From positions 124,001 to 188,000 of the IMG/VR virus record IMGVR_UViG_3300025770_000004: 64,000 nucleotides of DNA, one strand, 5' to 3'. How positions within the stretch are numbered: position 1 is the stretch's first letter; each line of letters starts with the position of its first letter. This DNA comes from a virus. Made by a program: the position numbers and the translations under genes. Below, in pieces: positions 1 through 64,000 of the stretch. The notes beneath the pieces were generated by a model. The model made no database searches. It was not told the DNA's origin and saw only the letters and a list, made by a program, of their open reading frames with translations.

Positions 1-725
1 GTTGAGTATGCTAGTTTTATAGCGTCTTCCATACTTTGGTCTTGAGGTCCATATAAAAAGTGATGTTGGTCAAAAACAACTGGTATACCTATTTTCTTAT
101 GTAACCAATCATGTAACATCTTAACTGAGTATTGATTTGGTGAATCATCATTCTCAATAGTTAATCTTTTTTTACAAGATTCAGTTAACTCACTAAATCT
201 ATCTACGAATCTTTGAGCAGCTTCTTCTCTAGTTGGTTTTGTTGTGTTGATGTGTATATTAATTGGGTAAAATGTGTTTTGTTCTAAACCCATCAAATCC
301 ATTATCTCAGCATGTTTATTTAACTCTTTGATAGTTTTTAAAACAACTGCCTCATTCTCAGAAGCTAATACATTAAAAGGACCTGGATGATATGAAACTC
401 TTATACTATTAGACTTAACTTTATCACCGATATCTAATAACAAAGATTGTATTTTGTTAAAATTTGGTAAATCTTCAAATTCATACTCAGACATCCAAGG
501 AAATGAATCCGATGATAATCGGTAGATATAAATATCTTGGCTCAGATTATAATCCAATACCTTTAAAGTATCTTTGAGATTCTCAATTACTAATTCAGAA
601 ACATAAGATATGCCTTTTGAAAGAAATGTTCTACGAATCATTCCTCGGTTAACTTTAATGTGTTCTTTTGCTTTTTTATTTAAATTACAACCTAATGGTA
701 TGCAACAATATCCTATATTACTCAT
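1..725 (-). CDS. uvsE: UV damage endonuclease UvsE (UVDE), 3' end outside window
   Basis: Reading the minus strand from an ATG at 725 gives an open frame that runs off the window edge (about 241 codons seen). It opens with MSNIGYCCIPLGCN and continues with YRLSSDSFPW, HPGPFNVLAS, an INIHI strand and an IENDD segment, the landmarks of the UVDE TIM-barrel family. Members use metal ions to nick DNA 5' of UV photoproducts, starting excision repair. The C-terminal part, with the last metal ligands, is not visible. It diverges from the gene at 797. A phage copy would protect the genome from light damage, as T4 DenV does by an unrelated mechanism. Confidence 0.88.
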   Translation of the reverse strand, partial: MSNIGYCCIPLGCNLNKKAKEHIKVNRGMIRRTFLSKGISYVSELVIENLKDTLKVLDYNLSQDIYIYRLSSDSFPWMSEYEFEDLPNFNKIQSLLLDIGDKVKSNSIRVSYHPGPFNVLASENEAVVLKTIKELNKHAEIMDLMGLEQNTFYPINIHINTTKPTREEAAQRFVDRFSELTESCKKRLTIENDDSPNQYSVKMLHDWLHKKIGIPVVFDQHHFLYGPQDQSMEDAIKLAYS

Positions 726-780
726 TTTATAAATATAGTGATTAAATATTAATATAACAAATGATAAAAAGGTTATATTA

Positions 781-792
781 TTTTAATATATA
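781..792 (+). promoter_or_regulatory. AT-rich late-promoter-like box TTTTAATATATA
   Basis: TTTTAATATATA lies 4 nt before the ATG at 797. The same box occurs upstream of many other genes in the window and recalls the single -10 element (TATAAATA) of T4 late promoters. Here it is so close to the start that the message would be almost leaderless, so it could instead be a translation signal. Confidence 0.4.
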
Positions 793-796
793 TGAT

Positions 797-1366
797 ATGA
801 TAGTTAGAAAATATTTAGATTTTATAAAAGAAGAGTTATTTGCTGAAACTCCTGAGAGTTATATAGCAACGGCATTATCACAAATCAAATTAAAGATAGA
901 TAAAATGTTTGTTTTTCAAGATGGTGATATAGATAACCCAGAAGAAGAAGCAGAAGAAGATCCAACAAAGATTAAAAAAATATCAATGAAGGATAGTAAT
1001 AAAATGACCTTTGAAGATTTGGGTGTTTCTTTACTAAGTTCAGAAGTATCAAAATATTCTAAAATGTATGACTCATTAACAATTAAATTTATGGATGATG
1101 AAAATACATATACTCTTATATTAATGATAGATATTAAAGAAGCTATACCTAAAGATCCAGAGAAAAATTTCGATAGTGATGATATAGAAAAATGTTATAT
1201 TAAATTTAAGAAATATAGCTTAGATAAACTTACTGAAATAATTGGTCAAATTAGTAAAAATATTGATATCAAAGATATAGATGAGGAGTTCTTAATCGAT
1301 TTAAAGATAGAACTTGATGATAAATTTGGTGATGATAGTGATGAGTTTGCAATCGAGACTGAGTAA
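797..1366 (+). CDS. Acidic protein with capsid-targeting-like N-terminus
   Basis: A 189-residue acidic protein of unknown function. I place the start at the ATG at 797 rather than the in-frame ATG at 761, because the product then begins MIVRKYLDFIKEELFAE, which fits the N-terminal tag of many proteins in this window (basic-aromatic stretch, then I-K-E or L-x-x-E). A Glu/Asp-rich segment (EEEAEEDP) lies near residues 50-56 and the C-terminus is acidic. It may be an internal head protein; nothing else identifies it. Confidence 0.6.
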   Translation: MIVRKYLDFIKEELFAETPESYIATALSQIKLKIDKMFVFQDGDIDNPEEEAEEDPTKIKKISMKDSNKMTFEDLGVSLLSSEVSKYSKMYDSLTIKFMDDENTYTLILMIDIKEAIPKDPEKNFDSDDIEKCYIKFKKYSLDKLTEIIGQISKNIDIKDIDEEFLIDLKIELDDKFGDDSDEFAIETE

Positions 1367-1458
1367 TATTTTCACACATAAAATTCTACAATCGTTGATA
1401 ATTATCATTATTTTTAATCATATACATTAGGAAGCACATTTTTTTTAATAAATAACCT

Positions 1459-1977
1459 ATGGCTTTACACGTTGTTTCATCATATCAAACTATAACAGAA
1501 TTTAAAAGATCAAGTTATTTTAGGATAAATCTTGGATTAGTTGCTACTGTTGAGAAAAATGGTAAAAGAACTTTTAACCCAAACGATAAATTCACTTATT
1601 TCTATTTTAATCAATACAAAGCTACGATATATGGCCAAGGAAATGTTGGTGATATAAAATTCTATGCTGATCATTTTATAAAAGATGATACCTTCGCTGT
1701 TTATTATGGTGATACCTTCGAGGAATTTTTATATACTTTCGATAAAATTATGGTAATCAAAAATAATATAGATTTTTATCTAGGACACATTCTAAAGAAT
1801 GTTGAAGATCAGTATGAGGAAAGGGTTAAGAATGAAGAGCTTAAGAAGCTTGAAGTTAAGGCAGATGGTATTGCTGAAAATATACTTCAAAACCCAGGAA
1901 ATGTTACTTATGCTGATTTGAAAGCATATTTAGATAATAAGCAAAAAGAAAGATATAAAAATAATAATAGTTTATGA
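1459..1977 (+). CDS. Hypothetical protein upstream of endolysin
   Basis: A 172-residue protein I do not recognise. The first 115 residues are rich in Tyr and Phe and look like beta strands; the C-terminal 50 residues (from about NVEDQYEERVKNEELKKLE) look helical and charged. Its TGA overlaps the ATG of the first amidase gene (ATGA at 1974-1977), so the two are probably translated together. That could point to a lysis or virion role, but this is inference. Confidence 0.7.
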   Translation: MALHVVSSYQTITEFKRSSYFRINLGLVATVEKNGKRTFNPNDKFTYFYFNQYKATIYGQGNVGDIKFYADHFIKDDTFAVYYGDTFEEFLYTFDKIMVIKNNIDFYLGHILKNVEDQYEERVKNEELKKLEVKADGIAENILQNPGNVTYADLKAYLDNKQKERYKNNNSL

Positions 1978-3005
1978 AACTAAAGAGAATTTTAATGCTG
2001 AAAATGTCCGGTGATGATGTCCGTTGGGTACAAACTAGATTAAAAGAATATGGATATCACAAAAATATAATTGATGGGAACTTCACTCAAAATACATTAG
2101 TATCAGTTACTAATTATCAAAGGTCTGTTGGTATAAAAGCTGATGGTGTTATTGGTCCACAAACTTGGAGTCAAATAACTAACCATTTAGAAAATAAAAA
2201 AGAAAAAGAGTCAAAGGGTATTGAGACTGATGTTGTTATCACTCCAACTCCTAGAAATGAAAATATACCATTTAAAATATCTTATATCGGCGAGGATTCA
2301 TTAACAATATATGATTGTTTTTTAGAAGATGATGAATATTATAAAACAGAAACAGTAAAAGATACAATTTGGTTACACCACACTGCTGGTGGGTCTAGAC
2401 CAGATTGGACTATCGGTGGTTGGGAAAGAGATTTCCAAAAAGATAAAAAGGGTAATGCTATTTTAGATAAAAAGGGTAATCCGAAACCATTAAGAGTTGG
2501 AACACAATTTGTAATAGGTAGAAGTTCTTCATCTAAAAATGATATATTATGGGATGGTAAAGTATTAAGATCATTTGATGATAGACACTGGGCTTATCAT
2601 TTAGATATATCACACACAAAAAGTAAAGCATTAAACTCAAAATCTATTGGTATTGAGATATGTAATTATGGACCATTGACATTAGGTAAAGATGGTAGAT
2701 ATTATAATTATGTTAATCAACCTATTAATGATGAGGATGTTGTTGAGTTAGATAAACCTTTCAGAGGATATACACATTATGAAAGATATACAGATGCTCA
2801 AATAGAAAGTACTAGAAAACTTATTTTATATTTGAAAAAAAGATGGGATATACAAATTGAGACTGGTATTTATGACGAACAATGGTTTGAGTATGATGTT
2901 AAGTGGTTTAGTCATGGTGGTCTTAGAAACAATACACAAGTAAGAACAGGTAAATTTGATATATTCCCACAGAAGGAGATGATAGAAATGTTAAACACTT
3001 TATGA
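1974..3005 (+). CDS. Endolysin: peptidoglycan-binding domain + N-acetylmuramoyl-L-alanine amidase
   Basis: A 343-residue lysis enzyme. Residues ~10-65 form a PG_binding_1 domain (GDDVRWVQTRLKEYGY, then DGVIGPQTWSQI). Residues ~120-340 are an Amidase_2-type zinc amidase, with IWLHHTAGG supplying the first zinc histidine and IGIEICNYG a core strand. Such enzymes cut the bond between N-acetylmuramate and L-Ala of the stem peptide. There is no signal peptide, so a holin or other export is needed unless the enzyme is part of the virion. A second enzyme of the same design follows 33 nt downstream. Confidence 0.88.
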   Translation: MKLKRILMLKMSGDDVRWVQTRLKEYGYHKNIIDGNFTQNTLVSVTNYQRSVGIKADGVIGPQTWSQITNHLENKKEKESKGIETDVVITPTPRNENIPFKISYIGEDSLTIYDCFLEDDEYYKTETVKDTIWLHHTAGGSRPDWTIGGWERDFQKDKKGNAILDKKGNPKPLRVGTQFVIGRSSSSKNDILWDGKVLRSFDDRHWAYHLDISHTKSKALNSKSIGIEICNYGPLTLGKDGRYYNYVNQPINDEDVVELDKPFRGYTHYERYTDAQIESTRKLILYLKKRWDIQIETGIYDEQWFEYDVKWFSHGGLRNNTQVRTGKFDIFPQKEMIEMLNTL

Positions 3006-3038
3006 AGTATATAAAATTATTAAAAAATAAAAAATATT

Positions 3039-3998
3039 ATGACAATTAGAAAAGGAGACAGAGGATCTGAAGTAGTTGAATGGCAACAAGTTTTAAAAAC
3101 GACACCAGATGGTATATTCGGTTCTGGAACGGAAAGGTTAACTATACAATTTCAAAAAGACAACGGATTAGTTGCTGATGGTATAGTTGGAAGGAAAACA
3201 TGGGAAGCTGCTGGTATTGATACTGATCAATCATCAACAACTAAAAATGAAGAACCATCTAACGATAAAGATGATAAGCTAGCGTATCATGGTAAATACA
3301 CAACAAAGGATGGTCTAGTTATTGATAAGGTATATTTGGATTCAGATGAATATGTAAGAGATTATGGTAAGATTGAACCACTTGGTTTTTTCATACACCA
3401 CACCGCTGGTTGGGATAATCCATATAACACAGTTAATAGTTGGAATAAAGATTCTAGAGGTAGAGTTGCTACACAGTACGTAATCGGGGGTTCTAATGTA
3501 AAAGGAAATGAAGCTAAATATGATGGAGTTACGGTGGAATGTTTTCCTGATAATTATCTAGGGTGGCATCTAGGAAAGGTCGGTGGTTTTAACATTTCAA
3601 AGTTTTCTGGTGGAGTTGAGTTATGTAACTTCGGATATCTTACTAAGAAAAACGGTAAATTCTACACATATGTTAATACCGAGGTTATGCCAGAATTTGT
3701 TTGTGATCTAGGTTACGAATTCAGAGGCCATCAATATTGGCACGCATACACAACTAAACAAATAGAAAGTCTTAGATTGTTATTACTACATCTAAAAGAC
3801 ATATATCCTAAAATGGACTTGGTACATGGATTGCCTAAATTATTGAGATATGGAATGCCACCTGCAGAAGCATTTGAATTTAATGAAGATGCGTATAATG
3901 CAAACCAATTCGGGTTATGGACACACACAAATGTTCGTAAAGATAAGTATGATTGCTTTCCGCAAAAAGAATTAGTAGAAATGCTAATATCATTATAA
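3039..3998 (+). CDS. Second endolysin paralogue: peptidoglycan-binding domain + amidase
   Basis: A 319-residue paralogue of the preceding gene with the same order: PG_binding_1 (residues ~1-58, RKGDRGSEVVEWQQVL through DGIVGRKTWEAAGI) and an Amidase_2-like domain (FFIHHTAGW, then VELCNFGYL, then a YTTKQIESLRLLLLHLK helix). The C-termini also match (FPQKELVEML here, FPQKEMIEML there), so the pair arose by duplication. An insert of about 30 residues after the last helix (around GLPKLLRYGMPPAEAFEF) is unique to this copy. The two may differ in substrate, or one may be virion-borne. Confidence 0.86.
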   Translation: MTIRKGDRGSEVVEWQQVLKTTPDGIFGSGTERLTIQFQKDNGLVADGIVGRKTWEAAGIDTDQSSTTKNEEPSNDKDDKLAYHGKYTTKDGLVIDKVYLDSDEYVRDYGKIEPLGFFIHHTAGWDNPYNTVNSWNKDSRGRVATQYVIGGSNVKGNEAKYDGVTVECFPDNYLGWHLGKVGGFNISKFSGGVELCNFGYLTKKNGKFYTYVNTEVMPEFVCDLGYEFRGHQYWHAYTTKQIESLRLLLLHLKDIYPKMDLVHGLPKLLRYGMPPAEAFEFNEDAYNANQFGLWTHTNVRKDKYDCFPQKELVEMLISL

Positions 3999-4062
3999 TA
4001 TTATATGTTGTTTATGGTGGTGTAAGTGATGAAATTGAGTAGTGATAATTATCACTTATCAA

Positions 4063-4296
4063 TTAGTTGTAAATAATTGATAATAGTTGATATAATTTTA
4101 ATTGACTTTCTTCATCAACATCATCAAAATCAATAATGATATCTAAATCATCCTTGAATATATGTAAGAAAACTTTATTTGTTTCGGCATCCCACTCAAC
4201 TGAATTAAAATCAGCCATTGGTAGATTTATATCCATTAAAAGTTCATTAACACCAAATCCTAACAACTTTATTAAGTTAATTATTTTATTTTTCAT
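4063..4296 (-). CDS. Small acidic hypothetical protein
   Basis: A 77-residue protein starting at the ATG at 4296 (MKNKIINLIKLLG). A GTG at 4320 would add eight residues and lies just after a TTTTAATATATA box. The C-terminal half is acidic (DDLDIIIDFDDVDEES), a composition common to real proteins in this genome. The opposite strand is also open but gives an implausible hydrophobic product. It stands alone between two plus-strand genes; function unknown. Confidence 0.5.
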   Translation of the reverse strand: MKNKIINLIKLLGFGVNELLMDINLPMADFNSVEWDAETNKVFLHIFKDDLDIIIDFDDVDEESQLKLYQLLSIIYN

Positions 4297-4324
4297 AACT
4301 CTGTATAAAATTTTCTTCACTGGT

Positions 4325-4336
4325 TATATATTAAAA
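4325..4336 (-). promoter_or_regulatory. Late-promoter-like box TTTTAATATATA
   Basis: Minus-strand TTTTAATATATA, 4 nt before a GTG at 4320 and 28 nt before the preferred ATG at 4296. Part of the recurrent box family of this genome. Confidence 0.4.
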
Positions 4337-4375
4337 TTTCAATTTGGTTAAAATTTAGTGTTTTGAATTTTTATA

Positions 4376-4387
4376 TTTTAATATATA
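4376..4387 (+). promoter_or_regulatory. Late-promoter-like box TTTTAATATATA
   Basis: Plus-strand TTTTAATATATA, 26 nt before the ATG at 4414. It supports that ATG over the upstream TTG at 4363, since the box would otherwise lie inside the gene. Confidence 0.45.
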
Positions 4388-4413
4388 ACAATAATAAAAC
4401 AATAACTAATTTG

Positions 4414-5709
4414 ATGAGTTTATTAAAATATAATGATTATATAACAGAAAAAGTAGCTTATGAGCTATTACTAGAATCTAAAATGGTTTTTTCTAAAAAG
4501 TTTATTAACTTATTGAATAAGATGAAATCAAATAAGATAGCATCCGAATTATTGAATCTTTATTCTAAAGATGTGAAAATTTCACACAACTATATTGATA
4601 TTACTGATGCTAAGGATGCTGTTTCATTCACACCAGATAGAAAAGCACAAGAAATATTAAAGGATAAACCACAATTATGGGAAGTTATAGATTCACAAAG
4701 GTATTTAACACACTCCAATGGTAATAATAAACTTTTCGAAGCTCTTGGTTATGAAAAGCCATCAGGAGAACCTTGGGCACCCGTAGACCAAACTATTGGT
4801 ATTATTTTAGGAGAAACTATTAGTGAGTCATCTGGTAAGATATATGTTATATTTGAAGAAGATGATACCGACTCACCTAGAAAAACAGTTCTTAATAAAG
4901 AATCATTGGAAGAAACAGATTCATCAGAAAATTCTAAAATATGGTCTACATCAAGAAATAAAATTAAAGTTGGTAGATTAGTTAGAGCTGTGTTAAAAGC
5001 ATCTGGGTTAGAATTTCTTGATAAAGACATAGAAGAATTTACAAATACATATAAAGCCACATTTGATTTCGCACAGGACGTATTAAAACAATTCGATATT
5101 GTTAAAGGTGAAGATATAGCATATTGGTATGATAATAGCAATGAAGATAGATATGTTGATGGTGGAGGTGTTTTGAATAGTTCTTGTATGGCTGAATCAC
5201 CTAGTGAATTTTTTGATATGTATTGTAACAACACAAAAGAAATTCAAATGGTTATTTTATATGGTGATGATGGTGAAATTAAAGGTAATGGTGTGTTTAA
5301 GTCAGATCAAATAAAGGGTAGAGCGTTATTATGGAAAGCTACTATTGACGGAACAGAAGGTACATTTATGGATAGAATATACACAACGAATGATAGTGAT
5401 GTTGAATTATTCAAACAATATGCTGAGAAGAATAACTGGTGGTATAAGAAATCACAAACCATGGATCCAAGTGAAAAAATCACAAATGGTTCAACTAGTA
5501 AATCTGCTGTCTTGGTTGTTAAGTTAACCGGCAGTGGTGGTAAATGGACTAGATATCCTTATATGGATACTATGTGTTATTTAAGCTTCGATCATTGGTT
5601 GGGGTCGTTAACTAATGATAGAGATGGTGATTTATATATAAATAGAACATTCAGAGATACCGATGGTTGTTATATGGATGATGATGGTGATTTACAATGT
5701 CATGATTAA
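4414..5709 (+). CDS. Tagged protein with SSCM/GRALxW domain (family of two in window)
   Basis: A 431-residue protein. From the ATG at 4414 the N-terminus is MSLLKYNDYITEKVAYELLLES, a tag close to that of the 649-residue protein at 57937. Residues ~180-370 of the two also match: SRNKIKVGRL, DIAYWYD, LNSSCM (Cys258), GRALLWK and FMDRIYT here against SRNSVKIGKF, DIAFWYK, LGSSCM, GRALVWK and FMDRQYT there. Invariant Cys, Arg and aromatic residues suggest an enzyme, but I cannot assign a reaction. It may be packaged and delivered with the DNA. It ends at a strong terminator facing dnaK. Confidence 0.72.
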   Translation: MSLLKYNDYITEKVAYELLLESKMVFSKKFINLLNKMKSNKIASELLNLYSKDVKISHNYIDITDAKDAVSFTPDRKAQEILKDKPQLWEVIDSQRYLTHSNGNNKLFEALGYEKPSGEPWAPVDQTIGIILGETISESSGKIYVIFEEDDTDSPRKTVLNKESLEETDSSENSKIWSTSRNKIKVGRLVRAVLKASGLEFLDKDIEEFTNTYKATFDFAQDVLKQFDIVKGEDIAYWYDNSNEDRYVDGGGVLNSSCMAESPSEFFDMYCNNTKEIQMVILYGDDGEIKGNGVFKSDQIKGRALLWKATIDGTEGTFMDRIYTTNDSDVELFKQYAEKNNWWYKKSQTMDPSEKITNGSTSKSAVLVVKLTGSGGKWTRYPYMDTMCYLSFDHWLGSLTNDRDGDLYINRTFRDTDGCYMDDDGDLQCHD

Positions 5710-5726
5710 ACATAAGTAATAAAAAA

Positions 5727-5755
5727 AACCCAGTCAAAATTGACTGGGTTTTTTG
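5727..5755. terminator. Bidirectional terminator between convergent genes
   Basis: An inverted repeat (AACCCAGTCA, loop AAAT, TGACTGGGTT; 5728-5750) flanked by an A-run on the left and a T-run on the right ends both the plus gene at 5709 and dnaK on the minus strand. Confidence 0.9.
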
Positions 5756-5757
5756 TT

Positions 5758-7638
5758 TTAATCTACCTCTTCAAATGGAGTGTCTTCCACTTCACCTTCA
5801 TCTACGACCTCTTCTGTCGATTCGGCCTCATTTGTTTCTTGGTATAGCCTAGTACTGATTACTGACCAAGTTTCACTCAATTTCTTGGATGTTTCATCCA
5901 TCTTTTCAATGTCTTGTTCAGAATGAGCTTTTTGAACCTCTTCAAGATCAGACTTTAGAGAATTAACATCCTCCTCCGTTAATTGTTCAGAGAATTCCTT
6001 CATCTGCTTATTTGTCTGAAACATTAAGTTATCTACTTCATTAAGTTTATCAACTTTATCTCTTTCGATTTTATCTGTTTCAGCGTTAGCCTCAGCTTCA
6101 GACTTCATTCTTTCAATTTCTTCTTTAGATAATTGAGAACCACCTTCAATTCGAATTTTATTCTCTTTACCAGTAGCCTTATCTTTAGCAGAAACAGAAA
6201 GGATTCCATTAGCATCGATATCTAATGTAACTTCAACTTGAGGAATACCTCTTGGAGCGGGCATTATACCATCTAAATGGAATCTACCTAAGTCACGATT
6301 ATCTTTTGCCATTGGTCTTTCACCTTGTAAAACATGAATCTCAACAGATGGTTGATTATCAGATGCCGTTGAAAACGTTTCCGCCTTACGAGTAGGAATC
6401 GTTGTATTAGCATCAATCAATCTAGTCATTACTGACCCCATTGTTTCAATACCTAGTGAAAGGGGTGTTACATCAAGAAGTAAAACATCTGTAATTCCTC
6501 CTCCTAAAACAGCTCCTTGAATAGCCGCTCCAAGAGCAACAACTTCATCTGGGTTTACTGATTTATTAGGTGTTTTACCAATATAATCTTCAACAGCTTT
6601 TTGAATAGCTGGGATTCTAGTAGAACCACCAACAAGTATAACCTCGTCAATGTCTGCTGGTTTCAACCCTGCGCTTTTGAGAGCACTTTTCGCACAAGCG
6701 ATAGTTCTATCCACTAACTTAGAAGTCATTTGTTCAAACTTAGAGTTTGATAACTTCTTAACAAAGTGTAACGGTGTACCATCTTTAGCTGTGATGTAAG
6801 GTAGATTTATTTCAGTTTGTGTTGATGTTGATAACTCGATTTTTGCTTTTTCACCAGCTTCCTTCAACCTTTGAAGAGCCATTGGATCTTTTGTTAAATC
6901 CATACCATATTCTGATTTGAATTCTTTTACCATCCAGTCAATAATCGCATTATCGAAATCATCACCACCTAAATGAGTATCACCATCCGTAGATTTAACT
7001 TCAAAAACACCATCACCAATTTCTAAAACTGAAACATCATGTGTACCACCACCACAATCAAATACAAGAATCTTAGAATCTGTATTCTTTTTGTCTAACC
7101 CGTAAGCTAAAGCTGCAGCAGTTGGTTCGTTTATAATTCTTTCAACTTTCAAACCAGCAATTTCTCCTGCTTCGATAGTTGCTGTTCTTTCAGCATCACC
7201 AAAATAAGCTGGAACAGTAATAACTGCTCTTTCCACCTCGTGACCTAAAAACTCTTCAGCCGTTTTCTTCATTTTTTGTAGAATCATTGCTGAAATTTCT
7301 TGTGGTGTATAGACTCTATCATCTATTTTAACACCTGGGACATTTGACCCCGTTTTTACTAACTTGTAAGGTACCTTTGATACTTCACTTTTACAAACAG
7401 AAAAGTCTTTACCTATGAAACGTTTAATTGAATAAACAGTTTTCTCAGGATTAGTAACCGCTTGTCTTTTGGCTGGATCACCAATCTTTCTATCATTGTC
7501 TGTGAATCCAACAACTGATGGGGTAGTTCTCTTACCTTCTGAATTAGTAATAACAATAGGTTCTCCACCTTGAACAACTGCTAAACAACTATTTGTTGTT
7601 CCTAAGTCAATACCAATTATTGTAGTTTCTTTACTCAT
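5758..7638 (-). CDS. dnaK: DnaK (Hsp70) chaperone
   Basis: A full-length 626-residue Hsp70. The ATPase domain opens with [16 protein letters not shown] and contains [14 protein letters not shown] and [13 protein letters not shown]. The substrate domain includes [11 protein letters not shown] and VLQGERPMA, followed by a helical lid and a short acidic tail ending in FEEVD. The usual FDLGGGT here reads FDCGGGT. Plain, complete DnaK genes are rare in phages. The window also encodes GrpE, DnaJ and a ClpC-like unfoldase, so the phage carries the whole cycle. It is probably used for folding phage proteins or assembling heads and tails. Transcribed alone, with a 122-nt upstream gap. Confidence 0.97.
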
Positions 7639-7693
7639 ATAATTTATTTATTTTTTATTATTAATTTCAATTATTGTACCAAAATAAATAGTA

Positions 7694-7706
7694 TGACAAA
7701 ATGTCA
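7694..7706. promoter_or_regulatory. Perfect 5-bp palindrome upstream of dnaK
   Basis: TGACA-AAA-TGTCA lies 56 nt before the dnaK start, in the otherwise AT-rich gap. It may be an operator for a dimeric regulator or part of the promoter. I cannot tell it from chance on one copy. Confidence 0.25.
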
Positions 7707-7761
7707 CTACCATTTTTTAATGATACTTAAATTATATAAATATTGAATAAAAAGTTTAGTA

Positions 7762-7983
7762 TTAATTTGATGTTTGTGAAATAATATCTACGGATCCTGG
7801 TCCACTACCCAAACTTCGACCCACAGACATAGGACCAGGTAGTGGTGAGCTAGCTATTGAATTAAACTTAGATGTTTTTGGTTCAGACTTTCTAAAATCT
7901 AAAAATTTCTTAATTCTTCTACGTCTGCTCTTCCTTTTAGCTTCTAATCGTTTTAGATATTTTTTCTTTTCAACCTTATCCAT
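7762..7983 (-). CDS. Small very basic hypothetical protein
   Basis: A 73-residue protein. Its N-terminal half is Lys/Arg-rich (MDKVEKKKYLKRLEAKRKSRRRR) and predicted helical; its C-terminal half is Ser/Gly/Pro-rich and probably disordered. The ATG shares one base with the TAA of the upstream gene (TAATG), so the two are coupled. The charge suggests nucleic-acid binding, for instance an internal head protein that helps condense DNA. No family recognised. Confidence 0.6.
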   Translation of the reverse strand: MDKVEKKKYLKRLEAKRKSRRRRIKKFLDFRKSEPKTSKFNSIASSPLPGPMSVGRSLGSGPGSVDIISQTSN

Positions 7984-8666
7984 TACTTCTTTTTGTTCTT
8001 TTTCATTTCTTCTCTACGTAGTCTAGAAACTTCTTTAACAAATTCCTTTACTTCTGCTTCATCGCCAGTAGGTGGCAAGAAACCATAACCACGTAATCTA
8101 CTATACCATTTAACTTGACCTATTGTAGTACCATTCTTAACTACGTTATAAACATCAGTCTTAGCACCTTTCTTTCTAGATTGTTTGTTAAATTTTAATT
8201 TAGATGTCGTTTTAGATTCTATTATATGATTAACTGATTTGTAAAATTCTATCTTAAATGATTCTGATTTTTTATTCTCATCACCATCAAAATCCAAATA
8301 AATAGAACCATCTTCAAAATTAAATCTTTTCAATTCATAATTATCATACCCCTTTGATGCAAAATACTCAATCAATCTATCATAGGTTTCCTTTATCTCG
8401 CTATATTCAATAATATCATTAATCCTATTAGATATATCAATTGATGATGGAACGTTTGTCCAGATAGAAACCACATCATCACATAACATATTACCTACTT
8501 TAGAACAATCACTTATTTTTATTCTAACTTCTAACCCATCATCTTTTAATTCTTGACATATATCACCTATATAACTATAAAGTTCATCATCTTTTAATTC
8601 TTGTTCGGATAATTCCGGCATTGAAGAATCACTTTCAAATAGTTTATATGTTTGTAGATATTCCAT
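7983..8666 (-). CDS. Tagged protein with 'LxDDGxxV' domain
   Basis: A 227-residue protein starting MEYLQTYKLFES, a clear copy of the capsid-targeting-like tag with an L-F-E|S cleavage-type site. The next ~110 residues (ICQELKDDGLEVRIKI ... YDRLIEYFASKGY) resemble the first domain of the proteins at 24053, 25336 and, more weakly, 16551. The C-terminus (YNVVKNGTTIGQVKWYSRLRGYGFLP, then a Lys-rich tail) is separate and could bind nucleic acid. Role unknown; candidate head-internal protein. Confidence 0.65.
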   Translation of the reverse strand: MEYLQTYKLFESDSSMPELSEQELKDDELYSYIGDICQELKDDGLEVRIKISDCSKVGNMLCDDVVSIWTNVPSSIDISNRINDIIEYSEIKETYDRLIEYFASKGYDNYELKRFNFEDGSIYLDFDGDENKKSESFKIEFYKSVNHIIESKTTSKLKFNKQSRKKGAKTDVYNVVKNGTTIGQVKWYSRLRGYGFLPPTGDEAEVKEFVKEVSRLRREEMKKNKKK

Positions 8667-8680
8667 TAATAGTATATATA

Positions 8681-8707
8681 AAAAAAGAGAGTTAAAAACT
8701 CTCTTTA
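8681..8707 (-). terminator. Terminator after RNA ligase gene
   Basis: Inverted repeat AGAGAGTT-AAA-AACTCTCT (8686-8704) followed on the minus strand by a run of T. It sits directly at the stop codon of the RNA ligase gene. Confidence 0.85.
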
Positions 8708-9970
8708 ATTATTCTCTTCATCTTCTTCCGGGTCTTGGAAGAAAAGTGTTGGGTCTATTTTCTGTAACCAATCTCTTGATATCATCAACCTCTTAGTCTT
8801 ATCTCTTACGTGCTCTTTAGCTATATCATAAAGATCTTTACCGTTTGCTAAATTCATAACATAACAGAAGTTAGGTTCTGCCTTCATATGTGTAAGAGCA
8901 TACTCTTTTCTGTCTTCCCCCATATCAAGAAATACCTGATATGACTTCTTGATATCTTCCATCTTATCATCTATAGCTCTCTTAACTATTACAATAATCT
9001 TATTTATTCTTGTATGTGCTTCAACTTCATCCTCTGGTATTTGACTAAGAATATCATCAATCTTATCATCTAAGATATATCCTATTATAATGTGTTCTCT
9101 GTAAATATCATTAGTTAATAAACCATGACGCTCACAATACCAAGGAGTCTTTAATTTGAAGAAGAAATCTCTACCTTCACTATCCTCAGCTTGTACAACA
9201 CATCCCTCTTTATCAACTTGATTAGCAACCAATTCAATTAACTTATCCAAGTTACCTTGGTGATCATCTTCGAATGGAGCAATCTTAGTCGAACCAATCT
9301 TATCTAAGTGGTCTTGTATATCGATATGTTTACCGGTTTTATTATCTCTTAATCTTAAAAGTATCAATTCCTCTTGTGTATATCTCAATACAATTCTATT
9401 ATGAGGAGCGACATATTCAAATATAGGTATTATATCATTATCTAAACACCAGTTAACTAATGTCTTTATTTCAGTATCATTTTGATATATTCTATTAATA
9501 CCATTTGATTGGTCATTATCAAACCCCATTTTAGATTTACCAACAATTTTACCATTTGGTAATTTCACGAATGTCGCTATTGAACCATCTTCTTTATTAT
9601 TAACATATTTTATTTTATAATCCTTAACAATGGAATACATTGATTCCGGAACTTGATTTATATTAAAGAATTTTTCAAGCAACACATATCTATTGAATAA
9701 TGTACCATCTTCATTAAAAATGAATGTTAACCCCCTCATTTCATAACCTTTTAATTCTGGTTTGTGATCAAGAGGGTTAGCAAAATCCTTATAACTTGTT
9801 AGTCTGTAATTGAATACAGATACATTAAATCCATCAACAATCATTTTAGATTCATAAAAAGCAGCATTTTTTGAGCATAACTCAACAGCTTCCTTATAAG
9901 AAGGAATTGAATAACCCTTGTAATCTGAGCTTTCATTTATAAATTCTAAATATTTTGACAATTTCTTCAT
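8705..9970 (-). CDS. rnlA: T4 RnlA-type RNA ligase 1 with capsid-targeting-like tag
   Basis: A 421-residue ATP-dependent RNA ligase of the T4 gp63 family. The nucleotidyl-transferase motif I is NNKEDGS, with Lys126 the likely adenylated residue. Other family marks are LKGYEMRGLTFIF, VLLEKFFNIN, IFEYVAPHNRIVLRY and the later FFKLKTPWY (motif V). T4 RnlA is 374 residues; this one has an N-terminal extension, MKKLSKYLEFINES, which matches the tag of other proteins here and ends in I-N-E|S. In T4 the enzyme reseals tRNA cut by host anticodon nucleases. The tag suggests that this copy is carried in the virion and works on entry. Confidence 0.93.
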   Translation of the reverse strand: MKKLSKYLEFINESSDYKGYSIPSYKEAVELCSKNAAFYESKMIVDGFNVSVFNYRLTSYKDFANPLDHKPELKGYEMRGLTFIFNEDGTLFNRYVLLEKFFNINQVPESMYSIVKDYKIKYVNNKEDGSIATFVKLPNGKIVGKSKMGFDNDQSNGINRIYQNDTEIKTLVNWCLDNDIIPIFEYVAPHNRIVLRYTQEELILLRLRDNKTGKHIDIQDHLDKIGSTKIAPFEDDHQGNLDKLIELVANQVDKEGCVVQAEDSEGRDFFFKLKTPWYCERHGLLTNDIYREHIIIGYILDDKIDDILSQIPEDEVEAHTRINKIIVIVKRAIDDKMEDIKKSYQVFLDMGEDRKEYALTHMKAEPNFCYVMNLANGKDLYDIAKEHVRDKTKRLMISRDWLQKIDPTLFFQDPEEDEENN

Positions 9971-9981
9971 TTTTTATATAT

Positions 9982-10006
9982 AAAAAAACCAGATATAATC
10001 TGGTTT
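9982..10006 (-). terminator. Terminator after lipoyl-domain gene
   Basis: Inverted repeat AACCAGAT-ATA-ATCTGGTT (9987-10005), followed on the minus strand by a T-run. It ends the adk/lipoyl-protein transcript before the RNA ligase gene. Confidence 0.87.
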
Positions 10007-10012
10007 GTTCTT

Positions 10013-10492
10013 TTAATAGTCCAATTCAATTTCTGATATGTGTATTTTACCTGTTAGCGTTTGTCCCATTCCAAAATTCTGTTTCAACATAACTCCCTTA
10101 TTATCTATACTGATAATGAAGTAAGTGCTTCTGTGTTGTTCTGACCAACACCATCTAACAATATCTCCTATTTTATATTCTATATTTAATTGTCTTCCGA
10201 CTTCTAATCTACCTTCTTCTTTCTTCTTTACGACTGTTTTATTTTTTTCGGATGTTGATAAGTCTATCAAACAAACCACCTCCCCAATTCTTACCGACTG
10301 ACCTTCTTCAACCTTTATCTTAATAATACCAGATTCTTCTGCTGGTAATTCTAAAGTTGCTTTGTCTGAATCTACTTCTGCGATTGATTGGTCTTTCTTA
10401 ACATAATCACCATCTGATACTAACCAAGTGGAAATTTCAACTTCACTAATAGATTCACCCGGACTTGGAACAGTCATTTCCAAAAAACTCAT
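10013..10492 (-). CDS. Free-standing biotinyl/lipoyl-attachment domain protein
   Basis: A 159-residue protein. Residues 1-76 closely match the lipoyl domain of dihydrolipoamide succinyl/acetyltransferases (E2): VPSPGESISEVEISTWL, then the hairpin AEVDSDKATLELPAE with Lys44 in the lipoylated DKA motif, then GQSVRIGEVVCLID. There is no E1-binding or catalytic domain; after a Lys-rich linker the C-terminus (~95-159, YKIGDIVRWCWSE ... ISEIELDY) looks like a small beta barrel of unknown role. If lipoylated by host LipA/LplA it could serve as a swinging-arm decoy or redox carrier. It is 7 nt downstream of adk. Confidence 0.85.
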   Translation of the reverse strand: MSFLEMTVPSPGESISEVEISTWLVSDGDYVKKDQSIAEVDSDKATLELPAEESGIIKIKVEEGQSVRIGEVVCLIDLSTSEKNKTVVKKKEEGRLEVGRQLNIEYKIGDIVRWCWSEQHRSTYFIISIDNKGVMLKQNFGMGQTLTGKIHISEIELDY

Positions 10493-10499
10493 ATATTAT

Positions 10500-11036
10500 T
10501 TAAATCTTATTTTTAATTAATTCATAAACTTCATCAGGTGTTCCTTCTCCATCAATTTCAATTATCCTCTCCTTATAGAAATCTTTTAAGGGTGCGGATG
10601 TTTCATTGTAATTTTTTATTCTTTCTTTTATAACTTCTTCATTTGCATCATCTGGTCTATTTGAAGTTTTACCTCTATTTAAATTTCTTTTAATAGTTGT
10701 TTCTTCACTAACATTTAACCAAATAACCTTTGAAACATCCATCATATTATCTAGGCTATTTCCTTGTCTTATTGTTCTTGGGTAACCATCAACTAAAAAT
10801 GAATCATCTTCATTATCATCCAACTCACTTAATATTATAGTGGTTATCATCCCATCAGGGACTAAATTGCCTTTGTCTATGATAGAGGCAATTTCATTAC
10901 CTAATTCACTACCAGACGATTTCTCTTCTCTGAGTAAATCTCCAGCAGAAATCAATTTATAATTATAATCTTTAGTTAGTTTTTCACAGATAGTTCCTTT
11001 ACCCGCACCGGGTGGTCCCATTATTACTATATTCAT
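10500..11036 (-). CDS. adk: Adenylate kinase (short-lid type)
   Basis: A 178-residue nucleoside monophosphate kinase. It has the P-loop GPPGAGKGT near residue 7, the AMP-site pieces ISAGDLLREE and VDGYPRT, and a short lid around NRPDD. The long zinc-type lid of bacterial Adk is absent, so it resembles the short adenylate/UMP-CMP kinase class. It would convert AMP (or another NMP) plus ATP to diphosphates, feeding the ribonucleotide reductase encoded at 19.7 kb. Substrate choice between AMP, UMP and CMP cannot be fixed by eye. Confidence 0.9.
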   Translation of the reverse strand: MNIVIMGPPGAGKGTICEKLTKDYNYKLISAGDLLREEKSSGSELGNEIASIIDKGNLVPDGMITTIILSELDDNEDDSFLVDGYPRTIRQGNSLDNMMDVSKVIWLNVSEETTIKRNLNRGKTSNRPDDANEEVIKERIKNYNETSAPLKDFYKERIIEIDGEGTPDEVYELIKNKI

Positions 11037-11122
11037 ATTACTATATCTTTTATTTTTTCACTGTTTTTGCTGTCATTATATATAATTGAATACGGTCTAG
11101 CATATCATAAATATTTATAATT

Positions 11123-11536
11123 CTAACTTAGTATTTTATCTAAATTAGCATTTCTATTGATGATTTTATCACCGCCGATTAATGTTTTAACTTGACCAAC
11201 TGTGTGTTTATAGCTTTTACCATTACTACCAGTAGTTAAGATAGGATATTTTCTATTTCTGGTTTTTATATCAACAATTTCCATTAAAATTTTACCAGAC
11301 ATGAATTTCATACCAATTATGTTCTGAGTAAATCCTAATCTCTTACAGATACCCTCATATACATTAGTAACTTTGTTACTCTTTTCTGTGGTTGATACTT
11401 TTAGTTGTGAGGTATAGTATGCACTATTATATCTAATATTACCGAAAGATATTTTCACATTTTCTTCTTTCTCAATTTTAGCTATTGCTGCTTTGATTCT
11501 ATTCTGTACTTTGTCAATTTTGCTGTCTGTAATCAT
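11123..11536 (-). CDS. Hypothetical protein with host-type promoter
   Basis: A 137-residue basic protein of unknown function. It starts with a charged helix (KIDKVQNRIKAAIAKIEKEE) followed by probable beta strands and a C-terminal VGQVKTLIGGDKI segment. It has its own host-type promoter just upstream (TATATTTG at 11566-11573), which suggests early expression. No family recognised. Confidence 0.65.
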   Translation of the reverse strand: MITDSKIDKVQNRIKAAIAKIEKEENVKISFGNIRYNSAYYTSQLKVSTTEKSNKVTNVYEGICKRLGFTQNIIGMKFMSGKILMEIVDIKTRNRKYPILTTGSNGKSYKHTVGQVKTLIGGDKIINRNANLDKILS

Positions 11537-11565
11537 ATCTTTTTCTTTAGTGGTTTAATAATAAA

Positions 11566-11573
11566 CAAATATA
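11566..11573 (-). promoter_or_regulatory. Bacteroidota-type -7 promoter element TATATTTG
   Basis: TATATTTG on the minus strand fits TAnnTTTG. A TTG at 11595-11597 stands 21 nt upstream as a plausible -33 element. It lies about 30 nt before the start at 11536. Confidence 0.6.
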
Positions 11574-11603
11574 AGGAATTTATTACAAAATAAACAATAA
11601 TTA

Positions 11604-11795
11604 CTATATTATTATTTGTTTAAATTGATTTGGTGAGAATGTAATTGATTTACTACCATGTTTTGTTGTAAATGATCCATTCTTGTTGAGTTTATTAACG
11701 ACACCAAATGTAAATTTACCAATACGGTAAGTGTTATTCTTTAACACAACCCCAAATAGTGTTTTCACATCCACCAACATTTTAATACCTATCAT
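11604..11795 (-). CDS. Small hypothetical protein
   Basis: A 63-residue basic protein, mostly short beta strands (FGVVLKNNTYRIGKFTFGVVNKL, split by Asn/Lys turns). The start at 11795 lies 2 nt after the stop of the upstream gene, so the two form an operon; an in-frame ATG at 11780 is an alternative. Function unknown. Confidence 0.5.
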   Translation of the reverse strand: MIGIKMLVDVKTLFGVVLKNNTYRIGKFTFGVVNKLNKNGSFTTKHGSKSITFSPNQFKQIII

Positions 11796-11797
11796 CT

Positions 11798-12013
11798 TTA
11801 AATATCAATATCTGGGTTAAAGATTATCACAAATGTTGTTTTAGCCGCTTGATATTGTTTATCACTTAATACTTTAAGAGTCTTTTTCCCTACCATAACT
11901 TTATCCAAATACTTAGATGTTTTTAATGATTTCTGTAAAGAAAGTATAAATGAGTTTTCACCATCATACTTTCTTATAAGTTTGTTTAATTCTAATTTTT
12001 CTTCTAATTCCAT
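11798..12013 (-). CDS. Small hypothetical protein
   Basis: A 71-residue protein with a charged N-terminal helix (MELEEKLELNKLIRKY) and a Lys-rich middle. First gene of a two-gene unit with the 63-residue gene. A TATATTTG element lies 18 nt before its start, suggesting expression by host polymerase early in infection. Function unknown. Confidence 0.55.
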   Translation of the reverse strand: MELEEKLELNKLIRKYDGENSFILSLQKSLKTSKYLDKVMVGKKTLKVLSDKQYQAAKTTFVIIFNPDIDI

Positions 12014-12030
12014 TTTAATTTATTTATTTG

Positions 12031-12038
12031 CAAATATA
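12031..12038 (-). promoter_or_regulatory. Bacteroidota-type -7 promoter element TATATTTG
   Basis: Minus-strand TATATTTG before the gene starting at 12013. No clear -33 TTG at the usual distance. Confidence 0.45.
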
Positions 12039-12199
12039 TATAATATAATTAAAATAAAAAAATTTATTTGAATATTTGAGAAAAATTTATTTATACCTTT
12101 AACAAGGTCGAAATTTTAGATGTGATCTACTTTAGTGTTAGTTGTTTTTGCATAAACTTTGTTTTTATTTTGTGTATAATAATAAATTAGATATTAAAT

Positions 12200-12685
12200 A
12201 TGAAAATTACTTTATGCGCAGAGGACCTAATTCGTAGGTGTGTGTGGGACTCGTATGTATATTACATACTTGGATCAGACAAAGAAGGACAAAAATTACT
12301 TGAGAGTAACGAAGAAATGGAAATAACAGAAAGAGATGCTTTAATTATTGGATTATTAAAAGTTATCGAAACCGATAACCTTATACACAAATTCAATACT
12401 CATGTAGCTGAGTTTTTAGCAAACAAAACAAAGAAAGAGGGTACCTTACTACTAACAAGTAGAAAAGCATTTGATAATACTGTTGATAAGTTCTTAGATA
12501 AATTTCCTGATTATTGGGAACCATCTATTAATTGGACAAATTCTTTAAAGGATTTAGTTGATTATATCGAGGTATTTAAAACAAAATTAGCGAAATTAGA
12601 GATACATAAGATTGTTGATAAGAACATCACTTATGAATTATATAACTCCAATCATATTAGAAAAATGCTTAAATTTAATTATTAA
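12200..12685 (+). CDS. Hypothetical protein heading the grpE-dnaJ operon
   Basis: A 161-residue protein, probably all helical (ERDALIIGLLKVIETDNLIHKFNTHV), unknown to me. It leads a plus-strand operon with grpE one base downstream and dnaJ after two more genes. The 186-nt gap before it separates two divergent transcription units and should contain its promoter, although no clean TAnnTTTG is seen on the plus strand. It might be a structural or chaperone-client protein. Confidence 0.7.
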   Translation: MKITLCAEDLIRRCVWDSYVYYILGSDKEGQKLLESNEEMEITERDALIIGLLKVIETDNLIHKFNTHVAEFLANKTKKEGTLLLTSRKAFDNTVDKFLDKFPDYWEPSINWTNSLKDLVDYIEVFKTKLAKLEIHKIVDKNITYELYNSNHIRKMLKFNY

Positions 12686-12686
12686 G

Positions 12687-13190
12687 ATGGAAGAAACAAT
12701 AGAATTTTTGAGAGATAAGAAACTATTAGCGGAAGATAAAGAATCATTTAAGATTATACATGATGATGCTGGTGAAGTATCATTAAATGAGCTATTAGAA
12801 GAATATAAAAACAACGCTAATCTTAGATTAGCTGCTGAATTTGATAATTATAAAAAGAGAACTTATAAGGAAAAGGAAGAATTAGTAAATAATACTAAGG
12901 TTAAAATGCTTAGTTCTATACTTGATATGGATAGTGATATATCACTTGCGTTGAAATCTATAACTAACGAAGAAGCCAAAGAAGGAGTATCTCTAATATC
13001 TTCTAAGGTTAATAGTTTCTTGAAATCACAAGGTATAGAATCGATACAAACAGAGACTTATGATAGTGAATTACACGAACCTATAAGTGTTGTTGATATT
13101 GGTGAATCTAAAATAATTGATGTAATTAGTAAGGGATATACACTAAATGGTAAACCATTTAGATATCCTAAAATAATATTGGGTAAATAA
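12687..13190 (+). CDS. grpE: GrpE nucleotide-exchange factor
   Basis: A 167-residue GrpE. I start it at the ATG at 12687 (MEETIEFLRDKK), right after the upstream stop; an earlier in-frame ATG would overlap that gene. The long helix ends in the signature LRLAAEFDNYKKRTYKEKEE, and the beta domain ends KGYTLNGKPFRYPKIILG, matching the family's conserved GY-L-GK-R pattern. GrpE exchanges ADP for ATP on DnaK, whose gene lies at 5.8-7.6 kb. The length is slightly short for bacterial GrpE because the N-terminal tail is reduced. Confidence 0.9.
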   Translation: MEETIEFLRDKKLLAEDKESFKIIHDDAGEVSLNELLEEYKNNANLRLAAEFDNYKKRTYKEKEELVNNTKVKMLSSILDMDSDISLALKSITNEEAKEGVSLISSKVNSFLKSQGIESIQTETYDSELHEPISVVDIGESKIIDVISKGYTLNGKPFRYPKIILGK

Positions 13191-13747
13191 TGTCAAACCA
13201 AACAAGAAAGGATAAAGTTAAAGTTACATTATTTGATATCAAGTCTAATATAAAGTACAGACAGTATATAGTTGGTGAGTTATCAAATAGAGTTGATGAA
13301 AAACTAAAACCTGAATTTATTAAGATACTAAACCAAGTTATTGATGATACTAGTATTTTCGATAGAGAAGATTTAGAGGGTAGTTTCTATGAAGGAGAAG
13401 ATGATACACTTGATTTAGTTTTACCAGCAGTTGCTAAAGTTTTACATAAAATATTTTTGAAGCCTCCTCCTATATTCCAAGGTGAACATGACGATGGTAA
13501 GAGATTAGAATTATTTCAAATTATGTTTGATATTGATGAATTCAATGAGTATTTAGTTGAAATGTTGATATCATCAAAGGGAATATTAGATAAATTGAAA
13601 TATCTTGATAGAACCGCTGAAAACATATCATTAATAGTTGATAACTACGTTGCTAAATTAGTTAATAACGTTTTAGAATCGTATGATATAGAAGGTGAAA
13701 TAATAAGAATTAGAAGAGAAAAGAAATTAAATTTTTTAACAAAATGA
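13190..13747 (+). CDS. Hypothetical protein between grpE and dnaJ
   Basis: A 185-residue protein I do not recognise. It is largely helical and charged, with a PPP turn in the middle (FLKPPPIFQGEHDDG). The ATG shares a base with the TAA of grpE, and its own stop overlaps the next start, so it is translationally coupled inside a chaperone operon. A virion assembly or chaperone-adaptor role is possible but unproven. Confidence 0.7.
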   Translation: MSNQTRKDKVKVTLFDIKSNIKYRQYIVGELSNRVDEKLKPEFIKILNQVIDDTSIFDREDLEGSFYEGEDDTLDLVLPAVAKVLHKIFLKPPPIFQGEHDDGKRLELFQIMFDIDEFNEYLVEMLISSKGILDKLKYLDRTAENISLIVDNYVAKLVNNVLESYDIEGEIIRIRREKKLNFLTK

Positions 13748-14106
13748 TAGTAGATTGGTATGTTATATCCAATCCAGGATTAGGGATAAGTAGAATTCCA
13801 ATTGGCGTCAACCGTGGATATAATAGTGAAAAATTTCTAAAAAAAGTTGTGGAAACAGCAACACCACTAATGGATTATTTTTGTAATAGATTAACTGATG
13901 TTGTGAGTGGAGAATTGAAAATATCTCAAATAGAAACAGTATTTGCGGAAATAATTGAGGAAATGCCTGTTATGAATTATAGGATAAGTAAAGAGAACGG
14001 AGTTGATCAATTTATTATACAATATAGTAAATACACAGAAATAAGACTAACGGATAGCACCAAACAAATATATAGAGATATTAAACTAACAAAGATATTA
14101 GCATAA
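13744..14106 (+). CDS. Hypothetical protein upstream of dnaJ
   Basis: A 120-residue protein of unknown function. It overlaps the previous gene by 4 nt (ATGA), and dnaJ starts 3 nt after its stop. The N-terminus (MIVDWYVISNPGLGISRIPIG) is hydrophobic without being a signal peptide; the rest mixes helix and strand. Confidence 0.68.
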   Translation: MIVDWYVISNPGLGISRIPIGVNRGYNSEKFLKKVVETATPLMDYFCNRLTDVVSGELKISQIETVFAEIIEEMPVMNYRISKENGVDQFIIQYSKYTEIRLTDSTKQIYRDIKLTKILA

Positions 14107-14109
14107 GTT

Positions 14110-15201
14110 ATGGCAAAAGATTATTACAACACACTAGGAGTAGATAAGACGGCATCTGAGGATCAGATTAAGAGAGCTTATCGCAAAATGGCGATGAAAC
14201 ATCACCCAGATAAAAACCCAGGAAATGCTGAGTCTGAATCTAAATTCAAAGAAGCAGCAGAAGCATATGATACACTCTCATCTAAAGAAAAGAGAGAAAG
14301 TTATGATAGATATGGACCAGGTGGTAGTCCATTTGGACAAGGTAATCCATTCTCCAATGGTGGAGGAGGTGACGGTGGTCAATATGGTCATGGATTTAAT
14401 ATGGAAGATATTTTTAGTCAATTTGGTGATATTTTCGGAAGCGGCGGACAATTCGGCGGACCAAAACAAAGAAGGAAAAATAGAGGATCTGATTTAAGAA
14501 TAAAAGTTACATTGTCGATTGAGGATGTCTTAAATGGTACTACTAAGAAGATAAAATATAAGAGACAGGATTCTTGTAATAGTTGTTCTGGTAAAGGAGG
14601 ATCTGGTGTTAAAGATTGTATTCCTTGTGGTGGTAGAGGAAGTAGAGTGGTTTTACAACAGACACCATTCGGACAAGTTAGACAACAAGCAACTTGTCCA
14701 GATTGTCAAGGCGGTGGTAAACAAATCAGTAATAAATGTGGTGTTTGTCACGGAAGTGGTACAAGTGTTAAAGATGAAGTTGTTGAGGTAGATATCCCGG
14801 CTGGTGTTTCTGCCGGTATGCAACTTAATATGAGAAGTTATGGTAATCATGTAAGAGATGGTGTTCCTGGGGATTTACATATTATGATAGATGAACTCAG
14901 AGAATTCTATTTCAAAAGAGATAGTAATAATTTAATTGTTGAGAAAGAAGTATCCGTTATAGATGCTATCTTAGGAGCACATCTTAAAGTTAAAACACCA
15001 CACGGTGAATTACCAATTACTATCGATGAAGGAACACCTCACGGAAGAACTATAAGAGTTTCTGGAAAAGGTATACCTGATGTTAATTTAGGATTGGGTG
15101 ATTTATTCGTAGTTGTTAATATTAGAATACCAACGAAGATTTCAATGGATGAAAAGTATATACTTGAAAAACTAAAGAGATCTAAGAATTTTGAAGCTTA
15201 A
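14110..15201 (+). CDS. dnaJ: DnaJ (Hsp40) co-chaperone
   Basis: A 363-residue type I Hsp40. The J domain has the HPD triad ([14 protein letters not shown], residues ~24-37). A Gly/Phe-rich linker follows, then four zinc-binding repeats ([32 protein letters not shown]), then the two-barrel substrate domain. It stimulates DnaK ATPase and delivers substrates. It is about 10-15 residues shorter than typical bacterial DnaJ, with a cropped C-terminal dimerisation segment. The intact zinc fingers and HPD indicate a working partner for the phage DnaK. Confidence 0.96.
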
Positions 15202-15386
15202 TGTTGGTATTATCAACAGTACCAGAGAATCCAATAGAAGGAGATATTTATTATAACACGATTGAATCAAATAACTATATTTTTCAAAGTGGTGAGTGGA
15301 AATCATTAACTTTTCGTTCAGATATTTGGACCGATATTAAACAAAGTAATAGGAAAAATAAAATTAATAAAGTATTTAATGGATAA
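15201..15386 (+). CDS. Small protein with tail-fibre-type GDIYYNT motif
   Basis: A 61-residue protein. PENPIEGDIYYNTIESNNYIF followed by SGEWKSL is the 'P-x-GD-x-Y-x-N-x..Y-x-G-x-W' pattern common at the ends of phage fibre and baseplate proteins. As a free small ORF it may be a minor structural protein. Its ATG shares one base with the dnaJ stop. The C-terminal part is Asn/Lys-rich. Confidence 0.55.
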   Translation: MLVLSTVPENPIEGDIYYNTIESNNYIFQSGEWKSLTFRSDIWTDIKQSNRKNKINKVFNG

Positions 15387-15471
15387 GAATACCGAATGAA
15401 ATTTAAAGATATTAAGGAATTAGAATCTATTGCATTAAACGTGATAATAAGTTAACCGAATTGGGTATTGA

Positions 15472-15651
15472 TTAATAATCCGTTTTATACTTAGGGTTTC
15501 TTGTATAAGTTTTCTTAGATTTATGAGTTTTGTGCATACAAGTCCAGCCAGTTGAACTTTCTAATTCAATTTCCCTAGAAATCTTTCTTTCAGATTTAAG
15601 AAGTTGGTCTCTAGTAATTTTCCCGATTTTTATTATTTTGGACTTTTTCAT
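15472..15651 (-). CDS. Small basic protein with HKTHKSKKTYTR motif
   Basis: A 59-residue protein, started at the ATG at 15651 (MKKSKIIKIGKI); the longer frame upstream crosses into the neighbouring gene and looks like chance. The ending STGWTCMHKTHKSKKTYTRNPKYK is very basic. Small proteins with a similar His/Lys/Tyr tail occur in phages of Bacteroidota, to my recollection, without known function. Lies on the minus strand between two plus genes. Confidence 0.55.
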   Translation of the reverse strand: MKKSKIIKIGKITRDQLLKSERKISREIELESSTGWTCMHKTHKSKKTYTRNPKYKTDY

Positions 15652-15688
15652 AATATCAAAACTATGAAAAATAACTGAAATCACCAAA

Positions 15689-15698
15689 TTAATATATA
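15689..15698 (+). promoter_or_regulatory. Late-promoter-like box TTAATATATA
   Basis: TTAATATATA, 19 nt before the ATG of the neck-like structural gene. Fits use as a late promoter. Confidence 0.5.
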
Positions 15699-15717
15699 AA
15701 GAAATATAAATATATTT

Positions 15718-16497
15718 ATGGCTGATTATATTCCTTACCAAGGAGGTTACACAATAGATGAACTTATTGATATGGTTCAATTTGAATTGAATGTTGCATG
15801 TTCACTTCCGAAAACATTACCAGATGCGGCGATTAGACAAATAATCGAAGTAAGAGCACTTCCTTGGTTTTATCGTAATTATCAATACGCTGTTCAAAAA
15901 ATGTATTTCTTTATAAACAGAGAAGCATTTACATCAGAAGAATTTACAAAATATAACTTTGTACAAGTTCCTTGTGAGATACAATCAGTTGTTTATTTAT
16001 ATGAGGTTAGAGGTGATTCTTTATTTCAATTAGGTATAAACACTCCGAACCTATCAGTTAATTTAGGTGTTACCAATCAACCATATCTATCATCTTACGT
16101 TACCACAATAGGTGAATTAGGTGTTTATAAGACTATATTAGATTCGATGTCTGATATGATGAACCAATTAAATAAATATACACTTAAATACCACTTTAAC
16201 CAATTAAATCATAGACTTAATATACTAACAGCGGTTGAATATCATGTTATTATGGAAGCTTATGCTGATATACCCAAAGAAAATTTATATAAAGATGATT
16301 TATTCTTTAAGTATATTGTTGGATATGCTAAACAACAATTGGGTAATATGGTTGGTAGATACGATTTCACGCTCCCCGGTGGTATTAAGATACAAGCAAC
16401 TGATTTGATATCACAAGGACAAGCAGAAGTTAAAGAAGTCGAAGAAGAAGTCAAAGGGCAGAGTAATAGTTCGTGGTTTTACATGGTGAAGAAATAG
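15718..16497 (+). CDS. Probable virion structural protein (neck/head-completion type)
   Basis: A 259-residue protein. The middle region and the passage YAKQQLGNMVGRYDFTLPGG, followed by IKIQATDLISQGQAE and an acidic helix, look like phage neck or head-closure proteins, in which a helical bundle ends with a GRYxFxLPGG segment. I cannot tell gp13- from gp14-like, and the assignment is from pattern memory only. It has its own late-type box. Confidence 0.55.
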   Translation: MADYIPYQGGYTIDELIDMVQFELNVACSLPKTLPDAAIRQIIEVRALPWFYRNYQYAVQKMYFFINREAFTSEEFTKYNFVQVPCEIQSVVYLYEVRGDSLFQLGINTPNLSVNLGVTNQPYLSSYVTTIGELGVYKTILDSMSDMMNQLNKYTLKYHFNQLNHRLNILTAVEYHVIMEAYADIPKENLYKDDLFFKYIVGYAKQQLGNMVGRYDFTLPGGIKIQATDLISQGQAEVKEVEEEVKGQSNSSWFYMVKK

Positions 16498-16535
16498 GTT
16501 ACCATAATTTAATATATGGAAATATAAAAAATAGA

Positions 16536-16546
16536 TTTAATATATA
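16536..16546 (+). promoter_or_regulatory. Late-promoter-like box TTTAATATATA
   Basis: TTTAATATATA, 4 nt before the ATG at 16551; a weaker copy sits at 16508. Both lie just past the stop of the previous gene, supporting 16551 as the true start. Confidence 0.45.
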
Positions 16547-16550
16547 CTTT

Positions 16551-16967
16551 ATGAAACATCTAAATAAATATAACGAATCTGTTGATAATGATGAAGTATC
16601 AGATTATATAAAATTAGTTTTTGCTGATTTTATAGATGATGGATCTGATTTTGAATATAGTGGTGGTAAAGAGTGTTATGTTAATTTTGACCTAAACACT
16701 TTACACAAATTAAATAAAAAATTAACTGGATTTAGTATCGGTACGGCACATGGTAAAGTATCAGACTTTATAAAAAACACCGAAAAAAATTTAGAAATAT
16801 ATAAAGAAATCGAAACTTGTATTAATAGAATACAAGATAAATACTCAGATATAAGATATGATTTAGCTAAAGAACCTGATTATGAATATGATGGTAAAAT
16901 ATTATGTTATGGTATGATACAATTCAAATGGGGTAAACTAATGAAAGATATCATAATAAAACCGTAG
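16551..16967 (+). CDS. Tagged protein with 'DDG' domain
   Basis: A 138-residue protein beginning MKHLNKYNES, so the start is the ATG at 16551, not the longer frame overlapping the previous gene. After the tag, SDYIKLVFADFIDDGSDFEY and a later YKEIETCINRIQDKYSD helix resemble the first domain of the proteins at 7983, 24053 and 25336. It converges on the GuaC-like gene with a 1-nt gap. Candidate head-internal protein of unknown activity. Confidence 0.62.
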   Translation: MKHLNKYNESVDNDEVSDYIKLVFADFIDDGSDFEYSGGKECYVNFDLNTLHKLNKKLTGFSIGTAHGKVSDFIKNTEKNLEIYKEIETCINRIQDKYSDIRYDLAKEPDYEYDGKILCYGMIQFKWGKLMKDIIIKP

Positions 16968-16968
16968 A

Positions 16969-18021
16969 TTACTTATTGAATCTATTAAATGCCATTGGAC
17001 TTATTTGAACAAACTCTGGTCCACCAACAAACCCATATAAACTTCGATACCCAGTATATGACATAGCTGACTTTAAGTAATCAGTGAAATTCTCACACCA
17101 ACCATCTATTGTATATTCAACCAAGTTATATTTAGTTATACCTTCACCAGTTTTCAATTCAGCTCTATTCCAAGATTTTTGGACTTCTTTAGTTGACATA
17201 CCTCTATAATATTTATAAACAGACGCACCCGTCTTCAATGCTGTATTAGCCGTATCAAAATCAACTTCTTCATATTGACCATCTTTATCTTTCATAAAAG
17301 TAGTGCCACAACTTTCAAGTGATTTATTTAGAATACCACCTAACATAACGTAGTCAGCACCTATTGCCAAAGCTTTAATTATATCTGAAAAGTTTCTGAA
17401 TCCACCATCCGCAATTATTTTGGTTGGGTTATCAAATTCTGATTTTATCTTAGCACACTCATCTATTAAAGATGCCATTGGAAAATGTATAGAAACATTA
17501 GCTGATGTAGTACAAGCAGACCCACCACCAATACCAACTCTAATATAATCAACACCAATTTCACAGTACTTTCTATAAGTATTTGGATTAGCAATATTAC
17601 CAACCATTAACTCAATATCATTTCCGAATTTTTCTTTGATTCTCTTAGATATATCATAAAGCTTTTGCATATGACCGTTAGCCACATCAATCAAAACTCT
17701 TGGTGGTAATTTAGAACCATTTTCAAATAGTTCAATTATTTCATCCAATCCATAAGAAAAGAAAAAAGAATCACAACCATCATTCATCCAACTAGAATTA
17801 TATACTTTAGTTAACACATTGTATTTTACATGACGAGGTAAACAAATATTAGTATTACCAACAAAGTGTTGTATGTTTGTATCATCAATAACTGTATCCA
17901 TTGGTGCTGTAAACAATGGTAGTTTACCATCTTTTAATGGGTTTATCTCTGATCTTGAAGAGATTGAACTCAATTCAGAAGGCACTATTGAAACATCATT
18001 CCAATCTAATTTAATATCCAT
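16969..18021 (-). CDS. IMP dehydrogenase / GMP reductase family enzyme
   Basis: A 350-residue TIM-barrel enzyme. The catalytic loop reads IRVGIGGGSACTT, with the Cys that forms the covalent purine intermediate. Phosphate-binding segments are IIADGGFRNFSDIIKALAIGADYVMLGG and the flap YRGMST. CBS domains are absent, as in GMP reductase, and the size matches GMPR (~345) better than IMPDH (~490). GMPR turns GMP to IMP with NADPH; IMPDH makes XMP. I favour a GMP-reductase-like enzyme without excluding a small IMPDH. It would shift purine pools during infection. Confidence 0.85.
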   Translation of the reverse strand: MDIKLDWNDVSIVPSELSSISSRSEINPLKDGKLPLFTAPMDTVIDDTNIQHFVGNTNICLPRHVKYNVLTKVYNSSWMNDGCDSFFFSYGLDEIIELFENGSKLPPRVLIDVANGHMQKLYDISKRIKEKFGNDIELMVGNIANPNTYRKYCEIGVDYIRVGIGGGSACTTSANVSIHFPMASLIDECAKIKSEFDNPTKIIADGGFRNFSDIIKALAIGADYVMLGGILNKSLESCGTTFMKDKDGQYEEVDFDTANTALKTGASVYKYYRGMSTKEVQKSWNRAELKTGEGITKYNLVEYTIDGWCENFTDYLKSAMSYTGYRSLYGFVGGPEFVQISPMAFNRFNK

Positions 18022-18030
18022 TTTGTGGTT

Positions 18031-18147
18031 TTAGTTTTTGAAAACTATTAGAGCAGTCATTAAAGCAGCAATAAATAGTATTATATAAGATAATGGTATA
18101 GTGCCACCATTATTAACTTTGAAGAAATATTCGTATATTTTTTTCAT
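18031..18147 (-). CDS. 38-residue single-pass membrane protein
   Basis: Minus-strand frame ATG 18147 to TAA 18031 gives 38 residues: a charged start (MKKIYEYFFKVNNGG) and one hydrophobic helix (PLSYIILFIAALMTALIVF) ending in KN. It lies in the 127-nt gap between two same-strand genes, with no overlap. The tidy membrane-protein layout argues for a real gene. It could act in membrane modification or lysis; no family recognised. Confidence 0.45.
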   Translation of the reverse strand: MKKIYEYFFKVNNGGTIPLSYIILFIAALMTALIVFKN

Positions 18148-18148
18148 A

Positions 18149-18457
18149 TCAATAGAAAGAATATTTATCCTCTACTTTGATACAGTATATTGATATTGGA
18201 TAAAGTCTTATTCCTTTATCATCATCCTCAATTAGAAATCTCATAGATCCATCTATTAATTCCTCATTCATTACTTTAACAGTGGCGTTGTGTAATCCAC
18301 TAAAGATAGCCACATTCACATCATCCTCAATTTTTATGAAGTTTTTTTTAGAATCTGTTATCTTACCACCAAAACCTTCTTTGAAGTAAGATTTATCAAT
18401 GATTTTCATTAAATCATCTTTGTTTGTCAATTCTACTCTTATTTCGTGCTTTATCAT
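18149..18457 (-). CDS. Hypothetical protein
   Basis: A 102-residue protein with likely alternating strands (HEIRVELTNKDDLMKIIDKSYF; ISIYCIKVEDKYSFY) and a short helix. No family recognised. It is preceded by a structured non-coding stretch at 18541-18594 and a terminator, so that RNA would be its leader if both are transcribed together. Confidence 0.6.
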   Translation of the reverse strand: MIKHEIRVELTNKDDLMKIIDKSYFKEGFGGKITDSKKNFIKIEDDVNVAIFSGLHNATVKVMNEELIDGSMRFLIEDDDKGIRLYPISIYCIKVEDKYSFY

Positions 18458-18540
18458 ATTTTTCGTTTAATTTACTATAATATTAGTATTAATTACTATA
18501 AAAGTTTAGACTAAAGATTTAAAAGTTTATATATATTACA

Positions 18541-18594
18541 CGAACCGGAGGGCAATAGCCCCAATCTTTAGGACCGGTATTAGTTACGCTAATA
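18541..18594 (-). ncRNA. Candidate structured RNA leader (two stacked hairpins)
   Basis: On the minus strand: hairpin TATTAG-CGTAA-CTAATA (18594-18578), then ACCGG (18578-18574) pairing with CCGGT (18548-18544) around an inner GGGC-TATT-GCCC (18561-18550). It is GC-rich against a very AT-rich background and lies 87 nt upstream of the gene at 18457. It could be a cis-regulatory leader or a small RNA released downstream of the terminator at 18596. No known riboswitch recognised. Confidence 0.45.
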
Positions 18595-18595
18595 G

Positions 18596-18624
18596 AAAAG
18601 ACTGAATTCGCTACTCAGTCTTTT
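18596..18624 (-). terminator. Terminator after the 128-residue gene
   Basis: Inverted repeat AAAAGACTGA / TCAGTCTTTT (10 bp, 9-nt loop) ending in T-rich sequence on the minus strand, touching the TGA at 18624-18626. Confidence 0.75.
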
Positions 18625-19010
18625 CACTTTTTAAATAAGTCGTACATTATAAAATCTCTTAATTCACTTTTATCACTAAGCTCTCTTTCTGATATATGTA
18701 ATTTGAATGTTACTTTAACAACACCTTTACCAAAACTAGATGATATTGTTGATCTCTCAAATTGAGTATCAACAACCCACAACCCACTTTCGAATTTATC
18801 ATTAAAATTCTTTAATTTATCATTCTTATCAACCAATAGCCTGAAATGAAAATTATTCTGGCTATCAGTTATATCTTTTCTCATTTCGAAATATTCTGTT
18901 AATGGTATAGTAACTGTTAATTTAACAGGTTCCATTGAATACCACATATCTTTCCTCATTTCACTTTTTAGTACACAAGGGTACTTATCATCTTTATAGA
19001 TTAATTTCAT
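18624..19010 (-). CDS. Hypothetical protein
   Basis: A 128-residue protein, probably a beta-rich fold (VKLTVTIPLTEYFEMRKD; GVVKVTFKLHISERELSD). Overlaps the upstream gene by 4 nt (ATGA) and ends in a terminator, so it is the last gene of a two-gene unit. Function unknown. Confidence 0.65.
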   Translation of the reverse strand: MKLIYKDDKYPCVLKSEMRKDMWYSMEPVKLTVTIPLTEYFEMRKDITDSQNNFHFRLLVDKNDKLKNFNDKFESGLWVVDTQFERSTISSSFGKGVVKVTFKLHISERELSDKSELRDFIMYDLFKK

Positions 19011-19582
19011 ATTCCTAATTCTTTTAATTTAATATCTCTTAATAATGATATAAGAGAACTCCATTTTTCAGGATTACTTTTAAATTCTTCGTTTATTACT
19101 TCCTTTATATCTTTAGTATCAAAAAAATGTGTATTTTTCATTAAATAATCAACTCTTCCGGGATTATCAACTACCTTAGAAGGGTCTAGTATCCTCTTAA
19201 TTAACACTTTCTTACCCATGAAGTTTATATTTGTTCCAAAATCTACTGGTGTGAAACTTTGTGGGTATTCGTTCATCAACTCTTCCAAGATATCACATAC
19301 AACATCTATCTTATCATATCTACACTCTGATGGTATGAGATAGGGATTACAAATAGATCCTTGTTCTATTAAGAATAAAGCACAATCTTTTGATCCATTT
19401 GATATTGATAATGATAATAGCTTTCTTTTTAATTTATCATTGAATAAATCAGATCTTAGTGAAGAAACGTTAAATTTTAGATTATCTAATTGATTTGCAT
19501 GAACATTACTAATTAAGGCATCATTTAACCTATTGGGGTATTGAGACCATCTCGCTCTCTTATCTTTCTTTTCATTTCCCAT
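19007..19582 (-). CDS. Hypothetical, possibly ankyrin-like protein
   Basis: A 191-residue protein. KLLSLSISNGSKDCALFLIEQGSIC has the helix-turn-helix look of an ankyrin repeat (xxxSxxNGxxDxAxxLIExG), but only one such unit is clear. The start (MGNEKKDKRARWSQYPNRL) is basic. It has a TATATTTG promoter element 25 nt upstream and is co-translated with the next gene. Ankyrin assignment is tentative. Confidence 0.55.
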   Translation of the reverse strand: MGNEKKDKRARWSQYPNRLNDALISNVHANQLDNLKFNVSSLRSDLFNDKLKRKLLSLSISNGSKDCALFLIEQGSICNPYLIPSECRYDKIDVVCDILEELMNEYPQSFTPVDFGTNINFMGKKVLIKRILDPSKVVDNPGRVDYLMKNTHFFDTKDIKEVINEEFKSNPEKWSSLISLLRDIKLKELGI

Positions 19583-19606
19583 AAAACTTTTTTAATTATT
19601 CTCCTA

Positions 19607-19614
19607 CAAATATA
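19607..19614 (-). promoter_or_regulatory. Bacteroidota-type -7 promoter element TATATTTG
   Basis: Minus-strand TATATTTG about 25 nt before the gene starting at 19582. No -33 TTG at the ideal spacing. Confidence 0.45.
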
Positions 19615-19652
19615 GATAAAAACCCCAATAAAGTCTAAACAATTAGATATAA

Positions 19653-19662
19653 TTAATATATA
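19653..19662 (+). promoter_or_regulatory. Late-promoter-like box TTAATATATA
   Basis: TTAATATATA, 23 nt before the ATG of nrdB. Confidence 0.4.
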
Positions 19663-19685
19663 ATACACATAAATAAATTATTTAA

Positions 19686-20651
19686 ATGGTAGAACAAGAA
19701 CACATATTAACAGAGAACCCTGGTAGGTTTGTGGTATTCCCACTAAAATATCACGACATTTGGGAAATGTACAAAACAGCAGAACATTCATTCTGGACAT
19801 CAGAAGAAATTGACTTGTCACAAGACATGACTGATTGGGAAGAAAAACTTAATGATGATGAAAGACATTATATAAAGAACGTATTAGCATTTTTTGCGGC
19901 ATCTGATGGTATCGTTAATGAAAATCTGGCTGAGAATTTTGTTAAAGAAGTTCAATATCCAGAAGCTAAATTCTTTTATGGTTTCCAATTAACAATCGAG
20001 AATATTCACTCAGAAACATACTCATTATTAATTGATACTTATATAAAGGATAATAAAGAAAAGGACCATTTATTCAATGCTATTGATACAATTGATTCTG
20101 TTCAAAAGAAAGCTCAATGGGCCTTGAAGTGGATTGATTCTGAATCTTTTGCTGAAAGACTTATAGCATTTGCGGCAGTTGAAGGTATATTCTTCTCTGG
20201 TTCATTCTGTTCTATCTTCTGGTTAAAGAAAAGAGGGTTAATGCCTGGATTAACATTCTCAAATGAGTTGATATCAAGAGATGAAGGACTTCATTGTTTA
20301 TTTGCTTGTTTATTACACAACAAATACATTCAAAACAAAGTAAGTGAAGAACGTATTAAAGAAATCATTTGTGAAGCCGTTGAAATCGAAAAAGAGTTTG
20401 TAACAGATTCTTTACCAGTTGCTCTTATCGGAATGAATGAGGTATTAATGCAACAATACATCGAGTACGTTGCTGATTATTGGTTAATTGAATTAGGATG
20501 TTCTAAAGTGTATCACGCTGAGAACCCATTTGACTTTATGGATATGTTATCTTTACAGAATAAAAGTAACTTCTTTGAGAAAAGAGTATCTGAATATCAA
20601 AAAGCATCTAATACTAACATTGATTATGATAACCTTTCTGATGATTTTTAA
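19686..20651 (+). CDS. nrdB: Class I ribonucleotide reductase beta subunit
   Basis: A 321-residue R2 protein. Iron ligands and radical site are visible: the helix with [13 protein letters not shown], the [16 protein letters not shown] stretch with the E-x-x-H pair and the likely radical Tyr, and [13 protein letters not shown]. The C-terminus ends YDNLSDDF, the peptide type that docks on the large subunit. It makes the tyrosyl radical used by NrdA to reduce ribonucleotides. No nrdA lies in this window; it must be elsewhere in the phage or be supplied by the host. Followed by a terminator. Confidence 0.95.
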
Positions 20652-20675
20652 TTAAATTACTCGACAAGGTTAATT

Positions 20676-20705
20676 AACCCACTTCTTATGAGGTGGGTTT
20701 TTTTG
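20676..20705 (+). terminator. Terminator after nrdB
   Basis: Inverted repeat AACCCACTT-CTTATG-AGGTGGGTT followed by seven T, 24 nt after the nrdB stop. Confidence 0.88.
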
Positions 20706-20714
20706 TTGCTAAAA

Positions 20715-20725
20715 TTTAATATATA
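20715..20725 (+). promoter_or_regulatory. Late-promoter-like box TTTAATATATA
   Basis: TTTAATATATA, 20 nt before the ATG at 20746, right after the nrdB terminator; it should start the run of four tagged genes. Confidence 0.55.
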
Positions 20726-20745
20726 AAACATAAAATAATTTTATT

Positions 20746-21195
20746 ATGAAACATTTAAAGAAATTTAACGAAAATGTTAAAGATTATATTGATAATGGTG
20801 AAGCATCTGAATATGGTAATGTTCCTTCAAGAGAAGATGAATATAAAGAAATATCTAAAAAGGTTTGGTCAAATCCAAGAACACCAGGAATTAACTTAGA
20901 AAGTTTAGCTGAATATTGTATGAAAAGAGCTAAAGAAGAAGGTAAGGTCTTTATAATTAATGATGATGGTTACAGAATTCAAAAAATGTATAAATCAGAT
21001 TTAGGAAATTTTTTGTTTTTTGAAGGAGAGTTTTTCAAAATAATTATGGATCCAAAAGATGATAGAGTTTATGATGGTGGTGATTATTATGGTGATTGGA
21101 TTGTCACTAAAATATCTAAAGAAGATATAACAAGTGGTCTAAAATCAAAAATAGATACACTACAAGTAAAAATAGATGAAATAAACAAATTATGA
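20746..21195 (+). CDS. Tagged hypothetical protein
   Basis: A 149-residue protein starting MKHLKKFNENVKDYIDNG, one of the tag family. The rest mixes helix and strand (SLAEYCMKRAKEEGKVFIINDDGYRI) and is not recognised; the end is a charged helix. First of four tagged genes joined by ATGA overlaps, all probably late head-internal proteins. Confidence 0.68.
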   Translation: MKHLKKFNENVKDYIDNGEASEYGNVPSREDEYKEISKKVWSNPRTPGINLESLAEYCMKRAKEEGKVFIINDDGYRIQKMYKSDLGNFLFFEGEFFKIIMDPKDDRVYDGGDYYGDWIVTKISKEDITSGLKSKIDTLQVKIDEINKL

Positions 21196-21482
21196 AATAC
21201 TTAAAAAGATTTAGTGAGATAAACGAATCACTACCAAGGCAACACACTGTTGACCAACTTAAAAGGTTAAGAAAGTTAACTAAAGGTACTGATATCGGTG
21301 ATAGAATCTCTGATATGAATAAAGAAGGTGCTAATATACAATATATTCATAATCCTATTGATACAGGCATTGAATCTTATGAAGATTATGAAAAAGCTAA
21401 TAAGAAATTCATACCATCTTGGAACTTAAAACATTTAAGTGGACCATTCGGTGGTAAAAAAGTTACAAAGATTAAACAATGA
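21192..21482 (+). CDS. Tagged small hypothetical protein
   Basis: A 96-residue protein starting MKYLKRFSEINESLPRQ, a tag with a clear I-N-E|S site. If cut there, about 83 residues remain, mostly polar and ending basic (GGKKVTKIKQ). Overlaps both neighbours by 4 nt. Function unknown. Confidence 0.65.
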   Translation: MKYLKRFSEINESLPRQHTVDQLKRLRKLTKGTDIGDRISDMNKEGANIQYIHNPIDTGIESYEDYEKANKKFIPSWNLKHLSGPFGGKKVTKIKQ

Positions 21483-21928
21483 AATATTTAAATAAATTTG
21501 AAAAATTTAACGAATCATCTTATGGTGGTGAAAAGGTAGAAACAAATATATTGACGAAGAATCTTAATTTCGATTATAAAATTAATATCGATGACCTAAA
21601 CCGAAGATACGGAGCAACGATTTTTCATCCAGATTCACCACCTAGAGAAGAAGAATATATTACTGGACCGATTGAAGTTGAGTTCATTAAGGGTATGGGT
21701 TCAAACCAATTAATGGCTGAAATTCCATTGCTTAATTTCTACACCCGGAAAAAAGTAGGTTCAAGGTTAAGATACATATTTAATAGTAAAGACAAAGAAA
21801 GTACCTTGTTGTTTAATTATAGGGGAGATGGTTGGAAAAACTTCTTTGAAGTAATTGACTCTCAATACCACAAACCATTTGAGAAAATTAAAACAGAGTT
21901 AGACAATGAAGCATTTAAAAACATTTGA
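21479..21928 (+). CDS. Tagged hypothetical protein
   Basis: A 149-residue protein with the tag MKYLNKFEKFNESSYGG. The body appears beta-rich (DPxx-free, with GPIEVEFIKGMG and KKVGSRLRYIFN). No family recognised. It overlaps the previous gene by 4 nt and the next by 23 nt. Confidence 0.65.
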   Translation: MKYLNKFEKFNESSYGGEKVETNILTKNLNFDYKINIDDLNRRYGATIFHPDSPPREEEYITGPIEVEFIKGMGSNQLMAEIPLLNFYTRKKVGSRLRYIFNSKDKESTLLFNYRGDGWKNFFEVIDSQYHKPFEKIKTELDNEAFKNI

Positions 21929-22175
21929 ATCACATTCAAACTTAGCAGAAGACATTGCTAAAGACCTATTACCTAAGTTAATAAAACTTAGAGAAGAAAG
22001 GGGTCAATTTACTGTTGGTATGTTTGACAACTATATGGAAGAAAGAAATGCTAACATGAAATTAACTGATGAAGTTATGAGTTACTTAGTAAGTATGGGA
22101 TTTGATTTCGATACAGACGCTGAGGATGATGATTATGAAGATGAAACACCAATATTTAACTACAACTTAAACTAA
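21906..22175 (+). CDS. Tagged small acidic protein
   Basis: An 89-residue protein starting MKHLKTFESHSNLAED. The middle is helical and the C-terminus very acidic (FDTDAEDDDYEDETP). The start lies 23 nt inside the previous gene and is supported by the tag. Ends the four-gene run at a bidirectional terminator. Confidence 0.62.
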   Translation: MKHLKTFESHSNLAEDIAKDLLPKLIKLREERGQFTVGMFDNYMEERNANMKLTDEVMSYLVSMGFDFDTDAEDDDYEDETPIFNYNLN

Positions 22176-22177
22176 AT

Positions 22178-22207
22178 AAAAAAGAGACCTTTAAGTCTCT
22201 TTTTTTA
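22178..22207. terminator. Bidirectional terminator
   Basis: Inverted repeat AAAGAGAC-CTTTAA-GTCTCTTT with A-run and T-run flanks, between convergent genes. Confidence 0.85.
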
Positions 22208-22493
22208 TTATATTATCTATTTTCCTATCTCTTTCAAATAATGCTATATGTAAAACAACATCCTTATAATAGGTTTCGGTTAATGTAAAGGGTATGAATT
22301 TACCAGTAATTGGTTGTATATTAACAGTCTGTTCGTCATTATACATTCTACCCTCAACCATATTAAAATCATCTAATGTAAGAACGTCTGAACCAGAAGA
22401 CATCGAATCTTCTTTATGATCCATATTTGGAAGCTTCCTGTAATTTAAGTAAACAAGAATATAATTTTGGTTTATATCTTTAGTACTAAACAT
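22191..22493 (-). CDS. Hypothetical protein
   Basis: A 100-residue protein of unknown function. Strand-rich sequence (QNYILVYLNYRKL; VVLHIALFERDRK) with an acidic Ser/Asp linker. It shares one base with the stop of the small basic gene upstream (TAATG), forming a two-gene unit. Confidence 0.6.
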   Translation of the reverse strand: MFSTKDINQNYILVYLNYRKLPNMDHKEDSMSSGSDVLTLDDFNMVEGRMYNDEQTVNIQPITGKFIPFTLTETYYKDVVLHIALFERDRKIDNIIKKET

Positions 22494-22666
22494 TATTTAA
22501 GTATCATATACTTAACACCATCCACAACTTTCACTGTGTATTTACCACCTTTTGATTTAGAAGCTTTTTTAGAAGCCCTTTTAGTAGCTTGGTTAGTTTT
22601 GATGTTTTTTTCAGTTTCACCGAATTTTTGCTTCATTACTTCCTTCATTGAATATCTTTGTTCCAT
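22493..22666 (-). CDS. Small basic Lys/Ser-rich protein
   Basis: A 57-residue protein (ATG 22666, TAA 22495-22493). MEQRYSMKEVMKQKFG is followed by a Lys/Ser/Ala-rich stretch and ends GKYTVKVVDGVKYMILK. The reading frame is tight and coupled to the next gene by TAATG. A near-consensus host-type element (TATATTCG) lies upstream near 22690. The charge suggests nucleic-acid or capsid contact. Confidence 0.55.
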   Translation of the reverse strand: MEQRYSMKEVMKQKFGETEKNIKTNQATKRASKKASKSKGGKYTVKVVDGVKYMILK

Positions 22667-22745
22667 AATTTTATATCTTTAAGTTATTACGAATATAAGG
22701 AATATTTTCTGTTTTTCCATCATAGAAATAAAATATATACATGAT

Positions 22746-24056
22746 ATGTTAAAGAAATATAAAGAATTTATTAAAGAATCAATAAACGGCTATGAATATG
22801 GTTGTGTTATGGTTGACGTACCAGTTAATAATTGGGAAGAAATAACATCTTGGATAGACCCAGAAGACATCTATGAAAGTGACGGTGATTCAACGTATGG
22901 TGTACAAAAGAGACCACACCTTACACTTTTATATGGTTTACATAAGGAAGTATCAAATGAGGAAGTTAAGTCTATATTCGATACCTTTGAAGGTGATATA
23001 AATATAGAAGTTGATGGTGTTGATATATTTGAGAATGATAAATTTGATGTTGTTAAATTCAATATTAACCCACAGGGATCATTACAAAATCTTTTTGATG
23101 AATTATCCGAATTACCAAATTCAAATGAATACCCAGAATATAAACCACATATAACAATTGCTTATGTTAAAAAAGGTATGGGTAAGAAATATCTAAAACC
23201 CGATTATAAATATAATGTTAAGAACATTGATAAAGTTACTTATTCACATGCTGATGGTAAGGAATTCAAATTTGAAGTTAATAACGTTTCAGAATCAATA
23301 AATGAAAATAAGATGTGGTATAAATCAATACCCGAAATACTTTCTTGGTTAGATTCTAAAACTGATATGCCTTGGATTTTTGTTGATGTGGAAACAACAG
23401 GATTAAATGGTCCAAAGAAAGAACAATTAACACAAGTATCTTGTTTAGTAACTGAATGTGATTTTGATAATAACGAATTCAAGGAGTTAGGACAATTTGA
23501 TGAGAAAATAAAACTAACAAATGATACTAAGTCTAAATATAACGAACCAGAAGATAGAACTAAATGGGTTTTAGGATTCAACCATTATGGTAGTGGCGGA
23601 TATAAGTACAAAGACGAAGAAACTGTTGTTAATGATTTCTTTAAATTCATAGGTGAATACGAACCTTGTTTATTAATTGCACAAAACGCGGCATTTGATA
23701 TGGCTATGTTGAGTGGTAGATATGGTAATAAGATTGTGAATGAAGTATTTGATACTAAGATGTTGATACAATTATACTTTTTACCATTGTTACAGAAGTT
23801 AGCTGAGACTGACCCATCTTTTCAAGAGAAAATAGATTTTATTGGTACTTCACCAAGAGATAATGGATTAATATCATCATCTATGTCTAAAATAGGACCA
23901 GTACTTGGTATTAATATGAGTGGTTATCACGATGCTATTACAGATTGTAAAATAACAATACAAATGTATCAAGGTATTGTTGATTTATTAACAGAGCATC
24001 AAGATGTTGATATAATGAAGTATCAAACAGAAAGAATTAAAGTAATTAGAAAGTGA
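22746..24056 (+). CDS. Tagged fusion: 2H phosphoesterase + DnaQ-type 3'-5' exonuclease
   Basis: A 436-residue protein. Tag: MLKKYKEFIKES with I-K-E|S. Residues ~18-180: a 2H (LigT-like) phosphoesterase, with the paired motifs RPHLTLLYG (His58, Thr60) and KPHITIAYV (His135, Thr137), a family acting on 2',3'-cyclic or 2',5' RNA ends. Residues ~205-415: a DEDDh exonuclease, with FVDVETTGL (Asp214, Glu216), NAAFDMAML (Asp318) and YHDAITD (His395, Asp400). Between them, VSESINE|N (181-188) is a second cleavage-type site, so the virion form may be two separate enzymes. The pair could process RNA ends or degrade host nucleic acid early. Confidence 0.88.
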   Translation: MLKKYKEFIKESINGYEYGCVMVDVPVNNWEEITSWIDPEDIYESDGDSTYGVQKRPHLTLLYGLHKEVSNEEVKSIFDTFEGDINIEVDGVDIFENDKFDVVKFNINPQGSLQNLFDELSELPNSNEYPEYKPHITIAYVKKGMGKKYLKPDYKYNVKNIDKVTYSHADGKEFKFEVNNVSESINENKMWYKSIPEILSWLDSKTDMPWIFVDVETTGLNGPKKEQLTQVSCLVTECDFDNNEFKELGQFDEKIKLTNDTKSKYNEPEDRTKWVLGFNHYGSGGYKYKDEETVVNDFFKFIGEYEPCLLIAQNAAFDMAMLSGRYGNKIVNEVFDTKMLIQLYFLPLLQKLAETDPSFQEKIDFIGTSPRDNGLISSSMSKIGPVLGINMSGYHDAITDCKITIQMYQGIVDLLTEHQDVDIMKYQTERIKVIRK

Positions 24057-25339
24057 AATACTTAAAGAAATATAAACTATTTGAATCAGAAGACTCTACT
24101 AGATTCTCCAATCTAAAAAGAGAATTAGAGGATATTGTATTAGAATTATCTGATGATGGATTTGGTGTAGTTATAGATGAGACTAATTACACACCACCTA
24201 TGTTTTCAGACTCAATAAGATCGGTATGTGTTGGTATTTATAGAAAGAATGATGAGATTTGGAGATGGGATGATATAAAGGATGCTGTTAAAAGAATAGA
24301 AGATTATGTTTGGAGAGCTGATGAAGGATATGGTGTTGATGTAGAAGTTACAAAGGAACAAGATTGGATGTCATTAGATAGATTCATCGATGTTTATGGT
24401 GGTGAAGAGTTTAGTTATCCAGGTATATCATTACTTATTTATTCAGAGGATGATTATGGTGATTTATTAAATTCAATGGATGAGAGTTTAAATGAATCCA
24501 ACGAAGAAAGATATAGCATTTTTGATTTTTATAATGATTTATATTATCAGAATATGAAGAATAATAAATTAAGTGAGTCTGATATTAAAAAATGGACAAA
24601 CCATTTTATTGGTGATAAATGGTATGGTATAATCGAAGATTATTTGACTAAAACTTGGAATTCTATGAAGAAAGTTGATATAGATTATGTTAATGATAGA
24701 CTATATGATATATGGGATGAAATACCAACTGAAAAGGGTAAATGGGTCACAACTGCTATAACTTATGGTGATTATTATAAAAAAGATGAACCAATTAAGA
24801 ATAAATATAATGGAACAATGCCTGTTTATGATACAGAAGATGATAGTAGGTTTTATATGATAATGAGAGATATAATTAGATCAATTATGTTACCGACATT
24901 TAAAATAGGTGGGTATAAAAATGATGTTTATATCAGACAAGATGAAGCTGAGGAATATGTAACTGATAAAAAATTCCAATGTGTTAACTTTGATATTATG
25001 AACTATGAGGTTGTTAGAAATAGTGATATCATAGTTAAAAATAAATATGATTTACAAAAATTGCGTAATTATAGCCCAGCAAACATATTAACTATGTATG
25101 TTCCTTGTGTTTATATTGATATAGGTAATACTGATCAGGGTATTGTTGGTATGTACCCGTATAAATCAGTACCGATGAATTTAAGGAAATTAGAATCTGG
25201 GTTAGATGAAGTTTTACCAACAATATTACCAACAATGGACCACGGTGAGGTTATTTTCGGGAAGAGTAGAGGAGATAGACAATTCGATGATGATAGGGAT
25301 ATAGAAGATTATACATTAAAAATATTATTAAAATTTTGA
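24053..25339 (+). CDS. Tagged two-part protein, GTG start
   Basis: A 428-residue protein starting at GTG 24053, overlapping the previous stop (GTGA). The start is fixed by the perfect tag MKYLKKYKLFES, identical to that of the next gene. Residues ~15-135 form the 'ELSDDGFGVVI' domain seen also at 7983 and 25336. At 142-149, MDESLNE|S is an internal cleavage-type site. The C-terminal ~280 residues (RYSIFDFYNDLYYQ onwards) are unique, with many Tyr, Asp and Trp. Possibly made as a precursor and cut in the prohead. Function unknown. Confidence 0.72.
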   Translation: MKYLKKYKLFESEDSTRFSNLKRELEDIVLELSDDGFGVVIDETNYTPPMFSDSIRSVCVGIYRKNDEIWRWDDIKDAVKRIEDYVWRADEGYGVDVEVTKEQDWMSLDRFIDVYGGEEFSYPGISLLIYSEDDYGDLLNSMDESLNESNEERYSIFDFYNDLYYQNMKNNKLSESDIKKWTNHFIGDKWYGIIEDYLTKTWNSMKKVDIDYVNDRLYDIWDEIPTEKGKWVTTAITYGDYYKKDEPIKNKYNGTMPVYDTEDDSRFYMIMRDIIRSIMLPTFKIGGYKNDVYIRQDEAEEYVTDKKFQCVNFDIMNYEVVRNSDIIVKNKYDLQKLRNYSPANILTMYVPCVYIDIGNTDQGIVGMYPYKSVPMNLRKLESGLDEVLPTILPTMDHGEVIFGKSRGDRQFDDDRDIEDYTLKILLKF

Positions 25340-26493
25340 AATACTTAAAGAAATATAAATTATTTGAATCAATCTATATGGATTATGATACCATATCTGA
25401 TGTTAATGATATATTATCCGAATTATCAGATGATAGTATACCAGTTTCGGTTGATGCTAGAGTAGATGGTAATGTTATAATAACTATTGGTGAAGAATTT
25501 GACCCTGTGCTTACTTTTTTGGATCAAATCAATAAAGTATTTAAGGTAAAGAAATATGAAGATGCTTTTATGAGATTAATAGAATATATGAATCCTAAAA
25601 ATTATACTCTTATAGCATTTAATTATGATGATAAACATAACATTAGACAAACATATAAGGATTTTGGAATGGGGATTGATTTATTACCTAAACACTTGAT
25701 GAATTTAGACGAGACTAATTTCATAAAACTTTATTTCAAGTTAAATAAAGTATCTGAGAGTATAAATGAATCAAAGGTTGTAACTAAAGATGAATTCCCA
25801 TTGGATGTCGATATTGAAGAAATTTTCTATGATATAACTGATGAATTATACCACCACAACTTTGGTGTAGATCAAGGTGGGTATGCTTTCTTCCCATCAG
25901 CAGATTTAACAAGAGAAAGAAGATCACAGATGTTATATGATATGTCTTTTGAAGATGATTGGTTAAATAAACCAATACCTGGATTGGCTGATGAATATTG
26001 GAAAGAATATATTATGACAGTAGAGGAATCTAATAAACTTAAACTCAGAAATAGTAGCGTAGAATACCTTTTTTTAAGTGATTTGAAACCCACCACAAAT
26101 CAAACCACTTTCTCTCGTAAATATGACTCCATAGAAGATAAAACATCTAATTTTTGGGATTTATTTTATGAGAATATATTAAATGGTAATATAAAAGCTT
26201 ATCCAATTAAATTTATAAATATAACACTTGAAAAAACAGGTCTCGAAACATTATATGAATGTTTAGAACGAATATATGAAACTACTGAGTTTAGACCAAT
26301 TGGTGGTTTGAGGATGGAAGACTACGTGGATGAAGATAACGGGGATATTATTACATTATATCACGCAGAATTAAAACTTTGTAAGGTTAGTGATATAGAA
26401 TATGAGATGTTATCAAAATCGATATTGGCCGAGGGAGTAAGAACACAACGAGACTCAGCCTTGAATTCAGTACTAATTAGCAAATTTTCATAA
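25336..26493 (+). CDS. Tagged two-part protein, TTG start
   Basis: A 385-residue protein starting at TTG 25336 (TTGA overlap with the previous stop). The tag MKYLKKYKLFES equals that of its neighbour, so the two genes share an origin. Residues ~20-135 carry the ELSDD domain; VSESINE|S at 139-146 is an internal cleavage-type site. The ~240-residue C-terminal part (DIEEIFYDITDELYHHN ... LRMEDYVDEDNG) differs from the neighbour and is not recognised. Confidence 0.72.
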   Translation: MKYLKKYKLFESIYMDYDTISDVNDILSELSDDSIPVSVDARVDGNVIITIGEEFDPVLTFLDQINKVFKVKKYEDAFMRLIEYMNPKNYTLIAFNYDDKHNIRQTYKDFGMGIDLLPKHLMNLDETNFIKLYFKLNKVSESINESKVVTKDEFPLDVDIEEIFYDITDELYHHNFGVDQGGYAFFPSADLTRERRSQMLYDMSFEDDWLNKPIPGLADEYWKEYIMTVEESNKLKLRNSSVEYLFLSDLKPTTNQTTFSRKYDSIEDKTSNFWDLFYENILNGNIKAYPIKFINITLEKTGLETLYECLERIYETTEFRPIGGLRMEDYVDEDNGDIITLYHAELKLCKVSDIEYEMLSKSILAEGVRTQRDSALNSVLISKFS

Positions 26494-26607
26494 GGTACGA
26501 AAATAATTTCAAATAACCTAATTTTTTACTAAACTTTATCAACACTAATCGATATAACATTTATCGGACTAAAAAAGGTTCGAATAATAACAAAATAAAA
26601 AGCAATT

Positions 26608-27561
26608 ATGGCAGATTTAGATGATTTGTTTAACGGAGGGTTAGACAGCAAAATGGACTTCTTGAATGAAGTAAAAAAGACAAACAATGACGGAATTTAC
26701 CGTGTTGATCTTTCAAAGGCGAAAGATAAAAAGAAAGGATGGAGATCCGTAGTAAGATTTCTTCCTAACTTAACAGAAGATGGTAAAGTAGGTCAATCAG
26801 CGATTGAAAAAATCGCTCACTATGTGAAAATCCAAAATCCAAGAGAATTGGGTGGTTGGTTTGACTCACCAAAGAATTTTGGAGAAAAGTGTCCTTTAAC
26901 AGATTTGTATTACACGATGCAAAATTCAAAGAACGCAATCTTAATGGAGAAATCAAGAATGTTAAACTATTCTAAGAAGTATTACTCTTATGTTCTTGTT
27001 CTTGAAGATGAACAACAACCAGAATTAGTTGGTAAGATAATGATTTGGCAGTATGGTAAAACTATCAAAGATAAAATCTCGGCTGAGAGAAACGGAGAAA
27101 TCTCTGGAGTACAATGTAATGTATTTGATTTATCAGCTGGAAAAGATTTCGTTCTTGTAGTAAAAGAAATCCAAACTGGTGACGAAACTTATCCTGATTA
27201 CAAGATGAGTATGTTCAAACCAGAAAACACATCATTACCTATTTACTTCAAAGAGAAGGGTGAATTCAAAAATGCTCCTCTTAACGAAGGTGGTAAGATT
27301 GATGCTAAAGTTCAAGGGAAAATTAAAGAGTTTTTAATGGATAGAGATCACAATCTTGAAGATTTCGCTCCTAAACCTTTAACAGATGAGCAACAAGCTA
27401 AGATTACAGAAATTTCTAATTTCTTAACTGGTAAGTCTTCTGGGTCTTTTAACAAGACTAGTGAAGCATCATCTGATGATTTCTCTATGGATGAAGCAAC
27501 TAAGGTATCTGAGGTTAGTTCTACAACAGAATCAGAAGATGACTTCTTTGCTGATTTATAA
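26608..27561 (+). CDS. 32: Single-stranded DNA-binding protein, T4 gp32-like
   Basis: A 317-residue protein with the layout of gp32. A short basic N-terminus is followed by a core (KGWRSVVRFLPN, ENxx-type strands, FGEKCPLTDLYY, YSYVLVLEDEQQPELVGKIMIWQYGKTI) and an acidic Ser/Asp tail ending DDFFADL, which in T4 recruits replication proteins. The T4 zinc knuckle is not obvious; only one Cys is near the expected place. It coats ssDNA in replication and recombination. Own terminator downstream. Confidence 0.88.
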   Translation: MADLDDLFNGGLDSKMDFLNEVKKTNNDGIYRVDLSKAKDKKKGWRSVVRFLPNLTEDGKVGQSAIEKIAHYVKIQNPRELGGWFDSPKNFGEKCPLTDLYYTMQNSKNAILMEKSRMLNYSKKYYSYVLVLEDEQQPELVGKIMIWQYGKTIKDKISAERNGEISGVQCNVFDLSAGKDFVLVVKEIQTGDETYPDYKMSMFKPENTSLPIYFKEKGEFKNAPLNEGGKIDAKVQGKIKEFLMDRDHNLEDFAPKPLTDEQQAKITEISNFLTGKSSGSFNKTSEASSDDFSMDEATKVSEVSSTTESEDDFFADL

Positions 27562-27580
27562 TCAACAAATGATTAATAAA

Positions 27581-27614
27581 AACCTCATATTATATTTAAT
27601 ATGAGGTTTTTTTA
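27581..27614 (+). terminator. Terminator after gp32-like gene
   Basis: A 12-bp inverted repeat (AACCTCATATTA, loop TATT, TAATATGAGGTT; 27581-27608) followed by T-run. Confidence 0.92.
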
Positions 27615-27672
27615 TACAACTATTTTTTCTTTTTTAATATAAAAGGAAGGATAAAAATATAATAAATAAATT

Positions 27673-28686
27673 ATGAGTTTAGCAAAAAAAGTTTTCAAAA
27701 ATAATTTAACAGGAGAAGAAGTAAAAGTAATCGACTCTTTTGAGAATATTGTTATTCTAGAAAACAAACAAAAAATAGATGTTAATATACTTATGGATAC
27801 TAATAAATACACAGAACAAATAGACCCAGGTTCATTTTTCAATAGCCAAGGTTCTTATAATTCGCTAGCGGATAAAATAAAAAACATTCCTGTAAATAAC
27901 ATGATAGATGAAGAAGGAACAGTTTCTATAAATGTAGATGGTGGTGGATTACAACCATTAACCAATGAAAGTGCTGTTATTATGACAACAGAAGAGGATG
28001 AAAGAGCCGAATTGGCTAAGAAATATGGTGCGGTTGTAGATGATACAAATGCAGTATCTAAACAAAATGAAGCTTTCTCTAAAATATTAGAGGATGAAGA
28101 TTTACCACAATCACCACTTCAACCAAAAACAACAATGGAGGTTGATAATATTCAAAGAGTTGAGGTAAGTAGAGAAGAGGTTCAAAAACCAATTAACGTT
28201 CAAAAACCAGTTGACCCTATTATAACAATGTTTAAGGGAGTTAAAAGAAATGTTAAGTTTGATATAAATGTTGAAATTTCTGATAAAATTCCTAGATTGG
28301 ATTTTATTGAAATGATGGAAGATTCATATGAAATTAGTTTAATAGATTTTTTAGCAGAAGAATTTACTGATAAGATTTTACAAAATCCTAATATAATAAA
28401 AGATATTATTACAGAAAAAATAAAACTGTTAGTTTATGGAGCCCCTAAACCAATTGTTGTTTCGGAAAATGTTAAAACAGAAGAAAAGATTGTTGATAAA
28501 ACTACCACCTCTAATGATAAAATGAATAACCTGAAAAAACTAAATGCTTCACAAAGAGCAAAAGTTATTTCAGAATTAAAAACAGTAGATATGGTTAAAA
28601 AGGCATTAATAGGTGAGAAAGCTAAGAGTGTTAAAGAAGCAGGTTCTAAAAGAATAGAAGAACTTGGAAAAATAATAAAAATGTAA
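27673..28686 (+). CDS. Hypothetical, possibly structural protein
   Basis: A 337-residue protein. N-terminal ~60 residues look like a small beta domain (FENIVILENKQKIDVNILM), followed by a long low-complexity linker and a helical C-terminus with a KKLNASQRAKVISEL segment. It is the first gene of a run that leads into clear tail-type genes, so it is probably a virion or assembly protein. The last codon and the next ATG overlap. Confidence 0.65.
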   Translation: MSLAKKVFKNNLTGEEVKVIDSFENIVILENKQKIDVNILMDTNKYTEQIDPGSFFNSQGSYNSLADKIKNIPVNNMIDEEGTVSINVDGGGLQPLTNESAVIMTTEEDERAELAKKYGAVVDDTNAVSKQNEAFSKILEDEDLPQSPLQPKTTMEVDNIQRVEVSREEVQKPINVQKPVDPIITMFKGVKRNVKFDINVEISDKIPRLDFIEMMEDSYEISLIDFLAEEFTDKILQNPNIIKDIITEKIKLLVYGAPKPIVVSENVKTEEKIVDKTTTSNDKMNNLKKLNASQRAKVISELKTVDMVKKALIGEKAKSVKEAGSKRIEELGKIIKM

Positions 28687-29099
28687 TGATAGATGAGAAT
28701 TTTTTACAAAGCGCAATTCATATAAGAAGAACATATTTAAAAATGTCTAATAATATGGACTTTTATAGAAAAGCTGCGGAGAGTGTTGTTGAAAGGTTAG
28801 AGGAGACTATGGTTAAAGTTGGTGATATCCAAAAGGAAGCGGAGGAATCTCGAAATACTAAAAAATCTGGATTTTCAGGAGAAAAAGCTTTAAGTAAAAT
28901 GCTTAAAATTTTAGAAGACGTTGATATTGAGGGTCAAAGATTAGAAAATCTAGTTGATCCTTTGAATAAAGAAATCGAAAAACTAGCATTAGAAGAACAA
29001 GAACTTTATAGACTAATAAAACAAAAACATTATAATTTAACAGATGATGAAATAGCAGAATCGGTTAAACAAAGACTAATAAAAGAAAACCTTTCATAA
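28686..29099 (+). CDS. Coiled-coil protein in structural operon
   Basis: A 137-residue protein, helical and heptad-rich almost throughout (KAAESVVERLEETMVKVGDIQKEAEE; NKEIEKLALEEQELYRLIK). It overlaps the previous gene by one base and ends inside the stem of a terminator. Likely an assembly or baseplate-associated protein; no family recognised. Confidence 0.65.
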   Translation: MIDENFLQSAIHIRRTYLKMSNNMDFYRKAAESVVERLEETMVKVGDIQKEAEESRNTKKSGFSGEKALSKMLKILEDVDIEGQRLENLVDPLNKEIEKLALEEQELYRLIKQKHYNLTDDEIAESVKQRLIKENLS

Positions 29100-29119
29100 T
29101 AGAAAGGTTTTTGTTTTTT
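29087..29119 (+). terminator. Terminator overlapping a stop codon
   Basis: Inverted repeat AAACCTTTC-ATAATA-GAAAGGTTT (29087-29110) plus T-run. The TAA of the upstream gene (29097-29099) is in the loop. Confidence 0.85.
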
Positions 29120-29148
29120 ATATATAAATCAAAATCTTTTATTACTAA

Positions 29149-31083
29149 ATGTCTAAGATATCGAAGTTCGTAAAGCTTGATAAAAATATTCTTTTAGAGT
29201 ATGTATATAATGATGGTAACTTAATAGGTGAAGCATATGATATACTTATAAACTCAAAGGAGAAGATACAATCATACATGGCCACTGAAACAAGTGGTAC
29301 AGGAAATACACAAGGAAACCAACTATTTAGAATTGATGCTGTATCTGGTAGATATGGCAAGGTCAACCCTGACTATTATAATTTTTTACAAACAAAAAAT
29401 TATTCTGCTGGGCCTCCCATAAGACATGATATTCTTAAATTTCATTTACCAATAAACTGGACATTCGGTGAATATTTAGGATTTTACATAAAAGTTTATT
29501 CTTATGATTCATTAAATCAAAAAACTTACGATTTATCTAACTTTTATTTTGATATGACTGATGTTAGTCAGCAATATCTAATGAATTTTACATCACCACC
29601 ACTTCTTTTTCAAGAGAAGTTATGGGGTAAGAATATTAAAATTGAGATACCAGCTCTTAGTGAAATTTCTACTCAATTGGAAGATAATAGACCAAAAGTA
29701 AATAGTATAAATGCTAATTTGACAAATGGTTCTGGTTTAAGTTTAACCAGTCCGATATTCATTGATTTTCACTTTGTTAATAATATACAAACTATAAATG
29801 GAGTCACTACCTATTTAACTGATCCTAAAATAACTACTACTATAACTCAATCTCCTGAATTTGAAAAAATGGGATTAGTTATCGAAAATTCTGAAAATGG
29901 TGATTTCTTTGAGATATATGGAACTTATAATGACACACTAGGTGGGTTTAAGAAGTTTCTAGACGACTCCGTTTCACAAGGTCATAGATATTATGTACAA
30001 TATAATATCACGATGTATGAGCAAAATATAAGAGGTAAAACTATAACAGTTACTATAACAGATTCTTTTAATGAGACAATAGAGTATAGACCTATAATTA
30101 AATATTCAACAACAACAGCTATCATTGATGTTGAGATGAGGTTGATTGATGCTGTTGATGAATCTTATATAATAAGAAGAGCTAGTTATGGTATGTTACA
30201 AGATGAAGTTTCCAAATATTCATTAAAATTGATGAAAATCAATCTAAAGAATGCGTATAAACCAAAAATATATAACATAAAGAATGCTATTGACCCATCA
30301 TTAGTGGGTGTTGCTAATTCAATGGGTGTTATAACAGTTGATAATAAAATAAACACACCACAAACACCAGGTCCTGCTACTGCTGGTGGATTATTAAGTG
30401 GGAATGGTGGTGGAGCCGGAAATGGTCGAAACGGAAATGGTAATGTAATTGTTGAAACTGTTAATATTCCTTTCCCAGTTCTTATAGATAGATTTAATAT
30501 TATTGGTAAATCCGAAAATGCAACTTTTGATAGTACGAATTTCTTTGGGTTAGGTAAAATTCAAATATTACTTTATCCATATGATAATATTGTTAAATTT
30601 TCAATAGCTACTGGTACAAATGAACAGCCAGAATATTTTAATTTAACTGGATTTAATGAAATTAAATTAACTATTAGAAATGATAAAAATCAAATAGCAT
30701 TTCCTTTATTTGTAGAGAGTGGTGATATTAACCTAGATATTGGTCAAGTATCATTCAAAATTACTCAAAATAAATTTGCTGAGATAAAAAGAATATACAC
30801 ATCAGGAATTAATGTGTTTTATATAATCGGCTCGAATAAATCAACAACATCTGTTATTTACACCGGATTATTTAAGATTTATGATGATAAGGGTAATGTT
30901 AATGATCTTAATGATGCATCGGATAAACAAAATTCAAACCCTTCTATTATACCAGATACAAGTTTAGCACAAGAAACAGCGACCGTTACTAAAAAACAAG
31001 GAGTTCCTGTCCCTCCGGCTCCAATTCCAACAGGTGTGTCTCAGGAACCAACTGGTGAAAATAAAACAGATGAAACAAATTAA
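29149..31083 (+). CDS. Large virion structural protein (baseplate or tail type)
   Basis: A 644-residue beta-rich protein. Several Ig-like stretches (ILKFHLPINWTFGEYLGFYIKV; TITVTITDSFNETIEY; IKLTIRNDKNQIAFPLF) are joined by a Gly/Asn-rich linker near residue 425 (GNGGGAGNGRNGNGN) and followed by a Pro-rich tail (VPVPPAPIPTG). No enzymatic motif. The next gene, 0 nt downstream, is tail-tube-like, so this is probably a baseplate or tail component. Exact role unknown. Confidence 0.68.
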   Translation: MSKISKFVKLDKNILLEYVYNDGNLIGEAYDILINSKEKIQSYMATETSGTGNTQGNQLFRIDAVSGRYGKVNPDYYNFLQTKNYSAGPPIRHDILKFHLPINWTFGEYLGFYIKVYSYDSLNQKTYDLSNFYFDMTDVSQQYLMNFTSPPLLFQEKLWGKNIKIEIPALSEISTQLEDNRPKVNSINANLTNGSGLSLTSPIFIDFHFVNNIQTINGVTTYLTDPKITTTITQSPEFEKMGLVIENSENGDFFEIYGTYNDTLGGFKKFLDDSVSQGHRYYVQYNITMYEQNIRGKTITVTITDSFNETIEYRPIIKYSTTTAIIDVEMRLIDAVDESYIIRRASYGMLQDEVSKYSLKLMKINLKNAYKPKIYNIKNAIDPSLVGVANSMGVITVDNKINTPQTPGPATAGGLLSGNGGGAGNGRNGNGNVIVETVNIPFPVLIDRFNIIGKSENATFDSTNFFGLGKIQILLYPYDNIVKFSIATGTNEQPEYFNLTGFNEIKLTIRNDKNQIAFPLFVESGDINLDIGQVSFKITQNKFAEIKRIYTSGINVFYIIGSNKSTTSVIYTGLFKIYDDKGNVNDLNDASDKQNSNPSIIPDTSLAQETATVTKKQGVPVPPAPIPTGVSQEPTGENKTDETN

Positions 31084-31683
31084 ATGAGATTAAGTAGTCA
31101 GTCCAGTCAGTTTATATTCAATCTACCAGGTGATGTTTTGCCTGCTGAGATAATTGAAACTTACCAACCAATTCTAGAAAAGAATTGGATACAGTATGAT
31201 AATGTTATTGATTATATTAATTCTACTATGAAGAGTGTTAACTTTCCTGGTATATCTTTTGATATGCCAAAACAAATTACTATGAGAGGTAAGGAAAGAA
31301 GTTTCAAACCTGCTAAAAATATACAAGATATAATAACTACAAGTGAATTACAAGTAACTTTTAGATCAGTTGATTCTGATTTGAATTATTGGTTAATGTT
31401 TGATATTATTAGCAAGCATTATTTAGATACTGAGAATTCTTGGTTAAACCCATTTACTATAACAGCTCTTGATATACACAGAGATGCTATTTATGTTATA
31501 AAATTCTATGAGATTGTATTAAAGTCTTTATCAGATAATGATTTCAATTACTCACAACAAAAAGTTAGTGCTAAAGAGTTTACAATGACCTTTAACTATA
31601 ACTTTTATGATATTGAGTTCTTACTTAATAAAAGTAAACTTCTTGAACTTGGTACATTACCAACTATTGTACAAAAGATTTAA
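31084..31683 (+). CDS. Probable tail tube / baseplate-tube protein (gp19/gp54 type)
   Basis: A 199-residue protein starting right after the previous stop. FNLPGDVLPAEIIETYQPILE, the loop FPGISFDMPKQITMRGKERSF, the strand QVTFRSVDSDLNYWLMFDII and the ending FTMTFNYNFYDIEF fit the tail-tube fold of T4-like phages (gp19 and the related gp54/gp48 initiators), where a conserved strand ends '-TFNYNxx-'. Tube and initiator cannot be told apart by eye. It converges on the HD-hydrolase gene with 5 nt between stops. Confidence 0.6.
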   Translation: MRLSSQSSQFIFNLPGDVLPAEIIETYQPILEKNWIQYDNVIDYINSTMKSVNFPGISFDMPKQITMRGKERSFKPAKNIQDIITTSELQVTFRSVDSDLNYWLMFDIISKHYLDTENSWLNPFTITALDIHRDAIYVIKFYEIVLKSLSDNDFNYSQQKVSAKEFTMTFNYNFYDIEFLLNKSKLLELGTLPTIVQKI

Positions 31684-31688
31684 GTTGA

Positions 31689-32300
31689 TTAGACTAGTTC
31701 TAAAGCCGGTGCGATTTTCTCTTTAATAACTTCAACTAAAACCTTGTGAGTATTTGTTAACGTTCTTTTAGACTCTAAAGCCGCTACGATGTTTTTAGTT
31801 TGTGTAGAGTATTTGATAGCCCATTTGATATCAGAGTTCTTACCACTATCAATCTTAGATTGAACATCAGATAAGTTATGAATTCTGTCAGCTAATTTGA
31901 TACATAATCCCCAAGTTGACATAAAAGTCATTTTGTTAATTAAGTATTGCTCTTTACCAAATTGCTCAAGACCTTTAGGGTCAGAAGTTAATTCTTCAAC
32001 TAAAGAAGCGATTAAGTCACCAAACTCTTGTCGGATAACTTCGATAGTAACCCACTCACAGTCTTCTACCGTATCATGCAACATGGCTACTGCTACTAAG
32101 ACAGCAATCCTATGAGATTTCTTATGAGTGTGTATAATTTTCCCAACAGCAATAGGATGAGTGATATACTCTAACTTTTCTCCATTCTCATCTTTACCTT
32201 TACGGTAAACTCCTTTATGAGCTTCAGTAGCAAAGATTCTAGCTCTTTTGACTAAAGAAACGAAGTCTGTGAATGGTGATATGTTTTTGTTGTTGTTCAT
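31689..32300 (-). CDS. SpoT/MESH1-like HD-domain (p)ppGpp hydrolase
   Basis: A 203-residue single-domain HD hydrolase. The Mn-binding and catalytic signature of RelA/SpoT hydrolases is present: ATEAHKGVYRKG (His28), YITHPIAVG (His48), AMLHDTVED (His75-Asp76) and LCIKLADRIHNLSD. Size and lack of a synthetase domain match small alarmone hydrolases (MESH1/SAH). These remove the 3'-pyrophosphate of (p)ppGpp, which would keep the host out of stringent arrest or blunt alarmone-based defence. Preceded by a host-type promoter, so likely early. Confidence 0.86.
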   Translation of the reverse strand: MNNNKNISPFTDFVSLVKRARIFATEAHKGVYRKGKDENGEKLEYITHPIAVGKIIHTHKKSHRIAVLVAVAMLHDTVEDCEWVTIEVIRQEFGDLIASLVEELTSDPKGLEQFGKEQYLINKMTFMSTWGLCIKLADRIHNLSDVQSKIDSGKNSDIKWAIKYSTQTKNIVAALESKRTLTNTHKVLVEVIKEKIAPALELV

Positions 32301-32304
32301 ATAA

Positions 32305-32312
32305 CAAATATA
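32305..32312 (-). promoter_or_regulatory. Bacteroidota-type -7 promoter element TATATTTG
   Basis: Minus-strand TATATTTG 5 nt before the ATG at 32300; use as a promoter would give a nearly leaderless message. The -33 region lacks a clear TTG. Confidence 0.45.
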
Positions 32313-32339
32313 CGGAATTTATATCTATATATCTAATAT

Positions 32340-32537
32340 TTAAGAGGAAAATATCTTATTAATTGATGTTTTTCTTCGTTTAAATCTATCTAGTTCTATA
32401 CCCATACTTTTAAATATTTCTCTATCAATTGATTTAGCTATCTCTTCCGATAACATCGAAGTTAATTCATCTTCTACATCCATACCATAAGCAGAACCTA
32501 TATCTTGTATCTCAGTACTATTAATTTTAGATTTCAT
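32340..32537 (-). CDS. Small helical hypothetical protein
   Basis: A 65-residue protein started at the ATG at 32537 (MKSKINSTEIQDIGS), overlapping the upstream gene by 11 nt. It contains an amphipathic helix, EDELTSMLSEEIAKSIDREIF. It is the last gene of the long glycan block but has no sugar-enzyme motif. Function unknown. Confidence 0.5.
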   Translation of the reverse strand: MKSKINSTEIQDIGSAYGMDVEDELTSMLSEEIAKSIDREIFKSMGIELDRFKRRKTSINKIFSS

Positions 32538-33321
32538 ATAATTCATTAATATATTTTTCAACCAAATTATACCTCTCTACATTTGGTAATCCCCAGACAT
32601 CCATATTACTATCACAATTTCTTGTATACCACATATGTATACCAATATCATCTGAATCTTTTTCTAATCTAGGATTGGTTGATTTAAATCTATCATCAAA
32701 AAATGGATATAAATAATCAAACTTACAACCCATTTCTTTCATTGACCAAAGGAAAGTATAATACGGTTCATGGTCATATTTGAAATTGGATCCACCTTGA
32801 TCTTCCCACCTATAATTGAAATCATCTTTAAATATTTCTTCGAATTTTATCCCAAAGTTATTAGACCAATGATAGATATTGCCCTCAGAAACAACAATAG
32901 AATATTTAGCTGACTTTAAATCAACATCCAACCTCTTAACATCTTCTACTCTACCAATCATAAAAAATGTGTTTATAGCAACTGGATTTGCTCCTCTGAA
33001 GTGTTGATATCCATCCGGACACCCCAATAAGTCTATATTTTCATCTTCCATTTTTTGGACAGCTTTTAATAACTCTTCTTTAGAAGTTAAAAAGAAATCT
33101 TCATCAATATGAATATAGTATTTTTTATCTGATTTTTTTATTTCATCTAAATGATAAAACCAAGAATTTGGCCAATTTGCCTTGAATTCTGGTGTTGATC
33201 CATCAACAATTATATGATCGCTATTTGGAAAAAGCCTTTTAATTATTTTTGATTGGTAATCCATCCACTTTGTATAAAGTGAATTAGTAACAAATACTAT
33301 ATCATCTTCTTTAACTATCAT
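32527..33321 (-). CDS. Putative GT-A-type glycosyltransferase
   Basis: A 264-residue protein. A Rossmann-like start (DDIVFVTNSLYTKWMDYQS) is followed by KKYYIHIDEDFFL, where DED could be the metal-binding DxD of a GT-A transferase. Residues ~90-200 are Trp/Tyr/Asp-rich. No named family is certain. Its place in the sugar operon supports a transferase role. Confidence 0.55.
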   Translation of the reverse strand: MIVKEDDIVFVTNSLYTKWMDYQSKIIKRLFPNSDHIIVDGSTPEFKANWPNSWFYHLDEIKKSDKKYYIHIDEDFFLTSKEELLKAVQKMEDENIDLLGCPDGYQHFRGANPVAINTFFMIGRVEDVKRLDVDLKSAKYSIVVSEGNIYHWSNNFGIKFEEIFKDDFNYRWEDQGGSNFKYDHEPYYTFLWSMKEMGCKFDYLYPFFDDRFKSTNPRLEKDSDDIGIHMWYTRNCDSNMDVWGLPNVERYNLVEKYINELYEI

Positions 33322-33328
33322 CTTCTTA

Positions 33329-33898
33329 TTATTTTTTTATACCCCAGAAGAATAAATCACAGTGATTTTCTTCCACTTCAAATTCATAAGAAGAAAATGT
33401 ATCATCTATATTAACACATTCTCTTATATCACCTTCGGTTAAATTTTTATAATAATCATTATCCCAATTATCCCTAGACACATTTGGCATTGTTTTCCAA
33501 TCATCATATTGTAGTTTACATTCTTCTTCTAAATATTTAACACCATGTACTGGTCTTCCGGTAGTAGCACAAGTGAATATAAAAAACCCACCACTTTTTA
33601 ACATTCTAGTTGCATTTTGTATGCTTTCCTTGTAATAAGGATTATGTTCCCAACATTCACAAGAAATAATAACATCAAATGTTCCATCTGGTGCGTCATA
33701 ATCTTGTGCCGGGCAAATTATATCAACTCCCTCTCCCGGACCAAGGTCTAACCCCTGGTAATCACAATCATTGAAGTATTCATTTTCTGTACCACAAACA
33801 TTAAATGTTCCTATACCTAATACTTTTTTATTTTTGAAAAAATTCGGAAATTTATTCTTTATTCTATTGATGTAATCATCTTGTTCTTTGTGTGCCAT
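33329..33898 (-). CDS. SAM-dependent methyltransferase (class I)
   Basis: A 189-residue Rossmann methyltransferase. Motif I is divergent (KKVLGIGTFNVCGTE); then YQGLDLGPGEGVDI, the FDVIISCECWEHN strand and ATRMLKSGGFFIFT follow the Methyltransf_11 order. The target is probably a sugar or glycan, given the neighbours. It is 2 nt from the epimerase gene upstream. Confidence 0.78.
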   Translation of the reverse strand: MAHKEQDDYINRIKNKFPNFFKNKKVLGIGTFNVCGTENEYFNDCDYQGLDLGPGEGVDIICPAQDYDAPDGTFDVIISCECWEHNPYYKESIQNATRMLKSGGFFIFTCATTGRPVHGVKYLEEECKLQYDDWKTMPNVSRDNWDNDYYKNLTEGDIRECVNIDDTFSSYEFEVEENHCDLFFWGIKK

Positions 33899-33900
33899 AA

Positions 33901-34758
33901 TTATTTTTCTTTTATATAATTTGCTAAATTATTTTTAGCTCTCCATCCTAATTTTTCATAAGTTTCTTTCCAATTAGATTCTGTATGTTGTCCTTCATTT
34001 TTTCTTAAAGGAATATGATTTATATTATCTTCCTCTCCCTCATAAACCATCATAGCTAAATCAAGTATTTTAATTGGTTCTCCACGACCCAAATCAAAGT
34101 TATCAGCCTTCCACTCACCATCACTAATTGATATCAACCCATCACATATATCATCAACGTGTGTAAAATCCCTACTCTGTTGACCATCACCAACAACCGT
34201 TATTAATTCGCTATCTTTATATTGTCTTAAAAATTTAGCAACAACTGTAGCCCATTCACCCATTTCTGGTTCCCTATAACCATAAACATTATAAAAAGTA
34301 GCCATCGCACAATTTATATCATAACACTCTGAATAAGTTTTGAGTACTCCTTCTCCAACTACTTTTGAATATGTATAAGGACTTATATAATCAGAACCAT
34401 GATTTTTTGATGATGTGGTTGAGTAAACAACTATCCCACAATTATTTTTTCTAGCGAACTCCATAACTTTAATTGTACCTAAAGCATTTGATTCAAACCA
34501 TTTAACTGGTTCTTCGAAAGAAGGTTGTATTCTAGCTTCTGCCGCTAAGTGAAATATCTTATCATATTGTTTATTCAGAATATCTATATTGTTAATATCT
34601 TCATAGTAATAATTAGCTAATGGATTACAATATTCTTTTGATGATGATATAGATGATAAATTATCTATAACATCTACTTCATTACCTTGTTCAACTAACT
34701 TATCAACCAAATTAGATCCTACAAATCCTAAACCACCGGTTACTAATACTTTACTCAT
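33901..34758 (-). CDS. NAD-dependent sugar epimerase/dehydratase (GalE-like SDR)
   Basis: A 285-residue extended SDR. I start it at MSKVLVTGGLGFVGSNLVDKL (34758), which has the NAD-binding GGxGFxG at residues 8-13; the longer frame would add a non-conserved leader inside the upstream gene. The active site YTYSKVVGE supplies Tyr and Lys, with a Ser/Thr before it (VVYSTTSS). Typical substrates are UDP-hexoses. It overlaps the UDP-sugar dehydrogenase gene by 8 nt, suggesting they share a substrate such as UDP-glucuronate. Confidence 0.87.
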   Translation of the reverse strand: MSKVLVTGGLGFVGSNLVDKLVEQGNEVDVIDNLSSISSSKEYCNPLANYYYEDINNIDILNKQYDKIFHLAAEARIQPSFEEPVKWFESNALGTIKVMEFARKNNCGIVVYSTTSSKNHGSDYISPYTYSKVVGEGVLKTYSECYDINCAMATFYNVYGYREPEMGEWATVVAKFLRQYKDSELITVVGDGQQSRDFTHVDDICDGLISISDGEWKADNFDLGRGEPIKILDLAMMVYEGEEDNINHIPLRKNEGQHTESNWKETYEKLGWRAKNNLANYIKEK

Positions 34759-35596
34759 CTGATACTGCTCTTCCTTTTTGTTTTTCCCAATCTTTATCAC
34801 TACGAACTTCTTTGTTCTTTTCTATGGTTGCTGATAACATAGTTGTGTTTACACCCATCTCATCAGAAACATATTTAAGTGCTGATATATCTTTTGGGAA
34901 ACAATGTCCACCATATCCAAAATCACCATCTGGTCCTGGTACAGACCAATGTGTATTACCCAATCTATCATCATATTTAGTATATTCTATAACTTTATCA
35001 AAATCAATATCTAATCCTTCACATATCTGATACATCTCATTAGCAAAAGATACTTTAGTTGATAAAAATGTATTAGTAACATACTTAATCATTTCCGCAA
35101 TTGTTGATGATGTTTTAATTATCGGAACTTTCGGGAAAGCTTTTTCAAAAACCTGTTTTATTCTTGATGAATATGGTCTATCACCACCAATTATAATTCT
35201 ATTTTGGGTTTTATAATCTTCAATAGCATTAGCTTCTGTTAGAAACTCTGGGTTAAAAACAATGTTGATATTATCATATTCATTATTTAACATCTCAGTT
35301 GTTCCTGGTGGTATCGTTGATTTTATTACCACAATGAAATCTTTTTTACCCAATGACTTTACAATACTTGATACATCATTTAAACAATTTCTAACAATCG
35401 ATAAATCACATTCACCTGTTTTTCTCATCGGTGTTGGTAAACACAAAAATGTCTCATCAACCTTCTCTATCAAAGAGAATAATGATGGTTCTGTACAATT
35501 ACCATTTAAATCAAATGTGACCATATTAAAGAAGTTTTTCATACCCTCATTAACAGCCCCTCCGACAAATCCTTGTCCTATTACTCCTAAATCCAT
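34751..35596 (-). CDS. UDP-glucose/GDP-mannose 6-dehydrogenase family, short form
   Basis: A 281-residue NAD-dependent dehydrogenase. It begins MDLGVIGQGFVGGAVNEG (dinucleotide site). It continues with FLCLPTP, IVVIKSTIPPGTT, NPEFLTEANAIED, the helix around KYVTNTFLSTKVSFANE and the catalytic Cys motif GYGGHCFPKD. Family members of 390-450 residues have a further C-terminal UDP-binding domain; this one stops after the central helix. The truncation is clean, so the enzyme may be minimal or need a partner. It would oxidise a nucleotide hexose to the uronate. Confidence 0.85.
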   Translation of the reverse strand: MDLGVIGQGFVGGAVNEGMKNFFNMVTFDLNGNCTEPSLFSLIEKVDETFLCLPTPMRKTGECDLSIVRNCLNDVSSIVKSLGKKDFIVVIKSTIPPGTTEMLNNEYDNINIVFNPEFLTEANAIEDYKTQNRIIIGGDRPYSSRIKQVFEKAFPKVPIIKTSSTIAEMIKYVTNTFLSTKVSFANEMYQICEGLDIDFDKVIEYTKYDDRLGNTHWSVPGPDGDFGYGGHCFPKDISALKYVSDEMGVNTTMLSATIEKNKEVRSDKDWEKQKGRAVSDE

Positions 35597-35605
35597 TCTT
35601 TTTTA

Positions 35606-36445
35606 TTATATTCTTATCCAGTTATCTGGTATCAAATCGCTTGTATTTATATTACTATCAGTAAACCATTTCTCAGGTGCTATTACTATTTTATCACTAT
35701 CCTCATTTAACCAAGCTGCCCACCAAGCAAATGAGCTATTTGGTATGATAAAATGTTTACAATTCTTCATCAGTTGTAAATAATAACTAAATCTATCACC
35801 CTTATAAGAATGATCAACAATAGTCATATTATCAAATTTTATATTATCTTTACACCACTCAACATCATCTGAGAATAAAAAATAATGAGGGTTTTCTATT
35901 TTCGATTCAATTAACTCAACACCTTTTTTTAAATATTCATCACCCATAACCCCATGGTAATCTGTGTTTAGATAATCAGTCCTACGCACATTCAATAAAA
36001 CCGAGTTTGTTGATTTTATCTGATTTAACATTTCCTTAATGCTTTCATCTGCTTCTTCAACCTTATCTCTAAATGTAAAATCGGTTCTTATTTGATCTTC
36101 TATATCTTGAAAATATTTTGGGGTTTGCCAATAACCATTTAACAAAAAAGAGTTATTTACATCCTCATCCATTTTAGACTTAATCATATCTATTAGTGGT
36201 TGTGAATATGAAAAATTTGGCTCATTAACACCTAGTAGATTAACCGAACCAATTTCAAAATCCTCACTCATATTGAAAATATTCAAATCATAATCTCTAT
36301 AAGTGAAGTTAGTACCCATATTCTTATTTTTAAGAAAGGATAAATCTATCTTTAATTGTGTGTTATATTTAATTGATAAACTCCGTCCTAGTGCGTATTG
36401 GAACATCTGATTACCCATTCCACCCATAAGCTTAACTACTATCAT
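35606..36445 (-). CDS. Alpha-1,2-fucosyltransferase family (GT11)
   Basis: A 279-residue transferase. The N-terminus VKLMGGMGNQMFQYALGRSL is typical of GT11, and NVRRTDYLNTDYHG corresponds to the family's H-x-R-R-x-D GDP-binding motif with Asn for His. IIPNSSFAWWAAWLNED is the conserved C-terminal segment. GT11 enzymes move L-fucose from GDP-fucose to galactose. The Asn substitution leaves donor choice open. Overlaps the next upstream gene by 4 nt. Confidence 0.88.
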   Translation of the reverse strand: MIVVKLMGGMGNQMFQYALGRSLSIKYNTQLKIDLSFLKNKNMGTNFTYRDYDLNIFNMSEDFEIGSVNLLGVNEPNFSYSQPLIDMIKSKMDEDVNNSFLLNGYWQTPKYFQDIEDQIRTDFTFRDKVEEADESIKEMLNQIKSTNSVLLNVRRTDYLNTDYHGVMGDEYLKKGVELIESKIENPHYFLFSDDVEWCKDNIKFDNMTIVDHSYKGDRFSYYLQLMKNCKHFIIPNSSFAWWAAWLNEDSDKIVIAPEKWFTDSNINTSDLIPDNWIRI

Positions 36446-37554
36446 TTATCTATTTTATTTTTTTCAAACTCAACCATTTGTTTCAAAGTTTCGTCCAAAT
36501 CTATTGTTATATCCCATCCTGGGTAATCATTCTTAAATTTAGATAAGTCTGATATATACCACATATGATCACCAACTCTATTTTCATCACTTAGAGTATA
36601 ATTATCCCAATTATACCCAGATATTTTATTTATTTTATCTATTGCTTCTAATATGGAAGTTGAATTATTTCTACCACCACCTACATTATAAACCTCTCCT
36701 TGTTTTGGGTCTTTGTGAAAATGCCAAAACATATTAACCAAATCCCAAGAGTGTATATTATCCCTAACTTGCTTACCCTTATATCCAAATATTGTATATG
36801 GTTTATTATGAACAGCACATTTTACTAGATAAGAAAGGAACCCGTGTAATTCAGCACCAGCGTGGTTAGGACCAGTTAAACACCCACCCCTAAAGATACC
36901 TATATTCATATTGAAATATTTACCATATTCTTGACACATAACATCGGCTGCTACTTTAGAAGCTCCAAATACAGAGTGTTTTGTATTGTCAATTGACATT
37001 TTTTCATCAATAGCTGATAAAGCCGTTTCTTTACTTTCAAAATAAGCTTCCCATCTAGTTTCCTCTTCCTTTATCATCATGCCATTATATTCTAAATCTG
37101 ATGATGAATTATCATAAGATAGATTTGGTCTATCCCCATATACTTTATTGGTTGATGTAAATATAAATGTTGCTTTTGGACAATTCAGTCTTGTTAACTC
37201 TAACATATTCATCGTACCGGTCGCATTCACACTAAAATCAGTAAGTGGTTCTTTAACAGCCCAATCATGTGATGGTTGAGCCGCTGTGTGTATTACCATC
37301 TCAATATCATCAGCATGTCTCTTAAATATTTTATCCATCTCTTCATAGTTTCTAATATCTACATATTGATGTTCGTAATTTTCTAATTTATCTTGTAAAG
37401 ATATTTGAGAATCATTAGTTGAAGCTTCTTCTCCAAAAAAGTATGACCTCATATCATTATCAACCCCAACAATTTTATATCCCTTTTCGTGTAAAAAATC
37501 ACACGTTTGTGATCCTATGAGTCCTGCTGACCCTGTTACTATTGCTATTTTCAT
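36442..37554 (-). CDS. NAD-dependent epimerase, CDP-paratose 2-epimerase-like
   Basis: A 370-residue extended SDR. IAIVTGSAGLIGSQTCDFLHEKG is the NAD site; AAQPSHDWAVKEPLTDFSVNATGT, FTSTNKVYGD and FGASKVAADVM follow, with the active Ser/Thr, and RGGCLTGPNHAG closes the pattern of tyvelose (CDP-paratose) 2-epimerases. The usual YxxxK appears as FGASK, so the catalytic Tyr may be altered or misaligned. It would make an unusual deoxyhexose or a related sugar. Confidence 0.8.
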   Translation of the reverse strand: MKIAIVTGSAGLIGSQTCDFLHEKGYKIVGVDNDMRSYFFGEEASTNDSQISLQDKLENYEHQYVDIRNYEEMDKIFKRHADDIEMVIHTAAQPSHDWAVKEPLTDFSVNATGTMNMLELTRLNCPKATFIFTSTNKVYGDRPNLSYDNSSSDLEYNGMMIKEEETRWEAYFESKETALSAIDEKMSIDNTKHSVFGASKVAADVMCQEYGKYFNMNIGIFRGGCLTGPNHAGAELHGFLSYLVKCAVHNKPYTIFGYKGKQVRDNIHSWDLVNMFWHFHKDPKQGEVYNVGGGRNNSTSILEAIDKINKISGYNWDNYTLSDENRVGDHMWYISDLSKFKNDYPGWDITIDLDETLKQMVEFEKNKIDK

Positions 37555-37575
37555 AATAAGTTATCGTAATATTTT

Positions 37576-38394
37576 TTAATTCCTCATTTTTATATTATTA
37601 TGGAAGTCTTTTGTTTCTTTTATTTGCTTACCTAGATTAGGTATATTAAATATATCAATATCATATACTGTATCAAGTGTTCTGTTTACCAATGTTGATC
37701 CATTAGTTGGGTGTATTTTAATATCCAATTCGTATATTTCATTAATCATTTTAACCAAATCATATTTATTAACTTGGTTTGAGAATATATGTTTGACACC
37801 ATTCCAATATAAATCGTTATCGATTATATATTTCATCAATTTAGATAATTGAAGACAAGTTAATCCATTCCATAGATGGTTTTTATACCCATCTATTTCA
37901 TTACCTTTATTTGACTTAACCCACTCTAATAATGATAGTTTATTTTCTTCCTCCTCACCAATTATTGATGTTCTTATTACAGTACAGTTTTTTGGTTCAC
38001 CCATTGATTTACTTCTACCATAATCATCATAAACACTATGTACATCACTTTCTTTGTAATCACCTATTTTACCATCAAATACACAATCAGTTGTTATGTG
38101 TATCATTTTCATATCCTGCTTCTCACATATATCGGAAATCCAGTGTGGTATTAATGAGTTCACATGTATAAAATCAGCAGTTGATGTATTCTTCCTTTGC
38201 TTAACAATACCTGCGCAATTTACAACAACATTACAGCCTGATTGTATTATTTTTTCCTTTACAATATCGAATCCACATTTGGATAAATCCAAATCTTTCC
38301 TATCTAAGGTTTTAAAATCTATATTTATTTTTGTTAAATATTTTTTAAGGGTATTACCTAACATCCCAGTCGATCCTATTATTAATATACTCAT
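37576..38394 (-). CDS. dTDP-4-dehydrorhamnose reductase-like (RmlD family)
   Basis: A 272-residue SDR. From the ATG at 38394 it reads MSILIIGSTGMLGNTLKKYL, with NCAGIVKQR, HITTDCVFDGKIGDYKESD and YGRSKSMGE (Tyr-x-x-x-Lys), the RmlD order. RmlD reduces a 4-keto sugar nucleotide to the final deoxysugar. The TAATG overlap with the upstream stop favours 38394; an ATG nine bases earlier is possible. Rml A/B/C are not seen here. Confidence 0.83.
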   Translation of the reverse strand: MSILIIGSTGMLGNTLKKYLTKINIDFKTLDRKDLDLSKCGFDIVKEKIIQSGCNVVVNCAGIVKQRKNTSTADFIHVNSLIPHWISDICEKQDMKMIHITTDCVFDGKIGDYKESDVHSVYDDYGRSKSMGEPKNCTVIRTSIIGEEEENKLSLLEWVKSNKGNEIDGYKNHLWNGLTCLQLSKLMKYIIDNDLYWNGVKHIFSNQVNKYDLVKMINEIYELDIKIHPTNGSTLVNRTLDTVYDIDIFNIPNLGKQIKETKDFHNNIKMRN

Positions 38395-39149
38395 TATATC
38401 CATTTGTTATTTTTAAACCAATCCGGCACTTCTTCCATCAAAGAATATGCTTCATTAATATGATTATCAATCATATCTCTTTTATAGTGTATGTCCCAAC
38501 AAGCATGATCATCACCTTTACCATGTTTATCACTCTCTTCCAATCTATCATTTATTTTTTGTCTAAAAAAGTCTATATTTAATAGTTGTATGTGTATAGA
38601 AACTAAATTATTATCAATTTCACACCCATCCTTCCCATGAAATCCTATATTTATATTCTTCTCAATAGATGATATTGTTGATTTGTGAGCTCCTGTCCAA
38701 GGTCTCCAATATTTTCTTTGGTTTGAAATTTTAATAGTATCATCATATAAAACCTCACCTTCTTTCTCATTTTGCACAATATCAAATATCTCAATTGCTA
38801 ATTTATTAGGGGTTTTAAGTTTATTAATTAGATAATCTCTTAAATTTTCAGAGTTTTTTGTTATTATTAATTCATCACATTCCATAAAAACAACTATTTT
38901 ATACCTTTCTAACAACCATTTATGTCTTCTATTTATCATATCTTGTATCCAACTATGATCGAAGACTTTTTCATTTGGTTCTGGTATAACATTACATTCT
39001 ATATTAGAAGTACTACCATCATCAGTATTCTGATCAAATACATATATATCTTCTTTACTAGAAAATTGAGAATAGTGTTTTAACCATATAGGTAATCTAA
39101 CTTTTTCATTTCTAGCAAAAGTAGCAAAGCATATTTCTCTTTTCTCCAT
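38394..39149 (-). CDS. Glycosyltransferase, Glyco_tranf_2_4-like
   Basis: A 251-residue protein. CFATFARNEKVRLPIWLKHYSQF, then DIYVFDQNTDDGST and VFMECDELII, match the 'RNE-x-L-x-W-HY ... D-x-S-D-D' pattern of the Glyco_tranf_2_4 / GT92 group, whose late Asp pair binds the metal. A GKDG-type loop and DDHACWDIHY follow. It is coupled by TAATG to the RmlD-like gene. Confidence 0.7.
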   Translation of the reverse strand: MEKREICFATFARNEKVRLPIWLKHYSQFSSKEDIYVFDQNTDDGSTSNIECNVIPEPNEKVFDHSWIQDMINRRHKWLLERYKIVVFMECDELIITKNSENLRDYLINKLKTPNKLAIEIFDIVQNEKEGEVLYDDTIKISNQRKYWRPWTGAHKSTISSIEKNINIGFHGKDGCEIDNNLVSIHIQLLNIDFFRQKINDRLEESDKHGKGDDHACWDIHYKRDMIDNHINEAYSLMEEVPDWFKNNKWI

Positions 39150-41665
39150 TATATTATTTTTATTTTTTCTAAATATCTCTCACATTCAAAAATTCCAGTT
39201 ATCTTACCACAACTATATGAAATTATATTTGAATTTGAATCACTTATCAATTCTCTTGAGTCAGAACCAAAATCAAACTTACTTTTTTTAGATATGAAGA
39301 AATATTCATATCTAAATTTTTCTTCAAAATCTGGTAGATACTCTATAACCTTATTATTAAAATTAGCTTTTGTTTTCTCCAACCACTCATTAGTTGGTAT
39401 AAACTTATCCAAATCTTCTATGGAATCACTTACCATAAATGGTGTGAATTCAACATCAGTTAATGTGTATAGATTATTTTTAATATCATAAGGATATATG
39501 CTTAAAAATTTACCATCCATTATAGTATATGATGTTACTTCATCACTATCCTTTATTTTTTTATAGACAAATGAAATAGTATTCTCATAGAATACTTTCT
39601 TTTCATTATTTATCAACCCATAATTATTATTAGTCATATCCAATATTAAATCATATTCATTTTTCAATTCTTTGGGATTAGATATAGTTTTAATACTAAC
39701 ATACCTGGATAATGTCTCTTTGAAATATGATTTAACACTATCATGTTTTATTAATTTTTCATCACATCGTATACCACCCTCAATATTCTTTAAATTATCA
39801 TTAACATCTATTGTTGAAAATTTCAAACCTGATGATTCCATTATTTGTAAATATGTTTTAAAATCTAATAGTGATTTGTTTGATATTAAATAAAGATTGT
39901 TATCGACATCATCTAAAAATTCACCATACTCATCAACAAATGAATCGAAATTGTCCCTACATAACATCCTAGTGTTATAAGATCTAGGATAATGAAAGCC
40001 CAAATGTAACCTATTTTGATTCAATGATGAGGACCCACTAAATATTCCCTTTTTATCAACAATTGTTGGTATTATACCACTTTTTATTAATTTTTTAGAA
40101 ATATGACAACCATACCAACCGGCTCCAATAATTAATATATTGATATTACTAAACAATAAATAAAGATTTTTATCAATTTCTAATTTTGATTTATTTAACA
40201 TCTCAATGGTTATCTTTTTATCATAAGATATTTCTTCTAATTTTTTCATTATAAGTTTATAATTGATAATATCCTTATATTCGAAAAGGTTAGTTAGTCT
40301 AGGAGCACTAAAATGAACGTGTTCTATTATTTCTTTGTGTTTTTCAATGGAAGATAATATATACTCATTCTCCATTTGCATACAACCGGTATCTATTACC
40401 ATTTTTATATTATAACTATCTACCTTCTTTATAAATATTGATGTTTCGTCCGTATTGGTTAAAAAATTACAACCGTATCCTTTGGAATTTGGCTCTAGAC
40501 ATAGAATAACACACTTATTATTTAAATATTCAGATATTTCCTTGAAGAATTTGAAAATTGTATTATAATCATTTTCATTATTTACAATCCTTACCTTTGG
40601 TGATCCGAATACAATTGATTTAATAGATAAGTATTCGGATATGTCTATTATTTTCTTTAAGTGTGATAATACTTCGTCATAATTATCAATTATGGTAAAG
40701 TTTTTTCCAAAAAAAATAGATTGAAATGAATAGATATTATCATCTTTAAATTTATCAAAAAATTCAATATCTTCGTTGATATAATTAACACCAAAATGTT
40801 TACTAGGTGAAACTTCAATTGAATCTATACCATATTTATCATATATTTTATAATCAATATCTTCTGACCAACATATATTACTAACTATTATCTTGGATGG
40901 ATTTACCATTTTATCTAAATACGATCTAATATCATTTAGTATCGTTTCATTATTAAGCCAATATCCAGTATTTGAAAATTTTGTTTTACAGTCGTAACTA
41001 ACCCCAACACCACTATCCTTAATTATATTAGTGGTATCCTTAAATTCACTAAACAGTTCTAATAATTCTGTGTTTTTAATTGGTTCTGAAAATAAGTTCA
41101 AAACTTTAATATTTTGTTCAATTGAATATTGTATATCCTTTCCTAGATACTCGATATTATACCATTGAAATTTAGAATTTATGTTTATGCTTTCCAGTTT
41201 GTCGTTTATGAAATCAAATATTATGTTTTTCTTTAACCCATATCCATATAAACCACATAATCTAATTATATTTAAATCATCACCAAAAATATCAGAACAC
41301 TTATTTTCGAAATAATGTCTATTGGTTCCATAATGGTGGTTATCATCACTTATAGAAGAATCTTCATCAGACCCATCCAAATCATCATAAACATCTATTG
41401 TTGATATTAATATAAATTTCTTACATTTACCCCTCAGCTCAGAAATAATACCAATCATATTATCGATATTATTTTTATCTTCTTCTGGGTTTTTATTAAC
41501 TAACCATTTAGTAGCACTCGGAGCACAACATATGATTATATCATGTTCATCAACTATAATATCTTTTATGTTTTTGGAATTATACTTAAATGTTGGATCT
41601 AACACATTAGATAGATAACTACCAACAAAACCAGTGTGACCTATTATACTATATTTTCTCTCCAT
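39149..41665 (-). CDS. Triple fusion: SDR epimerase + sugar-phosphate isomerase TIM barrel + FAD oxidoreductase
   Basis: An 838-residue protein, started at the ATG at 41665 just after the upstream stop. Residues ~1-225: SDR fold (YSIIGHTGFVGSYLSNVL; LISTIDVYDDLDG). Residues ~255-500: xylose-isomerase-like TIM barrel (FGVNYINEDIEFFDKF; VFGSPKVRIV; LCLEPNSKGYGCNF; MVIDTGCMQ; EHVHFSAPRL). Residues ~510-838: FAD-dependent DAO-type oxidoreductase (NILIIGAGWYGCHISKKL, GSSSLNQNRLHLGFHYPRS). Three steps of sugar or amino-polyol modification seem to be joined. The exact chemistry is unknown, and so is whether all three sites are active. Confidence 0.75.
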   Translation of the reverse strand: MERKYSIIGHTGFVGSYLSNVLDPTFKYNSKNIKDIIVDEHDIIICCAPSATKWLVNKNPEEDKNNIDNMIGIISELRGKCKKFILISTIDVYDDLDGSDEDSSISDDNHHYGTNRHYFENKCSDIFGDDLNIIRLCGLYGYGLKKNIIFDFINDKLESININSKFQWYNIEYLGKDIQYSIEQNIKVLNLFSEPIKNTELLELFSEFKDTTNIIKDSGVGVSYDCKTKFSNTGYWLNNETILNDIRSYLDKMVNPSKIIVSNICWSEDIDYKIYDKYGIDSIEVSPSKHFGVNYINEDIEFFDKFKDDNIYSFQSIFFGKNFTIIDNYDEVLSHLKKIIDISEYLSIKSIVFGSPKVRIVNNENDYNTIFKFFKEISEYLNNKCVILCLEPNSKGYGCNFLTNTDETSIFIKKVDSYNIKMVIDTGCMQMENEYILSSIEKHKEIIEHVHFSAPRLTNLFEYKDIINYKLIMKKLEEISYDKKITIEMLNKSKLEIDKNLYLLFSNINILIIGAGWYGCHISKKLIKSGIIPTIVDKKGIFSGSSSLNQNRLHLGFHYPRSYNTRMLCRDNFDSFVDEYGEFLDDVDNNLYLISNKSLLDFKTYLQIMESSGLKFSTIDVNDNLKNIEGGIRCDEKLIKHDSVKSYFKETLSRYVSIKTISNPKELKNEYDLILDMTNNNYGLINNEKKVFYENTISFVYKKIKDSDEVTSYTIMDGKFLSIYPYDIKNNLYTLTDVEFTPFMVSDSIEDLDKFIPTNEWLEKTKANFNNKVIEYLPDFEEKFRYEYFFISKKSKFDFGSDSRELISDSNSNIISYSCGKITGIFECERYLEKIKII

Positions 41666-41666
41666 A

Positions 41667-42509
41667 TTATAAATTTCTATTAAAGCTAATTTTTGAAAAA
41701 TAATCATTCTTACAAACTTGATCTAATCTCATGTTGAAATCAAATCCCAATTCTCTTGAATTCATCATTTTTTTATTTCTTTGTTCGTTTTTTCCATCCC
41801 AATATAACCCATCATAAGCTTTTTCGAAAACAGAATCTCCTAATACATATTTACAAGCTAGTGCAAATATACTTTCAGCTACTCTCCTTTTCCTATTATC
41901 ATCCATATTAGATAGAAAATCTATTATACCTGTTTCGTTATTTAATATTTCTAAAAAATCTATATCTATTATACCAAGACATCCAAAACAACCAGACCAC
42001 TCATCCTTCTTTGGATACATATCCAAAGCATATTTTTTAAAATTTTCATTTGTTATAAAGTTTTTAATGCTATCCATTACAGCATCATCATGTACATTTA
42101 TATTATTCTTTATGTTATATTCATTTTTTGGCTCGGGTATTATGTGCCAATATAATCTATGATTTGTGAAGTACCATATATACGAAATATCTTCTATATC
42201 TTCTATATTAACCAACTCAGATTCCAAAGTCATACTATCTTGGAATATAACAGCTTTCTTAAATAGTTTAGTTTTTCTAAAAACATCAAATGTTACCATA
42301 TCACCTGCTCCTTTAACAAAGGATTTTATAACTTTGATATTATCAAATGATGATAATTTATCATCTAAATTTACTTTAGAATAATCATCGATTACTAATA
42401 TTGTGTTATTTGGGTGAAATCTACGTATAGAATTCAGACATCTCAATAACTGAGTAAGATGTATATCATCTTCACAATATGATGGTATTATAAATCCAAA
42501 ATCTTCCAT
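41667..42509 (-). CDS. Putative glycosyltransferase (GT-A-like)
   Basis: A 280-residue protein. GFIIPSYCEDDIHLTQLLRCL and TILVIDDYSK give a GT2-like start, and KKAVIFQDSMTLES occupies the DxD position as QDS, so metal binding may be altered. WSGCFGCLGIIDIDFL resembles the acceptor-side loop of such enzymes. ATG overlaps the upstream stop. Assignment is moderate. Confidence 0.6.
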   Translation of the reverse strand: MEDFGFIIPSYCEDDIHLTQLLRCLNSIRRFHPNNTILVIDDYSKVNLDDKLSSFDNIKVIKSFVKGAGDMVTFDVFRKTKLFKKAVIFQDSMTLESELVNIEDIEDISYIWYFTNHRLYWHIIPEPKNEYNIKNNINVHDDAVMDSIKNFITNENFKKYALDMYPKKDEWSGCFGCLGIIDIDFLEILNNETGIIDFLSNMDDNRKRRVAESIFALACKYVLGDSVFEKAYDGLYWDGKNEQRNKKMMNSRELGFDFNMRLDQVCKNDYFSKISFNRNL

Positions 42510-43753
42510 TATATTGATTTAAATTTTATCTTCTCAGTATCATACTCGTTTATGTATTGTATTTTTGGAAAAGCTACCATATAATTATATTTTTTATACT
42601 TTGTCTTCTCCATTATCATTTTAGAATAATTCCAAGCAAATATTATCAATAAATCCACCTCACTATTCTTCAATGTTTCCACATCAACAATAGGTATATT
42701 TTTATTAGCAATATACCTACCACATCTTTCTGGTGATTCATCAACAATAAAATCTATTATAGTATCGTCAATATTTGTTATGTTACAGAACATATTAGCT
42801 CTACCAGAGGCACCATACCCACATATTTTAAGACCTTTATCTTTAGACTTTTTAATCTCATCCTTAAAATCTTCTATGTGTTTGTTTACTAATTTTTGGA
42901 AAATATCTAAATAATTTACATCACATATTGTGTCTCTCTCACTTTCTATTATCTCTGATACTTTTTCTGATACTTTCCCAGATTTCTCAGCGGTAACTCT
43001 TATAGATCCACTATGTATATCTCTATTTTCAACATCTATTATAGACAACCCAAATTTACCTAACATGTTTTTAAGAGATGTTACTGAGTAATAATAAATA
43101 TGCTCATGATAGATATTATCCCATTGTAACTCATCTATTAAACTTTTTAAGTAATGAACTTCGAATATAAATTTACCACCATCCTTTAAGCAATGCTTTA
43201 CAGATTTCACAACACTATTTATATCAATAATATGAGCAAAAGTATTATTGGATATAATTATATCGAATTTATCTTCCCACTCATCACCACCAAAGTTATC
43301 TATATTAAAATAATCAGTAATAACATTCAATCCTTTATCTCTAGCTATTTTTGATACATTTATAGAAGGATCTATACCTATGGCATTAGCCCCTAATTCT
43401 ACCAATGGTTTGAGTAAAACCCCATCATTACAACCAAATTCTAAAATATCCTTACCACTTAAATTATATTTATTATCCAACTCAACAGCAACACCTTTAA
43501 AATAATCAGTTAGGCCAATTGATGATAGATATCTATAATCTCTGAATAAAACATCTGGATCTATAACAGAGTCCGTTTGTACCAACTTACAATCTTCACA
43601 AAATTGTAAAGCTAATGGATAGGTTTCTACCTCAGAAAGTTCTTCTTTTTTTGGGAAATTACCAGCTAACGGAACAATACCTAAATCTAAAATGTTTCTT
43701 AGATTTTTACTAGTACAACTAGCACAACATTCTCTTTTTTTATAAACTTGCAT
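42509..43753 (-). CDS. Sugar C-methyltransferase (TylCIII/NDP-hexose type)
   Basis: A 414-residue three-domain methyltransferase. N-terminal zinc domain (CCASCTSKNL, LPLxx, CEDCKLVQ with paired Cys), central Rossmann methyltransferase (KDILEFGCNDGVLLKPLVELG; FDIIISNNTFAHI; GGKFIFEVHYL) and C-terminal Rossmann-like domain (KICGYGASGRANMF). NNTFAHI matches the active-site N-x-FAH of TylC3-type C-3 methyltransferases acting on dTDP-4-keto sugars. It implies a branched-chain deoxysugar. Confidence 0.9.
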   Translation of the reverse strand: MQVYKKRECCASCTSKNLRNILDLGIVPLAGNFPKKEELSEVETYPLALQFCEDCKLVQTDSVIDPDVLFRDYRYLSSIGLTDYFKGVAVELDNKYNLSGKDILEFGCNDGVLLKPLVELGANAIGIDPSINVSKIARDKGLNVITDYFNIDNFGGDEWEDKFDIIISNNTFAHIIDINSVVKSVKHCLKDGGKFIFEVHYLKSLIDELQWDNIYHEHIYYYSVTSLKNMLGKFGLSIIDVENRDIHSGSIRVTAEKSGKVSEKVSEIIESERDTICDVNYLDIFQKLVNKHIEDFKDEIKKSKDKGLKICGYGASGRANMFCNITNIDDTIIDFIVDESPERCGRYIANKNIPIVDVETLKNSEVDLLIIFAWNYSKMIMEKTKYKKYNYMVAFPKIQYINEYDTEKIKFKSI

Positions 43754-43768
43754 TTAATTTTATTATTT

Positions 43769-44719
43769 TTATATTACCTCACTATTTTCTAAAAATTCAT
43801 AAACCTTATCATCATCCATTAATGAATCAAGTGAATTATATGATTTGGTATCATTTGTTACAAAATTATCAGTTATTAAGAAATTTTCACCAGCATCAAC
43901 TGTTCTCATCCACTCAATGTCCGATATCATTTCCTCATGTAACTTTTCACCTGGTCTAATACCAACAATATCTAACTCACCATCAATACCTTTCCATTTA
44001 ATTAAAGCATTTGCTATTGATTTAATAGAAAATGATTCCACTTTAGGTATGGCAATTTTACCATGTGTGTCATTGTTATAAGCCCAATCAATCAATTCGG
44101 TTGCTCTCTCTAGAGTTAATAAAAATCTAGTCATCCTCATATCAGTAATCGGGAGACTAGTCTTACCCTCTTCTAATAATTTCTTAAAGAATGGTATGAC
44201 AGATCCAGTAGATTCTAATACATTACCATATCTAACCAAACAAACCTTTATATCACTTTGTTGATTTGCATACTCAATATAAAGCCTCTCTGATATAGCT
44301 TTACACATACCATAAACATTAATAGGTTTACAAGCTTTATCAGTACTAACAAATATCAATGTTTCTATTGTATGTGAAGACCATTTAATAGCTTGTATTA
44401 AATTTTGGTGTCCTATAACATTAACATTAACTGATTCATATGGGTTAGCCTCACAAATAGGAACGTGCTTTAAAGCAGCTGTATTAATAATAACATCTGG
44501 TTTATAGTCTTCTATCGTATTTCTCAAAGAATCTATATCTTTAACATCACCTATTCTAAATTTAACATCTTCACTCACCCATTCTTCTTTACTTAAATAG
44601 ACATGTTTGTGTTCATCACGACTCAGTATAAGTATATCATTTATACCTTGATACCTTTTTATTAAAGTTTTACCAAGTGCTCCGGTCCCACCTATTATTA
44701 ATATTTTTTTATTTTTCAT
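43769..44719 (-). CDS. UDP-GlcNAc 4,6-dehydratase family (PseB/FnlA/CapD-like)
   Basis: A 316-residue extended SDR. KILIIGGTGALGKTLIKRY is the NADP site. INTAALKHVPICEANP, FVSTDKACKPINVYGMCKAISERL and VRYGNVLESTGSVIPFFKKL are the signature of inverting UDP-GlcNAc 4,6-dehydratases. In this subgroup the catalytic Tyr is often replaced by Met, and here YGMCKA shows that form. IGIRPGEKLHEEMIS-type ending is complete. It makes a 4-keto-6-deoxy-HexNAc that could feed the methyltransferase and epimerases nearby. Confidence 0.9.
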   Translation of the reverse strand: MKNKKILIIGGTGALGKTLIKRYQGINDILILSRDEHKHVYLSKEEWVSEDVKFRIGDVKDIDSLRNTIEDYKPDVIINTAALKHVPICEANPYESVNVNVIGHQNLIQAIKWSSHTIETLIFVSTDKACKPINVYGMCKAISERLYIEYANQQSDIKVCLVRYGNVLESTGSVIPFFKKLLEEGKTSLPITDMRMTRFLLTLERATELIDWAYNNDTHGKIAIPKVESFSIKSIANALIKWKGIDGELDIVGIRPGEKLHEEMISDIEWMRTVDAGENFLITDNFVTNDTKSYNSLDSLMDDDKVYEFLENSEVI

Positions 44720-44726
44720 ATCTTAT

Positions 44727-45398
44727 TTAATTTTTAATACCAAAGTACTCTTTTATATAATCCTCTAGCTCTTTAGTTTTAATGGCATGTACAATTTTAT
44801 CCGATTTACCAAAGTCTATCATGTTATTTTCATCTGAAAATTGTGTATGTGTGTCAAAGTACCCAATATTATTAGTTACACATATCTCTTTTAATTTTGA
44901 ATTGAAGTATAGTGTCACCTCGCTTCTATATTCATCATCCCCGACAAATGGTAAATTAATATTTGTTGATATACATTTATCTTCACACATTGGTGGTGTT
45001 ATAGAACATAGGTGTAGATTATAAGAATCCTTATATGATTCAACTATACCATTTATTGTAGAAGACATATCATCTATTAATGATTTATAATCATCTCCTC
45101 CATGATTTTTTATATGACATCTGATATCAATCTCCCCAAAAACTATCATAACATCACTACCAATTTCTATTTTAGTAGAAACAGATTTTTGACCAGTTGG
45201 GTTATATGATACACCATTATGAAAATCCATTGCTACCTCTTTATCCCTACAAATTCTCCAGTATGTAAGTGGTCCTAACCACCTAACATCAAACAGATTA
45301 ACGTAATCTCTATTTACCCACTTTCCTCTTTTGGTTCTAATATCATCATCACTGAATAAATCAGCATGACTATCACCTATTATTACTATTTTATTCAT
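44727..45398 (-). CDS. SGNH/GDSL-type hydrolase
   Basis: A 223-residue protein. KIVIIGDSHADLF gives block I with the Ser nucleophile; VMIVFGEIDIRCHI takes the place of block III (Gly-x-x-Asp rather than GxND). A late D-x-x-H (around SDKIVHAI) could complete the triad. Such enzymes often add or remove O-acetyl groups on glycans. Its place among sugar genes fits. Confidence 0.68.
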   Translation of the reverse strand: MNKIVIIGDSHADLFSDDDIRTKRGKWVNRDYVNLFDVRWLGPLTYWRICRDKEVAMDFHNGVSYNPTGQKSVSTKIEIGSDVMIVFGEIDIRCHIKNHGGDDYKSLIDDMSSTINGIVESYKDSYNLHLCSITPPMCEDKCISTNINLPFVGDDEYRSEVTLYFNSKLKEICVTNNIGYFDTHTQFSDENNMIDFGKSDKIVHAIKTKELEDYIKEYFGIKN

Positions 45399-45399
45399 A

Positions 45400-46032
45400 T
45401 TACCAATTTATATAATTACCATCGACACTAACATTACCTTCTACCCCAAGAACTTCTATTTTTTTATACTCATCTACAAAAGAATTCTTAAATTCCATCT
45501 CTAACATATTTTTACTATTTGAGCAATATTCTAATGTGCTTATGAAAGTATCAATATATTTTTTATTTATCTTATAAAAAACAGTAGCTATCTTTAACCC
45601 ATCAGATGTTTCAAAAAATATGTTATGATCATTATCATATTTCATATAATCAAAATTATCATTAAGAGAGTATCTACCAGATATTTTATAAATATTATGA
45701 TATTTATTAATATCAATCCTTTTAAGACCCTCTAGTATTTGTGTTGATTCAGCAGACGCTTTGAATTGTCCATCTATCACCTTTTTAATTTTATCATCTG
45801 TTAATTTAACATAATGATCAACCATATCCTTTATAGTATTTTCCTTTTCTATATCAATTTCAGAAGATTCTAAAAATAGAATGTCAGAGTTTTCTATTTT
45901 ACCATTAATACTTTCTATTGTTTTTATTACTTGTGTATACCTTTCTTCTGGTGTATAAACAGATCTCACCCTACTATAATCTAATGGATCTTTAGATATG
46001 TTTATAACAGATGTTATTATAACTAGATTCAT
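45400..46032 (-). CDS. Putative glycan-synthesis protein
   Basis: A 210-residue protein started at the ATG at 46032 (MNLVIITSVINISKDPLDYS), an ATGA overlap with the upstream gene. ILFLESSEIDIEKEN and YHNIYKISGRYSLNDNFDY recall phage and bacterial glycosyltransferase-like proteins that contain a K-I-x-G-R-Y loop. No catalytic motif is certain. Confidence 0.5.
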   Translation of the reverse strand: MNLVIITSVINISKDPLDYSRVRSVYTPEERYTQVIKTIESINGKIENSDILFLESSEIDIEKENTIKDMVDHYVKLTDDKIKKVIDGQFKASAESTQILEGLKRIDINKYHNIYKISGRYSLNDNFDYMKYDNDHNIFFETSDGLKIATVFYKINKKYIDTFISTLEYCSNSKNMLEMEFKNSFVDEYKKIEVLGVEGNVSVDGNYINW

Positions 46033-46880
46033 AGACTTGATAATGTTTTTATCCAAAGGTCATAACATGCTTTTGGTGATAAGTTTTTTACTATAAACTC
46101 TCTCGGAGAGTAATTATCTAAATTATCCATAAATGATTTAAAATCTTCTTTCCAATTTTCTGGATAGGATATTAACCCACAAGTATCATCAAAATAAGAA
46201 GCGGCTGTACCAGATAAATCATGACCAGGTAGATAATCAACCCACACAGTCTTAACATTAGGAACAACCTCATCCCGTAGAGATTTTATATCAATTACAA
46301 ATATAGGTGTGTTACAACTTAATGTTTCTTGAAAAGCAAATCCTTGACTTTCGTGCCTACCTACCCAAATAGCATAAGGAGCCTTTGAGATAGCTTCATT
46401 AAATGATTGTTCCTGATATTTCTTTTGATAGTCAAAAATGATAAAATCGTTACCAAGGTGTTCTATAACATCACTAAGTCTTTTGATATCAACATGTTTG
46501 AAATAAATAACTGGTTTGCCTGTTTTTTCACCCGGTATAAATCTATTAACATCCACCCCGAATGGTAGAGCAAGACATTTTATTTTACTATTATGTATAT
46601 CATTACATAATTTTTTATTCCATTTAGATAAAAGATTACAATATGTTCTTCCATCTAAGTTTGGTACAGAATTAATGTCTATTACATGAAATAGAATTTG
46701 CGGCCCATATATAACACCACCATTGTGATTATCATATACTTTAAGTTCACTAAGATTAACTATCCAATCATATTCTTTATTAGAATTAAAAGTAAAATCA
46801 ACACACATACCCTCATTGATCATCAATTTTAAACCATTAAGATTTTTATGATGCCAATATCCTTCAAAGTAAAAATTCAT
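46029..46880 (-). CDS. GT-B glycosyltransferase (group 1-like)
   Basis: A 283-residue protein. ALPFGVDVNRFIPGEKTGKPVIYFKHVD is the interdomain junction typical of GT-B enzymes, and GRHESQGFAFQETLSCNTPIFVIDI is the C-terminal nucleotide-sugar site with the E-x7-E pattern. It is shorter than usual GT4 enzymes because the acceptor domain is compact. Overlaps its downstream partner by 4 nt. Confidence 0.8.
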   Translation of the reverse strand: MNFYFEGYWHHKNLNGLKLMINEGMCVDFTFNSNKEYDWIVNLSELKVYDNHNGGVIYGPQILFHVIDINSVPNLDGRTYCNLLSKWNKKLCNDIHNSKIKCLALPFGVDVNRFIPGEKTGKPVIYFKHVDIKRLSDVIEHLGNDFIIFDYQKKYQEQSFNEAISKAPYAIWVGRHESQGFAFQETLSCNTPIFVIDIKSLRDEVVPNVKTVWVDYLPGHDLSGTAASYFDDTCGLISYPENWKEDFKSFMDNLDNYSPREFIVKNLSPKACYDLWIKTLSSL

Positions 46881-46894
46881 ATAATTATTTTTTT

Positions 46895-47407
46895 TTAATA
46901 TTCAATTACTATTATATCTTTTTCATCATGAATTGATTTCTCATATGAAATTATATAGTCAATTTTATATTTATTTATTAACTCAATAATTTTATTCTCA
47001 TTAATTGAGTCTGAATAATCTCTTAAAATTCTCATATCATCAATATAAATAATTTCCCCACTAACTCCCCTTTTCAATATAGATTCCAATTCATTCATTA
47101 TTGGGAATTCCAAAATTCCAAATCCAGTATTACCTCCACTATAATGCCCATCTAACCAATAAGTAAATATTTCATTTGATTCGTTTATTAAATTATCAAG
47201 CTCATAATAAGAATCACCTTTTATTAATTTTACTTTATCATTACCACTAAACCTTATAGAGCAATGATTATAATATTCATCTGATAATTCTATTGAATAT
47301 ATATTATCAAATCCACTATCGATTGCTAATTGAATACCATCACCTAAATAAGATCCGGTTTCTATAAAATTAGATGTTTTGTTTTTAAATTTTTCTATTC
47401 TAGGCAT
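46895..47407 (-). CDS. Methyltransferase-like protein, paralogue A
   Basis: A 170-residue Rossmann protein. NFIETGSYLGDGIQLAIDSGFDNIY is motif I (ETGSxxGDG), followed by SIELSDEYY, VKLIKGDSYYELD and TYWLDGHYSGG. It is a clear paralogue of the 173-residue protein at 48700. The WLDGHxS loop may hold catalytic residues. Probably a SAM-dependent methyltransferase on a glycan. Confidence 0.68.
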   Translation of the reverse strand: MPRIEKFKNKTSNFIETGSYLGDGIQLAIDSGFDNIYSIELSDEYYNHCSIRFSGNDKVKLIKGDSYYELDNLINESNEIFTYWLDGHYSGGNTGFGILEFPIMNELESILKRGVSGEIIYIDDMRILRDYSDSINENKIIELINKYKIDYIISYEKSIHDEKDIIVIEY

Positions 47408-47409
47408 AA

Positions 47410-48048
47410 TTATATTATTTTTATATACAGAGCATCACCCCATTCAGCTTCGGTCATTTTAATTTCAACTCTTTTGAACCCATAACCACCAAGGTATTCA
47501 TCTAACTCACTCAACTTAGTACAATTCATATAAACCTCCCCGGTGTTTACTTCGGTATAGATATATTTCATTTTTGAAATATTATCCCCGAATCCCTTTA
47601 TAACAGGAAGTTCATATCCTTGTAAATCTAAATTCACAAAATCATAATTTGAATAATCCAATTCCCTTTCTTCAAATATGGTGTTTAGTGTTTTAGATGT
47701 TAGATTAACACTACCCTCCATAACAATATGTGGGTGGTTAGTTGCGTGTGTTCCAAATTCCAATACCGATGATGATTGGTAATTACCATTGTAGTGGTTC
47801 TTAGCTATGTTGAACTTCATAACATCCCCATCAACATCAGACAATAACTCAGATATCGCAATATGGTTAGTATCTTTTATTATATCTTTTAAATTTTCAT
47901 ATAAACTCGGATTTGCTTCGACCCATACAACATTTTTTATTCCTTGGTTAACATAATCAACCATCTCTTCTGCTAAGTGTGCACCAAGGTGTATAATACC
48001 ATTGGGTTTACCATATTTACCTACTATTTCATTAAAGCTTATTAACAT
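47410..48048 (-). CDS. FkbM-family methyltransferase
   Basis: A 212-residue protein. GIIHLGAHLAEEMVDYVNQGI, VVWVEANPSLYENLKD and the later YDFVNLDLQGYELPVIKGF are the FkbM landmarks. The family O-methylates hydroxyls, often on sugars. One base separates it from the paralogue-A gene; another 4 nt from the next transferase. Confidence 0.86.
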   Translation of the reverse strand: MLISFNEIVGKYGKPNGIIHLGAHLAEEMVDYVNQGIKNVVWVEANPSLYENLKDIIKDTNHIAISELLSDVDGDVMKFNIAKNHYNGNYQSSSVLEFGTHATNHPHIVMEGSVNLTSKTLNTIFEERELDYSNYDFVNLDLQGYELPVIKGFGDNISKMKYIYTEVNTGEVYMNCTKLSELDEYLGGYGFKRVEIKMTEAEWGDALYIKII

Positions 48049-48052
48049 ATAT

Positions 48053-48703
48053 TTATAATATTTTTCTTAAATCGTGTCTTTTTGTATTAAAATTACTATT
48101 CGAATGTAATCTATGATGAACTAATTCTTCGGGTATATTTATAAAACTTTTACCCTCTCTCATAAGTCTTAACCAAAAATCATAATCCTCTATACCATCA
48201 AGTCCATCTTTCCAACCATTCATCAATAAAGCATCTGATTTCTTAAAAATAGCACTTGTGTTGGCTACTTGGTTAATACCAGCTAATGATATGTGTTTTA
48301 TATCATTTGGGAAGCTTGATAAGATTGGTCTACCAGTTATATCACCATTTTCATTAATATAATTTATGAAAGTACCAATGACATCATAATCATTAACTAA
48401 TTTTATTTGTTTTTCTAACTTTGTGTGAATCCAAAAATCATCATCATCTTGTAAAGCAATCCAATCATATTTAGCCTCCTTTAAGAGTTTATTTAGAGTT
48501 TTAGATTTTCCTTTATCATCACCATAATCAAAAACCCTTATTCTAGGATCATTATATTTATCAGGTATACTCTTAGAATCATCAGTAGTGCCATTAAACC
48601 CAATTAATAACTCAAAATCTTGATATGTCTGGTTTAAAATAGACTCAATGGATAGAGATAGATATTTCTCACCGTTATATGTTGCTAATAGGATTGATAT
48701 CAT
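48053..48703 (-). CDS. Family 2 glycosyltransferase
   Basis: A 216-residue GT2 enzyme. ISILLATYNGEKYLSLSIESILNQTYQDFELLI is split by standard turns; the metal site is WIALQDDDDFW, and GLDGIEDYDFWLRLM holds the catalytic-base E/D-x-D-x-x-x-R. Typical small bacterial or phage transferase adding one sugar. Start overlaps the upstream stop by 4 nt. Confidence 0.92.
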   Translation of the reverse strand: MISILLATYNGEKYLSLSIESILNQTYQDFELLIGFNGTTDDSKSIPDKYNDPRIRVFDYGDDKGKSKTLNKLLKEAKYDWIALQDDDDFWIHTKLEKQIKLVNDYDVIGTFINYINENGDITGRPILSSFPNDIKHISLAGINQVANTSAIFKKSDALLMNGWKDGLDGIEDYDFWLRLMREGKSFINIPEELVHHRLHSNSNFNTKRHDLRKIL

Positions 48704-49221
48704 GGATGTGCTACTAAAATATCATTTTCTTGAAGACCATCTTCATATGTCAATTGGTAATCTGGGTTTAATTCTGATAATTTTTTGAAAATATCATCTT
48801 TATAAAAACCGTGTACTGGATTTGGAAGTTCCCAACATCTCATATCATCTATTAAGATAGTATGTGTTTTTATTTTGTGTTCTTTTATAACATCCAACTC
48901 TTGCATTAGAGGTGCCCAGTGGTCACCTAAAGCTGTATCTCCACAAGAATGATGTCCATCTAACCAAAATGTAACTGGCTCATCTATGTCTTTTAACACA
49001 TCGGGTAATACTTTGAAAGAATCACCCTTTACAATTTCAACATTTGGATTATTAGAGAATCTATTTTTTGATATCTCGAAATATTTATCGGATAACTCAA
49101 TTGATATTATTTTACTAAAACCAGCGTTTAGAGCTTGTTGTATTCCATCTCCCATGAAACTACCAGTTTCTATAAAGATACCGTTTGGATATTTACTAAA
49201 ATTTTCTGTTTTTGAAGGCAT
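48700..49221 (-). CDS. Methyltransferase-like protein, paralogue B
   Basis: A 173-residue paralogue of the 46895 gene product: FIETGSFMGDGIQQALNAGF, SIELSDKYFEISKNRF, VEIVKGDSFKVLPD and TFWLDGHHSCGD align without gaps. A HIS/CYS pair in DGHHSCGD differs from the DGHYSGGN of paralogue A. Probably acts on a different position of the same glycan. Confidence 0.68.
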   Translation of the reverse strand: MPSKTENFSKYPNGIFIETGSFMGDGIQQALNAGFSKIISIELSDKYFEISKNRFSNNPNVEIVKGDSFKVLPDVLKDIDEPVTFWLDGHHSCGDTALGDHWAPLMQELDVIKEHKIKTHTILIDDMRCWELPNPVHGFYKDDIFKKLSELNPDYQLTYEDGLQENDILVAHP

Positions 49222-49236
49222 AATTTATTTTTATTT

Positions 49237-49914
49237 TTATTTTCTTAGTTCTGAATGATTTTTTGATAAAGCTACTAATCTTTGCTTAAATGGTCTATTA
49301 CTACCCTCATGATAACAATAACTAGGGTCTAGTATAAGTGTTGGTTTATTATCTATGAAATATCTATTCATATGACTTTCATCGTGCCAAACAGCAATAA
49401 TACCTTTTTCAAAATCATTATTAGTTCTATCAGATAATACTTTTGACATTTTTAGATATTCTTCTGATGTACCACCATTAAATCCACCTGCTAAATATTG
49501 CATTTCCTCATTCGGAGCAACATATGCGAGTGAATTTGTATTCGTTTCGGGTGTTCCTCTAACTTCATAATAACCACAATGTTGTGTAGCTACTCTTTCG
49601 CTTAAAATTTCATCACCAACGAAATCAACAAATCTCATATCTGCATCACAATAATATAGATAATCCATTTTTGATAATTCGTTTGAATTATTTGAGAATA
49701 TTTCATATCGACCTAGTGTCATCCAGGGCCACTCTTTATGCTCAACATTAATTCTAACTACTTTCCTATTAGTATTAATCTGTATATCTTCATTAGTAAA
49801 AACAAAGTATGTTACATCCTGGTCTTTAAGAAAAAACCTATCAGCACTTTCAATTAGTGGTTGTAAAAATTGCGAGTATTTATTTGTTGCTATTATTAAT
49901 AATCCTATTTTCAT
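49237..49914 (-). CDS. Family 6 glycosyltransferase (GT6, blood-group A/B-like)
   Basis: A 225-residue transferase. HKEWPWMTLGRYEIF, YYCDADMRFVDFVG (DxD metal site), AGGFNGGTSEEYLKM and AVWHDESHMNRYFID are GT6 hallmarks shared with mammalian alpha-1,3-Gal/GalNAc transferases. GT6 genes occur in a few bacteria and in cyanophage P-SSM2. It retains configuration and probably adds alpha-1,3 Gal or GalNAc, often to a fucosylated acceptor, which fits the GT11 gene in the same operon. Confidence 0.92.
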   Translation of the reverse strand: MKIGLLIIATNKYSQFLQPLIESADRFFLKDQDVTYFVFTNEDIQINTNRKVVRINVEHKEWPWMTLGRYEIFSNNSNELSKMDYLYYCDADMRFVDFVGDEILSERVATQHCGYYEVRGTPETNTNSLAYVAPNEEMQYLAGGFNGGTSEEYLKMSKVLSDRTNNDFEKGIIAVWHDESHMNRYFIDNKPTLILDPSYCYHEGSNRPFKQRLVALSKNHSELRK

Positions 49915-49984
49915 TATCTTAAATTTTATTTTATTGTCGCTACTTTCATTTTAAATAATAGTTTTTATTATTCTCCATAATTTA

Positions 49985-50566
49985 TTAATGATCTGGACTA
50001 ACCAAATGCTCTTTTGTATTTATCATCTTTGGTTCTATCCCAACACTTTTGAGTAGGATACCAATATAAAGATCTTCGTAGATGTGATCTAGATAATTAA
50101 AATTAGGTAAAGCTTTTTCTAAAGCATTTCTAGAAACTACATAACCAAACCCACCCATACACCAAGGAGTAAACTCACCCATATATGGTACTTTATCCCA
50201 AAAATTACCACATCTACCCATGTGCCAATTTCTACTACCATCAACATAATGAACATTTCCTAAATAATCACCTTCGATATTTTCAAACCGTTTAGTAACT
50301 TTCATATCATCATCTAATTTACAAAAGTGTGTGTACTTATTGAACCTATCATCACTAATTAAAAAGTGGAATGTTTTCATTACCTTTTCTGGAAGTCCAG
50401 CATATCCATCATTACAATTTAGATTTAGAATTCTTTTTTCTTCATCATATTCATTCTTAATGAATCCACCTTGAACAATTATGAAATCTGAATCCATCAT
50501 TTCGGATATTGTTTCATAACAATTATTAATATTTTTCTGGTGTGTTATAAAAACATAAAGTGTCAT
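49985..50566 (-). CDS. Galactosyltransferase-like (GT31-type)
   Basis: A 193-residue protein. FCKLDDDMKV is the metal site, WCMGGFGYVVSRNALEKAL and YEDLYIGILLKSVGI match the G-x-G-Y-x-x-S ... E-D-x-x-x-G pattern of beta-1,3-galactosyl/fringe transferases. It begins the long minus-strand glycan block; a terminator separates it from the Clp gene upstream. Confidence 0.82.
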   Translation of the reverse strand: MTLYVFITHQKNINNCYETISEMMDSDFIIVQGGFIKNEYDEEKRILNLNCNDGYAGLPEKVMKTFHFLISDDRFNKYTHFCKLDDDMKVTKRFENIEGDYLGNVHYVDGSRNWHMGRCGNFWDKVPYMGEFTPWCMGGFGYVVSRNALEKALPNFNYLDHIYEDLYIGILLKSVGIEPKMINTKEHLVSPDH

Positions 50567-50591
50567 TGATTTTTTATTTATTTTTTATATA

Positions 50592-50624
50592 CAAAAAAAG
50601 GGAGAAAGTTAACCTTCTCCCTTT
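50592..50624 (-). terminator. Terminator after ClpC-like gene
   Basis: A 10-bp inverted repeat (AAAGGGAGAA / TTCTCCCTTT, 8-nt loop; 50597-50624) followed by seven T on the minus strand. Confidence 0.9.
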
Positions 50625-50645
50625 AATTTTTTGATGTTTTTTTAA

Positions 50646-52760
50646 TTATTCATCACCCTCTTTTTTCTTACGAGTAGCTCTTTTCTTCTTAGTAAGAACA
50701 ATCATTTTCTCATTTTCACTATCATAATCAAGTGTTAACTTAGATCCTTTAGGTGGATTAGATTCAATGATTTCTTCTGTTAGAACATCTTCAACGTGTC
50801 TTTGAATTGCTCTTTTCAAAGGTCTAGCCCCATATTGAGGATCAAATCCTTCACCAGCTATATAATTGATAGACTCGTCTGTAAAGTCAAGTGTGAATTC
50901 CATTTGCTCAACTCTTTCAACAACTTTAGCAACTTCAATCTTGATTATCTCATTAATATCTTCTCTATCTAAAGAGTTAAACATAATGATATCATCAACA
51001 CGATTTAAGAATTCGGGTGCGAATTTTTTCTTCAACTCTTTATCAATAACCGCATTGGAGTGTTCACCTTTAGACGATTGTTTTGCTTTTGTTGAAAATC
51101 CAACACCATTACCAAAATCTTTTAATTGACGAGAACCAGTATTTGATGTCATAATAATAATCGTATTCTTGAAGTTCACCTTTCTTCCAAGTGAATCAGT
51201 TAATTGACCATCATCTAATACTTGAAGTAGTAAGTTAAATACTTCTGGGTGAGCTTTTTCAATCTCATCAAGTAAGATTACAGAATAAGGTTTTCTTCTA
51301 ACTTTTTCAGTTAATTGTCCACCCTCATCGTGACCAACATATCCCGGAGGTGCTCCAATCAATCTAGACACTGCGAATTTCTCCATATACTCTGACATAT
51401 CAATTCTAATTAAAGACTCTTCTGAGTCGAAAAGATACTTGGTCAATTCTTTGGCTAATTGTGTTTTACCAACACCAGTAGGTCCCAAGAACATAAATGA
51501 ACCAATTGGTTTATTCGGGTCTTTAAGTCCAACACGACCTCTCTGAATAGCTTTCACAATCTTTTTAACAGCCTCATCTTGTCCAATAACTTTAGATGAT
51601 ACTACATCTTTCATCTTTCCAAGTTTTGTATTCTCTTTCTCGTTTACCTTACTAACAGGTACACCAGTCATCATCGAAATAACTTCAGCAACATTTTCAT
51701 CAGTTACAGTTTGTCTATTGTTTTTTGAATCATCCTCCCAAGCTTGTCTTGCTATATCCAAAGATTCATTAAGTTGTCTTTCAACATCTCTTAGTTTAGC
51801 CGCTTCTTCATATTTCTGAGAACGTATAACATCGTTCTTCATTTCTTTAATATCGACAATCTTTTTCTCAATGGAAGTTATTTCCTTTGGAACAATTATA
51901 TTAGCGATATGTACTCTAGCCCCAGATTCATCAAGAGCATCAATAGCCTTATCTGGTAAGAATCTATCATTCATATATCTTGTTGTTAATTCAACACAAG
52001 CCTTAATAGCATCTGGTGTATAAGTAACATTATGATGGTCTTCATATCTATCAAGTATGTTACTTAAAATTTGAATTGACTCTTCTGGTGTTGCTGGCTC
52101 AACAACTACCTTTTGAAATCTTCTTTCAAGTGCCCCATCTTTTTCGATATGCTTTCTGTACTCATCAAGTGTAGTTGCTCCAATGATTTGTATTTCACCA
52201 CGAGCTAATGCTGGTTTGAACATATTGGATGCGTCAAGTGAACCTGATGCACCACCAGCACCGATAATAGTATGAATTTCATCAATGAAAAGAACAATAT
52301 CAGGATCTTTTTCAAGTTCTGACATAAGAGCTTTGATTCTTTCTTCAAACTGTCCTCTATACTTAGTACCAGCTACCATAGAAGCTAAATCAAGCATTAC
52401 AATTCTTTTATTAAAAAGAATTCTACTAACTTTTCTTTGAACTATTCTAAGTGCTAATCCCTCTGCGATAGTAGATTTACCAACCCCTGGTTCACCGATT
52501 AGAATCGGATTATTTTTCTTTCTTCTTGAAAGAATTTGAGAAACTCTTTCGATTTCCTTTTCTCTTCCAACAATTGGATCAAGCTTACCATCTTCTGCCA
52601 TCTTAGTTAGATCACGACTATAAGTATCTAATACCGGAGTTTTAGATTTCGGGTCTGGTTTCTTAGAAGAAATGTATCTATCCTCATCACCACCATCATC
52701 AATTGAAGCTTTCACTTCTTCAACTTTATCCAAATATTCTTTCTCTTTATTTTCTTCCAT
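50646..52760 (-). CDS. ClpC/ClpB-family AAA+ unfoldase lacking the N domain
   Basis: A 704-residue double-AAA protein. First ATPase: GREKEIERVSQIL, Walker A GEPGVGKST (89-97), Walker B IVLFIDEIHTIIGAG. A short middle segment EEAAKLRDVERQL is the UVR-type linker of ClpC, not the long ClpB coiled coil. Second ATPase: FLGPTGVGKTQLAKEL, IRIDMSEYME, VILLDEIEKAHPEVF, and a D2 small domain. The first ~45 residues are a disordered lead in place of the Clp N domain. It may thread substrates into host ClpP or act as a disaggregase with the phage DnaK system. Confidence 0.94.
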   Translation of the reverse strand: MEENKEKEYLDKVEEVKASIDDGGDEDRYISSKKPDPKSKTPVLDTYSRDLTKMAEDGKLDPIVGREKEIERVSQILSRRKKNNPILIGEPGVGKSTIAEGLALRIVQRKVSRILFNKRIVMLDLASMVAGTKYRGQFEERIKALMSELEKDPDIVLFIDEIHTIIGAGGASGSLDASNMFKPALARGEIQIIGATTLDEYRKHIEKDGALERRFQKVVVEPATPEESIQILSNILDRYEDHHNVTYTPDAIKACVELTTRYMNDRFLPDKAIDALDESGARVHIANIIVPKEITSIEKKIVDIKEMKNDVIRSQKYEEAAKLRDVERQLNESLDIARQAWEDDSKNNRQTVTDENVAEVISMMTGVPVSKVNEKENTKLGKMKDVVSSKVIGQDEAVKKIVKAIQRGRVGLKDPNKPIGSFMFLGPTGVGKTQLAKELTKYLFDSEESLIRIDMSEYMEKFAVSRLIGAPPGYVGHDEGGQLTEKVRRKPYSVILLDEIEKAHPEVFNLLLQVLDDGQLTDSLGRKVNFKNTIIIMTSNTGSRQLKDFGNGVGFSTKAKQSSKGEHSNAVIDKELKKKFAPEFLNRVDDIIMFNSLDREDINEIIKIEVAKVVERVEQMEFTLDFTDESINYIAGEGFDPQYGARPLKRAIQRHVEDVLTEEIIESNPPKGSKLTLDYDSENEKMIVLTKKKRATRKKKEGDE

Positions 52761-52778
52761 ATTATTTGTTATTTTAAT

Positions 52779-53201
52779 TTATATATTTTTCTTATCAGAA
52801 GTTTCATTTAAAATATCATTGAGTATATTTTCTCTTCTTTCTTGTATATTCTCCATATCTATATAGTCACAACGTATATCTAAGTTTAGCAAACCATTCG
52901 TATTTATATCCATACTTTTTATACTACATCCAATGCCTCTCCAATGTGCGGTTATTATATCAAAGATATAATCTTTCTTATATCCGTGTTGACCAGTATT
53001 AGCATTATACATCTTATCAAATAAATCATAAAAGTATTTTCTATAATTCGTATATTTATTTAAATCCAGTGATATATCAATATCACTATGAGAACCTATT
53101 GATAACTGACAGGAAATAGATTCAGAATAAAATGTATCATCCTTTATTTTAAACCATTTACTTTGTGGTTTATTATTTTGTTTTAATACTGGTATAGACA
53201 T
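52779..53201 (-). CDS. Hypothetical protein
   Basis: A 140-residue protein, probably mixed beta/helix (ESISCQLSIGSHSDIDISLDL; LNLDIRCDYIDMENI). Its start shares one base with the upstream stop (TAATG type). No family recognised; may be structural. Confidence 0.65.
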   Translation of the reverse strand: MSIPVLKQNNKPQSKWFKIKDDTFYSESISCQLSIGSHSDIDISLDLNKYTNYRKYFYDLFDKMYNANTGQHGYKKDYIFDIITAHWRGIGCSIKSMDINTNGLLNLDIRCDYIDMENIQERRENILNDILNETSDKKNI

Positions 53202-53812
53202 TATGCTAAACTAAAATTTATTAAAAATTCTTTCATAAATGCGTTACTACTACCACCAACGAAATCAACCCATTTATTATAGATTTTTTGATCATGTTCA
53301 TCCTCTGAATATTTAATCATCATCGATAGTTGTTTAGATGATTCAGCATATGATTGATTATCAGTATCTACTTTTAATAAACCACCATAATTTTCAATAA
53401 CCCAATCTTCAAAATCAGGATAATCCTTTTTATTAAAAACTTCTTCTTGAACTACGAAAACAATACCCGATAACATATCATTTAGATCTGGTTCATAAAA
53501 AACACCAACTGGTATTCCGGCCTTTTTTAGAGTCTCTAGATTTGTTTCCATAGACCCGATAAATTCCTCATTTGGTTGATACCTATTAACCGAATGATTT
53601 GATGTACCACCATTCAATATTATAAATGTTTTCCAGTTATCTGCCCAATCTTCATATCTATTTATATGAGTAATTTTATTGGATTTTTTAATCATTTGAC
53701 TATACTCAACAACAGCGTGTCCAAATTGAATACCTTTTTGTATATCTGATAGGTTGTAAGGCACTAACCCCATCATCCTAAGCTCTTTATTTTTCAACAT
53801 CTCTTTTCCCAT
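53201..53812 (-). CDS. Possible peptidyl-tRNA hydrolase (PTH2-like)
   Basis: A 203-residue protein. MGLVPYNLSDIQKGIQFGHAV followed by VEYSQ and, later, WKTFIILNGGTS resembles the PTH2 fold, in which Lys-x-x-x-Gln-x-x-H-A forms the active helix (here QKGIQFGHAV). The long C-terminal part is extra. PTH2 frees tRNA from peptidyl-tRNA. It is next to the tRNA/large-RNA locus. I consider this assignment tentative. Confidence 0.5.
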   Translation of the reverse strand: MGKEMLKNKELRMMGLVPYNLSDIQKGIQFGHAVVEYSQMIKKSNKITHINRYEDWADNWKTFIILNGGTSNHSVNRYQPNEEFIGSMETNLETLKKAGIPVGVFYEPDLNDMLSGIVFVVQEEVFNKKDYPDFEDWVIENYGGLLKVDTDNQSYAESSKQLSMMIKYSEDEHDQKIYNKWVDFVGGSSNAFMKEFLINFSLA

Positions 53813-53860
53813 ACTATTATTTTATTTTAAAAGGAAAAGTTTACAAATTGTATATAAATA

Positions 53861-53897
53861 AAAAACCCATCAATGAAATAAATCTATTGATGGGTTT
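53861..53897. terminator. Terminator after tRNA/large-RNA unit
   Basis: A 10-bp inverted repeat (ACCCATCAAT / ATTGATGGGT, 11-nt loop; 53865-53895) with A/T flanks, just past the last tRNA-like gene on the minus strand. It closes the 55.1-53.9 kb RNA unit. Confidence 0.8.
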
Positions 53898-53975
53898 ATA
53901 GATGATGTTAGGTAATCAAAACTGTTCAAAACAGACCCTCTAATTAAAGAGAAGTTAACCACTACGAAAACTTTG

Positions 53976-54070
53976 TAGTCAGTATTGGATTCGAACCAAT
54001 GTTTATAACCCGAAAAGGTTACTGTCCTCGGAGTATCTTAAAAGAGACCCCACCACTAGACGAACTGACC
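53976..54070 (-). tRNA. tRNA-Glu(UUC)-like gene with D-loop hairpin insertion (copy 1)
   Basis: 95 nt. Acceptor GGTCAGT / ACTGACT (one G-U), discriminator A, no encoded CCA. TC GTCTAGTGG ... AGGAC is the D-arm of bacterial tRNA-Glu, but about 22 nt (GGGGTCTC-TTTTAA-GATACTCC hairpin) sit inside it. The anticodon arm is TAACC-TTTTCG-GGTTA, with TTC at 54014-54012; the arm has one nucleotide more than canonical. T-arm ATTGG-TTCGAAT-CCAAT is perfect. It follows the large RNA and its terminator. It may be functional with modified decoding, or a tRNA-shaped element. Confidence 0.6.
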
Positions 54071-54074
54071 ATAT

Positions 54075-54113
54075 AAAAAAGACTGAGATTACATCTTTAA
54101 GTGACAAGTCTTT
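54075..54113 (-). terminator. Terminator of the large RNA
   Basis: Stem AAAGACT (54113-54107) / AGTCTTT (54084-54078) around a 22-nt loop, then a T-run, 5 nt before the first base of tRNA copy 1. The loop is long, so it may be leaky and let the tRNA be transcribed. Confidence 0.6.
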
Positions 54114-55005
54114 AGTTGGATTATTAATTCCCAACTTATCCACCGTTTCTTTTGTGAACGGTATCTTGTCAGTGACGGTTAGTTAGACTAACCACTTCTT
54201 GAGTTACTAATTACTCTCCACTTACTCTGCTTATTCAAGATTCGCATCCTGATTCGGGTTTCGACACCCTATAAGTTTTTCAGTGAAATCACGTCCGCCT
54301 TTCGAGCTTTCGTGGCCGTGAACGATTCACGACTAAGTAGTCACCTTTCACTAGTAACTAGGTAACACTTTCGATTTATTTTTAGTTTTGAATTAAAATT
54401 AAATTTAAGTGTTTGTAGATTGTTTCGAAGGAGTGGTTACCTCTCAGCTCTCAAAATTTTTGGTCTCAAGAATACTGGACTTCTCCGTGTGATGCCTCCA
54501 CCACAACCATTTAAGATATCTTCATCACAACTGTACGTTTGTTAGACTGCTACAATCTACTCTCTTGGTAGAGAGATTAATGTTCTACAACAGCACCACC
54601 TGTACGAAGAATTGTCTTTCGACTTTGAGATACCTCTCAGATTGAGACACACAATGGTATTAACCGGATAGTCAACACTTCTTGTAATAATCTCTATGAG
54701 TTATTCTTATTGGTCTTCCGACCTCAACTGAACACCTACAAATTGCCCAGTCACGAATCCATTTCCCTACGGAGTTACCCTCGGTACTTCAAGATTGGTG
54801 ATATCTCACTTGCTTACTCGAGCTCAAACTAGGTTCGAGCCGCAGACACATTTTACACATTGTATCCACTTTATCCCACTTTCGTGGTTTATTTAAGGAC
54901 TATAAGCCGCCCTACATCCACTCTGTTCCGAAGAACTCTAAGACCGAAGTCGAGTTTCTGTGTATTTAACATTTCAAAGAACATATGTTACTCCGTTGAG
55001 TAACT
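54075..55005 (-). ncRNA. Large structured non-coding RNA between two tRNAs (GOLLD/ROOL-like candidate)
   Basis: About 930 nt without a protein frame, richer in GC than its neighbours. Minus-strand hairpins include GTTACTC-AACG-GAGTAAC (55004-54987), GAC-TTCG-GTC (54951-54942), GTTC-TTCG-GAAC (54936-54925), CCAC-GAAA-GTGG (54887-54876), an 8-bp stem at 54840-54822, GGTC-GGAA-GACC (54723-54712), an 8-bp bulged stem at 54705-54686, GTC-GAAA-GAC (54623-54614), CTCTCT-ACCA-AGAGAG (54575-54560), CGTGAA-TCG-TTCACG (54331-54317), a 6-bp stem at 54193-54177 and a 6-bp stem at 54162-54142. GNRA and C(UUCG)G loops fit only the minus strand. It ends at AAAGACT/AGTCTTT plus U-run (54113-54075). Confidence 0.7.
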
Positions 55006-55010
55006 TCTTG

Positions 55011-55106
55011 TAGTCGGTAGAGGAATCGAACACTCTGTCTGTAACCCGAAAAGGTTACCGTCCTAAGATTCTCTCAAGAGAAAACCAGCCACTAGACGAA
55101 CCGACC
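55011..55106 (-). tRNA. tRNA-Glu(UUC)-like gene with D-loop hairpin insertion (copy 2)
   Basis: 96 nt, same design as copy 1. Acceptor GGTCGGT / ACCGACT, discriminator A, no CCA. GTCTAGTGG ... TTAGGAC is interrupted by a different hairpin (TTCTC-TTGA-GAGAA core). Anticodon arm GTAACC-TTTTCG-GGTTAC, TTC at 55050-55048, again one nucleotide over canonical. The T-arm (AGAG, extra T, G-loop-C, CTCT) has a bulge, so this copy is the more degenerate. Acceptor bases co-vary with copy 1 (A-T to G-C), arguing for selected structure. It lies just downstream of three promoters and opens the RNA unit. Confidence 0.55.
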
Positions 55107-55120
55107 ATTTTGTTTTGTTT

Positions 55121-55172
55121 GTCTTACAAATATAAGTAGAGTTTTTCGTTCTACCTAATTTATTTATAATTT
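55121..55172 (-). promoter_or_regulatory. Promoter repeat 1 before the tRNA/large-RNA unit
   Basis: Contains TATATTTG (55134-55127) preceded by GGTAGAA and an AT-rich block shared with repeat 2. Start of transcription would fall near 55120, about 14 nt before tRNA copy 2. Confidence 0.65.
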
Positions 55173-55210
55173 CTTTTTTTATTTTTTGAAGACTTCATTG
55201 TCTTTGTTTG

Positions 55211-55262
55211 TTCTTACAAATATAAGGAGACTTTTCTCTTCTACCTAATTTATTTATAATTA
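55211..55262 (-). promoter_or_regulatory. Promoter repeat 2
   Basis: Same layout as repeat 1, TATATTTG at 55224-55217 with the shared AATTAGGTAGAA block upstream; about 90 nt from repeat 1. Confidence 0.6.
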
Positions 55263-55337
55263 TTTTCAAAAAACAATTAAAGTATGACGTATTATAGTTT
55301 TATGGAACAAACCGCAAACTACTGGTTCTCTTTAATT

Positions 55338-55390
55338 GTCTTACAAATATACGGATAGACTTTCGTTCTACCAAATTAATTTGTAATTAA
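55338..55390 (-). promoter_or_regulatory. Promoter repeat 3 (complete -33/-7)
   Basis: TATATTTG at 55351-55344 with TTTG at 55375-55372, 20 nt apart: a full match to the Bacteroidota TTTG-N20-TAnnTTTG promoter. The GTAGAACGAAAG spacer start is shared with repeat 1. Confidence 0.7.
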
Positions 55391-55442
55391 TTTCTACTTT
55401 TTTAATGAGTAGATAGTATATAGTATTTGATTATGTAAAAGT

Positions 55443-55949
55443 TTATTCTTTATAGAATAAAATTTGAATAGATAGAATCTTCTGTGTATTAACCCTGTTG
55501 TTCTTACGTTTGAGTCTTCGATTAATTAGATTTGTTATATCTATACTTTTTCGACTAGCTTGTAATTCTTTTCTAACTTCATAAGAATATCCATTTTCAT
55601 TAGCATAATCTAACATTCTTCTGATATAAATTTCAACATCATCTATATTAAAGGATGATCCAATTTGCACACATAAACAATTTTCTTTCTGTCTAGCACG
55701 AGAATATGGTGTAGATGAGACGGTATACTTTTTAAATTCCTTTCTTCTTACTGAATCGCTCTTTTGTCTGAAATTTTTATATTTACTCCCCATGAAATCT
55801 TGAAGACTTATTTCTCTAAACCAAAGATTGTTTTGACGTAAACTATTTACGTAATTATCATCATCGATGATATCACTTTTTATGAAAATATCAAAATATT
55901 CAGATAATTCTTTTGATTCAAAAATAATATATGGTTTTATGTATTTCAT
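55443..55949 (-). CDS. Tagged hypothetical protein
   Basis: A 168-residue protein starting MKYIKPYIIFESKELSEYF, with the tag and an I-F-E|S site. The C-terminus is basic (RKSIDITNLINRRLKRKNNR) and could bind nucleic acid. The middle has a helix-strand pattern of unknown family. It follows a tagged gene by 6 nt. Confidence 0.65.
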   Translation of the reverse strand: MKYIKPYIIFESKELSEYFDIFIKSDIIDDDNYVNSLRQNNLWFREISLQDFMGSKYKNFRQKSDSVRRKEFKKYTVSSTPYSRARQKENCLCVQIGSSFNIDDVEIYIRRMLDYANENGYSYEVRKELQASRKSIDITNLINRRLKRKNNRVNTQKILSIQILFYKE

Positions 55950-55955
55950 GAAATT

Positions 55956-56393
55956 TTATTTTTGTGGTAAATTATCAATAGCTCCCCATATGTTATCAAC
56001 ACTATAACCGTGGTCTATCAAAATATTTTCAATCTCTTGGAAGTTTATAGGATTGTAATCTAACAAATTCACTATATATTCATATGACTTAAAATCTTCG
56101 AAATCCTCAAAATATATATCATCATAAGTTTCGTCACTTATATTATCGAGTGCTTTTCTGATAGCAGAAGTAACACCAGAATCATCATTCATCCAAATAT
56201 CAAGAACACCACTCTTATCAATTGTTATAATATTACCTCCCTCGGTTTCAATTATAATATATTGGTATATTTGTGATAAATTAACTTTATCAGTTGCTGG
56301 AGTAAAGTTAGATTTATTAAATGATCCCTGAACTATTAACCTCTTATTTTGAGGTAAATTCCATTTACTTTCGAATGTTTTAATATGTTTCAT
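55956..56393 (-). CDS. Tagged hypothetical protein
   Basis: A 145-residue protein starting MKHIKTFESKWNLPQNK. The body has strands (YQYIIIETEGGNIITIDKSG) and a helical end with repeated acidic residues. Shares one base with the upstream gene. Function unknown. Confidence 0.65.
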   Translation of the reverse strand: MKHIKTFESKWNLPQNKRLIVQGSFNKSNFTPATDKVNLSQIYQYIIIETEGGNIITIDKSGVLDIWMNDDSGVTSAIRKALDNISDETYDDIYFEDFEDFKSYEYIVNLLDYNPINFQEIENILIDHGYSVDNIWGAIDNLPQK

Positions 56394-56899
56394 TAGTTTG
56401 ATAGTAAAGCAGATTTTTGCTCAGGAGTTATAACATTTAGTTTTATACAACTAGTTAAAAAGGATTCGATTAATCCATAAGCTTGAGTAATATCTTTAGT
56501 TTCAACATCATACCTCTTCCATTTACTTTGGTCTTCGTAATCATCTTTGTTTCTTATAACAATGTTTATGAAGTATTCTTTGGTTTTTATATCATATGAT
56601 ATAACTAACTGCACATAATATTCATTACCATTTTCACAAACTTCTTGTGAGTAATCATAAAAGCAATATATTTCAACATTATCATCAGTTGTTTTCACAT
56701 CTTGGTGAAAACTTTTAAGTACGGGAAATTTAAATGCTATTTTATTTAGAAAGGATTTTGGCGTTTCATCACCTAAAGGTTCAGCAAATGTTTTCCATTT
56801 ACTAATTTCGTCACCCATTTCACCTCTTAGATGTGGGATCTCGAATTGTGATTTTAGATCATCATCATCGAAAAATTCATATACCCCTTTAATACGCAT
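56393..56899 (-). CDS. Hypothetical protein, possibly weakly tagged
   Basis: A 168-residue protein. MRIKGVYEFFDDDDL has a basic-aromatic start and an acidic follow-up but lacks the clear x-x-E|S site, so I do not count it in the tag family. The centre is strand-rich (EYYVQLVISYDIKTKEYFINIVI). It leads a three-gene unit with the two tagged genes. Confidence 0.6.
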   Translation of the reverse strand: MRIKGVYEFFDDDDLKSQFEIPHLRGEMGDEISKWKTFAEPLGDETPKSFLNKIAFKFPVLKSFHQDVKTTDDNVEIYCFYDYSQEVCENGNEYYVQLVISYDIKTKEYFINIVIRNKDDYEDQSKWKRYDVETKDITQAYGLIESFLTSCIKLNVITPEQKSALLSN

Positions 56900-56923
56900 A
56901 AGGTATATATAAAAAAAAATATA

Positions 56924-57280
56924 CTACTTAATTAAAGTCTTAATTTTATTTGTGAGTAAATTCAGAGTTTCTTTATTTAATGTTAACTCATAAGAATCAT
57001 CAATTAAAACATCACCAATATTTATTTCAACATCGGTAATTTCAGAATCACTACTTGGTGGTGTCCAATAATCACCTTCATCATAAATATAGTAACCAGT
57101 AACACTTAATTCAAAGTTTACACACATTTCAATCCCATTAGACTTGAATATAATATATTGATCATCACTTGAATAGTGACCATCATGCTCACAGATTAAT
57201 TCATCCCAATCAGAAAATATATAAGTATCAACTACTTCTAAGTTATTAAGGTCTAATGTGCATTTTTCGATGAATCCCAT
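56924..57280 (-). CDS. Hypothetical protein with host-type promoter
   Basis: A 118-residue acidic, beta-rich protein (YIIFKSNGIEMCVNFELSVTG). It has the best-formed single host-type promoter in the window just upstream, so it is probably early. Function unknown. Confidence 0.62.
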   Translation of the reverse strand: MGFIEKCTLDLNNLEVVDTYIFSDWDELICEHDGHYSSDDQYIIFKSNGIEMCVNFELSVTGYYIYDEGDYWTPPSSDSEITDVEINIGDVLIDDSYELTLNKETLNLLTNKIKTLIK

Positions 57281-57305
57281 ATTGTGTTTGTTTTTTAGTG
57301 TATAA

Positions 57306-57313
57306 CAAATATA
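57306..57313 (-). promoter_or_regulatory. Bacteroidota-type promoter (TTG-N19-TATATTTG)
   Basis: Minus-strand TATATTTG with TTG at 57335-57333, 19 nt upstream. About 25 nt before the ATG at 57280. Confidence 0.7.
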
Positions 57314-57384
57314 CGGAAATTATTTTAAACGGCAAGACTTTAAGGCAATATAAATCACCTTAAAGTAATATATTTTCAGTTTCT

Positions 57385-57870
57385 TTATAAAGAAATTATC
57401 TTATCAAATCCTTCATCTTCTTTAATATTTTGATATTGTGATATCATCCTTTTAACGATGTGCATTGGTAAGTCTTTATTTTCTTCTTCAATTCTCTTTT
57501 TATTTCTTCTTTCATATTCCTCATCCTTTAAAATTGGGAATATTACTCCTAATTTGAAATAATCATCTGAGAAGTAGTCTAAGTTTCCTCTTCTTCTTTT
57601 AGAACTCATATTAGTCATATCAATAATAGTATTCTTCATTTCTTTATCAGCATTAACCAATCTTTCTTTAAGAACTTTATCAACATTTCTTTGGTCCACA
57701 TTCTTAAAAGCTTCTGAGTAATTTCTGGAACCATAAACCTCCATAAGTATTTCGTCTCGGCTAATAACTTCCGTATCTGGAAAGTTATTTCTTATCCAAG
57801 TTGTTTTACCTGAAAGTGGCGGTCCAATAAGTACTATAACGAAAGGTTTCTTTAAATTTATAAGTTCCAT
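57385..57870 (-). CDS. P-loop polynucleotide-kinase-like protein
   Basis: A 161-residue kinase. VIVLIGPPLSGKTTWIRNNFP is the Walker A region, EVISRDEILMEVYG the following Asp/Arg switch, NTIIDMTNMSSKRRR the substrate loop, as in the 5'-kinase half of T4 Pnkp. The phosphatase half is absent. With the RNA ligase at 8.7 kb it would give 5'-phosphate RNA ends ready for sealing; the 2H domain at 22.7 kb could handle the 3' end. Other small-molecule kinases share this fold, so the substrate is inferred. Confidence 0.8.
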   Translation of the reverse strand: MELINLKKPFVIVLIGPPLSGKTTWIRNNFPDTEVISRDEILMEVYGSRNYSEAFKNVDQRNVDKVLKERLVNADKEMKNTIIDMTNMSSKRRRGNLDYFSDDYFKLGVIFPILKDEEYERRNKKRIEEENKDLPMHIVKRMISQYQNIKEDEGFDKIISL

Positions 57871-57921
57871 ATTTATATTTTGTTATTTATAAAGATAAGC
57901 AAATATTTTGAATCAACAAAG

Positions 57922-57931
57922 TTAATATATA
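57922..57931 (+). promoter_or_regulatory. Late-promoter-like box TTAATATATA
   Basis: TTAATATATA, 5 nt before the ATG at 57937; favours this ATG over an upstream TTG at 57880. Confidence 0.45.
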
Positions 57932-57936
57932 GAATT

Positions 57937-59886
57937 ATGATTAGTAAGTATAATAAATTTAAAGAAGACTTGTTACTAGAGAGTTTAGTGAATGAATCTT
58001 TTCTTTATTTTTCACCGGATCTTATAAGCGTAATATCAAAGGTTGGTGGAGATATATCAGATGATTTAATATCAGTTGAACTGACAGATATTAAACCAGA
58101 CATTACATTTGTTGATATTGATAAGGAAGGATATCTTTCTTTTACAACAATGAGAAATGCTGCTAAAACATTAGCCAAAGCATATCCACCTACTGGTGAA
58201 GAAGAATGGGGTAATGAAGTTATAGACAGAATTCACCGTAATGCTATTTGGATGAGACATCAAAATGGAGATGAAGATGATGTCTATAATAAATCAAGGA
58301 ATTCTGTTAAAATAGGTAAATTTATTAATAAGTTATTAACTGGTAAATATAAAGATAAAGATGTCGAGGAATTTGTAAATAAATTCAAAGCGGCTATTGA
58401 AAACAAAGGTGAGAAATTTGAAATTGTTGATGGTGATGATATCGCATTTTGGTATAAATCTGAAAACTATGCTGGAAATCGAGGTACATTAGGTAGTTCT
58501 TGTATGTCAGAAAAGAATAATATATTTAATATTTATACTAAGAATCCGGAAGTTTGTAGAATGTTAATTCTAAAAGAAGATGATAAGATATTAGGGAGAG
58601 CACTTGTTTGGAAGTTAAACTCAATTAAAAAATTTAGAGGTGATGATTTGGATGTTGATTATTTTATGGATAGACAATACACTATTAAAGATTCGGATGT
58701 TGAAAAATTTAGAAATTATGCTAAAGAACAAAAGAATTGGGTATCAAAAGCAAATAACAACCATCACTCATTCGAACCTATATTGATACATAAAGGTGGT
58801 GATGAAGTAATAAATGTGGATATGACTGTTAAAGTTAAAAAGGTAGGAAGTTCTGATAATGATTATGATTATGTTAAATATCCTTATTTAGATACATTTA
58901 GAAGATTTGATCCAAGAACAGGAATACTTATGAATGATGAGAATCAAGGGTCTGATGAAGAAGGATGTTATATATTAGAAAGTACTTGTGGTGGTTATAC
59001 TGAGGTAGAAGGTGGTTATTGGTCTGAATGGCATGATCGTCATATACCAGAAGATGATGCTATTTATTCTGATGTTTATGGTGATTGGTTATATAGAGAT
59101 CAAGCTATTAACGTATCAAAGGGATCGCATACTGGTGTTTACCACCAGGATGATGATTATATAATTTATGATGAAAATATAGATGAGTATATACATCAAG
59201 ATGATGCTGTTTATTCAGAAGCATACAGTCATTATATTTATGATGAAACTGCTGTTAGAGTAATTGTTGAAATACAAAATAACGGTGATATTGATGGTGA
59301 TGGTGATTGGTATCCAGAGGGAGATGATGATATAATTAAAATTGATAAAGACAAGACATGGTTTGAATTTTTAGATTCTAAATATCGTTATTGGGATGAT
59401 TTTGATTATATACTTAAATCAAGTAGTATTTATAAAAGTGGTGGATGGATAAAAGATGATATTATGATAAAAAATAGTGATGGTGATTGGATACCTAAAA
59501 TATTTAGTGTTGAGTTATATAAAATTATACCTACAAATGAATCAGTTAATATTGAAGTTGAATACTTAAACAAGTTAGATGCTAAAATTCTTAAATATAA
59601 GATAGATGAAGAGGATTCTATTTTAACAGACCAATTCCAATATCATGAGGATATTAAAGATCATTTAATAATGATTTACAAAAGGATAAATACTGAACTT
59701 GCTGGTGTTTGGAATAAACTCAAAAATAAGAGTCAATTAAGATTAAAGTTTGATGAAGATGATGATACAAAATATAGAAAAGAATTAAAAGAAAAGAAGA
59801 AAGACCTAATAAAAAGAAGTGACCAAATAGAAGATGGTGATTTTATAGAGGGTATTGAAATACCTGACTTAGAATTAGATTCCTAA
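57937..59886 (+). CDS. Large tagged protein with SSCM/GRALxW domain and DDAxYS repeats
   Basis: A 649-residue protein starting MISKYNKFKEDLLLESLVNES, a tag with L-L-E|S and V-N-E|S sites. Residues ~120-280 match the 4414 protein (LGSSCM with Cys189, GRALVWK, YFMDRQYT). The second half carries short repeats of the form 'D-x-x-I-x-x-DDAxYSxxYxxxxY' (HIPEDDAIYSDVYGDWLY; YIHQDDAVYSEAYSHYIY), then an acidic region and a Lys-rich end. A single plus gene between two minus units. Candidate packaged enzyme with a repeat tail; reaction unknown. Confidence 0.72.
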   Translation: MISKYNKFKEDLLLESLVNESFLYFSPDLISVISKVGGDISDDLISVELTDIKPDITFVDIDKEGYLSFTTMRNAAKTLAKAYPPTGEEEWGNEVIDRIHRNAIWMRHQNGDEDDVYNKSRNSVKIGKFINKLLTGKYKDKDVEEFVNKFKAAIENKGEKFEIVDGDDIAFWYKSENYAGNRGTLGSSCMSEKNNIFNIYTKNPEVCRMLILKEDDKILGRALVWKLNSIKKFRGDDLDVDYFMDRQYTIKDSDVEKFRNYAKEQKNWVSKANNNHHSFEPILIHKGGDEVINVDMTVKVKKVGSSDNDYDYVKYPYLDTFRRFDPRTGILMNDENQGSDEEGCYILESTCGGYTEVEGGYWSEWHDRHIPEDDAIYSDVYGDWLYRDQAINVSKGSHTGVYHQDDDYIIYDENIDEYIHQDDAVYSEAYSHYIYDETAVRVIVEIQNNGDIDGDGDWYPEGDDDIIKIDKDKTWFEFLDSKYRYWDDFDYILKSSSIYKSGGWIKDDIMIKNSDGDWIPKIFSVELYKIIPTNESVNIEVEYLNKLDAKILKYKIDEEDSILTDQFQYHEDIKDHLIMIYKRINTELAGVWNKLKNKSQLRLKFDEDDDTKYRKELKEKKKDLIKRSDQIEDGDFIEGIEIPDLELDS

Positions 59887-60633
59887 TTAATTATAAGCTT
59901 TTAGAACTTTCACCTTATCTTTTTGAGTTGAAGAACATCTGTGGTGACCATCAATTAATCTCCATTGATTACCGACCTTTCTTTCTTTCAAAGAAACAAT
60001 TCCTCTAATACCAGAATAATTTGAATCCGAATAAAATGTGAATTTTTTATTTTTTATTCTCCGATAAACACCATCTATACCCTTTTCACGGAAAAGTGAT
60101 TCAGATATAATATCAGATTTATTAACTACAATAACTTCATATTTACACCCGACCAATTCAGGAAGTAAGTGACCATATTCAAGACCTAATAAATATTCTA
60201 TTCTACCACTCAAATCATCAATTGAGAATGCGGTGTCTAAATGAAATTCAATTTCTTTAGATAATGATTTTTTTAGAACTATATCACCCATTTCTTGCCC
60301 ATAGTATCCTTCATCTATTTCCATTTCCCAATTAAAGTTTTCCCAAATTTTGAAGTGTCTTAAAACTCTATCAATTGTATATAAATCAATATCCTTAGTA
60401 ATTCCGAATATTATAGAATTTATACTATTATCACGTTTTGTTGATACGGAGTTATCAAAATATTCGGAATAAATATCACCAACAATAGCATTGAAATCAA
60501 TTGAATTGATATGTTCATCATATATAGTACCACAACGGCATATATCACCACAACCACTATCCTCACAGGAGTATTGTGTATTAAAATCATAATCAATTGA
60601 ATAACTGAAATTTTTATTTAATAGTTTTGACAT
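59887..60633 (-). CDS. ParB/sulfiredoxin-like protein with Cys-rich N-terminus
   Basis: A 248-residue protein. The C-terminus WRLIDGHHRCSSTQKDKVKV has the D-G-H-H-R signature of ParB-like nuclease/NTPase domains, and the RIKNKKFTFYSDSNYSGIRG stretch precedes it. Residues ~20-40 hold four Cys in a CxxxGCGDICRCG-type cluster that may bind zinc. Several phages have ParB-like proteins acting as nucleases or CTPases. Overlaps the upstream gene by 20 nt. Confidence 0.6.
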   Translation of the reverse strand: MSKLLNKNFSYSIDYDFNTQYSCEDSGCGDICRCGTIYDEHINSIDFNAIVGDIYSEYFDNSVSTKRDNSINSIIFGITKDIDLYTIDRVLRHFKIWENFNWEMEIDEGYYGQEMGDIVLKKSLSKEIEFHLDTAFSIDDLSGRIEYLLGLEYGHLLPELVGCKYEVIVVNKSDIISESLFREKGIDGVYRRIKNKKFTFYSDSNYSGIRGIVSLKERKVGNQWRLIDGHHRCSSTQKDKVKVLKAYN

Positions 60634-60931
60634 TTTTCTTTAACCTAGCTTTATAACTCTTACCTTCTATTCTTTTATAGAAGAAGAATTCATTACTTTT
60701 TAATTTATCATAAATTCCCAATAGTATATTTCCTTCTAAAGTATACCAACCAACAGGTAAAATTCCCTCTTTTTCAAATGGGTTAAATTGGCTAACTCTA
60801 TTAATATTTTTATTTCCATTTGTTATTGGATCATTGAAATAAAGAAAACTAGTTTCGACAAATTTCATTTTGTTCTCTATTTCATTTGTTATTAGTTTAA
60901 TAACATGTTCTGTTATAAAGTTTTGTTTCAT
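60614..60931 (-). CDS. Hypothetical protein
   Basis: A 105-residue basic protein (FFFYKRIEGKSYKARLKKNVK at the end), unknown. Overlaps both neighbours (4 nt upstream, 20 nt downstream), so it is part of a three-gene unit. Confidence 0.6.
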   Translation of the reverse strand: MKQNFITEHVIKLITNEIENKMKFVETSFLYFNDPITNGNKNINRVSQFNPFEKEGILPVGWYTLEGNILLGIYDKLKSNEFFFYKRIEGKSYKARLKKNVKTIK

Positions 60932-61341
60932 ACTGCTAATCCGTTTATAATTCCGTTATGGTAGTATCTAAATTTAGATATATCTATACCCTCTACTTTA
61001 TTTAAGTAATTAACTACTACACCTATTATATTACTTTTACCTGTTGTGTTGTCTGAGTGTACAAACCAATTAGGAAATTTCTTATCATTATCCATACAAT
61101 AGTTAATTAAAAAATCGACAGCATCTTTACCAGTGTACTCTCTACCATCTTTATAACATGCAAGATCATGGTCAAACGACACTAAATTAATCTCGTCAAA
61201 ATTTTGACTCACAAAATCAATAAACTCAAAGTAATCTCTAACAATTACCCATTTATCCTCTGAGGCGTAAGAAACACCTAACCCTCTTCCTTCGGAGTTA
61301 GACATATACGGCATTCTATTATCATCTAAATATAAATTCAT
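60928..61341 (-). CDS. cREC-type cyclic-phosphate-processing receiver domain protein
   Basis: A 137-residue protein. LYLDDNRMP, WVIVRDYFEFIDFVSQ, LVSFDHDLACY and NWFVHSDNTTGKSNI are the order of the cREC family, receiver-like proteins proposed to act on cyclic phosphates, often near RNA-processing enzymes. The Asp-Asp and Asp-His-Asp positions replace the phosphorylation site of true receivers. Fits an RNA-end repair theme in this phage. Confidence 0.7.
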   Translation of the reverse strand: MNLYLDDNRMPYMSNSEGRGLGVSYASEDKWVIVRDYFEFIDFVSQNFDEINLVSFDHDLACYKDGREYTGKDAVDFLINYCMDNDKKFPNWFVHSDNTTGKSNIIGVVVNYLNKVEGIDISKFRYYHNGIINGLAV

Positions 61342-61364
61342 TTAGTAAAAATAAGGATAAATAT

Positions 61365-61823
61365 TTAAAATTGAAAGTTTTTAAGAAACTTATTTTCGAT
61401 ATTACTTAATTTATCAATACCAACTTCTGAAATTCTATCCAAAACTATATCTATATCTAAGTTTTGTAAAATCCAATCATCTATATCATCGACAAAAAAA
61501 CTATACTTTATAGCGGTCGTGGCCGTAACCATTGACTTTAAATCTTTTGCTAAATTTATATTCCCACCCAAGACATCTTCTGATAAATCATAACAAACAT
61601 TATAAATTAGATTATTTGTTAATATTTTTAGGTATCTATCTATCTCTTGTTGTGTTGTTATCACATAACAAATATAACATTCATCATCATCATCATAATC
61701 AAAGTAAGTGTCAGCGTCTAATTCAGATATTCTCTCTTTTTCATGATCTGATAATCTTTCATAATCCTCATTTAGATCATAGGATGATTTTTTGAAATTT
61801 AATTTATAGACTTTCTTTAACAT
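61365..61823 (-). CDS. Hypothetical acidic protein
   Basis: A 152-residue acidic protein; YDDDDECYICYVITTQQEID and DDIDDWILQNLDIDIVLD are visible stretches without a known family. A TATATTTG element lies 21 nt upstream of its ATG. Function unknown. Confidence 0.6.
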   Translation of the reverse strand: MLKKVYKLNFKKSSYDLNEDYERLSDHEKERISELDADTYFDYDDDDECYICYVITTQQEIDRYLKILTNNLIYNVCYDLSEDVLGGNINLAKDLKSMVTATTAIKYSFFVDDIDDWILQNLDIDIVLDRISEVGIDKLSNIENKFLKNFQF

Positions 61824-61843
61824 ATTTTATATATATTTAATTA

Positions 61844-61851
61844 CAAATATA
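61844..61851 (-). promoter_or_regulatory. Bacteroidota-type -7 promoter element TATATTTG
   Basis: Minus-strand TATATTTG before the gene starting at 61823. No TTG at the best -33 spacing. Confidence 0.45.
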
Positions 61852-61896
61852 GTAAAAAATTTATAATATTTTATTATCAAAAATTATATATAAGTC

Positions 61897-62262
61897 ATGT
61901 CTAAGTTTATAATAACAAAACAATCAACAATCCCACAATATGACTATGATATTCAAAATTGTAATGTACCATCATATTCTAAACTTTTGAATATAAATAT
62001 AGTTGGGAACGAAATGAATATAATATTTGAATCACCAACAGTTGGAACAAACAATGATACAAAGGTTTTTTCATTTAAAGTTATCACTGGGTTATATCAA
62101 AATAATACTTTTATTGATAATAGATTTATTTATCATGACACGATTAGAGTACAAGAATCTGACTTTATCGAATATTATCATATATTTTATGATGAAATCA
62201 AATCACCTGATGAATTACGTGATGATAAACTACAAGAGATTATAAGCGATGAAGATTTCTAA
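61897..62262 (+). CDS. Hypothetical protein
   Basis: A 121-residue protein, likely beta-rich then helical and acidic (FIEYYHIFYDEIKSPDELRD). Divergent from the previous gene, convergent with the next. No family recognised. Confidence 0.62.
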   Translation: MSKFIITKQSTIPQYDYDIQNCNVPSYSKLLNINIVGNEMNIIFESPTVGTNNDTKVFSFKVITGLYQNNTFIDNRFIYHDTIRVQESDFIEYYHIFYDEIKSPDELRDDKLQEIISDEDF

Positions 62263-62271
62263 GATTTTAAA

Positions 62272-62754
62272 TTATTTTTCTTTATCTAAAAAATATAAAT
62301 CACCAATAGTTAATTCATACCCAAATGAATTAAAGAATTTGACTAAGTGATTTAATGATTCGTCTGTAAATCCAAAAGAATTATCACTATCATACTTAGA
62401 ACCTTTCCCATCATATAAAATAATATTTACTTTATTAGGCTTTTCGATTATGAATTCAGAACACATTCTATTACCATAAGTAATATCAACATTCAACCTC
62501 AAAGTATCTGGATTTGCCTCGAATCCATCATTATCTTTAACAAGATGTATATCAAACATTAAAAAAAAAGGTTCTCCTTTTATACGTTGTATATATGAAA
62601 TTCTAATCAACTCACCGGTCATTGTCATTTGATTTGATTTCAAATTGAATAAACCATTTGATGTAATAATCTGTATTTTTTTTGGTAGAAGTTTTTTCCA
62701 ATTATCATCAAAGATAGATATATTGTGTTCAAAGAATTTTTTTAAGAATTTCAT
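62272..62754 (-). CDS. Tagged hypothetical protein
   Basis: A 160-residue protein starting MKFLKKFFEHNISIFDD, a variant tag in which F-F-E is followed by His. The body is strand-rich (GELIRISYIQRIKGEPFFLMF). It directly follows another tagged gene (zero gap). Confidence 0.6.
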   Translation of the reverse strand: MKFLKKFFEHNISIFDDNWKKLLPKKIQIITSNGLFNLKSNQMTMTGELIRISYIQRIKGEPFFLMFDIHLVKDNDGFEANPDTLRLNVDITYGNRMCSEFIIEKPNKVNIILYDGKGSKYDSDNSFGFTDESLNHLVKFFNSFGYELTIGDLYFLDKEK

Positions 62755-63132
62755 TTACTTTTTAAGGTTTTCTTTGTGTTCCTTAATATTATATTCATAA
62801 GTACTTGTGGTGAATATAGAATACATCAATTTAGACATTTCATCTAATATTGCGTCAATCTTCTTTTCATCATAAAGGTGAAAGTCTAAACTAATATTAC
62901 CATCAACTTCTAATTCTTTAACATCACCATCAGGTGATTCTATTTCTATTTCACCAAATTCTTTACCTATATTAATAGATGATACTTTCACACCTAATCT
63001 TTCTGCAATTGCTGATATATCATCCTCTGTTATTTCACCTTTATAATAAAATGAAATAGTGAATCCCAAGTCTGGTTCTGAATATCTAAATCCCACTGTT
63101 CTATATTCATTAATATGTTTAATATGTTTCAT
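62755..63132 (-). CDS. Tagged hypothetical protein
   Basis: A 125-residue protein starting MKHIKHINEYRTVGFRY with an I-N-E|Y site. The body is alternating strand and helix (LGFTISFYYKGEITEDDISAI) and not recognised. A TTTAATATATAA box lies just before its ATG. Confidence 0.62.
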   Translation of the reverse strand: MKHIKHINEYRTVGFRYSEPDLGFTISFYYKGEITEDDISAIAERLGVKVSSINIGKEFGEIEIESPDGDVKELEVDGNISLDFHLYDEKKIDAILDEMSKLMYSIFTTSTYEYNIKEHKENLKK

Positions 63133-63135
63133 ACA

Positions 63136-63147
63136 TTATATATTAAA
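63136..63147 (-). promoter_or_regulatory. Late-promoter-like box TTTAATATATAA
   Basis: Minus-strand TTTAATATATAA 3 nt before the ATG at 63132, in a 90-nt divergent gap with a second box on the plus strand. Confidence 0.45.
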
Positions 63148-63179
63148 TACTGGTATGTAAAAAATTACAAAAAGCGGTG

Positions 63180-63190
63180 TTTAATATATA
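63180..63190 (+). promoter_or_regulatory. Late-promoter-like box TTTAATATATA
   Basis: TTTAATATATA, 31 nt before the ATG at 63222. Confidence 0.5.
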
Positions 63191-63221
63191 ATATATACAA
63201 TAAGAAAAAATATTAATAATT

Positions 63222-63770
63222 ATGAAATATATTAAAGCATTTGAAAGTTTTAAAATTAACGAAAATGATTCATCCGTTGCTGATATAAAGAAGCAAGTTG
63301 GTGAAACTGTTACAAGCAAGTTAGATAAATTATCTGATGATGAAAAAGAAAAAGTTAAAAAAGAGTTATCTGATTTAGCTAATAAACTTGGTTTATCACT
63401 AGAAGATATGACAGATACTAATAAAGTAGGAGAAGCTCTTGCTAAACAAGCAGCAGAAGCTGATGAACTTGGTGAAGTTAGTGAATCTCTTAACGAAGGT
63501 TTAAGTGATTGGTGGGGAAGAGTTAAACAAACCTTTTTCAAGTGGTTAACAAGATTAGGAGTTATGGGTATGATAGGTGGTATAACATCTGTTTGTATTG
63601 GTGCACACGCACTTGAAACAGCAACTAACTTAGCTGATTTCGTACCAAATTCAGTTGTTGAACCTAACACTGCTATTATAATGGGTGGTATTGCAGTAGT
63701 AATCTCTTTAACAGCAACACTAATTGGGTTGAATAATGTTGAAACGGATAGAGCAGGTAATTTTAAGTAA
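63222..63770 (+). CDS. Tagged membrane protein with internal cleavage-type site
   Basis: A 182-residue protein. Tag: MKYIKAFESFKINENDSS (A-F-E|S and I-N-E|N). A helical, Lys/Glu/Asp-rich stretch follows to residue ~85, then EVSESLNE|G (86-93), an internal site like those of three other tagged proteins. The C-terminal half has two likely membrane helices (~108-130 LGVMGMIGGITSVCIGAHAL; ~149-170 TAIIMGGIAVVISLTATLIGL). If cut inside the head, a two-helix membrane peptide would be freed, suited to inserting in the host membrane at DNA entry. That role is speculation. Confidence 0.7.
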   Translation: MKYIKAFESFKINENDSSVADIKKQVGETVTSKLDKLSDDEKEKVKKELSDLANKLGLSLEDMTDTNKVGEALAKQAAEADELGEVSESLNEGLSDWWGRVKQTFFKWLTRLGVMGMIGGITSVCIGAHALETATNLADFVPNSVVEPNTAIIMGGIAVVISLTATLIGLNNVETDRAGNFK

Positions 63771-63791
63771 AAAACAAATAATATATAAAAT

Positions 63792-63825
63792 AAAAAAGAG
63801 TCGAATTAAACCTCGACTCTTTTTT
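63792..63825. terminator. Bidirectional terminator
   Basis: Inverted repeat GAGTCGA-(8 nt)-TCGACTC (63798-63819) with A-run and T-run flanks, between convergent genes. Confidence 0.87.
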
Positions 63826-63840
63826 ATTTTATATATATTT

Positions 63841-64000
63841 TTAATCAACTAAATCTCCTGTGAATACTATTTCTTCTCCGCCGATTTCTTCAAGTTTAGT
63901 ATAGTCAAACTCTGGTAAATATTCTATTAAGTCGTTTCTATCACAATCTGAACTGTGTTCTCCACCATACTCAACACCCAAAGTCATTCCATCCCAATTG
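63841..64000 (-). CDS. Hypothetical protein, 5' end outside window
   Basis: The last 52 codons of a minus-strand gene (stop TAA at 63843-63841). The visible part is acidic (EYGGEHSSDCDRNDLIEYLPE; LEEIGGEEIVFTGDLVD). It ends at the bidirectional terminator. Too little is seen to assign a function. Confidence 0.6.
   Translation of the reverse strand, partial: NWDGMTLGVEYGGEHSSDCDRNDLIEYLPEFDYTKLEEIGGEEIVFTGDLVD

What the first reader, a model, noticed from the sequence alone, without database searches (positions are those of the whole stretch)
53861..55390. Large structured RNA flanked by two tRNA-like genes: candidate new giant phage ncRNA
Seen: about 930 nt with no reading frame, at least twelve minus-strand hairpins, three GNRA-type (GAAA, GGAA, GAAA) and two C(UUCG)G tetraloops that only make sense on the minus strand, higher GC than surroundings, an end terminator, and three promoters upstream. 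Established: GOLLD and ROOL RNAs are of similar size, occur in phages and prophages, and are often found beside tRNA genes. Inference: this is either a divergent member of one of these classes in a Bacteroidota phage or a new class.
Basis: partly seen in the sequence, partly recalled or inferred. Interest (0 to 1): 0.92.

Follow-up and report, generated by a model that had tools for sequence, protein, structure and literature searches.

The report
GOLLD RNA bracketed by odd tRNA-likes
The large folded RNA is a clear member of the known giant phage RNA family GOLLD, found here in a relative of the largest Bacteroidota phages; what is unusual is that it sits between two altered glutamate-tRNA-like RNAs, carrying extra hairpins and a misshapen anticodon arm, which probably mark where it is cut out of its transcript.

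Summary
Observation confirmed, identity resolved. The ~940-nt orf-less minus-strand segment (54071-55010) is GOLLD. Rfam RF02032 matches over the whole model at 54080-54487 (278 bits, E 2e-78); ROOL does not match. The 5' half outside the Rfam model is also conserved RNA structure: 52 of 117 pairs covary in seven phages. So it is not a new class. Relatives include LR745206 (634,780 bp) and LR756502 (642,428 bp), apparently Mahaphage-clade huge phages.

The new part is the flanks. Both are tRNA-Glu-like RNAs, missed by ARAGORN. Each has a 24-nt D-loop insert that can form a hairpin, and an anticodon arm with six pairs and a six-nt loop; the extra pair covaries. Such elements recur in other virus contigs, often in pairs around GOLLD or small RNAs.

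Across 38 GOLLD clusters, 13 have a tRNA or tRNA-like starting 10-28 nt after the GOLLD end; some others keep a shrunken or degenerate one. Best explanation: one unit with three Bacteroidota-type promoters and a terminator, in which the tRNA-likes are RNase P/RNase Z cutting marks that release GOLLD. Processing is inferred, not shown. Anticodon-nuclease escape, tRNA cargo or glutamylation by the phage's GluRS remain open.

The parts
54080..54487 (-). GOLLD 3' domain (the part covered by Rfam RF02032)
   Evidence: RF02032, 278.4 bits, E 2.1e-78, model 1-416 of 416
54488..54945 (-). GOLLD 5' domain, outside the Rfam model
   Evidence: Alignment A2 of 7 phages (54483-54945): 117 pairs, 95.7% of cells paired, 52 pairs with changes on both sides, shuffles 26.5, slid controls 8-12
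54946..55010 (-). 5' leader of GOLLD with a GUUACUC/GAGUAAC hairpin and UUCG hairpins; exact 5' end of the RNA unknown
   Evidence: Sequence; hairpin 54987-55004
54369..54425 (-). A/U-rich linker inside GOLLD
   Evidence: Low-complexity stretch aligned to the unpaired A/U-rich part of the Rfam model; poorly conserved in A1
55011..55106 (-). tRNA-Glu-like element A, upstream of GOLLD; 24-nt D-loop insert (55065-55088), six-pair anticodon stem with UUUUCG loop (55041-55058), bulged U in the T stem
   Evidence: sequence; alignment and pair counts; relative in LR745206 at 94% identity
53976..54070 (-). tRNA-Glu-like element B, directly downstream of GOLLD; 24-nt D-loop hairpin insert (54029-54052), six-pair anticodon stem with UUUUCG loop (54005-54022)
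   Evidence: Rfam tRNA 43.5 bits with insert; pair counts
53898..53975 (-). Small conserved structured spacer RNA (GUUUUCGUAGUGGUUAACUU...)
   Evidence: Conserved in six virus records; 21 consensus pairs, 6 with changes on both sides
53859..53897 (-). Intrinsic terminator (12-bp stem, T run)
   Evidence: Read directly
55340..55375 (-). Bacteroidota-type promoter 1 (TTTG, 20 nt, TATATTTG)
55213..55248 (-). Bacteroidota-type promoter 2 (TTAG, 20 nt, TATATTTG)
55123..55158 (-). Bacteroidota-type promoter 3 (TTAG, 20 nt, TATATTTG)

Best explanation
The segment encodes one non-coding transcription unit of a huge Bacteroidota phage: three tandem promoters, tRNA-Glu-like A, GOLLD, tRNA-Glu-like B, a small structured spacer and a terminator. 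GOLLD is expected to fold into its 5' cap domain, linker and 3' ring domain and to assemble into the RNA cage known for this family. The two tRNA-likes act mainly as punctuation. RNase Z or exonucleases trim the 3' end of A, and RNase P cuts at the 5' end of B, releasing GOLLD with defined ends. Because this needs mainly the acceptor and T arms, the D loop and anticodon arm could change. Shown: GOLLD identity, its structure, the tRNA-like cloverleaf, the repeated side-by-side arrangement, promoters and terminator as sequence. Inferred: transcription, the processing, the cage in this phage, and that the tRNA-likes do not decode. GOLLD identity alone: about 0.98.
For: GOLLD. 5' domain covariation. 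Cloverleaf of the tRNA-likes: 97.7% of cells paired, acceptor and T helices 100%. A tRNA or tRNA-like starts 10-28 nt after the GOLLD end in 13 of 38 clusters (34 of 121 loci), with several identities: Met, Glu-like, Pro, Cys, Gly (Thr in one more locus). An acceptor-plus-T-arm search gave 13 of 38 clusters against 0.03 in shuffles, and 0, 0 and 1 in three control regions further downstream. Some loci retain only a shrunken form: L112 has acceptor and T arm with a short linker, and L022/L043 look alike by eye. An ARAGORN tRNA also ends 780-1150 nt upstream of the GOLLD end in 10 of 32 clusters, and none ends within the GOLLD body. The odd tRNA-Glu-likes occur in pairs around other RNAs too: a conserved spacer RNA (L067, L173, L174) and short stretches in G006. 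Canonical tRNA-Glu genes coexist in G000 and LR745206, so the odd ones are not needed for decoding GAA/GAG.
Against: No transcript or end-mapping data were available. 25 of 38 GOLLD clusters have no ARAGORN or Glu-like tRNA directly 3'; many of these end in what looks like a terminator, so tRNA cutting is not universal. The six-pair, six-nucleotide anticodon arm is conserved and covaries, which pure punctuation would not require; this suggests a further role or another enzyme that reads that arm. Clustering at tRNAs is also expected from phage tRNA islands in general.
Confidence: 0.62

Rival explanations
1. The tRNA-Glu-likes are counter-defence RNAs: decoys or cleavage-resistant substitutes for host tRNA-Glu, whose altered anticodon arm blocks or ties up anticodon nucleases such as RloC.
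For: RloC fragments hybridised mainly with tRNA-Glu and it excises the wobble nucleotide (PMC2610378). Phage tRNAs often carry anticodon-loop changes that should block nucleases (PMC10264068). Here the changed anticodon arm is shared by all 14 sequences aligned, and a canonical tRNA-Glu is also carried.
Against: The cases reported there are loop mutations, not an added pair; the D-loop inserts and the tight GOLLD adjacency are not explained. Same-design tRNA-Glu genes also occur in Pirellulaceae chromosomes.
Confidence: 0.15
2. The tRNA-Glu-likes are charged by the phage's own glutamyl-tRNA synthetase and used as glutamate carriers or unusual decoders, for example in frameshifting.
For: A complete GluRS (TIGR00464, 386 bits, cut-off 290) lies at G000:191952-193439, about 13 kb from GOLLD. 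The Glx synthetase family PF00749 is in 7 of 9 records with these elements but 0 of 12 other large GOLLD phage contigs.
Against: The two sets differ in phylogeny and contig length, so the contrast may only mark one phage clade; some of the matches are GlnRS, as the one tested in LR745206 was. A six-nt loop on a longer stem is not known to me to decode, and D-loop hairpins would crowd the elbow.
Confidence: 0.12
3. The tRNA-likes stay attached to GOLLD and are cargo or plugs of the RNA cage.
For: Kretsch et al. propose that cages may enclose phage tRNAs and note tRNAs in the GOLLD linker of some members (PMC12286853).
Against: In this phage the tRNA-likes are at both ends of the RNA, not in the linker. 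The same elements occur without GOLLD in the stretches held (L146, L142, L144).
Confidence: 0.07
4. It is a new class of giant RNA, or ROOL.
For: The 5' half is outside every Rfam model.
Against: The 3' half matches GOLLD over the full model far above cut-off, and the 5' half is aligned in the same order in other GOLLD loci, including the more distant L003.
Confidence: 0.01

Closest known systems
GOLLD RNA (Rfam RF02032; cryo-EM of env-38, Kretsch 2025, PMC12286853)
   Same: Full-length 3' domain match, size class above 800 nt, less conserved 5' domain, A/U-rich linker, phage genome, next to tRNAs
   Different: Bracketed at both ends by tRNA-Glu-like elements with altered arms; cage formation not tested here
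ROOL RNA (giant phage RNA, cryo-EM in PMC12286853)
   Same: Similar size class, phage location beside tRNAs
   Different: No match to the ROOL model up to E = 5
Bacteroidota tRNA-Glu(UUC)
   Same: G1-U72 acceptor stem, UUCGUCUA/AGGAC D arm, UUCGA T loop, UUC in the anticodon loop (compare G000:4171)
   Different: Six-pair anticodon stem with six-nt loop instead of five and seven; D-loop hairpin inserts; element A has a bulged T stem
Second tRNA-Glu-like gene of Pirellulaceae (L155, L156, L169 and others)
   Same: The same six-nt UUUUCR loop on a longer stem, beside a canonical tRNA-Glu gene in two genomes
   Different: Chromosomal, no D-loop insert; not known to be near GOLLD

Membership tests
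GOLLD (RF02032) | Covariance-model score above the curated 150-bit cut-off, whole 3' domain | tested here: met
   278.4 bits, model 1-416 of 416
GOLLD (RF02032) | Structured, less conserved 5' domain | tested here: met
   117 pairs, 52 covarying in 7 phages; homology to the env-38 5' domain itself not compared
GOLLD (RF02032) | Encoded in phages or prophages, often near tRNAs | tested here: met
   312,709-bp virus record; tRNA-likes on both sides
GOLLD (RF02032) | Homo-14-mer cage | not testable with these tools
   Needs cryo-EM or native gels
ROOL | Match to the Rfam ROOL model | tested here: not met
   Only GOLLD, tRNA and a sub-threshold Phe_leader up to E = 5
Canonical tRNA-Glu | Cloverleaf with acceptor, D, anticodon and T arms | tested here: met
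   97.7% of cells paired; element B 43.5 bits to RF00005
Canonical tRNA-Glu | Five-pair anticodon stem with seven-nt loop | tested here: not met
   Six pairs and six-nt loop; extra pair CG 12, GC 1, UA 1
Canonical tRNA-Glu | D loop without an inserted hairpin | tested here: not met
   24-nt inserts in A and B; ARAGORN finds neither
RNase P substrate | Cut at the 5' end of the tRNA-like | not testable with these tools
   Needs enzyme or RNA end mapping

The most novel reading that the evidence does not exclude
Huge Bacteroidota phages carry a distinct family of non-decoding tRNA-Glu-like RNAs (six-nucleotide anticodon loop on a six-pair stem, D loop able to hold hairpins or, in L144, an insert of roughly 130 nt). 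They use these, usually in pairs, as brackets that deliver GOLLD and several smaller RNAs from their transcripts, possibly with a phage GluRS adapted to them.
Probability: 0.35. Interest if true: 0.72.

Novelty: new variant of a known kind. Interest (0 to 1): 0.48.

Why it matters
GOLLD has an atomic structure but no known function. Finding it in relatives of the largest known phages, cut out (if the model holds) by tRNA-like brackets, gives defined ends to test and ties it to tRNA processing. The tRNA-likes change two features normally fixed in tRNAs, the anticodon arm geometry and the D loop, while keeping a covarying cloverleaf; annotation programs can miss those with inserts. They would make a compact test of what a tRNA must keep when it no longer decodes.

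Tried and rejected
A first viral-contig pattern for the tRNA-like found nothing; a version with the six-nt spacing did. The custom minihelix search at full stringency found only 6 clusters; allowing one acceptor mismatch gave 13. A first structure for the D-loop inserts was off by one column; corrected, 96.2% of cells pair and three pairs covary, but with only four sequences. I considered a +1 frameshift tRNA (8-nt loop), but the covarying 32:38 pair argues for a six-nt loop instead. I considered an intron in the D loop; no bacterial splicing machinery for such an insert is known to me and no evidence was found. Paper searches found no account of D-loop-insert phage tRNAs; the library is incomplete. 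Homology of the 5' domain with the env-38 structure could not be compared, because that sequence was not at hand.

Full report
What was checked. The minus strand of 53861-55390 was read, scanned for ORFs, composition, folding, promoters, tRNAs and Rfam families. The -7 box TATATTTGTAAG occurs three times in 64 kb, all in the right place and orientation; 0.06 are expected.

What the large RNA is. Rfam GOLLD matches 54080-54487 over the whole model with 278.4 bits, cut-off 150. GOLLD was found once in the 312,709-bp virus record. The Rfam model covers only the 3' domain. The 5' half (54488-54945) was aligned with six other phages. RNAalifold gives 118 pairs; with 117 of them counted, 95.7% of cells pair and 52 pairs change on both sides, against 26.5 in shuffles and 8-12 when slid. 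The structure was derived from the same alignment, which favours it over the slid controls, but the shuffle control points the same way. Hence the 940 nt between the tRNA-likes are read as one GOLLD with both domains and an A/U-rich linker at 54369-54425.

Whose genome. The nearest records in the phage collection are LR745206 (634,780 bp; 92% of the 1551-base query covered at 85% identity) and LR756502 (642,428 bp). Their lengths match two of the four largest complete genomes of Al-Shayeb et al.; the five genomes of that study above 634 kb all fall in the Mahaphage clade with predicted Bacteroidetes hosts (PMC7162821). That these are the same genomes is inferred from length.

The flanking elements. 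Both flanks are tRNA-Glu-like. Fourteen sequences of the family were aligned. With a cloverleaf written on, 97.7% of cells pair and 13 of 22 pairs change on both sides (shuffles 8.4; slid 0-5). Three departures from a tRNA are clear. First, the anticodon stem has a sixth pair (old 32:38), seen as C-G, G-C and U-A, leaving a loop UUUUC[AG] or UAUUCA. Second, many have an insert at the same D-loop site: 24 nt in the window, about 44 nt in LR756502's upstream copy, a GNRA hairpin plus a second helix in L067, L146, L173 and L175, roughly 130 nt in L144. LR756502's downstream copy has none. Third, the A type has a bulged U in the T stem in the window, LR745206, L067, L146 and L175. Canonical tRNA-Glu genes coexist in G000 and LR745206. 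Single-sequence folding puts B in the cloverleaf with the hairpin only in its centroid, and folds A differently, so the comparative evidence carries the claim.

The arrangement. In 121 GOLLD loci (38 clusters at 90%), a tRNA or tRNA-like starts 10-28 nt after the conserved UCUCA in 34 loci (13 clusters), mostly tRNA-Met but also Glu-like, Pro, Thr, Cys and Gly. A search for acceptor plus T arm alone gives 13 of 38 clusters against 0.03 in shuffles of two-base blocks, and 0, 0 and 1 in control regions. Among these, L112 has only acceptor and T arm, and L126 a degenerate tRNA. L022 and L043 also look like a shortened tRNA by eye. Many others end in what looks like an ordinary terminator. Upstream, a tRNA ends 780-1150 nt before the GOLLD end in 10 of 32 clusters, none inside the body. 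The altered tRNA-Glu-likes also come in pairs around other RNAs: a conserved spacer RNA with 6 covarying pairs (L067, L173, L174), and short stretches in G006.

How it most likely works. One transcript carries A, GOLLD, B and the spacer. Cutting at the tRNA-like ends would give GOLLD defined termini. Acceptor and T arms are what RNase P and RNase Z mainly read (established enzymology), which fits the conservation of these arms and the freedom of the D loop. This is inference; no RNA data exist here. The weak point is that the anticodon arm is not free: its new shape is conserved. That keeps alive a counter-defence role (RloC prefers tRNA-Glu, PMC2610378) or charging by the phage GluRS at G000:191952-193439. 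PF00749 is present in 7 of 9 records with these elements and 0 of 12 chosen GOLLD contigs without; the sets differ in phylogeny and contig length, so this is a lead only.

What is known and what is new. GOLLD, its cage and its liking for tRNAs are published (PMC12286853; PMC6582537, describes tRNA genes up- and downstream and a pseudo-tRNA inside a mycobacterial GOLLD). This locus is a new member. The altered tRNA-Glu-like brackets appear undescribed in the papers I could search, but that library is partial. I therefore rate it a new variant of a known kind.

Noticed in passing
L144 (minus strand, about 404-579): A tRNA-Glu-like gene with a D-loop insert of roughly 130 nt, in a 347,857-bp virus contig that has three loci with tandem altered tRNA-Glu-likes.
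   Followed up: partly
L152, L155, L156, L159, L160, L162, L163, L168, L169, L170: Pirellulaceae and related Planctomycetes genomes carry a tRNA-Glu gene with the same enlarged anticodon arm; in two genomes checked (G001, G002) a canonical tRNA-Glu is also present.
   Followed up: partly
L150:3325-3740, L172:575-1190: A 5' half of tRNA-Glu ending in two GC-rich hairpins precedes a small ORF and an intact tRNA-Glu; the ORF looks like a GIY-YIG endonuclease by eye. Similar truncated copies occur in other Bacteroidota and Patescibacteria contigs, which suggests a mobile element using tRNA-Glu.
   Followed up: partly
53898-53975; L004, L067, L146, L173, L174: A conserved small structured RNA (GUUUUCGUAGUGGUUAACUU...) follows a tRNA or tRNA-like in six records, one of them (L146) without GOLLD in the stretch held.
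   Followed up: partly
55123-55158, 55213-55248, 55340-55375: The spacers of the three promoters contain imperfect inverted repeats (GGTAGA...TCTACT), which may be an operator.
   Followed up: no
G000:191952-193439 (outside the window): Complete bacterial-type glutamyl-tRNA synthetase gene (TIGR00464, 386 bits).
   Followed up: partly
window 49237-49914: Glycosyltransferase family 6 protein (PF03414, E 3e-44), near a ClpA/ClpB-like ATPase (50646-52760).
   Followed up: no
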